Origin: Bacteroidetes bacterium HGW-Bacteroidetes-6
GTDB lineage: Bacteria; Bacteroidota; Bacteroidia; Bacteroidales; DTU049
DNA: 64,000 nt
Direction of reading: 5' to 3'
Assembly (NCBI GenBank): GCA_002842495.1
Contig: PHDB01000007.1
Span: 35,598-99,597, forward strand
Below, piece by piece: positions 1 through 64,000 of this stretch. Under the pieces are notes generated by a model. That model did not search any database. It was given only the letters and a program-made list of their open reading frames with translations, and was not told the origin of the DNA. Numbering within the stretch: the stretch's first letter is position 1; the number at the start of each line of letters is the position of its first letter. The position numbers and the translations under genes are program-made.

Positions 1-192
1 GCTGATTTTATAGTAGAAATAGAGACTGAATATCAGCAGTAAACCATTGCGGATAGGCCGACTGTTGAAAAACACAGAATACAACAGATAAAACACGCCA
101 AAAAGAAGAAAAAATGTAACCGATTGGAATACAAGAGGCTGCGAAGGCAGGTATTGCAGCGATGAGAAGAAATCGTTCCAGGTGAAAGTCAT
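1..192 (-). CDS. MBOAT family O-acyltransferase, N-terminal fragment truncated by window edge
   Basis: Reverse complement from ATG at 192 reads MTFTWNDFFSSLQYLPSQPLVFQSVTFFLLFGVFYLLYSVFFNSRPIRNGLLLIFSLYFYYKIS, open to the edge. It resembles the N-terminus of the MBOAT at 25672 (…FSLYFYYKSS…). Not in the ORF track. Confidence 0.8.
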   Translation of the reverse strand, partial: MTFTWNDFFSSLQYLPSQPLVFQSVTFFLLFGVFYLLYSVFFNSRPIRNGLLLIFSLYFYYKIS

Positions 193-194
193 GG

Positions 195-2186
195 CTACTT
201 GATAATTAGTTTGTCACCAATATTGATTTTATCGGACGTCATTTTGTTGTCCTTTTTGATTTTTTCAACAGTAGTATTGAATTTTTTTGATATCGACCAC
301 AACGAATCACCCTTCTTCACAATATAAATGCTGCCGATTTTTTGATTCGAATTATTGTTGGTCTGGTTGTTTGTAGTTGTTTGATTGCTGGTTGTGCTGC
401 CACTTCCTGAATATATAATCAGTGTTTTGCCAGCCACAATATTATCCGATTTTAACCCATTCCACTTTTTGATATCGGCCACACTCACCTTGTATTTTGC
501 AGCAATAGAACCCAAGTTGTCGCCGTTTTTTATAGTGTACGAAACTTTGCCGGTAGCCTGTGTAGTGTAGTTGGTTTGGTTGCTGCTGTTATTGTTAGCC
601 GAACTTGCCGTTTTGCTAACAATGAGTTTTTGTCCGGCATATATCCGGGTTGAAGATAAATTGTTCCAACGTTGAAGATCGCTAACAGTAACACCATATC
701 GTTTCGAAATACTGCCCAAATTATCGCCCGAGCGAACAGTATAATACTGTCCGCCTGTTGGGGCAACATATGTATTTATAGGGTCGTTAGCATACGAGTT
801 GATTTTGTCGGCTGAAATAATCTCCTGACGATTATAATAGGTGCTTTTGTTAATGACCCATTTGGCAAAATTTGCCGTGTCGATGCGATCGTTGAAAGCA
901 AGCAAACTGTCAGGCTTGCGGTCGAGATACATTAAATACGAGTTCAGAATGGCATTGCAATACAACTCGCCTTTGACCTTATAGCCTTTAAAACTCAGAT
1001 GGGTGCGGTCGCGTTGTGAAAGACCTGTTTTCGACCAGTTGAGCATCGAATAGCGGCCACCCGATACATTGTAGTAGTCATAAAGAATAATATTCTGTTC
1101 TTTGCTGATAAGCCGGGTAAGGGTGCTGTAATCGCTACAATTCGAAACATTAACTCCACGGTAATAAATGTCTTGTGAGTTGGGTAACAAAATGGAGGCG
1201 TTCGGGCAATTGGTTCTGAACACTTCAATTGCTTTATTGAGGCTACTCATGATATATTGGTAATTAAACGCCCCTCTGAAAAAATCGTTGATGCCCAGAT
1301 CGAAAATAACCAAATCGGGATCCAATGCCCTGAGTTGTTCGGCCATCAGATTCTGATTAAAAAAACTGTGGTAGCCTGCGCCATTGATTCCTACACTGGT
1401 ATACAAAATGCCTTTGTCTTGAATACTTTCGATATCGACACCATACAATTCGAAGTATTTTTGCTCCGGTTTCGTTTTATTCAGCATTACTGTGATGGTA
1501 TCAGAAGCTTTAGGGAGGGTGAGCTCAATGTAGGGTAATGTACTGTCGGCACTACAATCTCCGGCAACCCATTCGCCTGTATTTCCGGCTTTCACTTTAA
1601 TGTCGAAACTTTCGTTGCCTTTGTGACAGTAAATCTTTAATTTTCTGAAATCGGGTTGAATCGAATAGTAGTGTCGACGAAAAATCAGCTTAAATCCGGC
1701 AGTTGAGTCGGTGGTAAAAACAGTGATTCCGCTAATACCAATATTGAGTTTGGGCTTCAGTTCAACATTTTTCGAAGAAGCCCATTTGCCATATATTTCG
1801 CTGTAGTAATCGTATGCCGAGTGGGTTCCGGCAGCTTGATAAGGGAAAACCATTCCTCTCCCACCATAACCAAAAATGCCTTGAAGCAGATTGCGGGTAG
1901 TTCCCGTTCCAATATCGGTTTGAATATGCGAGTCGCCGATGTGAAGAATAGATACTTTTTTCTTGTCGGAATTTTTGAGCTTTTCGAAAAAAGGAGCAAT
2001 GGCCTCGTTTGAATACCATTCGCAGATGTTTTTATCGTATTGCAGAAATTCGTAGAATTCGCTGTATTTAATCGATTCTTTCAAATAAGCGGTATCGGTA
2101 GGGCTGTTTTGGGCAATCGTAATCCGCGACAGCGACAGTATTGTTATTGAAAGCAGCAGCAATATGTTGAGCAGCTTTTGTGTCAT
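195..2186 (-). CDS. SGNH/GDSL hydrolase-like protein with three C-terminal LysM domains
   Basis: Signal peptide; block I 'ILHIGDSHIQ', block III 'LGINDFF', block V 'DRTHLSFKG'; three LysM units (YTVRSGDNLGSIS…, YTIKNGDNLGSIA…, YIVKKGDSLWSIS…). Confidence 0.85.
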   Translation of the reverse strand: MTQKLLNILLLLSITILSLSRITIAQNSPTDTAYLKESIKYSEFYEFLQYDKNICEWYSNEAIAPFFEKLKNSDKKKVSILHIGDSHIQTDIGTGTTRNLLQGIFGYGGRGMVFPYQAAGTHSAYDYYSEIYGKWASSKNVELKPKLNIGISGITVFTTDSTAGFKLIFRRHYYSIQPDFRKLKIYCHKGNESFDIKVKAGNTGEWVAGDCSADSTLPYIELTLPKASDTITVMLNKTKPEQKYFELYGVDIESIQDKGILYTSVGINGAGYHSFFNQNLMAEQLRALDPDLVIFDLGINDFFRGAFNYQYIMSSLNKAIEVFRTNCPNASILLPNSQDIYYRGVNVSNCSDYSTLTRLISKEQNIILYDYYNVSGGRYSMLNWSKTGLSQRDRTHLSFKGYKVKGELYCNAILNSYLMYLDRKPDSLLAFNDRIDTANFAKWVINKSTYYNRQEIISADKINSYANDPINTYVAPTGGQYYTVRSGDNLGSISKRYGVTVSDLQRWNNLSSTRIYAGQKLIVSKTASSANNNSSNQTNYTTQATGKVSYTIKNGDNLGSIAAKYKVSVADIKKWNGLKSDNIVAGKTLIIYSGSGSTTSNQTTTNNQTNNNSNQKIGSIYIVKKGDSLWSISKKFNTTVEKIKKDNKMTSDKINIGDKLIIK

Positions 2187-3658
2187 TTCATCGATGTTTT
2201 ACCATGAATGAGATACTTGTTGTACTCGCCCATGATTGCCAGAAATATTTCGTTAACAACAATCTCGCGTCCCTTGTCGCTGTAGTGTCCATCGCGCGAT
2301 GCCCAGCCCTTGCGGTACCAGGCCATTACAGAGTTTTCACCACCCATTAATTCGAGTAAATCGAAGAAAGCACATCCGTTTTTTTGTGCAACTTCTTTTT
2401 GAACATCACGAATTCGGCCGACCATTGGATACGAAGCATAAGTTCCGCCCACACTTCGGGCAACATCGTTAACTCCAATTACCAGCACCGATGCATCGGG
2501 TAGAGCAGCTTTGAAGTGCTGATAAAGCTTGTCGTAGATGTTTTTGATATTGTTGAGTGATGCTTCATTTTTTACATACGGCGTTACATTACCACCAAAT
2601 TGTAAAATTACAAGCTTGTTGTTTATTTTGATGAAATTAGCCTTCAAAAACTCGTTTGAAATAAGCATCAGACCGTCGCCACTGTGTCCGCGTAGACCAT
2701 AATTGTCGAATTGAACTCCAACAGGCGGGTCGAAAGTGAGTCCATAAATTTCGGGACTAGGGCCGGTAAATACAAAGCGAAGCGATACCGGATTTGCACT
2801 CAGCGGGAGACGCAGAACATTGAACGGATCGGGGCTGTCAAGTGTAACATCGGCAAGCAAGTCGCCATTTGTCGAATTGTAAACCTTCAGATTGGCTGGT
2901 TCCATGGCTTTTCCGTACCATAATTTTGCCGTGCTGTAGCCACGGAAGAGCTTAAGAAATAAGGTTGCGTTCGAATAAGAACTTGCAGGTACTTTTATTT
3001 TTATCGTGTCGCCGCCGTCGGTGACAGAATCGCGAGTACTTTCGGGAATACTAAATCGATAACGGAAAACGGTTCCTCCGGGACAATAAAGTCCGGTGCG
3101 CGATTTGTTCTGAAAAACAGTGTACCGAACCCAGTTGGGGCTTGCTGTTCGGGCATAGCTGATAGGTGAAGTAACATCTTCCATGGGAACATAACCAACA
3201 CCGTTTCCTCCAAATTTGTCCTGAAACATAATTCGCAGCAAACTGGTGATACGGTCGCCTTCGATTTGCGAATCGCCATAATGACCAACACGAATAAGGC
3301 TCGAATCGCATTGTTGCAAGGCTCTGAAGAAATTGTCGAGTGCTGTAGATCCGTCATTGAGAGTTGGATTTACAAAGAAATCGCTTGTTTTGAAAACCGA
3401 TTCATCCAAAATGCTCATGCGTTTAATTGCATTCTCATCGATTCCATAGGCTCGCGATTCGAGAATTGCAATTACGCTATCAACATTTTTAGTATTGTCG
3501 ACAACCTTGAAGTTGAACAATTCGTCTTTGGGAATAAACTTCACTGTACGTTCGCCCATCAGATTTACTTTTACATCGTCTTTAGGCCAAAAGCAGGAAG
3601 CAGCAACCAAAATGGCCCCACTTAATATTATAATTGCTAAAACCTGAAATCGTTTCAT
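2183..3658 (-). CDS. SGNH hydrolase-like periplasmic/membrane-anchored protein
   Basis: 'VGHYGDSQIEGD', 'LQFGGN', 'DGHYSDKG' motifs; 4-bp overlap with the downstream SGNH-LysM gene. Confidence 0.75.
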   Translation of the reverse strand: MKRFQVLAIIILSGAILVAASCFWPKDDVKVNLMGERTVKFIPKDELFNFKVVDNTKNVDSVIAILESRAYGIDENAIKRMSILDESVFKTSDFFVNPTLNDGSTALDNFFRALQQCDSSLIRVGHYGDSQIEGDRITSLLRIMFQDKFGGNGVGYVPMEDVTSPISYARTASPNWVRYTVFQNKSRTGLYCPGGTVFRYRFSIPESTRDSVTDGGDTIKIKVPASSYSNATLFLKLFRGYSTAKLWYGKAMEPANLKVYNSTNGDLLADVTLDSPDPFNVLRLPLSANPVSLRFVFTGPSPEIYGLTFDPPVGVQFDNYGLRGHSGDGLMLISNEFLKANFIKINNKLVILQFGGNVTPYVKNEASLNNIKNIYDKLYQHFKAALPDASVLVIGVNDVARSVGGTYASYPMVGRIRDVQKEVAQKNGCAFFDLLELMGGENSVMAWYRKGWASRDGHYSDKGREIVVNEIFLAIMGEYNKYLIHGKTSMK

Positions 3659-3659
3659 A

Positions 3660-3905
3660 TTAGTTATTCACTTTTTCCTGGATCAATAAGAGCATATCGC
3701 CTACATTCTTCATTTTTACCATTTCCTTGAGCTTGAATTTGAAACCAAATGTTTCTTCGACGCGGGCAATCATGGTCAAATGCGACAAACTATCCCATTT
3801 ATCAACATCGTTTGCAGTCATTTCGGGTTTGATTTCAAGATTGGGCTCCTGGAATATTTCGCGAAAAATCAATTGTGTTTTGTTTGTGATTTCTTCCAAA
3901 TTCAT
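3660..3905 (-). CDS. Acyl/aminoacyl carrier protein
   Basis: 81 aa, helical, with DSL phosphopantetheine attachment motif (DKWDSLSHL). Confidence 0.85.
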   Translation of the reverse strand: MNLEEITNKTQLIFREIFQEPNLEIKPEMTANDVDKWDSLSHLTMIARVEETFGFKFKLKEMVKMKNVGDMLLLIQEKVNN

Positions 3906-3911
3906 AACATG

Positions 3912-4589
3912 CTATTTTAAGAGGTTTTTTAATTCGATTTCCATAATCAACATTCCACGTCCTGGATAATACTTCAACACATTCGGGTTGTTACTTATTG
4001 TCTCGCGGATTTTCGTAAAACCCATTTTTTCGTATGCTCCAATGGCAGGAGTATTGTCGGTGTAAGTCATAAGCTGAGCAATTTTTACATCGGGGAAGCT
4101 GTTGGAAACAAGCCTGGCTTGTTCTGCAAAAAGCATTCGAGCCAATCCTTTTCCGCGATGTTCCGGTTCAACAAAAAGCGATTCGAGTTGCATGGTGCCC
4201 GGAGTACGTTTAAGAACCATCGATTGTGCCAACTCGCTGATCGATTGTGCATGTTCGATTGCTGTGGGCGGAAAATATTCCTGAAAGAGTGCTGACCGCA
4301 CTACCCAAGAAGCAATTCCATCCGATTCTTCGACCCAGGCGGCTGTCGCGGCAACCACATCGTGTTCGTATTCGGCAACCAAAAAATGCAAAGGCGACAA
4401 TTCGCAGCCTTCCATTTCTTCAGTCATCATCTCACCAATATATTTGGATGCATCGGCATTGCTCAATCCAAACACAGCTGCGTAACTGGCAATATGCCCA
4501 TTTCCGGCATCAGCACCAAGAATTGTTTTTACCAAAAACGGGATGTCGGATTCGGTTGCCCGCCGAATATGGTAATTGCGGTTATTCAT
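3912..4589 (-). CDS. GNAT family N-acetyltransferase
   Basis: IRRATESDI N-terminus, 'LFVEPEHRGKGLARMLF' acetyl-CoA motif, 'NTPAIGAYEKMGF'. Confidence 0.85.
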   Translation of the reverse strand: MNNRNYHIRRATESDIPFLVKTILGADAGNGHIASYAAVFGLSNADASKYIGEMMTEEMEGCELSPLHFLVAEYEHDVVAATAAWVEESDGIASWVVRSALFQEYFPPTAIEHAQSISELAQSMVLKRTPGTMQLESLFVEPEHRGKGLARMLFAEQARLVSNSFPDVKIAQLMTYTDNTPAIGAYEKMGFTKIRETISNNPNVLKYYPGRGMLIMEIELKNLLK

Positions 4590-6045
4590 GACCGAGAACT
4601 ATTTTGTTGATTTCCTTGCGGTTTATTTTTCCGTTGTTGTTGAGCGGAAAAGCTCCAATAAAGCGAAATTCGGAAGGAATCATATAAAACGGCATTTTGC
4701 TTTTTAGATACTCAGTGAGTTTGTTCAACTCAACGGCTTCTCCTTCGACTGCAGCAATCAGAATGTCGTTTCCGGTGCTATCGTTCGATGCAAGAGTTAC
4801 CACACGTCTGTCGCCAAAAAACGAAGCAATATGATGTTCAATTTCGCTCAATTCAATTCGAAAACCTCTGATTTTTACCTGATAATCTTTTCGCCCAAGG
4901 TAGAAATAAAGTTCGTTTTCGCGTATACAGATGTCGCCGGTTCTGTAAAATTTTATGCCGTTTATATCAACAAAAGCTTCTTTGTTTTTTTCTTCGTTTT
5001 TGAGATAACCGGCTATCACCTGGCCACCACTGAGAAGCAATTCGCCTTTTTCACCATCAGCCACAGGATTATTGTTTTCATCAACAACCAAAGTCTGGAT
5101 TTCGAGTGTTGGCCATCCAATGCTCACAATGCCATTGCGCGAAGGAATGTCGGTTTCGGGCATCCGATACCAAACCGAATAAATAGTCGCCTCGGTTGGA
5201 CCATACAAATTATGAAATTCAGCATTGGGGCAACATTTTTTCCATTCCAAAGTGAGGTCGTATGGCACAGCTTCGCCGCTCAGTGCCATGTATTTCATTT
5301 TGGGGAGGTCTATTTCGTCGAAATAGGGTCGCAAATAAGCTACAACACTCGGAACAAGAATAGCAAAATTGATTTCGTATTCCTCGAGCAACCTGAAAAT
5401 GGTTGGATATTTTATGTTGGTGTTTGGAACAGTGAAAAGGCAACCTCTGAAAATAAACGGAGCGAGAATAGAAACAATGCTTAGATCAAAGCTCAGATCG
5501 AACATTTGTAAAAAGCGGCTGCCGGCTTCGAGCTCATAGTTCATGGCCTCCATGTTGCGAAGGAATGAACGCACATTGCCGTATGACACAGGAACACCTT
5601 TGGGAGTACCAGTACTGCCCGAGGTGAACAAAATATAGGCTGTTTGAGAATCGAGAGGATTGCTCACCTGGAAATTGTTGCTGTTGCTCAAACGGTCCAA
5701 GTGGATAAAACCAACATTATCGCCAGCATCAACCTTCTCGACACTGAAAAGAATATGCGAAATCTCTGCCTGCTCAACAATACTCTGAATCCGGTCGGCC
5801 GGATGATAAGGGTTGAGCGGAACGTAAATATTGCCTGTTGCCCAAATTGCCATTGCCGCAGCATAGGTATCGATGTGATCGCTTGCAACAACTCCAATGG
5901 CTTTTCCTGTCAAATTAAGGTTGAGCAATTGGTTTGCAATGCACTTTGTGCGTTGGTTAAAGGCAGTATAGCTTGCAAATACGTCTTCGACGCAAATAGC
6001 ATTTAAATTGTTGTCGGGTTCCGGAAGAAAGGGAAAGATGGTCAT
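4582..6045 (-). CDS. AMP-forming amino acid adenylation enzyme (DltA-like)
   Basis: AYILFTSGSTGTPKGVPVSYGNV, NLYGPTEATIYSVWY, FYRTGD, GRKDYQVKIRGFRIELSEIE, NNGKINRK. Preferred start is ATG at 6045 (MTIFPFLPEPDNN), since the ORF-track extension to 6150 looks non-coding. Confidence 0.85.
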   Translation of the reverse strand: MTIFPFLPEPDNNLNAICVEDVFASYTAFNQRTKCIANQLLNLNLTGKAIGVVASDHIDTYAAAMAIWATGNIYVPLNPYHPADRIQSIVEQAEISHILFSVEKVDAGDNVGFIHLDRLSNSNNFQVSNPLDSQTAYILFTSGSTGTPKGVPVSYGNVRSFLRNMEAMNYELEAGSRFLQMFDLSFDLSIVSILAPFIFRGCLFTVPNTNIKYPTIFRLLEEYEINFAILVPSVVAYLRPYFDEIDLPKMKYMALSGEAVPYDLTLEWKKCCPNAEFHNLYGPTEATIYSVWYRMPETDIPSRNGIVSIGWPTLEIQTLVVDENNNPVADGEKGELLLSGGQVIAGYLKNEEKNKEAFVDINGIKFYRTGDICIRENELYFYLGRKDYQVKIRGFRIELSEIEHHIASFFGDRRVVTLASNDSTGNDILIAAVEGEAVELNKLTEYLKSKMPFYMIPSEFRFIGAFPLNNNGKINRKEINKIVLGHE

Positions 6046-6262
6046 GCCCTGAATTTCCTGCAAATGTAATACAATATGAAATATTTTTCCGCTACGATTG
6101 GTTTGGTGTATCGACAACGCATTGTTAATTACTGTTTTCTTGTAAAACAACCGGAATGTTCCTCATGATGCAATATTCAACACTTACTGCCTGATTTGAA
6201 AACCATTCTTGATAGTCAAGAAACACCTTTTTACAACAAAAAGATTTATTTTTGCAGAAAAA

Positions 6263-7882
6263 ATGAATACACGAATTTTCATTCTTGCCATTCTGTTGAT
6301 TCCCGCATTTGCCATGGGTCAAAGTCTGAACATCAACAATTCTGGAGCTATTAAAACACAAACCGATTTTGTGAACAATAGCAAGGGCCTTGTGCAGGTT
6401 CTTGATTCCATATATTATTTCGAATATGTTGGAGGAATGTGGAAAAATATCGGCAAAAGATGTATTCAAAGTCGCCATTGGGGAACAAACGGCCTTCCCA
6501 ACGAGTGGTATTCATATGCATATAATCAAGCAACCGGCGAATGGAATAATTATACCTACGAACACTACACTTTTTTAAGCGACACTGCAGAAATTATTGA
6601 TACATACACACAAAAGCCATACAACTCATTCACAATGAATTGGGAAGCTGACACAGCAGCATATTTTGACTATACTGGTTATTACAGCAGGCAATTCGAG
6701 GAGGAAGTATATGAAAACACGCTTATATCAAGAGGTTACGACTTCAATACCAACAATTTCAATGGTGGAATGCGCTATAAGTTTCATCTAATTGACGATA
6801 CCCTTTATGATGTTGTGGAAATGAACAATTTCAATACTTCCACATATAGTTGGGATAAAGCCGCGAAGTATTCCTATTTTTATGATTCCAACGGGTTTGG
6901 TCAAAAAAGGCTCAATCAAACTTGGAGCTCTTCGGACAATTGTTATGTAAATAGTGAGCAGGTTTTTACATCCTGGCAGAACGGAGACAATATCCAGAAA
7001 GTTACCCAATACTGGAATGGAAGCACATGGGATAATAACGAAAAACAATACTACGAATACGATGCCAATCACCATGTGACGTTATACGACAAGTCGCTTT
7101 GGGATGGAGTAAACGACGAGTGGTTGTACGATTATGAATACACATATGTGTACTCAGGTTCTTTGCTAAGTGTACGCACATATCTCGACTGGAATACTAT
7201 CTCAAATGCATTTGTGAATCACACACGCTACACATACACATACGACAGTAATGAGAATATAATTACCCTACTTCGTCAATCATGGTCTGGTTCAGCATGG
7301 GTAAATGCATACAGGACTACTTACACATACAATTCCGCCGATTTGCGAACTCTTACCCTGGAAGAATCGTGGGATAGCGGTACTTCGACTTGGAAAAACA
7401 ATCAGCGCGAAGTGAACACCTTCGACTCCAACAATAACAAAACGCAATATCTTCTTCAATACTGGGACAACGGAACATCGTCGTGGAGAAATGGTGTAAA
7501 AGACGACTATGTTTTTGATTCAAACAACAACAAAACACAGTATATATATTCTACCTGGAACATTCCAAGTGCTGCGTGGGATTACATTAGCAAAACCGAC
7601 TACTATTATTCAGCATTCGATGCCACCAGCCTTACCGAATTGTTCAACAACAAACTATCTGTGTTTCCAAATCCAACAAATGGAGAGATTACTATTGATA
7701 GTCGCGAAATAAACGCCAACCGCATCACTATTTTCGACATGAATGGACGAGTGGTTTACGACGAGAGCAATCCTGTTTCGGGTAGAACAATCAATCTTCG
7801 CAGCTATGGAACTGGTTTATACAACATTTCTGTAACCGACGAAACGGGCGAAATTCGCACATCAAAAGTTGTTGTTCAGTAG
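6263..7882 (+). CDS. Secreted W/Y-rich repeat protein with T9SS type A-like sorting domain
   Basis: Signal peptide MNTRIFILAILLIPAFAMGQ at ATG 6263; repeated W…W…YxYD pattern; C-term SVFPNPTNGEITI…IFDMNGRVVYD…GLYNISVTD…KVVVQ. Confidence 0.8.
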   Translation: MNTRIFILAILLIPAFAMGQSLNINNSGAIKTQTDFVNNSKGLVQVLDSIYYFEYVGGMWKNIGKRCIQSRHWGTNGLPNEWYSYAYNQATGEWNNYTYEHYTFLSDTAEIIDTYTQKPYNSFTMNWEADTAAYFDYTGYYSRQFEEEVYENTLISRGYDFNTNNFNGGMRYKFHLIDDTLYDVVEMNNFNTSTYSWDKAAKYSYFYDSNGFGQKRLNQTWSSSDNCYVNSEQVFTSWQNGDNIQKVTQYWNGSTWDNNEKQYYEYDANHHVTLYDKSLWDGVNDEWLYDYEYTYVYSGSLLSVRTYLDWNTISNAFVNHTRYTYTYDSNENIITLLRQSWSGSAWVNAYRTTYTYNSADLRTLTLEESWDSGTSTWKNNQREVNTFDSNNNKTQYLLQYWDNGTSSWRNGVKDDYVFDSNNNKTQYIYSTWNIPSAAWDYISKTDYYYSAFDATSLTELFNNKLSVFPNPTNGEITIDSREINANRITIFDMNGRVVYDESNPVSGRTINLRSYGTGLYNISVTDETGEIRTSKVVVQ

Positions 7883-7967
7883 AAAGAGCTTTTCTTTTAC
7901 AAAGACCATACAATATTATTGAGTCGTAAAAAGTTTTAATATCCGAACCCTTTGACTTGGGAATGGT

Positions 7968-8507
7968 ATGAAACTGTATGCGGTAATTTTGTTTTTGTTT
8001 GTTTTTATTTGTGTTGCTAAAGCACAAGTAGATACAACTTTGCGCCCCATGAGTGAGCGTGAAACAGAACTCTATCAAATGCTTATGCAATATCGAGTAC
8101 AAAAAAAGCTCGACAGCATTCCTATTTCGCTGCAGCTGTGTAAAGTAGCCCAGATACATGTTCGCGATCTGAGCGCACATCCACCCACTGGTCGTTGTAA
8201 TATGCATAGCTGGTCGAGCTATGGTCCGTGGAAAGCCAATTGCTACACTCCCGACCACCGGAATGCTGCCGGGATGTGGAGCAAGCCGTCCGAACTTACG
8301 TCTTATAAAGATGTTGCATACGAGATTGCATACTGGAGTTCAGACACGTTGTTCTATGTTGGTGATGCTGTCGCATCATGGAAAGGAAGCGCCGGACACA
8401 ACAATGTGATTCTCAACCTGGGAGTATGGAAAACACATAGTTGGAAAGCCATTGGTCTGGCAGTAGAAAACGGATATGCTGTTGTTTGGTTTGGCGAAAC
8501 AGAATAA
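7968..8507 (+). CDS. CAP (SCP/PR1) domain secreted protein
   Basis: Signal peptide; 'LCKVAQIHVRDL', 'NMHSWS', 'AVASWKGSAGHNNVILN', 'GYAVVWFGE' CAP-like motifs. Confidence 0.7.
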   Translation: MKLYAVILFLFVFICVAKAQVDTTLRPMSERETELYQMLMQYRVQKKLDSIPISLQLCKVAQIHVRDLSAHPPTGRCNMHSWSSYGPWKANCYTPDHRNAAGMWSKPSELTSYKDVAYEIAYWSSDTLFYVGDAVASWKGSAGHNNVILNLGVWKTHSWKAIGLAVENGYAVVWFGETE

Positions 8508-8633
8508 CAACAAATCGGCATAGAATATAGGTATGTGGGATAAAACGCATGTGTTAAAGCTTTTGTAAATATAGTATCGACACATAGGTGGAATTAACCC
8601 ACAAACAGATTATTGTTATCTTTGTAATAAAAA

Positions 8634-10244
8634 ATGAAAACACGAATTCTTTTTCTTTTGTTTTTTGTTGTCCCAGTATTATCGTTTTCGCAGATAAACA
8701 CCGACAACAACTTCATTAAGCCCGACAAAGGCTCTGTTCGATCTGTTATGGGTATTGTTCATGTGCTTGATTCCAGTTTGTTTTCCGATTACAATAGTGG
8801 AGCATGGGACTACACATCAAAAAGATGTATTCAAAGCCGCCATTGGGGCTCTCAGGGGTTGCCTAACGAATGGATTAACTACAGCTTCGACTCCGACATG
8901 TCGCAATGGGTTAAGTATTATTATGAGCGTGCATCCTATCAGGACGATTCCATTGCCAATTACGATATAGTTTTCGCAAAACCGTGGAGTTCATTTATAA
9001 ACGATTGGACCAACGATACACTTGCTTACTATGATTATTCGAGTGCCATTAGTACTCAATTTGGAGTAATCTATGAAAACAAATTTATTGCAACATCTTA
9101 CGACTTTTTAACAAATAGTATAACTGGAGGTATGAAATACAATCTATTTGTTTATGCCGATTCACTTTACGATCACTATGAGCAGTTTAATTATAATACA
9201 GCAATCAATCAGTGGGACAAGTATTGGCTGTATAGTTTTTCGTACGATGCCAACAACTATCTACAAAAACGTCTAGAGCAATTGTGGAACGCTTCCGACA
9301 ATGTTTACGAAAATGTCAATCAATATTTTTATATATACACCAATGGAAGACTAACACAAGAAGTTAGTCAGAATTGGTCGGGAACAGTCTGGTCCAACAG
9401 CACCAAGAACATCTATGAATACGATGCAAATCTCAACAAAACAAAACACCTGCATTATACATGGGATGCTGTTAACGATGTTTGGAAGCCTTCGTATCAG
9501 TATTTGTACACATATACAGGGAATAATAACACAGAGAAACTTTATCAGGTATGGAATACCGGCACCTCATCGTGGGACAATAGCAACAGGCATGTTTATA
9601 CCTACAATACAAATTCTGATATGCTAACCGACAGGCGAGATTTATGGTCAGCCGGAGCATGGAAAAACGATTACAGATACACCTATACGTTTAATACCAG
9701 TTTTCTGCAAACCCTACAATTGTACGAGATTTGGGATAATGGTACAATGGCTTGGAAAAACTCATACAGATATGTTTATTCTTACGACGGCAACGATAAC
9801 GAAACCAATTACACACGACAGAACTGGGACAACATGGCTTCGTCGTGGGTAAACGATTCCAAAAGCGATTATACCTACGATTCGTACAATTCAATGACAC
9901 TTGCGACTCATTCGACTTGGAATACAGGGACAAGCAGTTGGGACTATGAGAGTAAAGCCGAATACTATTGGTCCGATTTCGATGCCACAAATGTAAGCGA
10001 CATTTTAAAAAATCCAACGTCGCTTTTTCCCAATCCAACTTCAGGAATTATTCATTTTGATAGTGGTAGCAACGAAATTAGTCGTATCACCATTAGCGAT
10101 TTGACAGGAAAAGTTGTTTATGATGCCTCAACCGAATCGTTTTCGAATGAATTGGATTTGCGACCTTATGGTCGTGGCATGTACAACATTAGTATTACAA
10201 CCGAAAACAACGAGGTTTACAATTCAAAAATCGTGGTTCAATAA
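8634..10244 (+). CDS. Secreted W/Y-rich repeat protein with T9SS type A-like sorting domain (paralogue of 6263-7882)
   Basis: Shares 'KRCIQSRHWG…GLPNEW' with the 6263 gene; tandem W/Y repeats; C-term SLFPNPTSGIIHF…SDLTGKVVYD…GMYNISITTE…KIVVQ. Confidence 0.8.
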   Translation: MKTRILFLLFFVVPVLSFSQINTDNNFIKPDKGSVRSVMGIVHVLDSSLFSDYNSGAWDYTSKRCIQSRHWGSQGLPNEWINYSFDSDMSQWVKYYYERASYQDDSIANYDIVFAKPWSSFINDWTNDTLAYYDYSSAISTQFGVIYENKFIATSYDFLTNSITGGMKYNLFVYADSLYDHYEQFNYNTAINQWDKYWLYSFSYDANNYLQKRLEQLWNASDNVYENVNQYFYIYTNGRLTQEVSQNWSGTVWSNSTKNIYEYDANLNKTKHLHYTWDAVNDVWKPSYQYLYTYTGNNNTEKLYQVWNTGTSSWDNSNRHVYTYNTNSDMLTDRRDLWSAGAWKNDYRYTYTFNTSFLQTLQLYEIWDNGTMAWKNSYRYVYSYDGNDNETNYTRQNWDNMASSWVNDSKSDYTYDSYNSMTLATHSTWNTGTSSWDYESKAEYYWSDFDATNVSDILKNPTSLFPNPTSGIIHFDSGSNEISRITISDLTGKVVYDASTESFSNELDLRPYGRGMYNISITTENNEVYNSKIVVQ

Positions 10245-10263
10245 GTTTTTAAGAATTTCGATT

Positions 10264-10297
10264 AAAGTCCGGCCTGAAAAGCGTCGGACTTTTTTAT
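10264..10297 (+). terminator. Rho-independent terminator
   Basis: aaagtccg (10264-10271) pairs with cggacttt (10285-10292), followed by a T-run, just after the stop at 10244. Confidence 0.75.
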
Positions 10298-12534
10298 TTG
10301 AATTTATTGAACTTCAGCTCATTTTCCGTCAATTCAACAAGAAATTTTGAAAGGTTGTACACTTCGGCAATCATATTGAAAAACAAAATATTGCTTTTCG
10401 ATGCTGCTTCTTTTGATTTGATTCTTTTGATTTGATTCAGCCTGATTTCCTGTACATGATTTTTGAACTCCAACTGCTTTGCCAGAAGCTCGTCTTGATA
10501 TTCACTGCCATAATCGCCACTGATTCTTTCGCGGCAATAAGCAGCAAAGACATTATATTTTGAAATAATGTCACTTAAATCGCGAAACTGCGACTTGGTT
10601 AAGTTTTTATGCTGATTGGCCACATGTTCGCTCACCGGATGAATGAGAAAATTCAGGCTTACTGCAATTTCGCGTAGGATATCGGTGTTTTTTATATAGT
10701 AGTCGCCAACGGTCAGGTAGTTTTCGCCAAGACCTGCTATTGAGACATTCATGGTCGATTTGAAAACAGAAGTGCGTTTATCAATCTGTCTTACCATCTT
10801 TTCGGCCTTTTTCAGTGTTTTTGTTTTTTCCTTAAAAAGTCCGGTGTTGGTTGTTTCGAGAATTTCGGGAATGACATCTAATACTGCATAAACATTGGTT
10901 TTACTCAGCTCAATAATTTCTTCTTCACCAGCATCGGTTTCCATGTGCATCATTTCTTCGGCTTCCTTGTGTTCTATTTCGCGCCGACGGTGCGAAATAG
11001 AACTGCGAATTAACAAAAACACTGATAAAGCAATCAATGCAACAACACTGATATAACCACCTAGATAAAAAATCCATGCAATTAATGCTGCTGCGAAAAA
11101 AGCCAAAAATGCAGTCACGAACCAACCACCAATAACGGTTATTACACCCGAAACGCGGAATACTGCCGATTCGCGATCCCAGGCTCGGTCGGCAAGCGAT
11201 GTTCCCATGGTAACCATGAAAGTAACATAGGTTGTTGAGAGAGGAAGTTTCATGCTGGTGCCGACAGCAATTAAACTACTTGCAACCGTAAGGCTTACCG
11301 CGGCCCTTACCATATCGAAAGCCGGAGCTTCGGGATTGTTATTGATTTCGGGTTTTTTAAACCGGCCATCAATCCATCGATGTACTGACGGTATACGAAT
11401 TACCGACAAAACTTTGCCCCCCATGATGGTCATTTTTACAATGCTACGGGCTATCGGATTGGCATCGAATTTTTCTTGTCCTTCGTTCTGACGGCTCAAA
11501 TCAACCGAAGTGCGAATTACTGTGCGTGTTTTTTTGCTAAACCAAAGTGTGAGAACCATAATTAATCCGGATGCCAGCAAAAACAAAGTGGGTGTTGGAG
11601 CACCGCCCCGCAGACTTTCCATGGTGAATGCCATTGGATCTGTGGCCCCGCTTTGTGTGTAAGCGGAAAATGAATCGTATGCAGCCAGAGGAGGTCCAAT
11701 GAAGTTTACCAGGTCGTTACCAGCAAACGACATGGCAAGAGCAAAAGTTCCATAAATAACAACCACTTTAAAGACATTGAGACGGAATAAACTTTGTAAA
11801 ATGATAAAGAGGAATGTGAGCCCAGCCATCAATACACCTTCGATTAGAAGTATGTTTCCTGTAATTTGCTTCAGCAAGTCTTCAGTCACAAACGGGGCGG
11901 ATTTCAACCCTTTGAAAAAGATGAAATAAGAAATGAGCCCGATAGCAATTCCACTAAAGATAGAGCCGCCAACGAGTTTGTATCGTTCAAATGAAAAACT
12001 AAAAACAATACGAGCAAGATATTGCAAAATAACTCCTACAAAAAACGCAATAGTGATAGATACAAAAATAGCCGAAATCATTGCCAAAGCCTTATCGGTG
12101 TTAATGTAGGTGGCAATGTTTCCAAATGCTTCGCCATTAGCCGAAACTTTAATTGCAGAATAGGCAAAAGCTGCACCAAGCAACCCGGCGACCAACGAAA
12201 CCGTAGTTGATGTTGGCAGTCCCAGCGTGTTGAAAAAATCAATCAACAATACATTGGTAAGCATAACCGCCAAAAAAATCATGATTACTTCGCCAAAGGC
12301 AAAATACTGCGGATGAAAAACTCCCGAACGAGCAACTTCCATCATGCCTCCAGCAAACATAGCGCCCACAAAAACACCAGCAGAAGCCGTAATCATTAAC
12401 ACTTTAAACGAAGCTGCTTTGGCACCCCAAGCATTGTTGAGGAAATTTACTGCATCGTTGGCAACACCAATGGTCAAATTCAGAATGGTGAGTGCAAAAA
12501 GCACTACAATAATCGCTAAATAATAATAATCCAT
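10294..12534 (-). CDS. PiT family inorganic phosphate transporter with C-terminal PhoU-like region
   Basis: N-term 'GVANDAVNFLNNAWGAKAAS' and 'AGNDLVNFIG' PiT signatures; many TM segments; helical C-terminal domain. Confidence 0.88.
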   Translation of the reverse strand: MDYYYLAIIVVLFALTILNLTIGVANDAVNFLNNAWGAKAASFKVLMITASAGVFVGAMFAGGMMEVARSGVFHPQYFAFGEVIMIFLAVMLTNVLLIDFFNTLGLPTSTTVSLVAGLLGAAFAYSAIKVSANGEAFGNIATYINTDKALAMISAIFVSITIAFFVGVILQYLARIVFSFSFERYKLVGGSIFSGIAIGLISYFIFFKGLKSAPFVTEDLLKQITGNILLIEGVLMAGLTFLFIILQSLFRLNVFKVVVIYGTFALAMSFAGNDLVNFIGPPLAAYDSFSAYTQSGATDPMAFTMESLRGGAPTPTLFLLASGLIMVLTLWFSKKTRTVIRTSVDLSRQNEGQEKFDANPIARSIVKMTIMGGKVLSVIRIPSVHRWIDGRFKKPEINNNPEAPAFDMVRAAVSLTVASSLIAVGTSMKLPLSTTYVTFMVTMGTSLADRAWDRESAVFRVSGVITVIGGWFVTAFLAFFAAALIAWIFYLGGYISVVALIALSVFLLIRSSISHRRREIEHKEAEEMMHMETDAGEEEIIELSKTNVYAVLDVIPEILETTNTGLFKEKTKTLKKAEKMVRQIDKRTSVFKSTMNVSIAGLGENYLTVGDYYIKNTDILREIAVSLNFLIHPVSEHVANQHKNLTKSQFRDLSDIISKYNVFAAYCRERISGDYGSEYQDELLAKQLEFKNHVQEIRLNQIKRIKSKEAASKSNILFFNMIAEVYNLSKFLVELTENELKFNKFK

Positions 12535-12612
12535 CTTTATCGGGATGAGCCGATAAAATTACGAATATTATCAGTAAGTAAGTTGTAAATTTTCAGTTGA
12601 AAACTTACAGAC

Positions 12613-14853
12613 CTACTTTATCTTATTGAATTTCAGTTCGTTTTCGGTAAGGTCGTTCAATTGTTTGGTCAGGTTTTGAATTTCTGTAATTAGATTGAAG
12701 AAAAGCAGATTTGACCGCGATGCCGATTCTTTCGACTTCACCCGTTTTATTTGCTGGAGTCGAATTTCTTGCACCTTATTGCAAACAACTGTTTGTTTCT
12801 CAATAAGTACGGGAAGTTTCTCAATTCCAAAATCGCCCACAATAAGCTCGCGAACAAAGCTAGCAAAACCGGTAAACTCACTCGTTAGGTCCGAAAAATC
12901 GCGAAGTTGCGATTTGCTCAGATTTTTGTGCTGATTGTTGACATGTTGGTAAACAGGATGCGTAATGTAACTCAAACTCACTGCAATTTCTCTCAGCAAA
13001 TCGGTATTTTTTACAAAATATTCCCCGATTGTGAGGTAGTTTTCGCCCAGAGAAGAGATGGTAGCATTCATGGTCGATTTGTACACCTCTGTTCGTTTAT
13101 CAATGGAACGAGTAAGCTTATCGGCTTTTTTAAGCACCTTCAGTTTCTCTTTGCTCAATCCCTGTTGTGTGGTTGAAAATATCTCCTGAATATGGTCGAG
13201 AACATAAAGCACATTTGTTTTGCTGAGTTCAATTATTTCGCTTTCGTCGGCACCTGATTCAATACGCAAAATATCTTCGGTTTCATCGTGCTCTTTTTCG
13301 CGTCGGCGATGAACAACCTTGCTTCGAATTAGCAGGAATACAGCTAATGCCGCCATGAAAACAACAGCAATCAGTCCGCCAAAATGGAGAATAATGGCAA
13401 TAACTGCAGCTGCGGCAAATGCCAAAAATGCAGTTACAAACCATCCACCAATAACCGTTACAACACCCGAAACGCGGTAAACAGCCGATTCGCGATCCCA
13501 CGCACGATCGGAAAGCGATGTACCCATTGCAACCATAAAAGTTACGTAGGTTGTCGAAAGTGGAAGTTTTAGGCTTGTGCCAATAGCAATTAAGCTACTT
13601 GCAACCGTTAAGCTCACAGCTGCCCGAAGCATATCGAATGCTGGAGCATCAGGGTCGTTGTTTTGTGCTGGTCGTTGAAGTCTTTTTTCAATCCAGCGGT
13701 GTACCGCAGGAATCTGAACCAAAGTAAGCACTTTGCCAATCGAAATGGCCATTTTCACAATGCTGCGCGAAACCGGATTCGATTCGAATTTCTCCACCCC
13801 TTCGTTTTGGCGGCTCAAATCGACTGAAGTGCGTATGACGGTTTTGGTTTTTTTGCTAAACCAAAGTGTAAGAACCATTATGGCGCCAGCGCCAAGAAGT
13901 AAAAATGTAGGTGTAGGTGCGCCTCCTTCTAGACTTGTCATGTAAAGTGCATTCGGGTCGCCAGCGCCACTTGCCACATAGGCATTGTAGGCATCGAGCC
14001 CTGCAAGCGATGGTCCCAGAAAGTTCACAAGGTCGTTTCCTGCAAAAGCCATTGCCAAAGCAAAAGTTCCATAAATTACAACAACCTTAAAAACATTTAA
14101 TCGGAAAAGGCCTTGCAAAATCATGAACAAAACTGCCAAACCGCCCATCAAAATCGATTCCAGTATTAAAATATTTGCGCCAACCCATTCTTTGGTTTCC
14201 GCATTAATAAAAGAAGCCGATTTCATCCCTTTGAAAAAGATAAAATAGGAAATCAGCCCAATTGCAATGCCTGCAAAGATAGAACCACCAACAACCTTAT
14301 ATCTTTCGAAAGTAAAACTAAAAAGTACACGTGCAATATATTGAAGTATAACTCCAACAAAGAATGCAATGGCAATTGAAATAAAGATAGCCGAAATCAT
14401 GGCCAATGCCTTGTCGGTATTGATATAAGTGGCTATTTGGCTGAAACTTTCTGCGTTTTCGACAACTTTAATAACTGCAAACGAAAATGCTGCACCTAGC
14501 AATGCAGAAACCAACGACACTGTTGTAGATGTTGGCAATCCAAGTGTATTGAAGAAGTCAATCAACAACACATCGGTGAGAACAACAGCAAGGTAAATCA
14601 TAATCACCTCGCTAAAAACAAAATATTGGGGGTGAAAAACGCCTGAACGGGCAACTTCCATCATTCCGCCTGCAAACAAAGCTCCAATAAAAACACCTAT
14701 CGATGCTGTTATCATGAGGGCTTTAAACGAAGCAGCTTTTGAGCCCCAACCCGAGTTGAGAAAATTCACTGCATCGTTGGCTACGCCTACAGTTAAATCG
14801 GTTGCAGCCAGCAGAAAAAGTATCACGACAATGGCCAAATAATAGAATTCCAT
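12613..14853 (-). CDS. PiT family inorganic phosphate transporter with C-terminal PhoU-like region (tandem paralogue)
   Basis: Same length (746 aa) and near-collinear with the 10294 gene; 'GVANDAVNFLNSGWGSKAAS', 'AGNDLVNFLG'. Confidence 0.88.
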   Translation of the reverse strand: MEFYYLAIVVILFLLAATDLTVGVANDAVNFLNSGWGSKAASFKALMITASIGVFIGALFAGGMMEVARSGVFHPQYFVFSEVIMIYLAVVLTDVLLIDFFNTLGLPTSTTVSLVSALLGAAFSFAVIKVVENAESFSQIATYINTDKALAMISAIFISIAIAFFVGVILQYIARVLFSFTFERYKVVGGSIFAGIAIGLISYFIFFKGMKSASFINAETKEWVGANILILESILMGGLAVLFMILQGLFRLNVFKVVVIYGTFALAMAFAGNDLVNFLGPSLAGLDAYNAYVASGAGDPNALYMTSLEGGAPTPTFLLLGAGAIMVLTLWFSKKTKTVIRTSVDLSRQNEGVEKFESNPVSRSIVKMAISIGKVLTLVQIPAVHRWIEKRLQRPAQNNDPDAPAFDMLRAAVSLTVASSLIAIGTSLKLPLSTTYVTFMVAMGTSLSDRAWDRESAVYRVSGVVTVIGGWFVTAFLAFAAAAVIAIILHFGGLIAVVFMAALAVFLLIRSKVVHRRREKEHDETEDILRIESGADESEIIELSKTNVLYVLDHIQEIFSTTQQGLSKEKLKVLKKADKLTRSIDKRTEVYKSTMNATISSLGENYLTIGEYFVKNTDLLREIAVSLSYITHPVYQHVNNQHKNLSKSQLRDFSDLTSEFTGFASFVRELIVGDFGIEKLPVLIEKQTVVCNKVQEIRLQQIKRVKSKESASRSNLLFFNLITEIQNLTKQLNDLTENELKFNKIK

Positions 14854-15042
14854 GAATTTTAGTATTTAATAGAATACAAAATTATCACTAAATCGTGCTG
14901 CTGACCGCAAAGCAATATTAAGAAATCATTAAGTCAGTGTGAAGTTTTTGTCAGAGAAATTCCGAAAAACAAAACAGCCACTCAAATACCGAATTTAATC
15001 CGGTCGTGAATGGCTGTTGAAATGTGCTTAAAAACGGGAAGA

Positions 15043-15867
15043 TTAGAATCCCTGTAGATTTATTTTTCTTATGCTGTCTTTTGCCTCATTCGAAAGGCCA
15101 TAATTGTAGTTAAGGGCAGCACCTTCCCAATCGCCATACATTGGATTGGGCAAAACAATAAATCGTTTACCAAATTCGAGTTTCAGGCTGTCAGTTGCAT
15201 CGAAGCGGTCGTCAACACTTTTCTTTTCGAATACTTCGCTGAAATCGTTGAGGTTATCGCCAAGCAGTAAAACGATGTTGTATGTCTCAAGCACTTTTTG
15301 ACGACGTTCTTCTTTGCCGCTGGTTTTGTCGCGAAGCAGCAAATGAGCTTCGTCTGCCATCGGAAAACCAAGGTTCTGCATATTCTGTATGGTAGCATCC
15401 ATTTCGCCAACTTTTCTGTTGCTGATATAATATATGGCTACACCTTTCGAAACGGCATAGTTCATAAATTCGACGGCTCCGGGAATGGCTGCAGCCTTTG
15501 CAGCACTGATCCATTCGCTCCAACGAACAGGATATCCAAAATTACCGAGAACATTTTGTGCTTCGTAGGGACTGTTGTCGACAATAGTTTCGTCAATGTC
15601 GGTCACAATAGCAAGAGGTTTCCCTGGTTTGTTTAGAGCAACGGCCTGGTCGAGCATCAGTTTAGCAAGATTGAACGACTGGTAGCACATAGCGCGCATT
15701 TCGGCTGATGCCTGATACCACAAAACGGCCATCAGCATGTAATCGTACGAAAAGGATTCTTTCACAATGGTGTCGTGAACAACCACTTCTTTAATTACTA
15801 CTTTTTCAGTCTGGCACGATGTGGCAAAAATAAGAGCCAGAACAAAAATCACCATCAGGTTTTTCAT
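15043..15867 (-). CDS. 5'-nucleotidase, lipoprotein e(P4)-type acid phosphatase (HAD superfamily)
   Basis: Lipobox-like FATSCQ; 'AIVTDIDETIVDNSPY' DxD motif; 'LLLGDNLNDFSE'. Confidence 0.85.
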   Translation of the reverse strand: MKNLMVIFVLALIFATSCQTEKVVIKEVVVHDTIVKESFSYDYMLMAVLWYQASAEMRAMCYQSFNLAKLMLDQAVALNKPGKPLAIVTDIDETIVDNSPYEAQNVLGNFGYPVRWSEWISAAKAAAIPGAVEFMNYAVSKGVAIYYISNRKVGEMDATIQNMQNLGFPMADEAHLLLRDKTSGKEERRQKVLETYNIVLLLGDNLNDFSEVFEKKSVDDRFDATDSLKLEFGKRFIVLPNPMYGDWEGAALNYNYGLSNEAKDSIRKINLQGF

Positions 15868-15878
15868 AGGTTTGGTTT

Positions 15879-15908
15879 TAAAAAAAGGCCGGACAAATTG
15901 CCCGGCCT
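15879..15908 (-). terminator. Rho-independent terminator of nifJ
   Basis: aggccgg (15886-15892) / ccggcct (15902-15908) with an A-run on + (T-run on -) at 15878-15886, next to the nifJ stop. Confidence 0.75.
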
Positions 15909-15921
15909 GAGTGAATTTTGA

Positions 15922-18900
15922 TTATTGCATTTCGGCCAGTCGCTTGTAAGAGTTGAAACGCCATTTGGCATTGTTCTCACAGGTGATAAACAGGTCGACT
16001 GCTTCTTTCGGGAACGCTTTCATCAGTGATGTGTAGCGTACTTCGCTCTGCAGGAAGTCCTGAAATTTGCTCCAATCGGGTTCTTTCGAATCGAGAACGA
16101 AAGGATTCTTTCCATCAGCTTCGAGTTGCGGATTGAAACGATACATATGCCAGTAACCCGCCTCAACAGCTTGTTTTGCCTGATCCTGGGTTTTGCCCAT
16201 TCCGTTGCGCAAACCATGGTTGATACATGGGGCGTAAGCAATAATGAGTGATGGTCCAGGATAAGCTTCGGCTTCGCGAATAGCTTTCAAATACTGGTTC
16301 TGATCCGAACCCATCGAAACCTGCGCAACATATACGTATCCATACGACATGGCCATCATTCCAAGGTCTTTTTTGCGGACTTTTTTACCCGAAGCTGCAA
16401 ATTTAGCTACAGCTCCTGTTGGAGTCGATTTCGATGCCTGTCCACCCGTGTTCGAATACACCTCGGTGTCGAGTACCAGCAAATTGATGTCTTCGCCCGA
16501 TGCAAGTACATGGTCGAGTCCGCCATATCCGATATCGTATGCCCAACCGTCGCCACCAAACACCCAAATCGATTTCTTAATCAGGTATTGTTTTTTGTCA
16601 ACTATTTCAAGAGCAAGTTCCGATTTGTCGTTTTCGGCCAATGCAAGCAATTTTGCTGAAGCAGTTTCCGAAGCGGCAGCATCGTTGATGGCGGCCATCC
16701 ACTCTTCACAGGCTTCTTTCATTTGTCCGTTGAGACCGGCTGCAATGGCTTCTTTCATCTTCAAAACAAGAAATTCTCTCATCTTGCCAATACCACTTGC
16801 AATACCAAGCCCGTATTCAGCATTGTCTTCGAACAACGAGTTTGCCCAGGCAACGCCTTTACCACTTTTGTAATTGGCAGTGTATGGTGTTGAAGGAGCC
16901 GAACCACCGTAAATCGAAGAACATCCGGTTGCATTGGCAACAATCATACGCTCGCCATAAAGCTGAGTGATGAGTTTGATGTATGGAGTTTCGCCGCAAC
17001 CTGCACAAGCACCCGAAAATTCGAACAATGGCTGTGCAAACTGGCTGTTACGTACGGTTTTTTGTTTGTCAACAATACCGTCTTTGTAACCTACTTTTTC
17101 GTCGAGATAAACAAAGCGATCTGCTTCGGCCATTTGCTCGTCGAGTGGTTTGAATTCGAGAGCTTTGGTTTTCGAAGGACAAACATCGATACAGTTGCCG
17201 CAACCTGTACAGTCGAGTACACTCACCTGCATGCGGAAATTGTATTCTTTGAATGCACCATTGCCTTTTACAGTAGCTGTATTGGCCGGAGCTTTGCTCA
17301 ATTCTTCGTCGGTGAGGAGGAATGGACGAATAGCAGCGTGAGGACAAACATATGCACACTGGTTACACTGAATACAGTTTTCGGGAATCCATTCGGGAAC
17401 CGTAACTGCAATACCGCGTTTTTCGTATTTGGTGGTCCCGTGCGGGAAAGTACCATCTTCGATTCCTTTGAATGTGGAAACTTTCAAATCGTCGCCATTC
17501 TGGCGGTTGATAACATCGGCAACATTGCGAATGAATGAAGGCTTGTTGTCTTCTTCGTGATCAATTTTCGGATCAAGGTTTTTCCATTCTTCCGGAACTT
17601 TCACTTCAATCACTTCTGCACCGCGGTCGATAGCTGCGTAATTCATTTTCACGATTTCTTCGCCCTTGCGGCCAAACGATTTGTCAATCGCTTTTTTCAT
17701 TTCCTTAACTGCAAGATCGTAAGGAATTACATTCGAAATCTTGAAGAATGCCGACTGCATGATAGTGTTGGTGCGATTTCCGAGACCAATTTCTTCTGCA
17801 ATCTGGGTTCCGTTCATGATATAGAACCTGATTTCGTTCACTGCCAGATATTTTTTCAACGAATCCGGCAGACGATTCTTTGTTTCTTCTACATCCCAAA
17901 TGCTGTTGAGGAGGAAAGTTCCGCCTTTTTTCAATCCTTTGAGCATTTTGTAACGGCCAAGATAAGCTGGTACATGGCAAGCTACAAAATCGGGAGTGTT
18001 CAGCAAATACGGCGAACGAATAGGAACATCGCCAAAACGAAGATGTGAGGTTGTGAAACCTCCCGATTTTTTCGAATCGTAAGCAAAATAGGCCTGGCAA
18101 TATTTTTCGGTGTTGTCGCCGATAATTTTTATTGAGTTTTTATTGGCGCCTACTGTACCATCCGAACCAATTCCGTAGAATTTTGCGGAATAGATACTTG
18201 GATGCGAAATGTTGATTTCGGCAAGCTGTGGCAGCGAGTGGAAAGTAACATCGTCAACAATACCAATGGTGAACAAGTTTTTAGGCTCGTTGGCCTTCAT
18301 GTTTTCGAAAACCGAAATAACCTGAGCCGGAGTGGTGTCTTTCGAACTCAAACCATAACGTCCGCCAATAACCATAGGCGCGTTGGGTTTATTGTAGAAA
18401 AGATTTTTTACATCCATGTACAAAGGATCGCCTTCTGCTCCGGGTTCTTTTGTGCGGTCGAGCACAGTGATGCGTTTCACCGAAGTTGGGAAAATCTTCA
18501 TGAAATACTTCTCACTGAACGGACGATAGAGATGAACAGAAATCAATCCTGTTTTTTCGCCTTTGGCGTTCAGATAATCGATGGTTTCCTTGATGGTGTC
18601 GGTGATAGAACCCATTGCGATGATAATGTTGTCGGCATCGGGAGCACCATAGAATGTGAATGGATGGTATTCGCGACCAGTGAGCTTGTTGAGCTGAACC
18701 ATGTAGTCTTCAACTACATCGGCCACTTTGTCGTAAAACGGATTGGCAGCTTCGCGACTCTGGAAATAAATGTCGGGATTCTGAGCTGTGCCGCGTGTAA
18801 CAGGATGTTCCGGATTCAGTGCATTGTGTCTGAAAGCTTTCAACGCATCCATGTCAACCAAGTCTTTCACGTCTTCGTTGTTGAGATATTCAACTTTCTG

Positions 18901-19443
18901 AATCTCGTGCGATGTGCGGAAACCGTCGAAGAAATGGAGAAACGGAATTCTTGTTTTAATAGAAGCAAGGTGAGCTACAGGAGCAATATCCATGATTTCC
19001 TGAACACTACCGGTTGCAAGCATGGCAAAACCGGTCATACGAGTGCTCATAACGTCGGAGTGGTCGCCAAAAATCGAAAGAGCCTGAGCAGCAATCGAAC
19101 GAGCCGAAACGTGAAATACGCCAGGGAGAAGTTCGCCGGAAATTTTGTACATGTTCGGAATCATCAGCAATAAACCCTGCGATGCAGTGTAGGTCGAAGT
19201 AAGAGCTCCGCCCTGAAGACTTCCGTGAACAGCACCGGCAGCACCGGCTTCGCTTTGCATTTCAACTACCTTCACAGTGTCGCCGAAAATATTTTTACGC
19301 CCGAAAGCAGCCCACTCATCCACATACTCGGCCATCGTGCTCGATGGAGTGATAGGGTAAATAGCAGCAACTTCGCTAAACATGTACGAAACATGCGCAG
19401 CAGCGTAATTGCCATCGCATGTGATGAACTTTTTGTTTTTCAT
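15922..19443 (-). CDS. nifJ: Pyruvate:ferredoxin (flavodoxin) oxidoreductase
   Basis: 1173 aa; 'YPITPSSTMAEYVDEW', two 4Fe-4S motifs (CIQCNQCAYVCPHAAIRP, CTGCGNCIDVCPS), 'FSGACAGCGETPY' TPP domain. Confidence 0.95.
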   Translation of the reverse strand: MKNKKFITCDGNYAAAHVSYMFSEVAAIYPITPSSTMAEYVDEWAAFGRKNIFGDTVKVVEMQSEAGAAGAVHGSLQGGALTSTYTASQGLLLMIPNMYKISGELLPGVFHVSARSIAAQALSIFGDHSDVMSTRMTGFAMLATGSVQEIMDIAPVAHLASIKTRIPFLHFFDGFRTSHEIQKVEYLNNEDVKDLVDMDALKAFRHNALNPEHPVTRGTAQNPDIYFQSREAANPFYDKVADVVEDYMVQLNKLTGREYHPFTFYGAPDADNIIIAMGSITDTIKETIDYLNAKGEKTGLISVHLYRPFSEKYFMKIFPTSVKRITVLDRTKEPGAEGDPLYMDVKNLFYNKPNAPMVIGGRYGLSSKDTTPAQVISVFENMKANEPKNLFTIGIVDDVTFHSLPQLAEINISHPSIYSAKFYGIGSDGTVGANKNSIKIIGDNTEKYCQAYFAYDSKKSGGFTTSHLRFGDVPIRSPYLLNTPDFVACHVPAYLGRYKMLKGLKKGGTFLLNSIWDVEETKNRLPDSLKKYLAVNEIRFYIMNGTQIAEEIGLGNRTNTIMQSAFFKISNVIPYDLAVKEMKKAIDKSFGRKGEEIVKMNYAAIDRGAEVIEVKVPEEWKNLDPKIDHEEDNKPSFIRNVADVINRQNGDDLKVSTFKGIEDGTFPHGTTKYEKRGIAVTVPEWIPENCIQCNQCAYVCPHAAIRPFLLTDEELSKAPANTATVKGNGAFKEYNFRMQVSVLDCTGCGNCIDVCPSKTKALEFKPLDEQMAEADRFVYLDEKVGYKDGIVDKQKTVRNSQFAQPLFEFSGACAGCGETPYIKLITQLYGERMIVANATGCSSIYGGSAPSTPYTANYKSGKGVAWANSLFEDNAEYGLGIASGIGKMREFLVLKMKEAIAAGLNGQMKEACEEWMAAINDAAASETASAKLLALAENDKSELALEIVDKKQYLIKKSIWVFGGDGWAYDIGYGGLDHVLASGEDINLLVLDTEVYSNTGGQASKSTPTGAVAKFAASGKKVRKKDLGMMAMSYGYVYVAQVSMGSDQNQYLKAIREAEAYPGPSLIIAYAPCINHGLRNGMGKTQDQAKQAVEAGYWHMYRFNPQLEADGKNPFVLDSKEPDWSKFQDFLQSEVRYTSLMKAFPKEAVDLFITCENNAKWRFNSYKRLAEMQ

Positions 19444-19792
19444 GATTTATGTAAATTTCAGTGTGTAATCTTGCATTTTACGCAGCGAAATTAATGATAT
19501 TTTTCGGGTGCATCAATTCAAATACCCTTTTCTTCACTAATTTAAAATGAATATAAGTTGCGGATGGGTTATTAGTCAGGGGGTTGTGAGGGAATGGCTC
19601 TTTGTAAATTGGGTTTTGATTTTGTCTCCAATTTGTTTTTCTAATTTCATTTATTTTTTTCTGTAAAAATGTTCGAAATTCCATGCTTCTTCAGAACTAC
19701 AAAACAATTTTAACACAGTATAATATTCTCAAAATTTATTTCTCTATTTGATTAATTTGTGGGATGATTTGTTTTCCAAACATCAAATTAGT

Positions 19793-19833
19793 GAAATTGC
19801 GAGAAATTACAAGAATCTCGCAATTTCTCGCAA
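19793..19833. repeat. Overlapping alternative inverted repeats between rsgA and nifJ
   Basis: gaaattgcgaga (19793-19804) / tctcgcaatttc (19816-19827), and ttgcgagaaatt (19797-19808) / aatttctcgcaa (19822-19833). Each is 12 bp perfect and they are mutually exclusive. Confidence 0.8.
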
Positions 19834-19875
19834 AATAAATTTCTGTAAGCCCAAAAGCTATATAATGTTAGTCGC

Positions 19876-20784
19876 TTACTCCGAAATATTATTCAGAATT
19901 CCCAAATAATTGGAATAGCGTTCTTCGTGAATGGTTTCTTTTTCAACGGCATCGCGAACTGCGCATCCGGGCTCGTGGCGGTGAGTGCAATTTTTGTATT
20001 TGCAATTTGGTATCAGAGGTTTAAACTCGCGAAACCAATGCCCGAGTTCCCATGGTTCGAAATCGACCACTCCAAACTCTTTGATTCCCGGAGTATCGAT
20101 GATAAGCGTGTTTTCGGGCAGCATATACATGGTTGCAAACGTGGTTGTGTGCATTCCTTTGTTGTGAGCCTTCGAAATATTTCCTGTGCGGGCATGAGCT
20201 TCGGGGCTTATGGCATTTATGAGTGCCGATTTTCCCACACCGCTGTGACCGGCCAATAAAATGGTCTTCCCGGCAATCATGCGGCTGAATTCTTCAATAT
20301 TATCGCCTCGTGTGGCCGATACCTGCATGGTTGGATAACCAGCGCTTTGATAAATTTCTTCGAAGTATGCCACAATGTCCGGATCCATCTCGAAAATATC
20401 GCTTTTGTTGAAAACAATGAGAGCCGGAATGTGGTACGATTCGGCCGAAATCAGAAAGCGATCAATGAATCCCGTCGATGTTCTTGGAAGAATGGGTGTG
20501 GCTACAACTATTGCCAAATCGATATTGGCTGCCAGAATATGTGTCTGCTTCGAAAGATTGGTGGCACGACGGATAATCACATTTTTTCTGTCGCGAATTC
20601 GTTGGATAATGCCTGTTTCCTGCCCTGTCTCCATATCGAAATCGACGCGATCGCCAACGGCAATCGGATTGGTAGTGCGCAGACCGCGCAGACGAATGTT
20701 GCCCCGTAAAACACAAGTGACGGTGTTTCCACCGCTGTGTACTTCGCATAATCGACCGGTTGAACGAACAACAATTCCTTCCAT
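19876..20784 (-). CDS. rsgA: Ribosome small subunit-dependent GTPase A
   Basis: Circularly permuted GTPase motifs: VFNKSD, GHSGVGKSALIN, DTPGIKEFG; Zn motif CKYKNCTHRHEPGC. Confidence 0.95.
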   Translation of the reverse strand: MEGIVVRSTGRLCEVHSGGNTVTCVLRGNIRLRGLRTTNPIAVGDRVDFDMETGQETGIIQRIRDRKNVIIRRATNLSKQTHILAANIDLAIVVATPILPRTSTGFIDRFLISAESYHIPALIVFNKSDIFEMDPDIVAYFEEIYQSAGYPTMQVSATRGDNIEEFSRMIAGKTILLAGHSGVGKSALINAISPEAHARTGNISKAHNKGMHTTTFATMYMLPENTLIIDTPGIKEFGVVDFEPWELGHWFREFKPLIPNCKYKNCTHRHEPGCAVRDAVEKETIHEERYSNYLGILNNISE

Positions 20785-20841
20785 CAGGGCTTTATATAGT
20801 GCTGCAAATTTACGATTTTCCTTTTAGCAGCTCTTGCGCTA

Positions 20842-21570
20842 TCAGGGGACAATGTTCCAGTTTTTAGCTTCCGGCAATGTTGAGTAGTCGATCCGTAGTT
20901 TATAAACCGATAGGTGATTGAGCGAAGTATGCAGCAGCGACAGATTTTCTTCAATTCCGGCATGTTGAAGCAATGCTCCGGTGAAAGCGCGTGTAGCAGG
21001 TCTGTAAGCCAGAGCATAGTTTGCCAATTGCTGATGAAATGCAGCGTTCTGACCAGTAATCATTTCGAGGATTTTGCCGATGACATAAGCGCCGTTTTCC
21101 AATTGTGTTATACTGTTGAATGCTTCGATGGAGTCGAGAAGTTGAAGAACATTGTGATTGTAGTTTGCCGGATCGAGTCGTGCTTTTCTGAAGCGGATGG
21201 TTATTCCGTTGTGGTTTTGCGCAGGACGCATATTGTTGATAGCAACATAGAAAATGTTTCTGTTTTCTGTTTTGGGAATGAATTGCCATTTTTCCCAGAT
21301 TGATGGCCCTGTTTCGTAGCCGCAGATTTTGTTACGGAACAGACAGATAGCACGGATGATTTCTTCGGGTTTTTGCTCTTTTTGAGATGGATCGGTTATC
21401 ATATATCTTCCTTTAAGCAGTCGAACAATCCTTTTTCGAAGGATTAGTTTACGTAATTCCGTTGACAGAGCTTTTTGGTTGAGTCCAGCCGCTGTAAGGT
21501 CGGTGTATCCAAATATTCGACCGGGTTGGAACGATTGTATGATGTTGAGGAGAGGGGAAGGCATGGGCAA
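20842..21570 (-). CDS. AbiEi/DUF6088-like transcriptional regulator (type IV antitoxin-like)
   Basis: N-terminal winged-helix-like 'LNQKALSTELRKLILRKRIVRLLKGRYMI' followed by an AbiEi-like body. Family call is from memory of the architecture. Confidence 0.5.
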   Translation of the reverse strand: MPMPSPLLNIIQSFQPGRIFGYTDLTAAGLNQKALSTELRKLILRKRIVRLLKGRYMITDPSQKEQKPEEIIRAICLFRNKICGYETGPSIWEKWQFIPKTENRNIFYVAINNMRPAQNHNGITIRFRKARLDPANYNHNVLQLLDSIEAFNSITQLENGAYVIGKILEMITGQNAAFHQQLANYALAYRPATRAFTGALLQHAGIEENLSLLHTSLNHLSVYKLRIDYSTLPEAKNWNIVP

Positions 21571-21583
21571 ATATAATAATATT

Positions 21584-21645
21584 ATAAACTATAAAGTTAA
21601 TACATGAAAAAGAAAACAAAGAATTAACAGGAATAAACTATAAAG
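21584..21645. repeat. 13-bp direct repeat ATAAACTATAAAG upstream of the AbiEi-like gene
   Basis: Exact copies at 21584-21596 and 21633-21645, with ATAATATTAT palindrome nearby (about 21575-21584). Confidence 0.7.
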
Positions 21646-22052
21646 AAAATAAATAGATTTATAAATTCCATTTAAATATTCACAACAACTTCCTTCAATA
21701 TTAGCTCGCAGTACGACAACTTATCCTACACTTTAAAAGTGTATTCTTTTTTAATGCTTTCTTGGAAAGATATTGCCTTTTGAGTTTTTGGACAACGAAA
21801 ATGGACAAAACACAAAAGTGACCTTGGGTATTCGTCTATCGGCGATGCCTTGCTACACTGTGTATTATGAAGGGATGTGCCTCTTTTGGCTTGATGTGAA
21901 TAAATTCAGAATATGCGGAAACAGGTTTTCATCAAAACAAAAGTCTTCTTTTCAAGAGCAAACACTCAAATACTACAGTTTCGTGACTAATGAAATACTC
22001 TTCCGTTATCATTATTCAGAAAGTGCTTTCAGACAAATTCAATAAAAGTCCT

Positions 22053-22379
22053 TTACTTCAACTTTTCATTATTCCAATGTCTATCGGAATCGCGTGAAGT
22101 TTTAATGGACATCTTTTCAGCGAATGCTTTCTCCAGATTTATGCCTGTCTGGTTGGCCAAACAAACCAATACAAACAGTACGTCGGCCATTTCTTCAGCC
22201 AGACCAGCCTTGTTTTCACCGTCCTTGTAACTCTGTTCGCCAAATTGCCGAGCCATATGCCGAGCCAGTTCACCCACTTCTTCCATCAGAATGGCAGTGT
22301 TGGTAAGCTCGTTGAAATATCTGACACCATGTCGCTTAATCCATGCGTCAACTTCGGTTTGCAATTGCTGCAATGTCAT
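22053..22379 (-). CDS. MazG-like nucleotide pyrophosphohydrolase
   Basis: 'LMEEVGELARHMAR' and 'LAEEMADVLFVLVCLANQTGINLEKAF' MazG EExxE / ExxD motifs. Confidence 0.9.
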   Translation of the reverse strand: MTLQQLQTEVDAWIKRHGVRYFNELTNTAILMEEVGELARHMARQFGEQSYKDGENKAGLAEEMADVLFVLVCLANQTGINLEKAFAEKMSIKTSRDSDRHWNNEKLK

Positions 22380-22831
22380 ACGTCTTTATTTTTTGTGTCG
22401 AGAACAATGGTCACTGGTCCGTCGTTGTTCAATTCAATTTGCATGTGTTCGCCAAATGCTCCGCGGGCAACGGTTTTGCCAAGAATTGCTTCTAACTTTT
22501 CGACAAATAATTCATACAGCTGGTTTGCTTTATCGGGCTCCATTGCTGCTATATACGATGGACGATTTCCTTTTTTAGTGGAGGCAAGCAGGGTAAACTG
22601 GCTCACAACCATCATATCGGCTCCTGCTTGCATTGCATCGAGGTTCATAACACCATTTTCATCATCGAAAATGCGAATTTGTGCAATTTTCTTCAAAAGC
22701 CAATCCATATCTTCTTTTGTATCGTCGCAGTGAATACCCAACAATACAAGCATTCCAGCTTCGATTGACGAAATTTTCGTGTTGTCAACTTTTACCGAAG
22801 CATGCAAAACCCGCTGCAAAACAGCTTTCAT
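22376..22831 (-). CDS. dtd: D-aminoacyl-tRNA deacylase
   Basis: MKAVLQRVLHASVKVD; 'SQFTLLASTKKGNRPSY' and 'ARGAFGEHMQIELNNDGPVTIVLDT' motifs. ATG at 22831 preferred over ORF-track start at 22918. Confidence 0.95.
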   Translation of the reverse strand: MKAVLQRVLHASVKVDNTKISSIEAGMLVLLGIHCDDTKEDMDWLLKKIAQIRIFDDENGVMNLDAMQAGADMMVVSQFTLLASTKKGNRPSYIAAMEPDKANQLYELFVEKLEAILGKTVARGAFGEHMQIELNNDGPVTIVLDTKNKDV

Positions 22832-24009
22832 TGAGCAGTCTGTTTTTTCTTGCCCGATTTCTTTTCGGCAGCAATTTTCGTTTTCACTCCCTCGTAAATT
22901 TTCATCGAATCGCAACAAAGCGTATCGGGCATCATTGAAAAATTGAAATAAACCGGATTGTGATCCGAATGAGTAAACCCCATATCGATTGTTTTGATGT
23001 CATTCACAATTACATTGGGCGAACAAAGATAATAGTCAATAATGGTTGTTGTGGTTTGACCTTTGGCATAAGACGTGTTTACATCACGGTTGGTTGGTAA
23101 ACTGGGATCGTAAACCCATTTCCAGCCAGATGGAAGGAAATCGGAAGTTACCGATGTTCCAACCATTCTTACTTTATCGCCCGATACAATTGCTGTGCTA
23201 TCAAATCCCGGAGGATTCTGGTTCCAGTCGCCACCTGCAATTACATAATGTCCGCGGCTATAGAGATCGAGAATATAGCTTCGGAGAAAATACAATTCAA
23301 TCAGACGGATATCGCCTGCATCGCTATAAGCTGAATTGTGAGTGTTGATTACATAAAGATCTTTTCCGTTCTCAAGATCGAAACGCATGATAATAAAACA
23401 GCGGTCAAGAAAAAACACGCTCATCGGCCAGCTATAACTGCCGGGGTACGAAACACGTTGAGCCCATTCGGGAACAAAACGGCTGAAACTCATCATGCCT
23501 GAATATACATGAGCCATAGGATTGAACAACGGAAATGGTACATAAGGGACATCGTAGTTGGCTGCCTGAACAGAACTGAATGATGGCAGCGCTTTCATGA
23601 ATGTGCTGTCTTGGTGGTTCCTGTAAGTGCGTCTGGCGTTAAAATCTACTTCCTGAAGTAAAACCAGATCTACACTGTCCATGGCTGAAACAATGTTGAA
23701 GACAGCATTGATATAGCTTTTGTACAAATCTTTTCCGGGTCGCATGTGCTTTCCACCTTCGTAAAAGAAATCCATTTCTTTTCCCAAGCCACAATACCCA
23801 ATATTCCAGCTGATAATTGAAATATTTTGATCGGCAAATAAAAACGATTTTTTCCCCTCATTAATTTTCAAAGTGTCGTTCATCGGTGGAGTGTAATTGC
23901 TGCGTGTGTTTATGACAATTACTGTAATAAAATATGATGCGACAAGGGCAACAATTATTAGTATTACTTTTAGCGCAATGCGCAATATCTTAAAAATCCG
24001 TTTCTTCAT
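22828..24009 (-). CDS. Endonuclease/exonuclease/phosphatase family protein, membrane-anchored
   Basis: N-terminal TM; 'ISIISWNIGYCG', 'VLLQEVDF', 'GGDWNQNPPG', 'GFTHSDHNPVYFNF'. Confidence 0.85.
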   Translation of the reverse strand: MKKRIFKILRIALKVILIIVALVASYFITVIVINTRSNYTPPMNDTLKINEGKKSFLFADQNISIISWNIGYCGLGKEMDFFYEGGKHMRPGKDLYKSYINAVFNIVSAMDSVDLVLLQEVDFNARRTYRNHQDSTFMKALPSFSSVQAANYDVPYVPFPLFNPMAHVYSGMMSFSRFVPEWAQRVSYPGSYSWPMSVFFLDRCFIIMRFDLENGKDLYVINTHNSAYSDAGDIRLIELYFLRSYILDLYSRGHYVIAGGDWNQNPPGFDSTAIVSGDKVRMVGTSVTSDFLPSGWKWVYDPSLPTNRDVNTSYAKGQTTTTIIDYYLCSPNVIVNDIKTIDMGFTHSDHNPVYFNFSMMPDTLCCDSMKIYEGVKTKIAAEKKSGKKKQTAQ

Positions 24010-24074
24010 ATTAGCGGAATAATTTTTGTAAAAATACATATTTTGAATTATTCCGATATTTGAAAAATTTTTCT

Positions 24075-24857
24075 ATGAAAAGAGAATTCTTTCTTTTGGG
24101 CCTTTTTTTGTTGGCTTTGCTTCCTGTAAGCGGCTTAAATGCTCAGAACAACTGGCAAAGTTTTTTGTCGAAAGAAAAATTTGTTTACAAAGGAAATATA
24201 CAGCCCTACCGTTTGTATCTGCCTGATTCTATTCAACCAGATGAAAAATTGCCTTTGATTTTGTTTTTGCATGGAGCCGGTGAACGTGGAAACGATAATC
24301 AAACACAATTACTGCACGGCGTGAGTCATTTTATGGATGTGCAGATCCGCAACGAATATCGTTTTATCCTGATAGCTCCACAGTGTCCCGAAGATGCTCG
24401 TTGGGTAGAGGTTGACTGGACATTAGCATCGCACAAAATGCCAGCACGCATCTCTGTGCCACTTGAACTTTCGTTTGCCCTCATCGATTCACTAATGAGT
24501 GTCTATCCGGTCGATTCCAACAGGGTTTATGTTACCGGTCTGTCGATGGGAGGGTTTGGTACCTGGGATGCAATGCAGCGTCGGCCGGGATTTTTTGCAG
24601 CATCAATGCCGGTTTGTGGAGGTGGTGATGAAACACAGGCTTGTGCAATTATCGCCACTCCTATCAAAGCATTTCATGGGAAACTCGATCATCTGGTAAT
24701 GCCTGCTCGCACAATAAATATGGTAAATGCTGTTAATCAGTGTGGTGGTGGTGCAGAATGTGTTTTGTTTCCTAATCTTGGTCATCTCTGCTGGGAGCAA
24801 GTATATTCGAATGTTGAAAATCTTCGCTGGATGTTTGCTCAAAAAAGGCAGAATTAA
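24075..24857 (+). CDS. Secreted alpha/beta hydrolase (esterase / PHB depolymerase-like)
   Basis: 'LILFLHGAGERGNDN', 'VTGLSMGGFGTWDAM' nucleophile elbow; signal peptide from ATG 24075 (TTG at 24060 is an alternative). Confidence 0.85.
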   Translation: MKREFFLLGLFLLALLPVSGLNAQNNWQSFLSKEKFVYKGNIQPYRLYLPDSIQPDEKLPLILFLHGAGERGNDNQTQLLHGVSHFMDVQIRNEYRFILIAPQCPEDARWVEVDWTLASHKMPARISVPLELSFALIDSLMSVYPVDSNRVYVTGLSMGGFGTWDAMQRRPGFFAASMPVCGGGDETQACAIIATPIKAFHGKLDHLVMPARTINMVNAVNQCGGGAECVLFPNLGHLCWEQVYSNVENLRWMFAQKRQN

Positions 24858-24883
24858 TTACTTTTGTCTCAAATTCGTGCCTT

Positions 24884-25671
24884 TTGAAATTGAATAAACC
24901 TCCCAAAGTATATTTCTTGTACCTGTTTTTGTTGGCCGGTGCACTGGTTTTGTTTTCAGCTCTGTCATTTACCGATACATCGTTGGGCATTGGTAAAATA
25001 GAACTAAAAGATTCTAAAATAAAGCAGTATTTTTTTCCATCGCCGAAGTTGGCTTTGGTAGCCGATACCATTAAGCGCACTGGGGTATCTGAAAAAATTG
25101 ACTCTTCGGCACAGAAATTTTTGTTTATTGGCGACTCGATGCTGGAATTTATGCGTATCCGTTTCAACGACTATTGTCATAAGAATGGTCATACAATGAA
25201 TACGGTCATTTGGTACAGCTCTTCGTCGCTCTGGTACGGACAATGCGATACACTAAGTTATTTCATTAAAAAGCATCAACCAACCTACGTTGTACTTGTT
25301 TTGGGTGCAAACGAATTGTTTATTAAAGACATTAAAACAGAGCGAGCCGAATTTGTAAAGCACATCATTGCAGAAATGGGCGATGTTCCGTTTATATGGG
25401 TTGGACCTCCCAACTGGAAAGACGATACGGGAATCAACGATTTAATTTTTAGATATGCTGGTCGCGATCGTTATTTCCCATCGAAGAACCTCAGTTATGA
25501 ACGCACCAAAGACGGAGCACATCCCACGCGTCCTTCAGCCTATAAATGGATGGACTCGGTTGCAGTGTATATGCAAAACGATGCCCGCTACCGTGTTTTG
25601 ATGGAGATGCCCGATACTTTTTTAGGGAAAGTTCCTCCGACTGAAATTCTAAAACCCAATCCTCCTTTCTG

Positions 25672-25672
<1 letters not shown>
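24884..25672 (+). CDS. SGNH hydrolase-like protein (partner of MBOAT)
   Basis: TTG start; N-term TM; 'FLFIGDSMLEFM', 'VLVLGANELF', 'TKDGAHPTRPSAY'; abuts the MBOAT gene. Confidence 0.8.
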
Positions 25673-27138
<1,466 letters not shown>

Positions 27139-27193
27139 AATCGATAATTATGGGTTGTTTTGGTGTCTGACACCTAGTAAACAACTAATAGGA

Positions 27194-28975
27194 TTACACG
27201 CAATTTTGCTTTGGTGTTTTGTCCGATTTTAAGTTTTCTTCTTGTTCCTCGAAATAGGTAGTCCACTTGAAATTGTAGAGACCAAATTCGAGCCGCTTTG
27301 CTTTCTCTTCGGGACTCAAACTTTCGTATTCTTTTTTCTGACGATAGAATTCCTCTTCCATTTCTCTACGTTTGCGTTCTTCTTCTTCGAGGCGAACTGC
27401 ATTTTCGCTTTCCCACAATTGTTTTGCTCGTGTGGTCAGGAATGTATCGGCAACCGAAGGGAACAATTCCATCAGCAACTGGTCTTTTTCAGAATTGATA
27501 AGTTTTACGCCACCAAATTCCTTAAATACTTTATTTTCCTGTGGTTTGTAGGTGGTTGTATCGTATGGTGTTTCAATTGGCGAACCAGTAATTTTTTCGC
27601 GAAATGCAGGAACAACCGGGACTGGTGTTTTGCCGTAGGAACCTTTAATTAGGTTTTCGAACTGTGTATTGTTGTTGGTGTACCAAGGCAGACCTTTGTT
27701 TTCGTCGAGAATACAATTCACGGCCTGAACACCTACAATTTGACTGGTTGGAGTCACCAACGGCACACAACCTGCATCCATGCGAACTTTGGGAACAGCA
27801 ATCAACACGCGTGGTAGAAGATCTTCGAGCTTCAGCTGTTTGAGCTGTGCCAGCATATTGGTGTACATTCCACCAGGAATCTGAGCGTTTTTTACCATTT
27901 CGTCAGCCGATGGAAAATTGAAGAATTCTTCAATTTTATTGCAGGCAACCAAAACGTCTTCGTAGTCTTCTTTTTCAACCGAATTGATAGCGCGGTCGAA
28001 CAAAGCATCGATGTCTTTTGGTAGCGTGTCTTTGGTGAGGTCGAAACTACGTGGAAACATTTTGTAACTATCGAATTCGGCCATTTCCTTGCGGATATCG
28101 TAAAGCAAGTCGCTCAAAGGCTTGAGTACTTCGATATTGACATTGGTTTCAATATTCAGCTTTTTACAGAAGAGATGAATAACCTCGTAAGCGGGAGCGG
28201 CCGGACCGCCTGCAAAAGGCATCATGTTGGTGTCAACAATGTCGGCTCCGCTCATAATGGCTGTGAGCACCGAGGCAAGACCGTAGCCGGGAGTGGAATG
28301 TGTATGAAAATCGACAGGAATATTGACGCTTTTTTTCAGCGCTTTGATAATTTTTGCAGCGCTGACATGATCGACTAAGCCGGCCATATCTTTAAGGGTA
28401 ACCATGTCGGCTCCCATATTTTCGAGTTCTTTGGCTTTTTGAGTGAAATAATTGGTGTCGAAAATAAGGTTTTTAGAATTGCCCGAAGAAATAAGTCCGA
28501 ATAATTTCTTTTTAGGTTCAACTTTCGGGTCAAGAGTATAACAAACAGTTCCATCGGCAATACCGCCAAATTTTTTGGCATAAATAACCGAAGCTTTGAT
28601 GTTTTCCATATCGTTGAGAGCGTCGAAAATGCGTAGAATATCGATTCCGGTGCTCATGGCGTTGCGGATAAAGCCTTCAATAACACTATCAGGATAGGGA
28701 TTGTAACCAAAAAGGTTTCTACCACGCGATAGCGCTGTGAGTTTCGAAGCATCGCCAATACCTTCTTTTATTTTAGCAAGTCTTTCCCAGGGGTCCTCGC
28801 TGAGATATCGCATTACGCTGTCGGGAACAGCTCCACCCCATACTTCCATAGCAAAAAAATGTGCTTCTTTAAAAAGAGGGAGTGTACGGTCAACCTGGCC
28901 TTGTTTCATGCGTGTGGCGAAAAGCGATTGTTGTCCATCGCGCAGAGTAAGGTCTCTGATTTTTAATTCTTTCAT
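27194..28975 (-). CDS. Carboxyltransferase subunit (oxaloacetate decarboxylase alpha / PycB-like), no biotinyl domain
   Basis: 'IRDLTLRDGQQSLFATRM', 'TLKDMAGL', 'VDFHTHSTPGYG', 'DTNMMPFAGG'. The C-term is charged coiled coil with no EAMKM-like biotinylation motif. Confidence 0.9.
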   Translation of the reverse strand: MKELKIRDLTLRDGQQSLFATRMKQGQVDRTLPLFKEAHFFAMEVWGGAVPDSVMRYLSEDPWERLAKIKEGIGDASKLTALSRGRNLFGYNPYPDSVIEGFIRNAMSTGIDILRIFDALNDMENIKASVIYAKKFGGIADGTVCYTLDPKVEPKKKLFGLISSGNSKNLIFDTNYFTQKAKELENMGADMVTLKDMAGLVDHVSAAKIIKALKKSVNIPVDFHTHSTPGYGLASVLTAIMSGADIVDTNMMPFAGGPAAPAYEVIHLFCKKLNIETNVNIEVLKPLSDLLYDIRKEMAEFDSYKMFPRSFDLTKDTLPKDIDALFDRAINSVEKEDYEDVLVACNKIEEFFNFPSADEMVKNAQIPGGMYTNMLAQLKQLKLEDLLPRVLIAVPKVRMDAGCVPLVTPTSQIVGVQAVNCILDENKGLPWYTNNNTQFENLIKGSYGKTPVPVVPAFREKITGSPIETPYDTTTYKPQENKVFKEFGGVKLINSEKDQLLMELFPSVADTFLTTRAKQLWESENAVRLEEEERKRREMEEEFYRQKKEYESLSPEEKAKRLEFGLYNFKWTTYFEEQEENLKSDKTPKQNCV

Positions 28976-29150
28976 TTTCTATCAAACCTTTTATAACCGT
29001 AAAATTACGAATATTTTGATATGCATTATCTGATTGAGGGTTTTATTGTTCGAAAATTGCTCAATTTGTTTCAAAATGCCTGTTTTTATTTTAGTTGTAA
29101 CTTTTCTGTTTTTTAGTTCGTCCTAATTTCAAATCAAAAAACAAAGCACA

Positions 29151-29456
29151 ATGAAAAATATAATATTTCTCCTTTTGTTCGTTCCTCTTGCAGCAATGAG
29201 CATCAACGATCCCTCTGTAGAAAGCAGTATCCGCGGCGAAATTTCGTATCCGCAGATTGCTATAGCCCAAAACATTGAAGGCGTAGTTTTGGTTGAGTTT
29301 AAAATCGACCTCAACGGACAAATTGATATTGTTGCAATCAATAGCAGCGATGTTACTCTTAGAGAATATGTAACTGCGAAACTGAAAAGTATGGTTTTCC
29401 CGGGAAAAACTTCCGATGAAAATTACACCATGCGATTCGATTTCCGACTTCGGTAA
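29151..29456 (+). CDS. Small secreted protein with TonB-C-like fold
   Basis: Signal peptide, then 'YPQIAIAQNIEGVVLVEFKIDLNGQIDIVAI' typical of TonB C-terminal domains. Confidence 0.65.
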   Translation: MKNIIFLLLFVPLAAMSINDPSVESSIRGEISYPQIAIAQNIEGVVLVEFKIDLNGQIDIVAINSSDVTLREYVTAKLKSMVFPGKTSDENYTMRFDFRLR

Positions 29457-29482
29457 CAACTGTCGGCCTCTACATATATATC

Positions 29483-29518
29483 AAATCCTGTTGGGTTGTC
29501 TCAACGGGATTTTTTTTT
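29483..29518 (+). terminator. Rho-independent terminator
   Basis: aaatcctgttg / caacgggattt stem with one wobble, followed by a T-run, 26 bp after the stop at 29456. Confidence 0.75.
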
Positions 29519-29725
29519 GCTGCGCGACTACTTAATGTGGAGAGATGTTTAGGCTAATGGATGTTTCGTTTTTGTGTTAAGTGCCTGTAAATTCCGAAAC
29601 CTTGTCGCAATCGCAAAGCAGAGTTGTTAATGGTTCCAACAACGCTGATATTTGTCATAATATGTCGGATGAGCAATAGTTTTTCGTAATTTTATAAGTT
29701 GAATACAACTACTAAAACCCACATC

Positions 29726-31396
29726 ATGAAAAGCGACATTGAAATAGCACGCGAAGCCAAAATGCTTCCTGTGGCCCAAGTTGGTGAACAACTGAATATC
29801 AGCCCCGACGATCTTGAGCTTTATGGCAAGTATAAGGCGAAAATCCCGCTGCATTACATCAACGAAGAGAAAATCCGAAAAGCGAAGCTGGTTTTGGTAA
29901 CGGCTATTACCCCAACACCTGCCGGTGAAGGAAAGACAACTACTTCTATTAGTTTGGCCATGGGACTAAACAAGATTGGTAAAAAAGCCACGGTTGTTTT
30001 ACGTGAGCCTTCGTTGGGTCCTGTTTTTGGAGTGAAAGGAGGTGCCGCTGGCGGTGGTCATGCTCAGGTTATTCCGATGGAAGATATCAACCTCCATTTT
30101 ACGGGCGACTTATCGGCTATCGAAAAAGCAAACAATCTTTTGTCGGCGCTTATCGACAACAATTTGCAAAATAAGAAGCGCAGTCTGAATATCGACCCAA
30201 GAACCATTAGCTGGAAACGTGTTATGGACATGAATGACCGTTCGCTGCGCGATATAGTAATTGGCTTGGGAGGAACAGCAAGTGGTATTCCGCGCGAAAC
30301 CGGTTTCAATATTACTGCGGCTTCCGAAGTAATGGCAATTCTTTGTATGGCAAAAAACCCGGAAGATCTGAAAGAACGCCTTGGAAATATTTTTATAGGT
30401 TTTACTTTCGATAAAAAACCGGTTTATGCACGTGATCTGAATGCACAAGGTGCTATGGCTGTTTTGCTTAAAGATGCTATTATGCCTAATTTGGTGCAGA
30501 CTGTAGAAAATACTCCAGCCATTATACATGGTGGACCGTTTGCCAATATTGCACAGGGAACAAATTCCATTATTGCAACCAAAATGGGCTTATCACTTTC
30601 CGATATTGTGGTTACAGAGGCCGGTTTTGCCAGCGATCTGGGAGCCGAAAAGTTTTTCGATATCAAGTGCCAAACTGCGGGCCTTCGCCCCAATGCAGTT
30701 GTAATTGTTGCTACCATTCGCGCGCTTAAGTACCATGGTGGTGCCAACAAGGATCAATTTGGTGTTCCCGATGCCGAACTGGTAAAAAAAGGTTTGCCCA
30801 ACCTCGATAAGCATATCGAAAATATGAAAAGTTTTGGTTTTACACCTGTTGTGGCACTGAATAAATTTGACAGCGACAGTTCCGAAGAAATTGATGCCGT
30901 GCGTTCTCGTTGCGAGGAACATGGAATAGCAATGGCGATCAACGATGCATGGGCAAAAGGTGGCGATGGAGCTACCGACTTGGCCGAAAAGGTGTTGTCG
31001 GCTGCAAAATCTTGTCCGTCTTGTTTCAAACCTTTATACAGCCCGGAATGGGACATGGAGAAGAAAATCGGAACCATTGCAACCAAAATGTATGGTGCAG
31101 CAGGTGTTGAATATTCTCTCAAAGCACGCAAAGACCTTGAAACGCTTTCCAAACTAGGAATGGACAAACTTTCGGTATGTATGGCCAAAACGCAGAATTC
31201 TTTGTCGGATAATCCCGATTTGCGTGGTCGACCCGAAGGTTTTATTGTCAATATTCGTGAAATTGAGATTGCTTCTGGAGCCGGATTTGTTGTGCCAATT
31301 GCAGGTGCAATTATGCGTATGCCTGGTTTGCCAGTTGTTCCTTCGGCCGAAAGTATCGATTTTGACGAGGATGGAAATGTGGTTGGGCTGTTCTGA
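29726..31396 (+). CDS. fhs: Formate--tetrahydrofolate ligase
   Basis: 'TAITPTPAGEGKTTTSISLAMGLNKIGKKA', 'REPSLGPVFGVKGGAAGGGHAQVIPMEDINLHFTGD'. ATG at 29726 preferred to TTG at 29699. Confidence 0.96.
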   Translation: MKSDIEIAREAKMLPVAQVGEQLNISPDDLELYGKYKAKIPLHYINEEKIRKAKLVLVTAITPTPAGEGKTTTSISLAMGLNKIGKKATVVLREPSLGPVFGVKGGAAGGGHAQVIPMEDINLHFTGDLSAIEKANNLLSALIDNNLQNKKRSLNIDPRTISWKRVMDMNDRSLRDIVIGLGGTASGIPRETGFNITAASEVMAILCMAKNPEDLKERLGNIFIGFTFDKKPVYARDLNAQGAMAVLLKDAIMPNLVQTVENTPAIIHGGPFANIAQGTNSIIATKMGLSLSDIVVTEAGFASDLGAEKFFDIKCQTAGLRPNAVVIVATIRALKYHGGANKDQFGVPDAELVKKGLPNLDKHIENMKSFGFTPVVALNKFDSDSSEEIDAVRSRCEEHGIAMAINDAWAKGGDGATDLAEKVLSAAKSCPSCFKPLYSPEWDMEKKIGTIATKMYGAAGVEYSLKARKDLETLSKLGMDKLSVCMAKTQNSLSDNPDLRGRPEGFIVNIREIEIASGAGFVVPIAGAIMRMPGLPVVPSAESIDFDEDGNVVGLF

Positions 31397-31467
31397 TTGT
31401 TTCTTTTGATAGTGAGTCGGCCGTCTGGCTACGCCAGCGAAACAGGGTTTGGTGGGCGCTCATCATT

Positions 31468-32124
31468 TTAAACTGAATCTCTGTCTTCCTGCGCAATAGC
31501 AATCATCAGATCGTTGTAGCTACGCAAATTGAGTTTATAGGCTCGTTGCTTCGATTTGAGTTTCACAAAGCCGCGCATTTCGGCATCGTTCAGATTGAAC
31601 GGTTCGATAGCAATATTTCCTTTCAGGGTAACATATCGTTTTCCGTAGGCTTTAAAAATGGCTTCTTTGAACGACCAATAGGCTACCGCTTTTTGAGCAT
31701 CTCCACTTTTTTCCCAATCGGCAGCTTCATCCGGATTCATGAATTTATCGGTGATTTTCAAAATTTTCGGATGAACGGGTTCAATATCAAGACCGTGCGC
31801 CAATGTCATATTAGGCGAAATGAGCACTGCCGAATAGGTGTTGCAATGAGTTATGCTGATAGATCGTTGCGGATTGACCAAAAAAGGCTTGTTGTTATCG
31901 TCGTAAAAGATTCTATAAATATAATCGCTTTCAACCAGATTGCGAATGAGTGCTCTGTAGCTCAGCCATTGCTTTCGGCGTGAGTCGCAGCCAAACGAAT
32001 TCAATGTTTCAAATTCTTCTTTATTGAGAAACAGCTTCGAAATAAGATCGTCAACACTTTCGGTGATGTGCCACAAACCAAGTTGCAGGTTGTCGTTGAT
32101 CCATTCGTGATAGACAAGTGGCAT
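31468..32124 (-). CDS. 4'-phosphopantetheinyl transferase
   Basis: 'HGLDIEPVHPKIL' and 'YWSFKEAIFKAYGKR' Sfp-type motifs. Confidence 0.9.
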   Translation of the reverse strand: MPLVYHEWINDNLQLGLWHITESVDDLISKLFLNKEEFETLNSFGCDSRRKQWLSYRALIRNLVESDYIYRIFYDDNNKPFLVNPQRSISITHCNTYSAVLISPNMTLAHGLDIEPVHPKILKITDKFMNPDEAADWEKSGDAQKAVAYWSFKEAIFKAYGKRYVTLKGNIAIEPFNLNDAEMRGFVKLKSKQRAYKLNLRSYNDLMIAIAQEDRDSV

Positions 32125-32129
32125 GTTGG

Positions 32130-32630
32130 CTATTTCAAGTAAGGCGATTTGGCAACAAAAAGTTTCAGTTTTTCGGGTTTGTAGGTGCCTATAAGCACTT
32201 TTTTGCCGTCTTTCATGGTGATCGACAACCCATGATGACCCGAAACAGTGAAGGCTTTTCCCCTTTGCTTCCAGTTGTAGCGAATTCCCCAGCCGCCAAA
32301 ATCTTTTATAGGATGGTATTCCACTACTTCCATCGACTCGATTTTATCCCACGAAAAACGTTTGTGGGTGAAAGGAATAAAGCGAATTTCAACACCTTTT
32401 TCGCTGATTCGGAGTTTTAACGTTATAAGCAAAATAAGTACAACCAACCAGACAGCAAAAGCTAAAATCGCCCAAACGCCCCAATCGGGTGCTGGGTTGG
32501 TTCCGGTTGGAATTCCCATTACAATTTGACGGACAAATATCCATGCAGCAAGACCTAGAATGCCTGCGCAAATGAGATAAACCCACCAAAGGCGCATGCG
32601 TTGCGATTCATAATACACGGGATTTTCCAT
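32130..32630 (-). CDS. Two-TM membrane protein with PH-like C-terminal region
   Basis: Two hydrophobic segments, then a beta-rich domain (SWDKIESMEVVEY…GYGIRY-like pattern). Confidence 0.5.
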   Translation of the reverse strand: MENPVYYESQRMRLWWVYLICAGILGLAAWIFVRQIVMGIPTGTNPAPDWGVWAILAFAVWLVVLILLITLKLRISEKGVEIRFIPFTHKRFSWDKIESMEVVEYHPIKDFGGWGIRYNWKQRGKAFTVSGHHGLSITMKDGKKVLIGTYKPEKLKLFVAKSPYLK

Positions 32631-32639
32631 GCTGAAAAA

Positions 32640-33683
32640 TTAATGAGTTACTATCAAGGCTTTTTCGGAGGCAATATTACTAAAAATACATTTCACTACA
32701 TAAAAACCTGATGGTAAATCTTCTACGGAAAACGATTGTTCACCCGTGAATGTGAGCAATTTTCGCCCTTGCAGGTCGAAAAGATAAGCTTCGTCGGGTT
32801 TTGTGCCGCTTCGGAAATCCAGATTAACAGAGTTTGTTGCCGGACTGGGAAACACATTGAAATAATTCACTGCCGATTCTTCGTCGGTTCCGGCTGTTGG
32901 TCCCCAGATTGCATAAATCCACTCGGGATTATCAACAAACGGATTGCGATTGTGCTGAATTTGATAAACCGAATCGTTTCTGTCGCGTTCTTTTTGGCTC
33001 ACAGGATCCAATGCATTCCATTGTAAAAACATGTTTTCGGCCCAGATAGTTAAATTGCCCCCCGAAAACGATTCGCCTGTCCAGGAAGGCAGTTCATCTT
33101 TGTAGCGAACACACATGTAAAAATAGATGCGTGCAAAATCGCCTTTAAAGCTGTCGATGGGTTCAAAAACAGTTCCTGTATAACCTGGGAAATCGGATGT
33201 GCCTAGTTTGCTTCCATTCAACGATGTCCAGCTGGCTGTTCCAACTTCACCGAAAGGATAGTTGGAGCGTTTGTTGTTTACCCAGCCATCGGTTGGGACA
33301 ACGTGAAACAGGTCGGAATACATTGGGCTGGCATCGCTAAACCAACTGGCCGGAACAGAATGTTCGCGATTGTAGCAATCGTTTTCGCTGTTGTAGTTTC
33401 CACACTGGTTTGTAACAAATGTAAACTCATATGGTGCTGTTCCTCCCGGAATGTCGGAATACATGTCCCACACTTTTCCGTTGGCTTTTTTGTCGGTGCG
33501 AGGATATGCAGTCCAAAGTCCATCATATCCAATATTGATTGTTCCAGCTGAAATAATATCGTGCAGTGTATTTTTGAGTGGAGTTCCGGTAAGTCCTGCT
33601 GCCGAATCGTAGTATCCCAGAGGAATTTGTGCGAAAATGACCGAAGGCAACAATAATCCTATGAGAAGAAATAGTTTTTTCAT
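32640..33683 (-). CDS. Secreted endonuclease I with T9SS-like C-terminal domain
   Basis: 'ENDCYNREHSVPASWF', 'YSDLFHVVPTDGWVNNKRSNYPFGEV'; C-term 'NYFNVFPSPATNSVNLDF…FDLQGRKLL…SGFYVVKC'. Confidence 0.92.
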   Translation of the reverse strand: MKKLFLLIGLLLPSVIFAQIPLGYYDSAAGLTGTPLKNTLHDIISAGTINIGYDGLWTAYPRTDKKANGKVWDMYSDIPGGTAPYEFTFVTNQCGNYNSENDCYNREHSVPASWFSDASPMYSDLFHVVPTDGWVNNKRSNYPFGEVGTASWTSLNGSKLGTSDFPGYTGTVFEPIDSFKGDFARIYFYMCVRYKDELPSWTGESFSGGNLTIWAENMFLQWNALDPVSQKERDRNDSVYQIQHNRNPFVDNPEWIYAIWGPTAGTDEESAVNYFNVFPSPATNSVNLDFRSGTKPDEAYLFDLQGRKLLTFTGEQSFSVEDLPSGFYVVKCIFSNIASEKALIVTH

Positions 33684-33819
33684 TTCCGAAAATTTTAAAG
33701 CTTGTAAAGGTACGAAAAATGAAGAGCATAAATCAATTCTATTTTACATAATGGATAAGGCTTGGGTTTGTGTTGACTAACAAGCGTCATTTTGTTTTGA
33801 AAATGCCTTTAGTCCAATA

Positions 33820-33860
33820 ATAATATACATGTCCGAAGGTTATTCGGACATGTATATTAT
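33820..33860 (-). terminator. Long perfect hairpin downstream of GEVED/T9SS gene
   Basis: 18-bp perfect arms 33820-33837 / 33843-33860 (ataatatacatgtccgaa-ggtta-ttcggacatgtatattat), 14 bp past the stop of the 33874 gene. Confidence 0.75.
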
Positions 33861-33873
33861 GAGAGTTGTTGAA

Positions 33874-36627
33874 CTAGTAAACAATGAGTTTTGCAACAGG
33901 CTTTCCATTAACAACAACCATGTAGACTCCTTTTTCAAGGTTGTCTTTTTCGAATTCGCGGCCATACAAATCGAACACTTTCAGGTTGTCGTTGGGAACT
34001 AAGCCGGCAACGTGCCAAGCTTCGCCTTCTTTTACTGGGTTTGGAGCTACATTGAAAGTTCTGCTGTCGTCGCCACAGCTCGATGTTATCATTTCGGAAT
34101 AAGCAAAAGCTCCATCGAAATCAACTTGCTTTAGTTTGTAATAAACTGTTCCTTGAGTTTCCTCGATGTAGCTTGTGTTATATTTTTTGTAGCCGTTCAC
34201 AGTACCTCTTCCATCAATGGTATCGACCGAAGCAAATGCGATTCCGTTGTACGATTTCAGAATAACAAAATAATCGTTGTTGGTTTCGGAGGCTACTTCC
34301 CACGAAATATCAACCATTCCATTGTCGCAAACGGCATCAAATGATAGTAATTCAACAGGAAGAGTAATGTCACAATCCATGGCACCTCCTTCGGAAAACT
34401 GCCATACCAGATCGAATCCATTTGCGCCGGGCGACCAGTTGTTGGTCATCAGATAGTAACGTTCGCCAGCATTAACGCTGTACCAGTTTACCCAGCTGTC
34501 TCCAGATACGTCTTCGCTAAAATCGCTGGCTACACTACTCATCCCAGTGTTTGTCGGCCAGTAGTTTTGTGTGCAAGGAACACAATCCACGCCACCGCAA
34601 TCTACCCCCTCTTCATCGGCATCTTTTACGTTGTTGCTGCAATGAGTTCCGTCATCAATAAAAATTGCATAGTCTTCTATTTCTCCGTTTGCAACAGAGG
34701 AGCAAGGAGTTGAAATTGGGCCACCCCTGTTTAGATATACCCTGAAGGCTGTTTTTCCTGCTCTTGCTGTTGCCGGAATCGTAATAGAACGAGTCACAGT
34801 AGTATTACTTGCAGTGCCACCAATGGTGTAATATTCTCCAGCATCAAAGGTTAAGCTTTTATCCCAATCAAACCAAGCTGTAACTTCTGCGTTATTCCCA
34901 ACGAAAGTTACATTGAGGTTGTAGCTTGACCCCTTGTTGACTGTTGTTACAGTGGAAGTTGTGTAATTTGCGTAATAATTTGTATATGCGGTTGAGGCAT
35001 TATTGATGGTGTTAAAACTCACATTGTTAATGTAATAACTAGCATTATCGGAACTCACTCCGCAGTAGCGTGGACTCATAGCGTAAGAACATCTCACCGG
35101 GTCGCCCAGCGAAGCACAATCATCGGCTTTATATAATGCAAAATCGTAATCCTCGAAAAAATCCTCGGGCTTTAAATCGAGTGCCAGTTTTCCACTTTGA
35201 GTTATCTCAAAATAGTACCAGTTCGAAAAGTTTTCCGAAAGGTTGCAGCCACCACAAGTTGAAGTAATTCCGGGGCCCGGGCTGGCTGAATTGAGGTTGG
35301 TTGCCCCACATATGGGGATTGCTGTAATGCAATCGTTGTTGGTTGGTGTTGTGCCGCAGTCAACACAATTCAATGAAATATTCCACCCTGTGTTATTTGT
35401 AATACTGTTGGAATAGAATGCAAAAGTCAAGCACCCACTTGAATTGGTTGATGTTATTGTTAGTGGTAACGAAGCTGCCCAGTTTCCACAAGCACCCCAA
35501 AGAAAAGCGCTTCCTTGAGTTGGTCCATCGCGAATAATAAGAGCATCGTTTGCACAACCAGCTGAACTCTCGAGATTAAAGCTGTTAATTGTGGCTGTCA
35601 TACATTTTCCTGGTGCATCGGGGCAAAAAGTCCTGTATATGGAGTTTACGTTGTTTGAGTAGTTTCCTGCATTGCCATCGTCAACATAGGTTCCTGTACA
35701 AGTGTTTACCATACATGCCCCGTTGTATGTGCCTTGAATTCCATCCGTTGGATGTAGATATGTCCCGGGAGTTTCTAAACATCGCAGTCTGAAAATATGT
35801 TGATTGCCAGCTGACGCGTTCTCGTTGTCGACCATGATATAATAAGTCAAACCGGCTGTCATTGAAATAGGACCATAGTTGCCGATAGCATCTGTTCGGG
35901 TTATACAATTCCATCCAGTAGAAGAACATGACCCTTCTTGATAGGCATACGACATCCAATCGCCTCCACCGGTATTTGAAATATTGAGAATATATGCACC
36001 GGTAGTTGCAGGAGTAAAAGCATAAACTTTTTCTTCGCCGGGAGTTCCTGTTCCGCATATTCCAGAATTCCAAAATCCAACACCCGAACTCGTGAAGGTT
36101 TGATCAACACCGCAACTGATTGCAACAGCACTTGCGCATGGGCCAGTACCGGCAGGTTCATAAACACAAATATCAAAATTGCCAAACGAGTTATTTCCGT
36201 ATTCCCAAACGCGAATATAAACAGTTGAGCCTGGCGTTAATCCTATGCGATCAATCTTAGCCATATAGGTTCCGTTGTCGCTGTCGTCATCGTCGCATTC
36301 TATCAGCGTTAACGCACCACAATTGCCCGAGTATATAGCCATCCCAACATCGGTAATTGTGCCTGCGCCGGTTTGAGTGTCAAATATCAGATGGCCCGAT
36401 GCTGGAACCGTAACAGTAAACCAAACGTCTCCACCCAGATAATTGGCACAACCTGGATTGGCAATGCCTGATGCGGTTGCAGCTGTATTGGTGTAGGTAG
36501 AAAAAGAACAGAAAGCGCCGACTGTCAACGGAGTGGCGCTAGTGCAGTCGTCGTTTGCAGGTTGTGCCCAAGCAACACCACCGGAAAAGAAAACGAGAAT
36601 AATGAATACAGATAGAATATTTTTCAT
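33874..36627 (-). CDS. Secreted multidomain protein with GEVED-like domain and T9SS sorting domain
   Basis: Signal peptide; GEVED-type 'AWFDWDKSLTFDAGEYYTIGG…NGEIEDYAIFI'; 'CSNNVKDADEEGVDCGGVDCVPC'; C-term 'NVAPNPVKEGE…DLYGREFE…GVYMVVVNGK'. Confidence 0.85.
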   Translation of the reverse strand: MKNILSVFIILVFFSGGVAWAQPANDDCTSATPLTVGAFCSFSTYTNTAATASGIANPGCANYLGGDVWFTVTVPASGHLIFDTQTGAGTITDVGMAIYSGNCGALTLIECDDDDSDNGTYMAKIDRIGLTPGSTVYIRVWEYGNNSFGNFDICVYEPAGTGPCASAVAISCGVDQTFTSSGVGFWNSGICGTGTPGEEKVYAFTPATTGAYILNISNTGGGDWMSYAYQEGSCSSTGWNCITRTDAIGNYGPISMTAGLTYYIMVDNENASAGNQHIFRLRCLETPGTYLHPTDGIQGTYNGACMVNTCTGTYVDDGNAGNYSNNVNSIYRTFCPDAPGKCMTATINSFNLESSAGCANDALIIRDGPTQGSAFLWGACGNWAASLPLTITSTNSSGCLTFAFYSNSITNNTGWNISLNCVDCGTTPTNNDCITAIPICGATNLNSASPGPGITSTCGGCNLSENFSNWYYFEITQSGKLALDLKPEDFFEDYDFALYKADDCASLGDPVRCSYAMSPRYCGVSSDNASYYINNVSFNTINNASTAYTNYYANYTTSTVTTVNKGSSYNLNVTFVGNNAEVTAWFDWDKSLTFDAGEYYTIGGTASNTTVTRSITIPATARAGKTAFRVYLNRGGPISTPCSSVANGEIEDYAIFIDDGTHCSNNVKDADEEGVDCGGVDCVPCTQNYWPTNTGMSSVASDFSEDVSGDSWVNWYSVNAGERYYLMTNNWSPGANGFDLVWQFSEGGAMDCDITLPVELLSFDAVCDNGMVDISWEVASETNNDYFVILKSYNGIAFASVDTIDGRGTVNGYKKYNTSYIEETQGTVYYKLKQVDFDGAFAYSEMITSSCGDDSRTFNVAPNPVKEGEAWHVAGLVPNDNLKVFDLYGREFEKDNLEKGVYMVVVNGKPVAKLIVY

Positions 36628-36651
36628 GGTACCCCCCCTCGGTTTTTTTGA

Positions 36652-36999
36652 TTATTCCACAGGAATTAGCATTTCCGGAGTCATTTCAACAGGTGGATTC
36701 TGAAGAATCTTCAAATCGTCCTGCAACTGCTGAATTTCGTCGTTTAGAATGGCTTTCCGAAAAGGATCGGTCGAGTTTTCAAGCTCTGCCTTCTTTGCTT
36801 TTATCTGAATATGAATTTCCTGCTCTCGTTGCTTATTCAATTCCATAGTTTTTACATGCTCCTCAACAACGGTCTGCTTTTCTTTAGATTGCAATTTTGA
36901 ATCAGCCGGATTTTGATTTTGTGTAATGTTGCTTTGAGCAAAACAATTACCAACACCAAACAATGCCAACACAATTATCCCAAAAATTATTTTTTTCAT
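36652..36999 (-). CDS. Small secreted coiled-coil hypothetical protein
   Basis: Signal peptide MKKIIFGIIVLALFGVGNCFAQ, then charged helical sequence; co-directional and 24 bp upstream of the GEVED gene. Confidence 0.65.
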   Translation of the reverse strand: MKKIIFGIIVLALFGVGNCFAQSNITQNQNPADSKLQSKEKQTVVEEHVKTMELNKQREQEIHIQIKAKKAELENSTDPFRKAILNDEIQQLQDDLKILQNPPVEMTPEMLIPVE

Positions 37000-37442
37000 A
37001 ACCCCTTGATTTTAAATAAGTACCCCCTCAGCTTTACTTAGAGTCTTTGTCATGGAACAAAGTAAAAATACATACGTAAAAACCAGATTTTTTTCAAAAC
37101 CAGTAGAAACACATGCTTTTTGTATTGCTCTTTACGTAAATCTCCTGTAGCGTTGTTGTAAATATAAGAAAATCAGAATGTAAGCGCAATTGAAATTACT
37201 GTGACATTTTGTTAATATTTTTTCATGGCAAAAATTCAGGAATTCAGAAAAACGATCTTTAATCAAACGTAATTTTATATGTGTCACACAAACAGCAATG
37301 TAAGAGTTTGTTTTATGAGAGAATCAATTTGCGAATTTCCGGTACAAATATTCGTTTTGTATTATATCTTTTTTTTGTAAAGCTTGTTTAACAAAATGCC
37401 ATAATGAATTTAACAAAGTTTGTGTCTGATTCCCTGGAAACT

Positions 37443-39104
37443 TTAAAATGTAAACGACTTAAGAGTAATGTTTCCCGCCAAATCGATAAATTCAACATCC
37501 AACGTCCTGATGGTTTTGCGTTGTGCTACGCTTAGAGGAATTGAAAAGTTGTTGTATTTGTAATCGTAAATCATCAAAGTCCACTCACCATTGATATATG
37601 CATTGAAGCGTGTAATTTCATCAGAATTGTCGGTTACCGTGAATACAAATTCTTTTAAATAGGAAATATTATTGTTTGCTGGGATGTTGGCCTTCGTAAT
37701 AGTCGGAGGAATGGTGTCGTCGATAAGCTCAAAGGTTCCTGGTCGATTTATTGAAACTGAATAGGCTCCGTTTGAGTTTTTTACTGGCTTCCAACCATTG
37801 ATAATCCGATGTTTATCCATTTGAGCAAAAATGGTTTTGTCGCTAATGAGCGAATCGTTTCTGAAAACCATTGTCATTGGTTTTATGAGTGGTATTTCGG
37901 TATATCCGATTGTCCATGCCAAATGATTATTAGTGAAAAACTCAACAATCAACGGCTTTTCGAGTGCAAGATTGCCGTAAAATGTACCTGTATCGCATTT
38001 CAAAACAACATTTTCGGTTTGGTAATCGTGAAAATAGCCGCTGTGGATTTGGTTTTTTGTGTTGGGATTGGGGCGAGAGATGTTGCCTCGTTTCAGATTT
38101 GCCCTGAATTCGGTGGTATTGAATTCAGTATCGCCAGCTTTCACGGTTAAAACATGGATGTTATTGTCCGGAATTGTAATAAGTCCGTCGTTGGAATATT
38201 TCTTGTAAAAGCCTTGCCGATTTGCATTTCCGGTATATGTTGTAACAATTTGCATCTTTTTGTTGAGGCCGGCATCGTGGTCGAAAACACCACGACAAGC
38301 TGCAGTTTGGTCAAAAGCAAACCGGTCGAATTCAATTTGCCAAACCAATGAGTCGTCGATAAAGACATCAATCTTTTTAGGCAGAAGTCTGAAATAACTT
38401 GAATTCACATAGTCCTGAACATCGAAGCCCAGAAAAAAGGTGTCGGGAACGAGAACTTCAGTGGCAGGGGAATAATAACTGCCTCTTTTTGTTACGGTGT
38501 ACGCCTGAGATATAGCAGGCAAATATCCACCTTTTTGCATTGAATATACAATCAATTGTTTGAAGACAGGCGCAATATTGTCGGTAATCTCATAGAATTT
38601 TAGCGGATTAAGTGCATCCTGCGTTTTTGTATCGCGTATTTCGAAATGAAGATGAGCGCCAAACGAATACCCGCTGTTTCCGGCAATTCCGATTATCTGG
38701 CCTTGTTTCACTGGTAAATAATCTTCGGGAAGTTCAATATCAGTTTCAAAAACATGGTTTTTGTACTGGTAATTTGTGACAACAGTGTCGATAAACTGGG
38801 CATATGAATCGAGATGGCCATATACGGAAGTGTAACCATTTGGGTGTGTGATGTACACTGCTCGACCGTAGGAAGCGGAATTGAATCGGATTCGCGACAC
38901 ATATCCGTCCCAAATGGAAAGAACGCTTTTGTCTGGTTTATTGTTGACCCGAAGGTCAATGCCCGAATGAAAATGTGTTTTACGATATTCGGCAAAGTTG
39001 CTGGTGAGTTCAAGTGGCGGACGAAGTGGTGCTCCGGGGCTTGCCGTTTGAGCAAACGAAGCAAAAAAAGAAAAGGTAAAAACGAGAAAAAGAAATAAAC
39101 GCAT
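37443..39104 (-). CDS. M23 family metallopeptidase
   Basis: 'KTHFHSGIDLRVN' (HxxxD) and 'GAHLHFEIRD'; signal peptide from ATG at 39104. Confidence 0.92.
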   Translation of the reverse strand: MRLFLFLVFTFSFFASFAQTASPGAPLRPPLELTSNFAEYRKTHFHSGIDLRVNNKPDKSVLSIWDGYVSRIRFNSASYGRAVYITHPNGYTSVYGHLDSYAQFIDTVVTNYQYKNHVFETDIELPEDYLPVKQGQIIGIAGNSGYSFGAHLHFEIRDTKTQDALNPLKFYEITDNIAPVFKQLIVYSMQKGGYLPAISQAYTVTKRGSYYSPATEVLVPDTFFLGFDVQDYVNSSYFRLLPKKIDVFIDDSLVWQIEFDRFAFDQTAACRGVFDHDAGLNKKMQIVTTYTGNANRQGFYKKYSNDGLITIPDNNIHVLTVKAGDTEFNTTEFRANLKRGNISRPNPNTKNQIHSGYFHDYQTENVVLKCDTGTFYGNLALEKPLIVEFFTNNHLAWTIGYTEIPLIKPMTMVFRNDSLISDKTIFAQMDKHRIINGWKPVKNSNGAYSVSINRPGTFELIDDTIPPTITKANIPANNNISYLKEFVFTVTDNSDEITRFNAYINGEWTLMIYDYKYNNFSIPLSVAQRKTIRTLDVEFIDLAGNITLKSFTF

Positions 39105-39129
39105 AAAAAAAGCTCCCTTTTGAGGAGCT
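39105..39129 (-). terminator. Rho-independent terminator
   Basis: agctcc / ggagct stem with an A-run on + (T-run on -), between the TPR gene and the M23 gene. Confidence 0.65.
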
Positions 39130-39154
39130 AAAATTAATATTTTTTTGGTGTAAA

Positions 39155-39598
39155 TCAGTTTTCGGGCTGTTCGTCCCAGCAAAACTCTTTCACCAGATCA
39201 AAAGCGCCGGTGAGTCCAAGCTCAAAAGCTTTTTTCCAATCGGCACAAGCGCCCTCCTTGTCGCCAAGTTCACCCTTAGCAATGCCACGCAGGTCGTATA
39301 CTTCGGCATAACCGGGTTGAATTTCGAGAGCTTTGTTATAGTCTTTAATGGCTCCTTCAAAATCTTTCAAATGATATTTACACAGACCTCTGTAGGCATA
39401 TGCTTCTGCATTTTCTGGATTCATTTCGGCCACTTTTGTGAAAACCTGAATGCCACCTTTGTAATCTTTAACGGAAATACGGTTATAGCCTTTTTTCAGC
39501 AGAGCGTATTCATCCTCATTCCCGGTAATCTGACTACTCTGCTTGCATCCCCCCAAGGCGACAAACAGAATCAAAATTGGAAAGAGTATTTTTTTCAT
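39155..39598 (-). CDS. TPR-repeat lipoprotein
   Basis: Lipobox-like LGGC; two to three TPR units (AEAYAYRGLCKYHLKDFEGAIKDYNKALEIQPGYAEVYDLRGIAK). Confidence 0.88.
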   Translation of the reverse strand: MKKILFPILILFVALGGCKQSSQITGNEDEYALLKKGYNRISVKDYKGGIQVFTKVAEMNPENAEAYAYRGLCKYHLKDFEGAIKDYNKALEIQPGYAEVYDLRGIAKGELGDKEGACADWKKAFELGLTGAFDLVKEFCWDEQPEN

Positions 39599-39738
39599 TT
39601 TTCAGCAGGTTGGTAATGTTTCCTTTTCTACGTTAAGAATATTTTTCGGTTTCAAAATTACGAAAAATTCTATTGATGAAACAATTAAGTCGTAAAATAT
39701 TTTCTACCTTTACCCGTTGTTAAACACAAATTGATACA

Positions 39739-40773
39739 GTGAAGCGTATTTTCATTTTTGTTTTATTGGCATTTCCGTTGCTGTTGGCAGCGCAAAATGG
39801 AGTAAACCGTGTTTTTTCATTTTTAGAACTTTCAAATAGTTCGAGACTTACAGCTTTGGGGAGTAACATGGCTGCTATTCATGATAACGATGTTAGTCTT
39901 GTGCTGGCTAACCCAAGTTTGATTAGCGATTCTATGCACTCCGGTTTGGCTATCAATTACACCGATTATTTTGCAGGGATCAATTATGCATTTGCAACCT
40001 ATTCGCATACATTCGATAGGGTAGGGAGTTTTGCCGCATCTCTTCAATATCTCAACTATGGCAAATTTCAGGAAACCGATATCTACGGCAACGCTTTGGG
40101 TGACTTTTCGGCCTATGATATGGCGCTGGTTGTTGGTTGGGGCAGAATTCTGCACCCTGGCTTTAGTATAGGATCCAATCTGAAGTTTATTTATTCCGAT
40201 ATGTACAAAACAAATTCATCGGGGGTGGCCATCGATGTCGCCGGAACCTATTTCAACGATAAAACTCATTTCTGTGTAACATTGGCTGCCCGAAATGCCG
40301 GACGACAGCTTAATCCCTATACGACTGGCGACGTTCAGCCTTTGCCTTTCGATTTACAACTGGGCGTTTCAAAACGATTGCTTCATGTTCCATTACGCAT
40401 TTCGGTGCTTGCTCACCATTTGCAAAAATGGGACATCCGCTATGATAATCCGGCAGATGTATCGGTTGATCCGCTTACGGGTCTTCCTGTCGAAGAACGA
40501 AAGCTGAGCGCTTTTAGCGACAAATTGATGAGGCATTTTGTGATTGGCGCCGAATTAGCTCCTTCAAAAAGCTTCAGTCTTAGGGTTGGTTACAACTATC
40601 AGCGTCGAAAAGAACTGGCTGTTGATACTCGTTTATCAACAGTCGGGATCAGTTGGGGTTTTGGACTGCGGATTAAAAAACTATATTTCAGCTATGCCCG
40701 CAGTGCTTATCATTTAGCTGGCTCGCCCAATGTGATTACACTCACAACAAGTATTGGCGATTTTTTGAAGTAA
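39739..40773 (+). CDS. porQ: PorQ-like outer membrane protein of the type IX secretion system
   Basis: 'FSFLELSNSSRLTALGSNMAAIHDNDVSLVLANPSLIS' and beta-barrel pattern typical of PorQ; GTG start. Confidence 0.85.
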   Translation: MKRIFIFVLLAFPLLLAAQNGVNRVFSFLELSNSSRLTALGSNMAAIHDNDVSLVLANPSLISDSMHSGLAINYTDYFAGINYAFATYSHTFDRVGSFAASLQYLNYGKFQETDIYGNALGDFSAYDMALVVGWGRILHPGFSIGSNLKFIYSDMYKTNSSGVAIDVAGTYFNDKTHFCVTLAARNAGRQLNPYTTGDVQPLPFDLQLGVSKRLLHVPLRISVLAHHLQKWDIRYDNPADVSVDPLTGLPVEERKLSAFSDKLMRHFVIGAELAPSKSFSLRVGYNYQRRKELAVDTRLSTVGISWGFGLRIKKLYFSYARSAYHLAGSPNVITLTTSIGDFLK

Positions 40774-40790
40774 AAATGTGTTTCTTTATG

Positions 40791-41660
40791 CTACACTGGT
40801 GGTAGCTGAGTAGCATTTGGCTTTTGAATATTGGATAGTCTCAATTCGTATTGTCGGTATTGTGTAAGTATGTCCTGATGAAACAACTTAGCCATGTCTA
40901 CATAGAGTGCTGGGTGAATACTTGCCATGTGTTCGGGACTTTCAAAAAACACTTCTGTTGCTACAGCAAAGTATTCGTGCATGTTGCTGTAACCATAGCC
41001 CCGAAGCAGATTGGGTCGCTGATAAGGATTGTTGATTTCGAAGCGAGCTCGCAGGAAAATGGGTTTCAGACGCAAAATCAAATGATGATAATTTAAATCG
41101 CTTTCAATAATTTCGATGGCAAAAGCATGCGCCATTTCATGAAGTCCAACATTTCGGCCATCGTGTGGATCGCTGTTTCCTATTTCGTAGTCTTCCCACG
41201 AGAGAGAAATAAGGCCCGAAATATCCACTTCGCCTTTGTGAAACAGATGCGTTTTTTTATTTTTGTAATGAGCCGGGAAAAGCTGAATGTGGTTAAAATG
41301 GTCGAGCAAACTTCGGCGCAAACCAAATGTGAGTTGCACGAAAGTGGACGATACCAAAATGATATGTCTTTCGGTGAGTTCTATACCTGGTGAATTGTAA
41401 AACGAAGTTGAAGAATTGAAACGAATAACCCGTTCAATAAAATCGGTCTTTTGGTCGGGGATTAACGAGCGAAAAAAGTAGGATTCATTTTCAAGAAGTT
41501 GTTTTATTTCTTCTTGTCGGCCTTTAATACTAATTCCCGATGGGGTTAATCCCTCATAAGATGTTTTGTAACTGCCGCCCGGTGGTTCATTCATTACCTT
41601 ATTGACATAAATATACGCAACAAATGGCATTAAAACAATCATCAGTACTAACCAATCCAT
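40791..41660 (-). CDS. MtfA-like zinc-dependent peptidase
   Basis: 'GLHEMAHAFAIE' HExxH-type motif; 'LFPAHYKNKKTHLFHKGEV'; 'SWEDYEIGNSDPHDGRNVGLHE'. Confidence 0.88.
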   Translation of the reverse strand: MDWLVLMIVLMPFVAYIYVNKVMNEPPGGSYKTSYEGLTPSGISIKGRQEEIKQLLENESYFFRSLIPDQKTDFIERVIRFNSSTSFYNSPGIELTERHIILVSSTFVQLTFGLRRSLLDHFNHIQLFPAHYKNKKTHLFHKGEVDISGLISLSWEDYEIGNSDPHDGRNVGLHEMAHAFAIEIIESDLNYHHLILRLKPIFLRARFEINNPYQRPNLLRGYGYSNMHEYFAVATEVFFESPEHMASIHPALYVDMAKLFHQDILTQYRQYELRLSNIQKPNATQLPPV

Positions 41661-41665
41661 AAATA

Positions 41666-42445
41666 TTATTGAAAAGATGATCTGAAAACGTCAGGAAACG
41701 AATTCTTTAATTTATCAATATCGGATGGGACATCGACCGAATGACCTTTGTAGGTGGTTTCTAAAACTCTTATAGAATATCCATTTTCGAGCCAACGCAA
41801 TTGCTCGAGCGATTCAGTTTTTTCAAGTAATGATGGTCCGAGTCGTGTGAGTTGCGCCAAGGTGCTCATTCTGTATGCGTAAATTCCAATATGCTGTTTG
41901 AATGGAAATTGTTCGAACATGGGCTTGTCGGTTCGTCGGTTTCTGACAAAAGGAACAATTGACCTGCTGAAATAAAGCGCGTTTCCAGTCTTGTTGATTA
42001 CAACTTTCATACATGTTTCCGAGAACAAATCTTCGTCGTTGTCAAATGGCCGAACCAATGTGGCAATATTTACCGAAGGGTCCGAAAAAGCAGTTGCAAT
42101 TTTATCGATAATCTCCGGCTCAATAAAGGGTTCGTCGCCCTGAATATTAATGATAATGGTATCGCTGTCGTCGGGGCGGGCGCCTGCAATATTTGCTGCT
42201 TCGAAACATCGGTCGGTACCACTCATGTGATCTTCGGATGTCATGACCGATCGTCCGCCAAAAAAGGCTACCTTTTCAGCAATGCGTGAATCGTCGGTTG
42301 CAACAAACAATTGAGAAAGCGATTTGGCGCCCGATGCGTTTTCGTAAACCCATTGAATCATAGCTTTTCCGGCAATCAAAGCGAGTGGTTTGCCATGAAA
42401 ACGGGTCGATGCATAACGAGCGGGTATGATTCCGATAATCTGCAT
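41666..42445 (-). CDS. kdsB: 3-deoxy-manno-octulosonate cytidylyltransferase
   Basis: 'IIPARYASTRFHGKPLALIAGKAMIQWVYE', 'INIQGDEPFIEPEII', 'HIGIYAYR'. Confidence 0.95.
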   Translation of the reverse strand: MQIIGIIPARYASTRFHGKPLALIAGKAMIQWVYENASGAKSLSQLFVATDDSRIAEKVAFFGGRSVMTSEDHMSGTDRCFEAANIAGARPDDSDTIIINIQGDEPFIEPEIIDKIATAFSDPSVNIATLVRPFDNDEDLFSETCMKVVINKTGNALYFSRSIVPFVRNRRTDKPMFEQFPFKQHIGIYAYRMSTLAQLTRLGPSLLEKTESLEQLRWLENGYSIRVLETTYKGHSVDVPSDIDKLKNSFPDVFRSSFQ

Positions 42446-42446
42446 G

Positions 42447-43061
42447 TTAGAAAAGTCCGAATAGTTCAGCGTTAATCTTGTCGATAATTAACCCGAGGTC
42501 TTCTTTGCTTTCGTGAAATTTCACTTTTTCCACGTCGATAATGAGCAATTTGCCTTCTTTATAACCGTTAATCCATGTTTCGTAGCGATCGTTCAGGCTT
42601 TTCAGGTAGTCGAGCCGGATGGATGCTTCGTAGTCACGTCCACGTTTCTGAATCTGATTTACAAGAGTCGGAACATCGGCTCGTAAGTAAATGAGTAAAT
42701 CGGGAGCTTTAATGAACGAAACCATGAGTTCGAATATCGACTGATAAGTGGCAAAGTCGCGTGTCGACATTAACCCCATATCGTGGAGATTGGGCGCAAA
42801 AATAAACGCATCTTCGAAAATAGTGCGATCCTGAATCACATCCTGTGCCTGACGATGCACTTCAACAATTTGCCGGAAACGGCTATTCAGAAAATAAATC
42901 TGCAAGTTGAACGACCAGCGCTTCATGTCTTCGTAAAAGCTGCTGAGATATGGGTTGCTGTCAACATCTTCGTATTGAGGCGAATATTTGTAATGTTTGG
43001 CAAGCAATCCCGTTAGGGTGGTTTTTCCGCTTCCAATATTTCCGGCGATGGCTATATGCAT
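42447..43061 (-). CDS. Deoxynucleoside kinase
   Basis: 'HIAIAGNIGSGKTTLTGLLAKHY', 'QDRTIFEDAFIFA', 'LIYLRADVPTLVNQIQKRGRDYE'. Confidence 0.92.
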   Translation of the reverse strand: MHIAIAGNIGSGKTTLTGLLAKHYKYSPQYEDVDSNPYLSSFYEDMKRWSFNLQIYFLNSRFRQIVEVHRQAQDVIQDRTIFEDAFIFAPNLHDMGLMSTRDFATYQSIFELMVSFIKAPDLLIYLRADVPTLVNQIQKRGRDYEASIRLDYLKSLNDRYETWINGYKEGKLLIIDVEKVKFHESKEDLGLIIDKINAELFGLF

Positions 43062-43123
43062 AAAAACAGTTTTGTGTTATCGGGGTGCTAATTTCAGGTT
43101 TTTATTTGAAAAATCAAAAAAAA

Positions 43124-43930
43124 CTATGATTTTAAGAAAAGAAAAATTTTGTTATCGCTCATAATGGCAAACCATGGCGACGAGAAAGCAAAATTGCTGA
43201 TATTTTTTATTCCAAATTGGATGTTTGTTTCTTCGTGCAAAACAGTTTGATAGGCAAAAATGCTGTCGTTTTTCAAAAAATACAAAATGTCATTACCTAA
43301 AACATAATTGTTGGCGTTCTCCGGAAAACGGAGAAGCATGTTGCCAAAAATGTCAAAAATCAAAGCCGTTCCTTCTCGTTGGGCCAGCAATACTTTTCGA
43401 TCGCTTTCAATTAAAATATCCGGAACAAAGTCGTCTTGTTCCAGTAAGGTCAATATGTTGGTTTGCGATACAATACCCCACTGATCGTCGAATCGAATGA
43501 GGTCACGGCCTTGCGATGTAAATGCCCAGAATCCGCTGTTGTGCGAACCACAGAAAAGTGCGATATCGCCTGCATCGATGTTGTTGAGATTGTAACTATT
43601 TATTTTCGAAAACGAAGCATTAAACATGTCGGCTTGCTGTAAATCGCGGTTAAAGAGAATAATTTTGTAAGGGTTCTGAGCATCGATTGCCCATAGACTG
43701 CTGCTGGTTTTTCGGCCGGGAAGCGAAATGATATTACCGGTCGTATCGTATTTGACCAGGCTCCCATTTTGCTGCAAAACAAACAAGTTTCCGAAAGCAT
43801 CTACCGAAAAAGCCAAAGGTTTTTCTTTCAGTTCGATTGAACGCTGTGGTTGCTTATTTTGACCTTCAGCTGTAAATGATAGCTGAAAAGTAATGAATAG
43901 AACAGCTTGAAATAAAATAATTTTTTTCAT
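43124..43930 (-). CDS. Secreted beta-propeller-like hypothetical protein
   Basis: Signal peptide from ATG 43930; repeated propeller-like strands (SVDAFGNLFVLQQNGSLVKYDTTGN). Confidence 0.6.
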   Translation of the reverse strand: MKKIILFQAVLFITFQLSFTAEGQNKQPQRSIELKEKPLAFSVDAFGNLFVLQQNGSLVKYDTTGNIISLPGRKTSSSLWAIDAQNPYKIILFNRDLQQADMFNASFSKINSYNLNNIDAGDIALFCGSHNSGFWAFTSQGRDLIRFDDQWGIVSQTNILTLLEQDDFVPDILIESDRKVLLAQREGTALIFDIFGNMLLRFPENANNYVLGNDILYFLKNDSIFAYQTVLHEETNIQFGIKNISNFAFSSPWFAIMSDNKIFLFLKS

Positions 43931-44178
43931 AGAAGTGTTGTGCTGTTGCCAAACCAAAATCCGGACCTGAAATGTAGTAAATGTCAAAAATAATGAAAAT
44001 ACCGGAAAGAGATGGTGTTTTTTTAATCTAAGTACATCTCTTCATTTGTTTTTGTGTGTTTCACTTGCGTGACTGATATTAAAATATATTGGCGACCTGT
44101 GATTTCTTGTGATTAATTGTCTGTCAGCAGCTTAATCCGGAAAGAATGAAAATATACTTTCCATAGTGTATAACAAAA

Positions 44179-44206
44179 AAGAAGAACATCAAAGTGATGC
44201 TCTTCT
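44179..44206 (-). terminator. Terminator downstream of tRNA-Leu
   Basis: aagaagaacatc (44179-44190) / gatgctcttctt (44195-44206) with one mismatch, and flanking A/T runs. Confidence 0.65.
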
Positions 44207-44210
44207 TTTG

Positions 44211-44294
44211 TACCCGAGGCCGGGATCGAACCGGCACGAGTGTTACCTCATCGGTTTTTGAGACCGACGCGTCTACCAATTCCGCCACTCGGGC
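44211..44294 (-). tRNA. tRNA-Leu (anticodon CAA)
   Basis: RC GCCCGAGTGGCGGAATTGGTAGACGCG…TCGGT-CTCAAAA-ACCGA…GGTTCGATCCCGGC…CTCGGGTA: 7-bp acceptor stem, long variable arm, TΨC GGTTCGATCC. Confidence 0.93.
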
Positions 44295-44322
44295 AAGCGG
44301 ACTGCAAAAGTAGAAAAATATT

Positions 44323-46365
44323 TTAATCCACCGACGAATTTTTTACTATCCGCATTTTTTTATCTACACCGATACCACTTATTCGCATTAGATAAATTCC
44401 ATCAGGGATCGCAGGGACAGGAATTTCAATGATGCTTCCACTGCTGAGTGTAAAGGATTCGGATATAAATATTCTTCGTCCCTGAATGTCAGTAAGCTCT
44501 ATCTGAACAGGGTAAAGTATCGGAAGATCGGAGTATATCTCTATGGTGTTGTTGAAAAATGTACTTACCGCGATGCCACTTTCCGGATTTTCGCTAATGA
44601 TGCTCAATACTCTTGAATACTCCGATTTGCCGTCGAAATCGATTTGCCGTATACGATAGTAAGTTACACCTGCCTGAAGTTTTTCGTCGGTGTAAGCATA
44701 ATACTGCGGCGAATTGCTGTTTCCGGCTCCTGGTAAAGAGGCGATAGTTGTAAAATTTTCCTCATCGGTGCTTTTTTGGATTTCGAACCGATCGTTGTTG
44801 GTTTCGGTCAATGTTTGCCATTCAAGCAACACATTGTTGTTGCTTTCGTTTAATCTGAAATAGCCCCACTCTACCGGCAATGTTGTGGTAGGGAAGAGGC
44901 TGATTTTGGCATAGCATGCATCGCTTGGAGCAGCGAGTGTACCGGGATTGGCATCATAAGGAATACACATAACGCGATAGTTTTCGGTTGCATTGCTTCC
45001 AAAATTGATGGTTACACTTGTTGTTCCCTGACCCGAAACAATACAAGGATCGCTTCCATTCGGACACGCAGCTTCAATCACTTCGGGAGGTGTTCGGTCA
45101 ATTGCCCGTATCATCCATTTGTAGTAGGTAGCGCCCGCAGTGGGTGTGATGGTGTAAACGTAGTCAGTGTTGGTGCTTGGACTCGATTCGCCGGTAATAG
45201 TGCCTCCGTTCAACGAACTTATACTACAATCGCGACAAAAAACCTTGATATTGTCAACGCCTTCAATTGGGCTTGTGCAGGTGCCACCACGCGAAAGACG
45301 AATTTTTATGTTAGCCGCTGAAGGAACGGAATAGGTTGCAAAATGCCAAAGTCCATCAGGGAAATAATAGTTCACACTTTGCTGTGTCCATGTGTATCCT
45401 TGTCCGGTTGAAGTATATAGTTTTGGCGCATAAAGCAAATAGCTTTCATCCCAGGTATTGTCGTAATTGCCAGCAGTACATGGATATTTGGCCATGTAGG
45501 CAAATTTGATTTCGGGAGAAGCACACAGCGATGTGTTGAGTTCTTTGGTGATTATCTGTGAGGAACCACTCGAATTACAAAACTCGAAACCCGTATAAAA
45601 AGCAGCAAAGTAATCGGCCCAAACACCACTGTGGTTTGCAGTTCCGTTGCAGCCATTATTCCACAAATATGTGTATGCGGTCGAAGAACTTCTATAGGAA
45701 TGGTATGGAACTGTGACGCCTGTCGTCGCATAGTTGAATCCGGTTGTAACAGGGCCATACCATTTGTTGGTGGTAAAATTTTCAGTATAGGTTGTTGCTC
45801 CGGAAATTACCGGAACTGAAACACTGGTTGGTCCCAAATCATTAATAACTAAATCATCGATGGTTATCCAGTTTGTAGATGAGGCGCTGGGGAAATACAA
45901 CAATACAGCAATATTTTGCCCACCACATACATGGCTTTCGAGCGATAAGCTTTGCGGAGTGCAGCCTGTGGCCGAGCCTGCAGATGTGCTTGGCGTAATG
46001 GTTCCCCAAAGTACCCAGCCGTTGTTGTTCGGATTAAGACGATCCCAACTGCAAGCTCCGGTAACGAGGTAATAAACCTGAATGTCTCCGGCAGTTGAAT
46101 TTTTTCTTCTTGAGCTAAACGATAAATTTATTCCTTTGCCTTGCCCAACATTGATGGTATTTGTTTCAATATAAGCAAAGCTGGATGATGTGTAGTAAAC
46201 GTAATTGCCAAGTGAGCAAGAATATGTGCTGCCGGCATTTCGGGTCATTCCCGATGTAGTATAAAATCCGGTAGTTCCTGATGTGAAATCCTGACTCCAC
46301 AACACAGCTGCCGGTATATTTACAGCTAACAACAGCAATACAGAAAGTAGAAATATTTGTTTCAT
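44323..46365 (-). CDS. Secreted protein with T9SS-like C-terminal domain
   Basis: Signal peptide MKQIFLLSVLLLLAVNIPAAVL; 'LPVEWGYFRLNESNNNVLLEWQTLTETNNDRFEIQKSTD' typical T9SS linker; C-term 'LTDIQGRRIFIS…GIYLMRISG'. Confidence 0.85.
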   Translation of the reverse strand: MKQIFLLSVLLLLAVNIPAAVLWSQDFTSGTTGFYTTSGMTRNAGSTYSCSLGNYVYYTSSSFAYIETNTINVGQGKGINLSFSSRRKNSTAGDIQVYYLVTGACSWDRLNPNNNGWVLWGTITPSTSAGSATGCTPQSLSLESHVCGGQNIAVLLYFPSASSTNWITIDDLVINDLGPTSVSVPVISGATTYTENFTTNKWYGPVTTGFNYATTGVTVPYHSYRSSSTAYTYLWNNGCNGTANHSGVWADYFAAFYTGFEFCNSSGSSQIITKELNTSLCASPEIKFAYMAKYPCTAGNYDNTWDESYLLYAPKLYTSTGQGYTWTQQSVNYYFPDGLWHFATYSVPSAANIKIRLSRGGTCTSPIEGVDNIKVFCRDCSISSLNGGTITGESSPSTNTDYVYTITPTAGATYYKWMIRAIDRTPPEVIEAACPNGSDPCIVSGQGTTSVTINFGSNATENYRVMCIPYDANPGTLAAPSDACYAKISLFPTTTLPVEWGYFRLNESNNNVLLEWQTLTETNNDRFEIQKSTDEENFTTIASLPGAGNSNSPQYYAYTDEKLQAGVTYYRIRQIDFDGKSEYSRVLSIISENPESGIAVSTFFNNTIEIYSDLPILYPVQIELTDIQGRRIFISESFTLSSGSIIEIPVPAIPDGIYLMRISGIGVDKKMRIVKNSSVD

Positions 46366-46467
46366 GCACATTTTGCTCCATTTTACAACAAGCAAATATA
46401 CGTCAGTACTACCGTTAAATGCAATACTTTTAACAGCAAGAGAGGGTTACAAACGGTTAACAGGCCG

Positions 46468-47850
46468 CTAGAATAACTTTAATACATCGTTGAGGTTGGC
46501 GTACAAGATGAGTGCAAGCAGCAGGAAGAAGCCGATGTATTGGGCAATTTCCATCACTTTTTCGGACGGTTTGCGTCCGCTGACAATTTCGATGAGCAAA
46601 AACAATACGTGCCCCCCATCCAATGCAGGAATAGGCAGGATGTTGAGTATAGCGAGCATAATTGAAAGAAATGCTGTTAAACTCCAAAACGATTGCCAGT
46701 CCCATACACCCGGGAATAAGTTGCCAATAGACATGAAGCCACCTACATTTTCGTAACCACGCACTTTTTTATTAAAAATAAGACCGAGTTGTTTCCAGTA
46801 GTTTTTTACCGTGCTTACCATTTTCTTTACTCCGGCAGGAATGGCCTCAAAAAACGAATATTCGCGTGTGCTGATACCGAAAAACCGATCCATGTCGGTA
46901 ACAATCATGGCTTCAATTTTTCCGCGCCGGTTGACTATGATCGGGTATTTTACAACATCGTTGCCGCGAATGGCGGTAACTATAACTTCGTGTCCTTTGT
47001 CTTCGGTATTCAAATTCATGAATTTCTGACAAAACGATAATGTGTTGAACTGAGCAACAAAATCAGTGGAAAGCGTATTGAATTCATCATGGAACGAAAA
47101 ATACGAATTGTTGAATCCGATAATTCGGTCTCCTTTTTTCATTAATGAACTTTGATTGATTGAGCCAACAGGAATGCTGTCGATAATCATGGGCATGCGC
47201 GGCAAAATCATCCCGCTACGCTTTGAATCGATCATTTTTTTAACATAGTCTTCGGGAACGTTGAGAACTTTTTCCGAATCGTTTCGGTTTACAGTAATGG
47301 TTTTTGCATTCTCAAGTAAGATAGATGTTGAAATAGCAAAAAAGTCTTCTACTTCGTCATCGTCAACTTTAGTTACGATGTCACCATTGCGCAAACCCAG
47401 TTCCTTTCCGAGTACATCAACCGAAATGCCATCTTTTACATTCTGATTGGGTAAGTATTTTTCGCCCCAGGTCCACAGCATGAAAATGTAGATGACAACA
47501 GCAAGAATTATATTCACAGTCACACCACCAATCATAATGATAAGACGCTGCCATGCTTTTTTGCTTCTGAATTCGTCGGGTTTGGGCTCTTGCTTCATCT
47601 GTTCTTTGTCCATCGACTCGTCAATCATTCCGGCGATCTTTACATAGCCGCCAAGAGGAAGCCAACCGATACCATATTCGGTTTCTCCTTTTTTGAACTT
47701 CACCAGCGAAAACCAGGGGTTGAAAAAGAGATAGAATTTCTCGACCCGTGTTTTGAAGAGGCGGGCAGGAACGAAATGCCCGAGTTCGTGAAGAATGACT
47801 AAAATAGAGAGGCTAAGTACGAGTTGAGCAACTTTAATCCAGATTTCCAT
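46468..47850 (-). CDS. rseP: RIP metalloprotease (site-2 protease)
   Basis: 'VILHELGHFVPARLF', PDZ region, 'ILNILPIPALDGGHVLFLLIE'. Confidence 0.95.
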   Translation of the reverse strand: MEIWIKVAQLVLSLSILVILHELGHFVPARLFKTRVEKFYLFFNPWFSLVKFKKGETEYGIGWLPLGGYVKIAGMIDESMDKEQMKQEPKPDEFRSKKAWQRLIIMIGGVTVNIILAVVIYIFMLWTWGEKYLPNQNVKDGISVDVLGKELGLRNGDIVTKVDDDEVEDFFAISTSILLENAKTITVNRNDSEKVLNVPEDYVKKMIDSKRSGMILPRMPMIIDSIPVGSINQSSLMKKGDRIIGFNNSYFSFHDEFNTLSTDFVAQFNTLSFCQKFMNLNTEDKGHEVIVTAIRGNDVVKYPIIVNRRGKIEAMIVTDMDRFFGISTREYSFFEAIPAGVKKMVSTVKNYWKQLGLIFNKKVRGYENVGGFMSIGNLFPGVWDWQSFWSLTAFLSIMLAILNILPIPALDGGHVLFLLIEIVSGRKPSEKVMEIAQYIGFFLLLALILYANLNDVLKLF

Positions 47851-47853
47851 AAT

Positions 47854-49020
47854 TTAAATATTATTCAGCGATTTGCAAAATGTTCGTGTTTCCGCATCGA
47901 GCAGTAGTAGCTCTTGAATGGATAGTGCTTTGGTGTGGGCGAGCCTTTCAAGGGCTTTGTTCACCATGTTTTGCATACCCGGAAACGATATTTTTTCTTG
48001 TAAAAACAAGTCAACAGCAATTTCGTTGGCTGCATTGAGCACACAAGGAGCTCCGCCACCAATTTTGATGCTTTCGTATGCCATAGCTAAATGGCGGAAT
48101 GCCGACGTGTCGGCTTTTTCGAATGTAAGCGAAGCAATATCGGAGAGGCCACCCGTTTGAAATGGAGCTTTCAGCCTTTGTGGCCAGGTGAGGGCATACA
48201 GAATGGGTAGCCGCATATCGGGTTTGCTGAGTTGTGCTTTGATAGACCCATCGACAAACTGCACCATGGAATGAATGATAGATTGCGGGTGAACGAGAAT
48301 ATCAATTCGGTCAGCAGCGATATTGAAAAGCCAACGAGCTTCGATCACTTCGAAACCTTTGTTCATCAATGTTGCAGAATCAATGGTGATTTTATTTCCC
48401 ATTGACCAAACCGGATGATCCAACGCTTGTTGGAGTGTGACGTTTTGAAGTTGTGGTGCGTTGAATCCTCTGAAAGGACCACCGGAGGCTGTGAGAATAA
48501 GTTTTTCTATGCTGGTCGACGATTCGCCCTGTAAACATTGCATAATGGCCGAATGTTCACTGTCGATAGGAATAATCGGTGCATTATGCTCAATTGATAA
48601 TCTGGTTACCAATTCTCCGGCAACAACAAGAACTTCTTTATTGGCTAATGCAAGTTTTTTTCCGGCTTTTAGCGCGCTTATGGCTGGTTCGAGACCCGAA
48701 ATTCCAACCATGGCCAGCACAACAGTATCTACTTCGCTGTTGCCTGCAGCTTCTGCAATCGATTTGCCGCCACAAAAAACTTTAATATCGGTCTTTCGGA
48801 GTGCTTCGGAAACGCTTTCGTAAGCATCTTCGTTCCCAATCACTACCATGTTTGGATTGAATTCCAAAGCCTGATTTATGAGTAAATCAGCATTGGATCC
48901 CGCTGTAAGCACCTCAACGGTAAATAATTCAGGGTAAACCCGACAGATATCGAGTGTTTGTTTTCCGATAGAACCAGTGGAACCCAGTATGGCTAAGCGT
49001 TGTGGCATATCAAAAAGCAA
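47854..49020 (-). CDS. dxr: 1-deoxy-D-xylulose-5-phosphate reductoisomerase
   Basis: 'LAILGSTGSIGKQTLDICR', 'ALANKEVLVVAGE', 'PIDSEHSAIMQCLQGE', 'TIDSATLMNKGFEVIEARWLF'. Confidence 0.97.
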   Translation of the reverse strand: MLFDMPQRLAILGSTGSIGKQTLDICRVYPELFTVEVLTAGSNADLLINQALEFNPNMVVIGNEDAYESVSEALRKTDIKVFCGGKSIAEAAGNSEVDTVVLAMVGISGLEPAISALKAGKKLALANKEVLVVAGELVTRLSIEHNAPIIPIDSEHSAIMQCLQGESSTSIEKLILTASGGPFRGFNAPQLQNVTLQQALDHPVWSMGNKITIDSATLMNKGFEVIEARWLFNIAADRIDILVHPQSIIHSMVQFVDGSIKAQLSKPDMRLPILYALTWPQRLKAPFQTGGLSDIASLTFEKADTSAFRHLAMAYESIKIGGGAPCVLNAANEIAVDLFLQEKISFPGMQNMVNKALERLAHTKALSIQELLLLDAETRTFCKSLNNI

Positions 49021-49798
49021 TATAGTTTTCGGGGTTTACCGGTTGCATGTCAATCCATAATTCAAAGTGCAGATGAGGCCCCGATGTGTTTTCGCCAGTG
49101 TTGCCGATAATGGCAATGGGGTCGCCGGCTTTTGCAGTTTCGCCCTGATGTTTGAATAAGGTCGAGTTGTGCATATACACCGAAATCACCTTGCCGGGAT
49201 GCATTATTATTGTTGTGAAACCACCAGCCAATGTCCAATCGGAAAACAAAACCATCCCATCCGAAATACTTTGCACAATAGAGCCTTTGGGGGCGCTTAT
49301 ATCGACTGCAAAGTGGCGGCTGGCTGTATTGAATTTGTTCAAAATACTGCCGTTGAGTGGCGAGAGTAAGTACAGACCGGTTGCATCGGAATTGCCGCTG
49401 ATGGTTTTGGCTGGTCCGCCATCGGAATAATTTGAATAGGTTCCTGTCAGCATGGCCGAGTCGGTGTCCATGATTAAACCAAAAAAGTTTTGAAAATATA
49501 CATCGCGGGCAACCAATTCCTGTTCAAGGCTGTCGGTTTTCATCGATAGGCTATACACCATTTCGCGTTCCTCGACACTTCCATAGCCGGGAATATACTC
49601 GCGTAGCGGAGTAAAGGCAATGATAAAGACTGTAAGTGTAATAAGGGCAAGCGAAATAATGGTGAAAACAACAAACACATTGAGCCTGGACAATCGCAGC
49701 GAGAATTTCTCCTCGAATGTACTTTCGTTCATGATGGTTAACCGGTACGTAAACCGCAATTTGTGCAATATTCGCTGCCAGCGGCCTTTTTTATCCAT
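49010..49798 (-). CDS. M23 family metallopeptidase, membrane-anchored
   Basis: 'SRHFAVDISAPKGS' (HxxxD), 'GPHLHFELW'; N-terminal TM segment. Confidence 0.92.
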   Translation of the reverse strand: MDKKGRWQRILHKLRFTYRLTIMNESTFEEKFSLRLSRLNVFVVFTIISLALITLTVFIIAFTPLREYIPGYGSVEEREMVYSLSMKTDSLEQELVARDVYFQNFFGLIMDTDSAMLTGTYSNYSDGGPAKTISGNSDATGLYLLSPLNGSILNKFNTASRHFAVDISAPKGSIVQSISDGMVLFSDWTLAGGFTTIIMHPGKVISVYMHNSTLFKHQGETAKAGDPIAIIGNTGENTSGPHLHFELWIDMQPVNPENYIAF

Positions 49799-49879
49799 TG
49801 TCCCTTACTTTAGAATCTGCAAATATCGGATAAATTTTTCAAGCAATGAAACTGAATTTTGGAAAGCAGCAGCTTCGGT

Positions 49880-50095
49880 TTATTCATTCTCATTATCAGT
49901 CATTGCACTCAGTTTGCCCAAAACCTTATTTATTTCGGTTTCGGTGTTGAGCAGGCGCTTGCGGCAAAATTGAATGAGCTCGGCAGCACGTTTCACTTTT
50001 AGAATAAGTTCGTCGGGGTCGGGCGACTCGTTTTCGATGGTTTCAACAATTTCTTCGAGTTCGGCCAATGCTTCTGAATATTTCATTTCGCTCAT
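49880..50095 (-). CDS. xseB: Exodeoxyribonuclease VII small subunit
   Basis: 'MKYSEALAELEEIVETIENESPDPDELILKVKRAAELIQFCRKRL'; overlaps the xseA stop by 4 bp. Confidence 0.93.
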   Translation of the reverse strand: MSEMKYSEALAELEEIVETIENESPDPDELILKVKRAAELIQFCRKRLLNTETEINKVLGKLSAMTDNENE

Positions 50096-51492
50096 GGTTG
50101 TTGTTTTTTTGATTTCTTCACTGTCGATTCCACGCGTCCTTCCGGAAAAATGGTTTCGAGGAGATCGCCTTCTTTGAGTTTCTTTGGGTTTTTGACTATT
50201 TTGCCATTATGAAGTGTGATGCTGTAGCCACGTTTGAGAACCTGTTCGGGATCAAGCATCTTTATTTTGCTTTCGAGCAGATTGAGCGCCGATGTATTTT
50301 GGTATTGCCATTGCAATGCCCATTGTTGCATTTTCTGTTGCAACAGTTGGTTGCGATGATTCAATTGCAGAAGCTTGTTTTTGGACAGATTTCCAATCAG
50401 CAATGTTTTGGCAATTAATCCCTGTTTCAGTTGAGTTGTGGTGGAATTTGTTTCTGCCTGCAGCACATTTTCGATACGACGCAAAAAGTCTTTCTGGTTT
50501 TGAAATTCGTCGCGCGACAGATTAAAAACCATTTGCGCAGCATTGTCGAGATATTGTTCGTGTTCCGATATCAGCATCAGGATATCAGCGGTCAGTTTAC
50601 CCGTTATGTTTTCGAGAATCTGAAGCTGAATGGCAAACTTGGATAGAATAAAATATCCGACATCGGTGGGTGTGATTTTATTGGTGTGAGCAACCATTTC
50701 AACAACGGTTTCGTTGGTAGAATGACCTATTCCGGTAATAACCGGCAGTGGACAAGTGCACACAGCTTGCGCCATTTTATAGCTGTCGTAGCAATCCATG
50801 CCTGTGTCGTCGCCACCCCCCCGAATAATAAGAACCGCATCGAATTCTTCTTTGCGCTTACCAATTTGTGCAAGTCTTGTTGCAATGGTGTCGGCCCCTT
50901 TTTCGCCTTGCAAAACAGCTGCAAACAATTTCAATTCCATCCGAAAGGCAGCGCCTTCTACACGCAGAATATTCCGTAGATCGCTGAATCCTCGACTCGA
51001 AGCGGCGCTAATGACAGCAAATCGTTGCGGAATGGTGGCAAGTGGAAGCTGTTTGTTGAGCTGGTACAGGTTTTCGGTTTGCAGCTTTTCGATGGTCTTT
51101 TTCTTTTCGAGCGCCATTTGTCCGAGCGTGTATTGCGCATCGATTTCAATAATGCGAAGCCGCATACCGTAAAGCTCGTGAAACCGCAACTCGGTACGGA
51201 ACAAAATGCCAATGCCATCGCCCAGCTTTTTTCCAGTTATTGTTTCGAAATTGGAAGCAATTCGCAAAAAATCATCTGCCCAAATGATAGCCTGTGTTTT
51301 AGCAACTACCTTGCCTCCCGATTTTTCAACCAGTTCCGGAAATGCATGTCCCGAACCGGAATAATGATTGAGTTTAAGCATATCGGCTTTCACCCATACC
51401 GGTAAAGGAAATTCGCGTGCCATTACGTTACGCACCTGGATGAGCAATTGGCTGAGACTTATAAATTTATTATCGGGAAAGAGGGCTTGCAT
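50092..51492 (-). CDS. xseA: Exodeoxyribonuclease VII large subunit
   Basis: 'ISLSQLLIQVRNVM', 'AVISAASSRGFSDLRNIL', 'IIRGGGDDTGMDCYDSYKMAQAVCTCPLPVITGIGHSTNETVVEMVAH'. Confidence 0.93.
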   Translation of the reverse strand: MQALFPDNKFISLSQLLIQVRNVMAREFPLPVWVKADMLKLNHYSGSGHAFPELVEKSGGKVVAKTQAIIWADDFLRIASNFETITGKKLGDGIGILFRTELRFHELYGMRLRIIEIDAQYTLGQMALEKKKTIEKLQTENLYQLNKQLPLATIPQRFAVISAASSRGFSDLRNILRVEGAAFRMELKLFAAVLQGEKGADTIATRLAQIGKRKEEFDAVLIIRGGGDDTGMDCYDSYKMAQAVCTCPLPVITGIGHSTNETVVEMVAHTNKITPTDVGYFILSKFAIQLQILENITGKLTADILMLISEHEQYLDNAAQMVFNLSRDEFQNQKDFLRRIENVLQAETNSTTTQLKQGLIAKTLLIGNLSKNKLLQLNHRNQLLQQKMQQWALQWQYQNTSALNLLESKIKMLDPEQVLKRGYSITLHNGKIVKNPKKLKEGDLLETIFPEGRVESTVKKSKKQQP

Positions 51493-51955
51493 TCATTCGA
51501 AATTCGAATGTAAAGATAGGGATTTTGCTTGAACGGAAATAGAAAAGCAGTCATACAGAGTAGCCTGCTTGGACAACAACCTGATTTGGCAGCTAGTATA
51601 TACAGAGTGCCAACTTTTCCTGTAAAGTTAGAAAAGCATTGCTATACATTATTTAGGTTCAAATACAACAATCAAAACAGAAAGTACTCAATTTATAAAA
51701 GCCCTCTGAATTTCAGGTGTTTTTACCCGGTAGCATAAAGTTGTTACACGTGTTTATAAAGGCTTCTTAGGCTTTACTTTTGGTCTCTTCGTCTACAAAT
51801 CTGAATTATTATAAAAAACATTTCATTCATTATTCATAAAACAGGTGTTGCTAATTTGAGGAAGAATTTAACAACTGTGTAATCATAACAATGATGTTTT
51901 TCAACGCTATGGAGAAAAGTCACAATTAATAAACAAAATAAAAAAGGAGAACAAA

Positions 51956-52444
51956 ATGCAAAAAACAAAAGTAAAAATCAGCGTGCTACTTTTCTTGTGC
52001 ATTGGGCTATTTAGCGTACAGGCACAAGAAGGATTGCCGGCGGCTGGAGGAAATGCCTCGGGGAGTGGGGGCACAGTATCATTCTCGGTTGGACAAACCA
52101 ACTACATCACAAGTACAGGCGTCAGTGGCTCAGTAGCAGCTGGAGTGCAGCAACCTTATGAAATTTCAATCATTATTGGAATTGAGGAAGCAAACAATGT
52201 TTGTCTTTACTATTCAGTTTACCCAAACCCAGTCATTGATGAAATTACCCTGAAAGTTGAAAAAGACGACCTGACCAATATGTCTTATCAACTTTATGAC
52301 ATTGGAGGAAAACTGTTGGAAAACAAAATGTTGACGGAAAGAGAAACCACCATTTTTATGAAAAACATGTTGCCTGCAACATATTTTCTGAGAATTTCTC
52401 TAAATGACAACGAAATGAAATTGTTCAAAATAATTAAAAACTAA
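51956..52444 (+). CDS. Small secreted protein with T9SS type A-like sorting domain
   Basis: Signal peptide; short Gly/Ser-rich N-term '[22 protein letters not shown]'; C-term '[16 protein letters not shown]…[11 protein letters not shown]…ATYFLRISL'. Confidence 0.82.
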
Positions 52445-52449
52445 ACACT

Positions 52450-53775
52450 ATGAAAAGACTTTTATCCTTAATCGGCGCAGTTTTAATGACTGTCGGTTTA
52501 TTTCACTCAGAGCAGGCAATTGCCCAAACCCCTCAAAAAATGAGTTATCAAGCTGTTATTCGCAATGCCAGCAGCGTGCTTGTTACACAGCAAGCTGTAG
52601 GTGTCCGAATATCTATCTTACAAAACACTACCCCGGTTTATGTTGAGACTCAAACTGCTTCGACCAACATCAATGGTTTGCTTACTCTGGAAATTGGTAC
52701 AGGAACAACTACCGATGACTTTACTGCCATCGATTGGGCAAATGGGCCCTATTTCATTCAAATTGAAACCGATCCTTCTGGAGGAACTAACTATACTATT
52801 GTTGGAACCAGCCAATTAATGAGCGTTCCTTATGCTTTATATGCCGAAAACTCAGGAACTCCCGGCCCAATAGGCCCAATGGGACCTCAAGGACCTGCCG
52901 GAAATGATGGTTTAGACGGTGCTACTGGCCCGATGGGACCACAGGGACCTGCTGGAAATGATGGTTTAGACGGTGCTACTGGTCCGATGGGACCACAAGG
53001 ACCTGCCGGAAATGACGGTTTAGATGGAGCAACCGGACCTATGGGGCCACAAGGACCACAGGGACCTGCTGGTAATGATGGCTTGGACGGTGCAACAGGC
53101 CCAATGGGACCTCAAGGACCTGCTGGAAATGATGGTTTAGACGGTGCTACTGGACCGATGGGACCTCAAGGACCTCAAGGACCTGCCGGAAATGATGGTT
53201 TAGATGGAGCAACCGGACCTATGGGGCCACAAGGACCACAGGGACCTGCTGGTGCCACTGGAGCAACTGGTGCTACTGGACCACAGGGACCACAAGGTGA
53301 AACTGGACCTGCTGGCACTTATACAGCGGGATCAGGTATCGACATTACAGGTGGAGTTATCAGCGCAACTGGTTCTTCGACAATGCCAGAATATGCCTAT
53401 GCTTATATAGGCAACAGCAGTACATTAGGTGCACAAACGTTAACAGCAATGTTTCCTTCCGCAACCTATGTTAATGGAGTCGTGATGAACGGTTCTTCAA
53501 TAACACTGCATGCAAACAAAATGTACGAAGTAACAGTTGCCTTTTATATATACAACGCAACTGGAGGCCACACTTACAAAATGAAAGATGCTACAAACAG
53601 TACTTACCTGGGAACAGAAATTTATTTTGGACAAGGTGGTTCTGATATTTCTTACAACATGTCAACTACAAACTTTTTGTACAAGCCAACAACTGACGTT
53701 GAGTTAGTGCTTGAGAAAACACAAGGAACAGACGTAAACCTGATTGGTAAAATAGTTGTGAAAGAGATTAGATAA
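52450..53775 (+). CDS. Secreted collagen-like (Gly-X-Y) protein
   Basis: Signal peptide; conserved N-domain ([27 protein letters not shown]); continuous G-X-Y tract; beta-rich C-terminal head. Confidence 0.92.
52864..53316 (+). repeat. Collagen-like repeat tract of 54/63-bp units (GPMGPQG[PQG][11 protein letters not shown])
   Basis: 151 codons in perfect G-X-Y phase. 53017-53073 is identical to 53197-53253 (180-bp offset). Confidence 0.9.
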
Positions 53776-53796
53776 AATAACGATCTTATGTATATG

Positions 53797-53827
53797 AAGG
53801 CTGTCTACTAGTAGACAGCCTTTTTTT
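53797..53827 (+). terminator. Rho-independent terminator of collagen-like gene
   Basis: ggctgtctac (53799-53808) / gtagacagcc (53811-53820) followed by seven Ts. Confidence 0.88.
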
Positions 53828-53836
53828 ATGAACACA

Positions 53837-56800
53837 CTATCTCACCACCACTTTCTTCGTTAGTAACCATTTTTGAGTTCTGACAGAAACAAAATACACA
53901 CCATCAGCTAGCGAAGACACATCGATGCGGCGGCTATCGGCCAGCAGATTGTTGAATGTGGAAAAATAGACAACCTTCCCAAACATATCGGTCATTTCAA
54001 CTGTACCATCCGATTGGCGTGGAAGGTTGAAATCGAGCATAAATTCGTCATCGACCGGATTGGGGTATACTTTCAGCATGGGTTCGTCGGTAAAAGACAA
54101 CTCGTCGATGTCGTTGGTGAGACCAACAGTGAATTGCATAAATGTTTCTCCACCAAAATCGGAGCCAAAATTCACCAGATAAACATTGTTTGTGGCACTT
54201 TTAAATTTAATATAACCCGTTCCCTGAGCTGTATTTGCCCACCACTGTAAGCCATCTTCGCCTGTATCGATCAGGCGAAAATGATAGCAACCGGTTGTTA
54301 GGTTCATGGTGTCGCTATACGTAGTATTGGCTGTTAGTCCACTGCGCTCGAAAACTATATTGCCTTGGTCGTCGGAGACGGTGTAGCTGTTTTCGGAAGG
54401 GTTGTTGTTGGTTCTGAGCAAAATCACGAATTGAGATGGCATTACAGGAACATATTCGAACACCGATTTCCAGCTGTTGTTGGCGGCATATTGATCTGTA
54501 CCGCCATTCGGGTTGCCGATGCTAAATTCGAAAGATGAAGCACCATGAGCCCAGGCAAATGTATCAAGCTCAACAGTTTCGGTTTGAAGAAACGGAAGGT
54601 TTCCTATCCAATGATACACAGAAGGAGTGGAGCCACTTATTCCATAGTTGATATCCAGCGAAGTAAGCGGAGTGCTGCCATTATTTCTGATTATAATAAC
54701 AGGAGCAGAGCAGATAGGGTTGAGCCGCTTCCACATTTTGTTGGTTGTTGGTGCCAACACATTATCGATAGCTGCATCGAGGGTGAAATTTGGTGGACCA
54801 TAGGTTACCAGTTGGTCTTCGATCTGAAAATAATCCCAGCCACTGGTGTTCGTGTAGGGCTGCACATCGTGGTCGAGTTCTACACTATCGCCAGGCGTAA
54901 TAAAAGGCGTTAGCTCAAAATCGTAAGTCCACACTTCGGCCCCGGGACACCAGTTTGCGCGATCGTAAACCCATGTTCCTCCTTGCGGATAGAGCGGGTT
55001 GATATCGCAATTGTCGCGCCACACCAATTGAGCGAATTGCTGTGTGCTATCCACTTTAAAGTAATGATATTTGGCACAGAATTCAGCGCAATTCTGGGGC
55101 GAATCCATTCCATGACCAGTAATTCGCGATTTCCAACGCGCGGTTTGCGCATTTGCAGGAATTTTCACTTTCAGAGGAGTAAGTTTATTCTCAATGGGGT
55201 CCGACGAAATCCCATAGTTGAATCCACCGTTCCAAAGGTTTTGAATCGAAACCACATTGCGTGGTGGCGTTCCTTTAATCATCAGGAATTTCATGTCGAG
55301 CAACTCTTGCCAGTTTCCGGCGGCAAGCCGAACCGAATCGGCAAGCAATGTCCGGTAATCCGAAACATCAAATGTCCAGGTCCACCCATTTCCAAGACTA
55401 AGGCCATTTCCATAGGGAGTGATATACCGGGCAAGCTCGAAGCGGATTACCTGCGGGAAGTAGTTGTAGTAATCGTAGTACAATCCAAACAACGTTGAAT
55501 CGGGAGTGATAAATGTAGAATCAACCACAATACCTGCAGCATCATATTCGTAGCGGTAATATCCGGCAGGCCAAACCATAATTGTATCGGTAGGCTGCCC
55601 CGGATTACCAATGGAATCGGCATAAAAAATAATCTGAATCGGGTTGTTCATAACGGATTCGGCAACAAAGACCGAATCGGTATGAGCATTAAAAACACCT
55701 TGTTCAAAAATGATATCGGGACGCAATGTGGTTTCTGAAAAGCCCGAAATATAATCATCCGGATGCTTCAATGGATTCGATGCTCCAACAAGGCAGGAAG
55801 GAATACTGTTTCCATTGGCTAAATCGGTAACTGTGTTTCCATTGCCTTCGTTGAACGGAAAATACATAATTAATTTATCGTATTGCGGATGTGTTGCATC
55901 GATAGGTGCAAGATCGAAATCGGCTACTTCCTGAGCGGTAAGTTCTGTTTTAAATATGGCAAATTCATCTATTCGTCCTTCGTAGCTGTTTGATCCGCTC
56001 CAGTTTCCTTTTCCAATCCGGAAAGAAGCTATTTGATCAAAATCTCTTGTAAATCCCGTTCCACTATGCCACAATGAACCATTCAGATATATTTTCATGT
56101 TGCCGGTTATCGCATTTTTGGTAAAAGTCCATCGATTCCATTGTCCTTCGGTTTCGGCTGTTGTGGCTGTTTTATTAATCCGATCGTAACTTCCGGCATC
56201 GTTTCCGGCATCCCAATAAACACCCAGATTAGACCATGGAATATGGCCATTTATTACCCGGTTTCCTGCAGAATTTACACCTTCGAAACAGGTTCCATCC
56301 TGTGGTTGATAATCAGGATTACCATAAGCCATAAAAGAAACACTAAGCAGCGAATCGATGCTCAACAGCGAATCGGTTAGATGAACAGGGATGTAACCAC
56401 CACCACGAAAGTAAACACAACGATCATTGTCGTTGCGGAACAAACCAGATGTAAACCCGGCATTGGATGCAAACACATCATTATCGACACCAGAAAAAAG
56501 GTTTTCGTACGAAATCTCAACGACAAGATTGCTGACGCCATCCCAATTGAAAGCGTTGAGGAAAGCAATGTGGTTCCACCCGGAAACAGGAATAAAATTT
56601 TGACGAAAAACTTCAGTAAAACCAATCAGGCCAAGACTATCAGAATTGAGAGAATCTTTAGATGTATGTTTAATTCTAATAACCAGATTGTTGATATTAC
56701 TGCCGGCACTATTCAGATTAAGTCGCAACCCGGTAATGCTTCCGGTAGTCATTCCCGCACTTGACAGCTCCGATGCTCGCCAAAGATAGAAAGATCGTGA

Positions 56801-57268
56801 TACAGGATTTGAAGTTGCAAATGGTTGAGCTATATTGTTGGTTGCCGATCCGACTGCAAAAGTCAGCAGCGATGTAGTGTCATCGTTAACAGTGTAATAT
56901 TGCCAGCTTCCAGAATTAATGTATGTTGGAATATTTGAATACATAACACTGTCTACCGCATTAGCATTTACCAGAAACAGAGGCTGATGTACAACTGAAG
57001 AATCGGTGAGCCCTGTGTATTTGTACAAATAAGTATATGTGAGATAATCCCATTCGCCACAAGCAGGACTCTGTGCCGGATTGCACTTGAGAGTGTACTG
57101 CATCAGAATTTTCTCAAAACTTACAGTATCCGAAGGAAATTCGAACCAGGCATCTTGTGGAGAGCCAAAAGAAAAGGTTTGTAGTGTAATAGTATCGTTA
57201 GATTGTGATATAACAACACCGTTAAATAACACAAGCAACAACAGCAGAACAGATAGTTTTAGTCGCAT
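53837..57268 (-). CDS. Secreted PNGase F-related protein with LamG-like domain and T9SS sorting domain
   Basis: PNGase F-like segments 'GTPPRNVVSIQNLWNGGFNYG', 'ARWKSRITGHGMDSPQNCAEFCAKYHYFKVD'; LamG-like 'WNRWTFTKNAITGNMKIYLNGSLW…GRIDEFAIFKTELT'; C-term 'LKVYPNPVDDEFMLDF…GVYFVSVRT'. Confidence 0.78.
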   Translation of the reverse strand: MRLKLSVLLLLLVLFNGVVISQSNDTITLQTFSFGSPQDAWFEFPSDTVSFEKILMQYTLKCNPAQSPACGEWDYLTYTYLYKYTGLTDSSVVHQPLFLVNANAVDSVMYSNIPTYINSGSWQYYTVNDDTTSLLTFAVGSATNNIAQPFATSNPVSRSFYLWRASELSSAGMTTGSITGLRLNLNSAGSNINNLVIRIKHTSKDSLNSDSLGLIGFTEVFRQNFIPVSGWNHIAFLNAFNWDGVSNLVVEISYENLFSGVDNDVFASNAGFTSGLFRNDNDRCVYFRGGGYIPVHLTDSLLSIDSLLSVSFMAYGNPDYQPQDGTCFEGVNSAGNRVINGHIPWSNLGVYWDAGNDAGSYDRINKTATTAETEGQWNRWTFTKNAITGNMKIYLNGSLWHSGTGFTRDFDQIASFRIGKGNWSGSNSYEGRIDEFAIFKTELTAQEVADFDLAPIDATHPQYDKLIMYFPFNEGNGNTVTDLANGNSIPSCLVGASNPLKHPDDYISGFSETTLRPDIIFEQGVFNAHTDSVFVAESVMNNPIQIIFYADSIGNPGQPTDTIMVWPAGYYRYEYDAAGIVVDSTFITPDSTLFGLYYDYYNYFPQVIRFELARYITPYGNGLSLGNGWTWTFDVSDYRTLLADSVRLAAGNWQELLDMKFLMIKGTPPRNVVSIQNLWNGGFNYGISSDPIENKLTPLKVKIPANAQTARWKSRITGHGMDSPQNCAEFCAKYHYFKVDSTQQFAQLVWRDNCDINPLYPQGGTWVYDRANWCPGAEVWTYDFELTPFITPGDSVELDHDVQPYTNTSGWDYFQIEDQLVTYGPPNFTLDAAIDNVLAPTTNKMWKRLNPICSAPVIIIRNNGSTPLTSLDINYGISGSTPSVYHWIGNLPFLQTETVELDTFAWAHGASSFEFSIGNPNGGTDQYAANNSWKSVFEYVPVMPSQFVILLRTNNNPSENSYTVSDDQGNIVFERSGLTANTTYSDTMNLTTGCYHFRLIDTGEDGLQWWANTAQGTGYIKFKSATNNVYLVNFGSDFGGETFMQFTVGLTNDIDELSFTDEPMLKVYPNPVDDEFMLDFNLPRQSDGTVEMTDMFGKVVYFSTFNNLLADSRRIDVSSLADGVYFVSVRTQKWLLTKKVVVR

Positions 57269-57547
57269 AATAATTATTTTGGTCAAAAGTATTTAAATAA
57301 CCCGGTTGACAAAAGGTCTGTATTGTCAGGTAATCAAAAAACCAAAGCGTGTTGTCAAATACCTCAACAACCAACACGGAGAATCTGATTTAATTTGGCG
57401 TTGAAAATTTTTTTACAAACATTAATGGTGCTATTTTATTTGTTTTCGTGTTAAGTATGCTCGTTAGTCTAATCATTCGGTAATTGCTTGTATATCCGGA
57501 TTAAGATTCTGTACTTTTACTGATTTTTACTTAAACAAATAAGGGTT

Positions 57548-60500
57548 ATGAGAAAGAGAAGTTTACTCATGAATGTTGCATTTGCAACATTTTTATTGTT
57601 TGCAGCAACTGGGATTAAGGCGCAGCAGAGTCGTTTTGGCACTCCAGCTTCAACCGAATTTCAATTGCCAGCAGTAATGAGTTCAGTAGATGTAACACCA
57701 ACCAACATCGACTGGAACATCATTGACGCCGAAGACGCTTTGGCCGAATCGCAACATCAGCCCGTGCGAGCAGGTTTTTCGTTACCGATAAATAAATCTA
57801 TCGAGAGCGACGGAACCTGGGAGCTGCTTCCCGACGGAAGAATGATGTGGCGTTTGAAAATTGAAACCAGCAATGCCGTTTCGGTAGGTGTTGTTTTCGA
57901 CATGTTTCATTTGCCCGAAGGCGCCGAACTATACATTTACAACGAAGACAAATCGTATGTGATTGGAGCTTTCACTTCCGAAAACAATAATCCGAACGAC
58001 GTTTTCAGTACACATCTTGTTCCGGGGAGTGTTGTAATAATTGAGTATATTGAAACACCGCTGGGTGGTTTTATGGGTGTTACGCCAACTCCTGTAATGA
58101 TTAATGGTCACGAGGTTGCTCAAAAGCCGAGTTTGAATGGATCGACAAGTTATCATCCAGAAGGAGTTCTCCATATCAGCGAAGTAATATATGCATACAA
58201 TGACAAAATAAATAACTCGATAAGCGCAACAAAAGCTTCGGGGTCTTGCGAGGTAAACATCAATTGTTCGCCCGAAGGCGACTTATGGCAAGACGAAAAA
58301 AGGGGTGTTGCACGAATTCTTTTTAAGGAAGGTGCGAGCTGGTATTATTGTTCTGGCACATTAGTTAACAACACTCTTCAAAACGGAACTCCATACTTCC
58401 TCACAGCATACCATTGTGGTGCTGTTGCATCAACCGCCGACCATAGTGTTTGGCAATTCTATTTCAACTACGAATATTCCGGATGCTCCAACACCGGAAC
58501 ACCCCCGAACAATATGATTACAGGCTGTACCAAAAGAGCTGAAGGGAATATAAATGGAGGAACCGATATGCAATTGGTTGAACTTAGTTCGACACCACCA
58601 TCTGCATGGAATGTATATTATAATGGCTGGGACAGATCGGGTTCTACAACAACTGGTGGAGTTGGAATACACCATCCGGCAGGAGATGTGAAAAAAATAT
58701 CGACCTTTACAGGAACTACCTCTAGCGCAACGTGGTGGGACGGAACCAACACAGGTGCCACCAATGGTCACTGGACTTTTCCTACATGGGCTGCAACGAC
58801 CAACGGTCATGGTGTTTCCGAGGGTGGCTCGTCAGGTTCTTCACTTTTCAATATGTCGGGGAGAGTCATCGGTACTCTTTCGGGTGGTTCATCCGATTGT
58901 TCCGGCACATGGACTGGCGATTTATATGGTAAATTCAGTATTCATTGGCAAAACGCTGTGAATGGAACTGGAAACGCTTATGAATTGAAGTATTGGCTCG
59001 ATCCTACTGGGACCAATCCAACAACTTTAGATGCTTTAGATCCGAATGCAGTTTCTGTAGCTCCAGTAGCCAATTTTTCAGGTGCTCCAACAACCATTCA
59101 AGCGGGGCAGTCTGTACAGTTTAGCGATTTGACCACCAACCTTCCACAATCATGGTCGTGGTCGTTTGCAGGGGGATTTCCTTCAACTTCTACTCTGAGA
59201 AATCCGATTGTCACCTATATAACTCCTGGAACATACTCTGTTACACTTACTGCTACAAACTCTTATGGTTCAGACGTTGAGACAAAAGTAAATTACATTA
59301 CTGTAACTCCTTATACTGCACCAACCAGCCCAGTTACCATTGGAACAGGAACAACAACCGCAGCCAATTTTCCGTACGGAGTTGCCAATAGCTATAAATT
59401 TGTAAGAAGTGCTTCCATATACACTCCTGCTGAAATTGGAGGAGCTTGTATTGTGAATTCTGTTGCATATTATCCGACTACAAGTCGCACGGATACGCGC
59501 AATATCAAAATTTACATGAAGCATACAAACGATGCCACTTTCACTACTGCAGTTACAGATAGCGCTATTGTTAGTGATGCAACACTTGTTTATGACGGAA
59601 CATTTGCCCCAACACCAGGAAATGCATGGTTCACTCATACGTTGCAGTCACAATTTCTGTACAATGGCTCTCAGAACCTTATGGTTATTGTGTTTACGGA
59701 TGGTACATCCAACAATGCTTCGAGCAATTGCAGATACACAGCAAAAACCAATGCACATATGCAGTGGTCAGGAAACACCGATCCAACAGCTGTTGGTACC
59801 ATAAACAGCAACAGACCAAACATTCGATTGGGAGTTAGTTCTTATGTTGCCCCTGTAGCTAATTTCGGTATTCTACCTACAATATTAAGTGAACAATTTG
59901 AAGATGGAATACTTCCTACTGGCTGGATTATCACAGATGCTGATGGAGATGGGAACAACTGGGAATTCGATAACAGTGGTTCTCTTACAACACATAGTGG
60001 AACTGGTGCTGCCACTTCTGCCTCATGGGCAACCAATCCATTAACCCCAGACAACTGGCTTATTGCACCAGCAGTTGATTTAAGTAATACTGTTCCAAGT
60101 TACAGCCTTCGTTATTACGTAATGGGTCAAGACCCAGCTTGGGAAGAAGAGCACTATGGAGTTTATGTATCTACTACGGGTACAGCTCCGGCTAATTTCA
60201 CCTTACTATCGGAAGAAACACTTCCAAACGGACACACCAATTACCTTGAGCGCACATTATCTCTTGATGCATATAAAGGAAATTCAACTGTATATGTTGC
60301 TTTCCGTCACTTCAATTCCACCGACTGGTATCAGTTAAACTTAGACGATGTTTCAATTTTTACATCAGTTCAACCAGCTCAGGTTTCTATTTTCGAAGGA
60401 GAAAGTGTTGATTTGATTGATTTATCGACAAATAATCCAACAGTATGGCAATGGAGCAACCCATCAGGAATCCCTACTACATCATATGTAAAAAATCCTT

Positions 60501-63500
60501 CCGTTCAATACAATGTTGCCGGATTGTACAACGTATCTCTTACAGCTGGAAACCCAGCCGGATCAAATTCAACAACAAAAACAAATTACGTTAACGTGGT
60601 TGGACGCGCTCCTATATCAAATTTCGAAGGTTCCGGAAACCTTAAAGACATTTATTTAAGACCCTTCATTCCAATTGGCGGAACTGTCAATTACCAAGAT
60701 TTAAGCACGCGTGTTCCTACAGCCTGGTCTTGGACTTTCAATGGTGGAATTCCTGCCACAAGCAATGTGCAAACGCCACCAACAATCACATATTCTTCGC
60801 CAGGTTTTTACACAACCAGTCAGTATGTATCAAATCTCCACGGAAACAATACTGGCACAGCAACTGACTATGTTGTTGTTGGCGGAACCGACACTTGCAC
60901 CAACATGCTTGCAACCGATGGCATCACCGTTTATGGATACACGAATGGATTACTGCCTGGTCATGCATCTGACGCATCTGGAAAAATATGGAAATATGCT
61001 GAGTATTACCAAAATGCCTATGCTGGAACTGTGACTGGAGTAGAATTTGGTTGCTACAAAGCTCAAGGCACTGGGAAAAATGTTACTTTCTATGTTTGGG
61101 ATGGTTCGACCGGAGTTCCCGGTACTGTTTTAGGATCTAAAACAGTTGCCATCACTTCATTTACAGAAAGTGCATGGAATTTCCAGGCCTTCGATGCTCC
61201 AATTGCTGTTACCGGCGATTTCTTTGTCGGTTACGAGCTTTCCTACGATGCAACACACAACTATACAACACACCAGTTTTGCACGTATATGACTGCTTTC
61301 AGAAACGAAAGTGTTGCTTCAACTGGTTATTTCAGCTACGGTGCAACAGCTCCAGGAACCTGGTATTCGTTTGAAGACGGCTTTGGACAAGCTGCTTCGA
61401 TTCTTCTTCATCCTGAATTTACGTATGATGTTACAGGACCTGTTGTTACAGCCTCAACAACACCCGGATGCGCAACTGGATCTGTTACACTAACATCAAC
61501 TGTATCGGCCAATCAGACATTCTATCTTCAAACAGGAGCTGGTGCTGCTGTAGCCAACTGGACAGGAAACACCAATGCTCATACATTCACTGGCCTGGCT
61601 AGTGGCGACTACAAAGGTTATACTGTTGAAGGAGTCACAACTTCTCCAACATCGAACACCGTTACTTTGACCAACGACCCAACATCTGTTGGCGGAACAC
61701 TTAGTGGACCAAATACCCAGATTTGCTTTGGAAGCAATACAGGAGTAATGACTGTTGCAGCTTACACTGGTGCCATTACCAAATGGCAGAAACGCGTGAG
61801 TGCTGGAAGCTGGGTCGATATTACCAATACAGCTGCCACCTATTCCGAAGTTCCCTCATCGGCTGGTACTTGGGATTACCGCGCAGAAGTTCAAAGCGGA
61901 TCGTGCTCGGTTGCATATTCGAACAACTTTACCATTGTTGTTGACCCAACTTCGGTTGGTGGTTCTGTTACTCCTGCTACTGCAAGCATTTGCCTTGGCT
62001 CACCAACTGGAACACTAACCCTTGGCGGAAACACTGGTACTGTTGTTAAATGGCAAAAAAGCAACAACGGTGGTTCTACCTGGACCGATATTGCAAACAC
62101 AGCTATCACATATAGCGAAACTCCATTAACTGCTGGAACATGGCTCTATCGCGCGGTAGTTCAAAGCGGTTCGTGTGCAACAGCCAATTCGGCGTCGGCT
62201 TCAATAACTGTTAATCCTGTTTCGGTGGGAGGTTCTGTTAGTGGTGGTGTTACTGAAATATGCCTTGGCTCTTCAACCGGAACACTTACACTCACCGGTT
62301 ACACAGGAACTATCACCAAATGGCAAAAAAGCAACAATGGAGGTTCTACCTGGACCGACATTGCGAACACAGCTGCAACATACAGCGAAACTCCTGGAAC
62401 AGCCGGGACTTGGCTTTACAGAGCTGTGGTTCAGAGCGGAGTTTGTTCAATATCTAATTCTTCATCGTACTCAATTACTGTTTATCCAGCTTCGGTTGGT
62501 GGTTCAGTTAACGGACCTAACACTGAAATCTGTCTCGGTTCATCAACCGGAACACTTACATTAAGTGGATACACAGGAACAATTACCAAATGGCAGAAAA
62601 GCAACAATGGTGGTTCTACTTGGACCGATATTGTCAACACCACTGCCACATACAGCGAAACACCTGGAACTGCTGGCACATGGCTTTACAGAGCTGTGGT
62701 TCAGAGTGGAGTTTGCTCAACATCCAACTCAGCTTCTTTCTCTGTTACAGTTGATCCAACTACTGTTGCTGGTTCTGTTAGTGGCTCAAGTCCGAATATT
62801 TGCCTCGGTTCTTCAACCGGAACACTTACATTGTCGGGATATACCGGGGCAATTGTAAAATGGCAGAAAAGCGACAATGGTGGTTCAACATGGACCGACA
62901 TTACAAACACTGCCGCAACCTACAGCGAAACACCTGGAACTGCAGGCACATGGCTTTACAGAGCAGTAGTTCAAAGCGGACTTTGCACCACACTCAATTC
63001 TGCATCTTATTCTATTGTTGTTGCTCCTGCATCTGTTGGAGGATCGGTTTCCGGAACCAACACTGAAATTTGTCTTGGTTCTTCAACCGGAACACTTACA
63101 TTAAGTGGATACACAGGAACAATCACCAAATGGCAGAAAAGCAACAATGGTGGTTCTACCTGGACCGACATTGCGAACACAGCTGCGACATACAGCGAAA
63201 CTCCTGGAACTGCTGGGACATGGCTTTACAGAGCTGTAGTTCAAAGTGGTGTTTGCTCAACTTCAAATTCAGCTTCTTTCTCCATTGTTGTTGATCCAGC
63301 ATCGGTTGGTGGAACTGTAAATGGAGCTACAGAAATCTGTCTTGGCTCATCAACCGGAACACTTACACTCACCGGTTACACAGGAACTATCACCAAATGG
63401 CAAAAAAGCAACAATGGTGGTTCTACTTGGACCGATATTACAAACACTGCCGCAACCTACAGCGAAACACCAGGAACTGCTGGAACATGGCTTTACAGGG

Positions 63501-64000
63501 CTGTTGTTCAAAGTGGAGTATGTTCTTCGTCCAACTCTGCGTCATTATCAATTACTGTTTACCCAGCAAGTGTTGCGGGAACTGTAACAGGAGTTAATAG
63601 CGACATCTGTTTAGGCGACAATACAGGTACAATGACGCTGGCTGGCAACACCGGAACCATTGTAAAATGGCAGAAAAGTCTCAATGCTGGTGCTTGGGTC
63701 GATATTGCCAACACGGCAGCAACCTATAGCGAAACCCCAGCATCGGCTGGCACATGGCAATACAGAGCCGTTATTCAAAGTGGCGTTTGCAGCACAGTAA
63801 ATTCGGCAGCTCATACAATTGTAGTTAACCCAGCAACAATTGCCGGAAGCGTTTCCGGAACAAACACCGAAATATGTCTTGGAAGCAACACAGGCACATT
63901 GACACAGAGTGGCTACACAGGTTCAATCACCAAATGGCAGAAGAGCAACGATGGAGGTTCTACCTGGACCGACATTGCCAACACAGCGGCAACCTACAAC
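57548..64000 (+). CDS. Giant secreted lysyl-endopeptidase-like serine protease with PKD-like, adhesin-like and tandem repeat domains (C-terminus beyond window)
   Basis: ATG 57548, then an uninterrupted frame to 64000 (2151 codons, read by eye). 'VNINCSPEGDLWQDEKRGVARILF…CSGTLVNN…YFLTAYHCGA' His region, 'GTDMQLVELSS' Asp region, 'EGGSSGSSLFN' Ser region. Not in the ORF track because no stop occurs in the window. Confidence 0.9.
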   Translation, partial: MRKRSLLMNVAFATFLLFAATGIKAQQSRFGTPASTEFQLPAVMSSVDVTPTNIDWNIIDAEDALAESQHQPVRAGFSLPINKSIESDGTWELLPDGRMMWRLKIETSNAVSVGVVFDMFHLPEGAELYIYNEDKSYVIGAFTSENNNPNDVFSTHLVPGSVVIIEYIETPLGGFMGVTPTPVMINGHEVAQKPSLNGSTSYHPEGVLHISEVIYAYNDKINNSISATKASGSCEVNINCSPEGDLWQDEKRGVARILFKEGASWYYCSGTLVNNTLQNGTPYFLTAYHCGAVASTADHSVWQFYFNYEYSGCSNTGTPPNNMITGCTKRAEGNINGGTDMQLVELSSTPPSAWNVYYNGWDRSGSTTTGGVGIHHPAGDVKKISTFTGTTSSATWWDGTNTGATNGHWTFPTWAATTNGHGVSEGGSSGSSLFNMSGRVIGTLSGGSSDCSGTWTGDLYGKFSIHWQNAVNGTGNAYELKYWLDPTGTNPTTLDALDPNAVSVAPVANFSGAPTTIQAGQSVQFSDLTTNLPQSWSWSFAGGFPSTSTLRNPIVTYITPGTYSVTLTATNSYGSDVETKVNYITVTPYTAPTSPVTIGTGTTTAANFPYGVANSYKFVRSASIYTPAEIGGACIVNSVAYYPTTSRTDTRNIKIYMKHTNDATFTTAVTDSAIVSDATLVYDGTFAPTPGNAWFTHTLQSQFLYNGSQNLMVIVFTDGTSNNASSNCRYTAKTNAHMQWSGNTDPTAVGTINSNRPNIRLGVSSYVAPVANFGILPTILSEQFEDGILPTGWIITDADGDGNNWEFDNSGSLTTHSGTGAATSASWATNPLTPDNWLIAPAVDLSNTVPSYSLRYYVMGQDPAWEEEHYGVYVSTTGTAPANFTLLSEETLPNGHTNYLERTLSLDAYKGNSTVYVAFRHFNSTDWYQLNLDDVSIFTSVQPAQVSIFEGESVDLIDLSTNNPTVWQWSNPSGIPTTSYVKNPSVQYNVAGLYNVSLTAGNPAGSNSTTKTNYVNVVGRAPISNFEGSGNLKDIYLRPFIPIGGTVNYQDLSTRVPTAWSWTFNGGIPATSNVQTPPTITYSSPGFYTTSQYVSNLHGNNTGTATDYVVVGGTDTCTNMLATDGITVYGYTNGLLPGHASDASGKIWKYAEYYQNAYAGTVTGVEFGCYKAQGTGKNVTFYVWDGSTGVPGTVLGSKTVAITSFTESAWNFQAFDAPIAVTGDFFVGYELSYDATHNYTTHQFCTYMTAFRNESVASTGYFSYGATAPGTWYSFEDGFGQAASILLHPEFTYDVTGPVVTASTTPGCATGSVTLTSTVSANQTFYLQTGAGAAVANWTGNTNAHTFTGLASGDYKGYTVEGVTTSPTSNTVTLTNDPTSVGGTLSGPNTQICFGSNTGVMTVAAYTGAITKWQKRVSAGSWVDITNTAATYSEVPSSAGTWDYRAEVQSGSCSVAYSNNFTIVVDPTSVGGSVTPATASICLGSPTGTLTLGGNTGTVVKWQKSNNGGSTWTDIANTAITYSETPLTAGTWLYRAVVQSGSCATANSASASITVNPVSVGGSVSGGVTEICLGSSTGTLTLTGYTGTITKWQKSNNGGSTWTDIANTAATYSETPGTAGTWLYRAVVQSGVCSISNSSSYSITVYPASVGGSVNGPNTEICLGSSTGTLTLSGYTGTITKWQKSNNGGSTWTDIVNTTATYSETPGTAGTWLYRAVVQSGVCSTSNSASFSVTVDPTTVAGSVSGSSPNICLGSSTGTLTLSGYTGAIVKWQKSDNGGSTWTDITNTAATYSETPGTAGTWLYRAVVQSGLCTTLNSASYSIVVAPASVGGSVSGTNTEICLGSSTGTLTLSGYTGTITKWQKSNNGGSTWTDIANTAATYSETPGTAGTWLYRAVVQSGVCSTSNSASFSIVVDPASVGGTVNGATEICLGSSTGTLTLTGYTGTITKWQKSNNGGSTWTDITNTAATYSETPGTAGTWLYRAVVQSGVCSSSNSASLSITVYPASVAGTVTGVNSDICLGDNTGTMTLAGNTGTIVKWQKSLNAGAWVDIANTAATYSETPASAGTWQYRAVIQSGVCSTVNSAAHTIVVNPATIAGSVSGTNTEICLGSNTGTLTQSGYTGSITKWQKSNDGGSTWTDIANTAATYN
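61682..64000 (+). repeat. At least nine ~89-90-aa tandem repeats in the giant protease
   Basis: Unit starts at 61682, 61949, 62219, 62489, 62759, 63029, 63299, 63566, 63833 (period 267 or 270 bp). Consensus ASVGGSVSGxNTEICLGSSTGTLTLSGYTGTITKWQKSNNGGSTWTDIANTAATYSETPGTAGTWLYRAVVQSGVCSTSNSASxSIxVxP. Confidence 0.95.

Follow-up and report, generated by a model that had tools for sequence, protein, structure and literature searches.

In AlmEFG of Vibrio cholerae and the dra locus of Bordetella, a Gram-negative envelope polymer is decorated with an amino acid by way of an adenylation enzyme (A-domain) and a carrier protein. AlmG is not an MBOAT, and these systems target lipid A or LPS and include neither a GNAT nor an SGNH pair, descriptions that set both apart from the operon reported here. 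Alginate O-acetylation (AlgI/AlgJ/AlgX) resembles this operon in combining one MBOAT with two SGNH-type partners, but uses an acetyl donor and has no carrier protein or A-domain. The Dlt system of Bacillota (dltXABCD) provides the carrier-fed counterpart, and the non-Dlt pathways of MBOAT/SGNH acylation are described in a 2025 mechanistic paper as operating without a carrier protein, evidently fed by acyl-CoA (PMC12148441). In PatA, the acyl group is carried by the tyrosine of an FxYxxF motif, which in Dlt lies on the separate protein DltX, and PatB transferases have the glycine of block II replaced by Ser or Asn (PMC12148441). The site at which DltC meets DltB is the horizontal helix HC, with residues Met302, Val305, Ile306, Met309 and Lys312 (PMC11035591). 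The O-acetylpeptidoglycan (OAP) cluster described by Weadge et al. (2005) has ape1b upstream of pat, sometimes with ape1c between them; its holders include Bacteroides and Porphyromonas, and peptidoglycan O-acetylation in Bacteroides has been measured at 27-69% (PMC1199599).

Here we describe a six-gene operon from a window of 64,000 nucleotides (the whole stretch of DNA that was analysed) of the genome of Bacteroidetes bacterium HGW-Bacteroidetes-6. By membership tests the operon is neither Dlt nor PatAB: it is a variant of MBOAT/SGNH acylation whose novelty lies on the donor side.

Gene order and operon integrity

The six genes lie on the minus strand in the order A-domain, GNAT, carrier protein, SGNH1, SGNH-LysM (SGNH2) and MBOAT (Table 1). 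An earlier reading of this DNA from its sequence only (hereafter the sequence-only reading) had described them as tightly packed, which the coordinates bear out, and Pfam matches support the assignment of each gene. From one gene to the next the junctions measure -8, +6, +1, -4 and +2 bp (negative values being overlaps), so that co-transcription of all six is likely. The A-domain gene has an ATG start, with a TTG at 6150 as a possible alternative. The window edge cuts the MBOAT gene after 64 codons, and the leftward extension of the contig that the same reading had advised gives an intact ORF of 497 aa (C37:34296-35789; L003:8699-10192, minus strand). A distant 4'-phosphopantetheinyl transferase gene in the window could supply the activator of the operon's carrier protein. 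An additional SGNH/MBOAT pair served as an internal control; no carrier gene was found near its MBOAT, which has the GG-type loop treated below.

Table 1. Features of the window, with positions counted from its first nucleotide
Feature	Position	Strand	Evidence
Amino-acid adenylation enzyme, stand-alone; DltA-like but distinct from DltA	4582-6045	-	AMP-binding PF00501, 203 bits
GNAT acetyltransferase	3912-4589	-	Acetyltransf_7, 42 bits; acetyl-CoA motif RGKGLA
Carrier protein, phosphopantetheine site Ser39 (WDSL)	3660-3905	-	PP-binding, 21 bits
SGNH1, probably membrane-anchored, periplasmic, ape1b-like	2183-3658	-	GDSL_2, 43 bits; N-terminal hydrophobic helix
SGNH2 (SGNH-LysM), secreted, ape1c-like	195-2186	-	LysM, 167 bits in 3 stretches; GDSL_2, 43 bits
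MBOAT, N-terminal 64 codons in the window	1-192	-	MBOAT, 80 bits
4'-Phosphopantetheinyl transferase	31468-32124	-	ACPS PF01648, 47 bits
Second SGNH and MBOAT outside the operon (internal control)	24884-25672 (SGNH); 25672-27138 (MBOAT)	+	FIYFQF; PLGGNRKG loop

The SGNH-SGNH-MBOAT chassis

Clusters of SGNH1, SGNH2 and MBOAT without donor genes are common in Bacteroidota. Profiles of the two SGNH proteins match both SGNH genes before the MBOAT, in the same order, in Bacteroides finegoldii and Parabacteroides distasonis (96/111 and 53/127 bits), and the last three genes of the operon are the Bacteroidota form of ape1b-ape1c-pat. The second SGNH protein, which the sequence-only reading had taken for an addition, is instead part of the ordinary peptidoglycan O-acetylation cluster of Bacteroidota, and we discarded an extra SGNH as a novelty because OAP clusters ordinarily come with two. 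This chassis makes peptidoglycan the natural first candidate for the acceptor, in agreement with the three LysM domains of SGNH2, and we lean slightly towards it as the likeliest one. The operon resembles the OAP cluster (PatA/PatB/Ape1) not only in gene order: its MBOAT has, as PatA does, both histidines and a C-terminal FxYxxF shuttle, and Ape1-type structures are the nearest to both of its SGNH proteins. It differs in that its SGNH genes are preceded by a donor module (A-domain, GNAT and carrier), that its MBOAT lacks the PLGG[N/S] loop, and that its SGNH2 bears LysM domains.

SGNH1 begins with a hydrophobic helix, by which it is probably anchored in the membrane, and its residues S130, G324, N357 and H458 are invariant among 25 relatives; SGNH-LysM has a signal peptide in front of domains predicted to bind peptidoglycan. 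The nearest solved structure to SGNH1 is 4k3u, and SGNH2 also matches 4k3u (64 bits) and its relatives; we take this structure to be that of meningococcal Ape1. Pfam searches found no match to DUF459, the PatB-type family, in either protein. Both also keep the glycine of block II (G324 in SGNH1, G269 in SGNH2), a position that we presume from comparison with TesA, and transferase activity is therefore not assured for these proteins. On these two grounds we rejected a plain PatAB identity. A structure model of SGNH1 built from four sequences reached a mean pLDDT of 38, too low to decide between PatB and Ape1 by fold. SGNH1 is a likely acceptor of the acyl group from the MBOAT and a candidate transferase; this transferase role is where the mechanism proposed below is weakest.

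Comparison with Dlt

The operon can be contrasted with Dlt directly within the same order, since G037, also of the Bacteroidales, carries a complete dltCDXBA set, whose DltX has FVYQQF at its end. The two are alike in having an A-domain and a dedicated carrier with a phosphopantetheine serine for an MBOAT whose HC stretch is of the DltB kind, and in having an SGNH-type, membrane-anchored partner. They are unlike in that the operon's shuttle motif is fused to the MBOAT instead of residing on DltX, that the DltD family is absent, and that the operon has a GNAT, an altered A-domain pocket and a Gram-negative host. Against the DltA equivalog TIGR01734 the A-domain scored 266.7 bits, below the cut-off of 559.85 (312 of the 317 bits needed for the AA-adenyl-dom model), and against the DltB equivalog TIGR04091 the MBOAT, which has a longer C-terminus with the shuttle motif, scored 179.9 bits, below 375. 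DltD (PF04914) was not found in SGNH1 or SGNH-LysM, while the positive control (L044:5952-7142) scored 142 bits. Similarly, no DltX ORF was found in the operon, where intergenic gaps do not exceed 6 bp, while the control DltX of G037 was found (L044:5806-5955). Plain Dlt membership was thus rejected on its DltA, DltB, DltD and DltX features. The claim of the sequence-only reading that the cluster keeps all four Dlt roles is supported for the donor half by the joint conservation of A-domain, carrier and MBOAT and by the DltB-like docking stretch; it fails elsewhere, as there is no DltD-family protein, the DltA and DltB scores reach only about half of their cut-offs, Ser stands in for Cys269, and the C-terminal motif of the MBOAT takes the place of DltX.

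The donor module

We read the pocket of the A-domain by alignment to Bacillus cereus DltA (numbering checked at D197 and C269), which gives D L V I A S L I Y K for the window protein and D L M T L C T V A K for DltA. The equivalents of D197 and K492 are present, and this Asp, which holds the amino group, and this Lys are kept in 31/31 aligned A-domains; the equivalent of Cys269, in contrast, is Ser, where Listeria and Lactobacillus DltA controls keep Cys. The bulky residue at the last variable position recurs, by alignment, in module 2 of linear gramicidin synthetase, which we assume to be glycine-specific. The cargo is very probably an amino acid and, as far as the pocket can be read, likely a small one of the Gly, Ala or Ser class. 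Activation of fatty acids, raised in the sequence-only reading as the outcome that would speak against its proposal, is at odds with the retained amino-acid Asp. Operons of other families have the common code D L M L L C V I F K, and the cargo may differ between lineages.

The PP-binding match of the carrier lies just over the Pfam cut-off of 20.8 bits, and its Ser39 (within WDSL) is invariant in 16 carriers. In the GNAT, E57, W85, E87 and R145 are invariant among 19 relatives, and a structure model (pLDDT 68) gave only matches of a generic kind, to amine N-acetyltransferases such as RimI/Ard1 and puromycin acetyltransferase. A GNAT gene between A-domain and carrier is also found in clusters without an MBOAT (G018, G054, G741 and G624), with another type of MBOAT (G618, G737 and G513) and in clusters with several GNATs (G322, and G408 with FkbH). 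This recurrent place in clusters whose downstream transferases differ widely argues that the GNAT acts on the carrier-bound amino acid, as the sequence-only reading had supposed, and since its acetyl-CoA motif is intact, N-acetylation is the simplest reading; we regard acylation of the carrier-bound amino acid as narrowly favoured. Three A-domain-carrier-MBOAT loci (L193, L195 and L197) have no GNAT, which makes the GNAT optional in general, and an unacylated aminoacyl version probably exists too. Other ligases occur on related chassis: an acetate-CoA-ligase-like enzyme with a carrier in G647, and a fatty-acyl-AMP-ligase-like enzyme with a carrier in G246.

The MBOAT loop and carrier adjacency

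The MBOAT of the operon ends in the acyl-shuttle motif FIYIKF, and its predicted catalytic histidines, His303 and His345, occupy the positions of DltB His289 and His336 in the alignment. At the position of DltB HC, acyl-CoA-type MBOATs have Y[IL][PS]LGG[NST][RK], whereas the operon MBOAT has YQPLAFAWRRGGK: PLAFAWRRGGK stands where the control MBOAT has PLGGNRKG, and aligns with DltB Met302 to Lys312. Among the loci from which we derived this signature, the PLGG/GG loop was absent from 17/17 MBOATs with an adjacent carrier and present in 12/17 without one. In a maximum-likelihood tree the 17 carrier-adjacent MBOATs fall, in addition to the DltB row, on three separate branches, i.e., a main clade (support 100/98), an A-domain/carrier/MBOAT branch (G472, G618 and G737), and G246, where a carrier and the fatty-acyl-AMP-ligase-like enzyme lie beside the MBOAT.

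The signature was then applied to loci not used to derive it, comprising 45 MBOATs of a PF03062 list, which favoured high-scoring MBOATs, and loci found via the A-domain. All 45 of the former had GG (44 as GG[NST] and one, PLGGRK, by eye) and none had a carrier within 2.5 kb; of the latter, 6/6 carrier-adjacent MBOATs were non-GG and 2/2 without an adjacent carrier were GG, with two loci holding both types side by side. Combined, 6/6 carrier-adjacent MBOATs were non-GG versus 47/47 non-adjacent ones with GG (Fisher P 4e-8). In records of a plasmid collection, mostly from other phyla, 5/5 carrier-adjacent MBOATs were non-GG: two annotated as DltB, one in Metabacillus beside a carrier and an AMP-ligase, one in Nonomuraea with a carrier and an NRPS next to it, and one on Sinorhizobium meliloti pSymB 1.2 kb from a carrier. 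The GG type was found there without a carrier in gonococcal PatA (recognised by the FIYANF at its C-terminus), in Proteus, Campylobacter and Sphingomonas, and in ten further cases, the GG call for L220 (YIPFGGNRKG) having been made by eye. Four non-GG MBOATs outside Bacteroidota (L208, L223 and, twice, L224) had no carrier detected by our profile, which missed one annotated dltC, and carrier-free neighbourhoods occur within the same MBOAT clade, in the close chassis relative G242 and in G023 and G466. (The gene after the MBOAT in G023, considered as a cut ligase, proved not to be one.) A GG loop thus meant no carrier in all cases seen, and a non-GG loop does not prove one: because some non-GG MBOATs lack a detected carrier, loss of GG is necessary but not sufficient for carrier feeding.

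With FIYIKF fused as in PatA, the PLGG[N/S] loop absent and a DltB-like stretch at the place where DltC binds, the MBOAT reads as a hybrid that joins a Dlt-type donor side to Pat-type transfer. That it is fed by the carrier seems to us highly probable.

Conservation as a unit

Within the family, the six-gene unit is kept in this order, with differing flanks, in G000 to G003 and G005; four of these genomes are additional to that of the window, three of the same genus (G001, G002 and G003) and one of another (G005). Identity to the window proteins in these four is 70-96% for SGNH1 (96% in the genus-mate G001), 71-92% for the MBOAT, 61-89% for the A-domain and 45-87% for the GNAT. A scan for SGNH1 in the contig set yielded three loci, and our survey rested on a search of 393 genomes of the order. 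Four more genomes, from two other families, hold a complete or near-complete operon: G532, G628 and G766 of family f13, the copy in G766 being cut by a contig end, and G543, where it is present as far as SGNH1 only. Elsewhere the unit is looser, with GNAT, carrier, SGNH1, SGNH-LysM and MBOAT together in G050 and G494, and only the carrier still adjacent in G555 and G720; in all four the A-domain gene lies elsewhere in the genome.

Strong A-domain matches occur in 20 genomes and strong SGNH1 matches in 15, and the two coincide in 10 of the 393 where 0.76 would be expected; the hypergeometric P of 2e-11 ignores kinship and, because the genomes are related, overstates independence. As the order recurs in four genomes of the family and three to four of other families, the arrangement is more than chance. 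The sequence-only reading had called for such a survey, with a lack of co-conservation counting against a system, and the six genes are co-conserved. We found no characterised six-gene homologue with a defined product, and our literature search on MBOATs with carrier proteins and adenylation in Bacteroidetes turned up no description of these six genes together.

Discussion

The observed gene content, order, co-conservation, motifs and carrier-type docking signature lead us to infer a carrier-fed O-acyltransferase of the MBOAT/SGNH type, which would decorate a periplasmic glycan, likeliest peptidoglycan, with a small and probably N-acetylated amino acid, a proposal that we consider on balance probable and in which every reaction, the cargo and the acceptor are predicted. 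The A-domain would activate a small alpha-amino acid with ATP and load it onto the Ser39-phosphopantetheine of the carrier, where the GNAT would acetylate its alpha-amine. The charged carrier would then dock on the MBOAT at its cytoplasmic HC helix, and the MBOAT would hand the group through its His303/His345 site to the Tyr of its own FIYIKF on the periplasmic face. Membrane-anchored SGNH1 would accept the group on Ser130 and esterify the glycan, and SGNH-LysM, held at the peptidoglycan, might be a second transferase or an editing esterase.

A true Dlt system, passing D-alanine from DltA through DltC to DltB and DltD, would account for the roles of A-domain, carrier and MBOAT, for DltA being among the best curated matches of the A-domain and DltB the sole one of the MBOAT, and for the D, L and K that the pocket has in common with DltA; with both curated scores under half of what is needed, no DltX ORF, no DltD of the kind found in the dlt operon of G037, Ser at Cys269, and a GNAT and two Ape-like SGNH proteins present, we consider it very unlikely. 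The A-domain might also load an acyl group other than an amino acid, as an exchangeable donor module, for which the ligases of G647 and G246 offer precedents; the conserved Asp and Lys of all 31 aligned A-domains and the amino-acid adenylation models that match best make this extremely improbable.

Two other readings would divide the operon differently. If the MBOAT and SGNH proteins carried out ordinary acetyl-CoA-dependent peptidoglycan O-acetylation, and A-domain, GNAT and carrier formed a separate, merely co-transcribed small-molecule or lipid module, the wide distribution of the three-gene chassis without donor genes and of A-domain-GNAT-carrier modules without an MBOAT (G018, G054, G741, G322 and G408) would be explained. 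This is unlikely in view of the co-conserved order across three families and of an MBOAT without the PLGG loop, which the carrier-free chassis relatives of the sister clade all have except G238; moreover, the GG-type MBOAT/SGNH pair of the same genome could do the O-acetylation. Alternatively, the GNAT could be an acyl transferase that moves the aminoacyl group from the carrier to an amine of an amino sugar or lipid instead of acetylating it, a role compatible with the multi-GNAT clusters and with the second, unrelated transferase-like protein after the carrier in G018, G054 and G741. The canonical RGKGLA motif and, weakly because the fold is generic, the likeness of the model to amine N-acetyltransferases point the other way, and the downstream MBOAT would be left without cargo, so that we judge this improbable as well.

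The preferred reading, a carrier-fed O-acyltransferase, makes the operon a cross between two known systems, and the product predicted for it is new. As a general rule, the statement that non-Dlt pathways do without a carrier protein (PMC12148441) is contradicted by the loci described here. More tentatively, and with some doubt on our part, they may belong to a class of envelope modification in which a periplasmic glycan or peptidoglycan is O-esterified with N-acyl-amino acids by carrier-fed MBOAT/SGNH systems with exchangeable donors, and in which the PLGG[N/S] loop tells acyl-CoA-fed from carrier-fed MBOATs across bacteria. If so, the donor modules would comprise an amino-acid module with or without GNAT, an acetate-like ligase and a fatty-acyl ligase, and the loop signature would predict carrier-fed MBOATs among thousands from their sequences, and hence also the gene clusters that hold the cargo enzymes. 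An N-acetylated amino-acid ester on the cell wall would, if real, be a decoration that nobody has described, and amino-acid esters on peptidoglycan would alter the sensitivity of these walls to autolysins and lysozyme as well as their sensing by the immune system.

Genomic surroundings of the operon and a dlt operon in Bacteroidales

The two secreted-protein genes that adjoin the six-gene operon are divergent from its A-domain gene, and at least the first of their products bears a type IX secretion tail. Beyond the MBOAT lies an alanine-racemase-N family gene, which was not seen next to the operon in any relative whose sequence covers that position. The window's second MBOAT/SGNH pair is likely an ordinary O-acetylation pair. 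An esterase gene lies immediately upstream of it, and its SGNH protein weakly resembles DUF459/PatB. A full dlt operon is present in Bacteroidales genome G037, with a DltA-type A-domain pocket and a DltX ending in FVYQQF; because its DltB reads WNG at the site of the catalytic His (WHG in others), activity is uncertain.

Coordinates of features near the operon and in G037
Feature	Location	Remarks
Large secreted protein, first	window 6209-7882	related to second; pair adjoins operon
Large secreted protein, second	window 8634-10244	related to first
Alanine-racemase-N family gene	L003:4402-5502 (contig C37:29999-31099)	strand opposite to MBOAT; ~3 kb past it
Second MBOAT/SGNH pair	window 24060-27138 (including esterase gene)	GG-type; FIYFQF
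dltC-dltD-dltX-dltB-dltA	L044:3125-7376 (G037:C250)	full operon

Chassis and donor module in other combinations

The operon-type MBOAT/SGNH chassis also occurs with an acetate-CoA-ligase-like gene (L134, G647:C205, where a carrier gene accompanies it; L129, G705:C462) and with a fatty-acyl-AMP-ligase-like gene and carrier (L093, G246). Outside Bacteroidota, carrier genes adjoin non-GG MBOATs in Metabacillus pB218 (L211, with an AMP-ligase), Nonomuraea (L213, with an NRPS) and S. meliloti pSymB (L209, with unannotated genes).

In two clusters a single carrier is accompanied by a pair of A-domains or by as many as four GNATs from the operon's GNAT family (L107, G322:C11, with LuxE and LuxC-like enzymes; L108, G408:C10, with an FkbH protein). 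At four loci (L039, L040, L139, L186) the order is A-domain, GNAT, carrier and a 360-380 aa protein with no above-cut-off Pfam match where scanned; a polysaccharide deacetylase adjoins the module in L039 and L040. With no MBOAT nearby at any of the four, the operon's type of donor module apparently works there for a different transferase.
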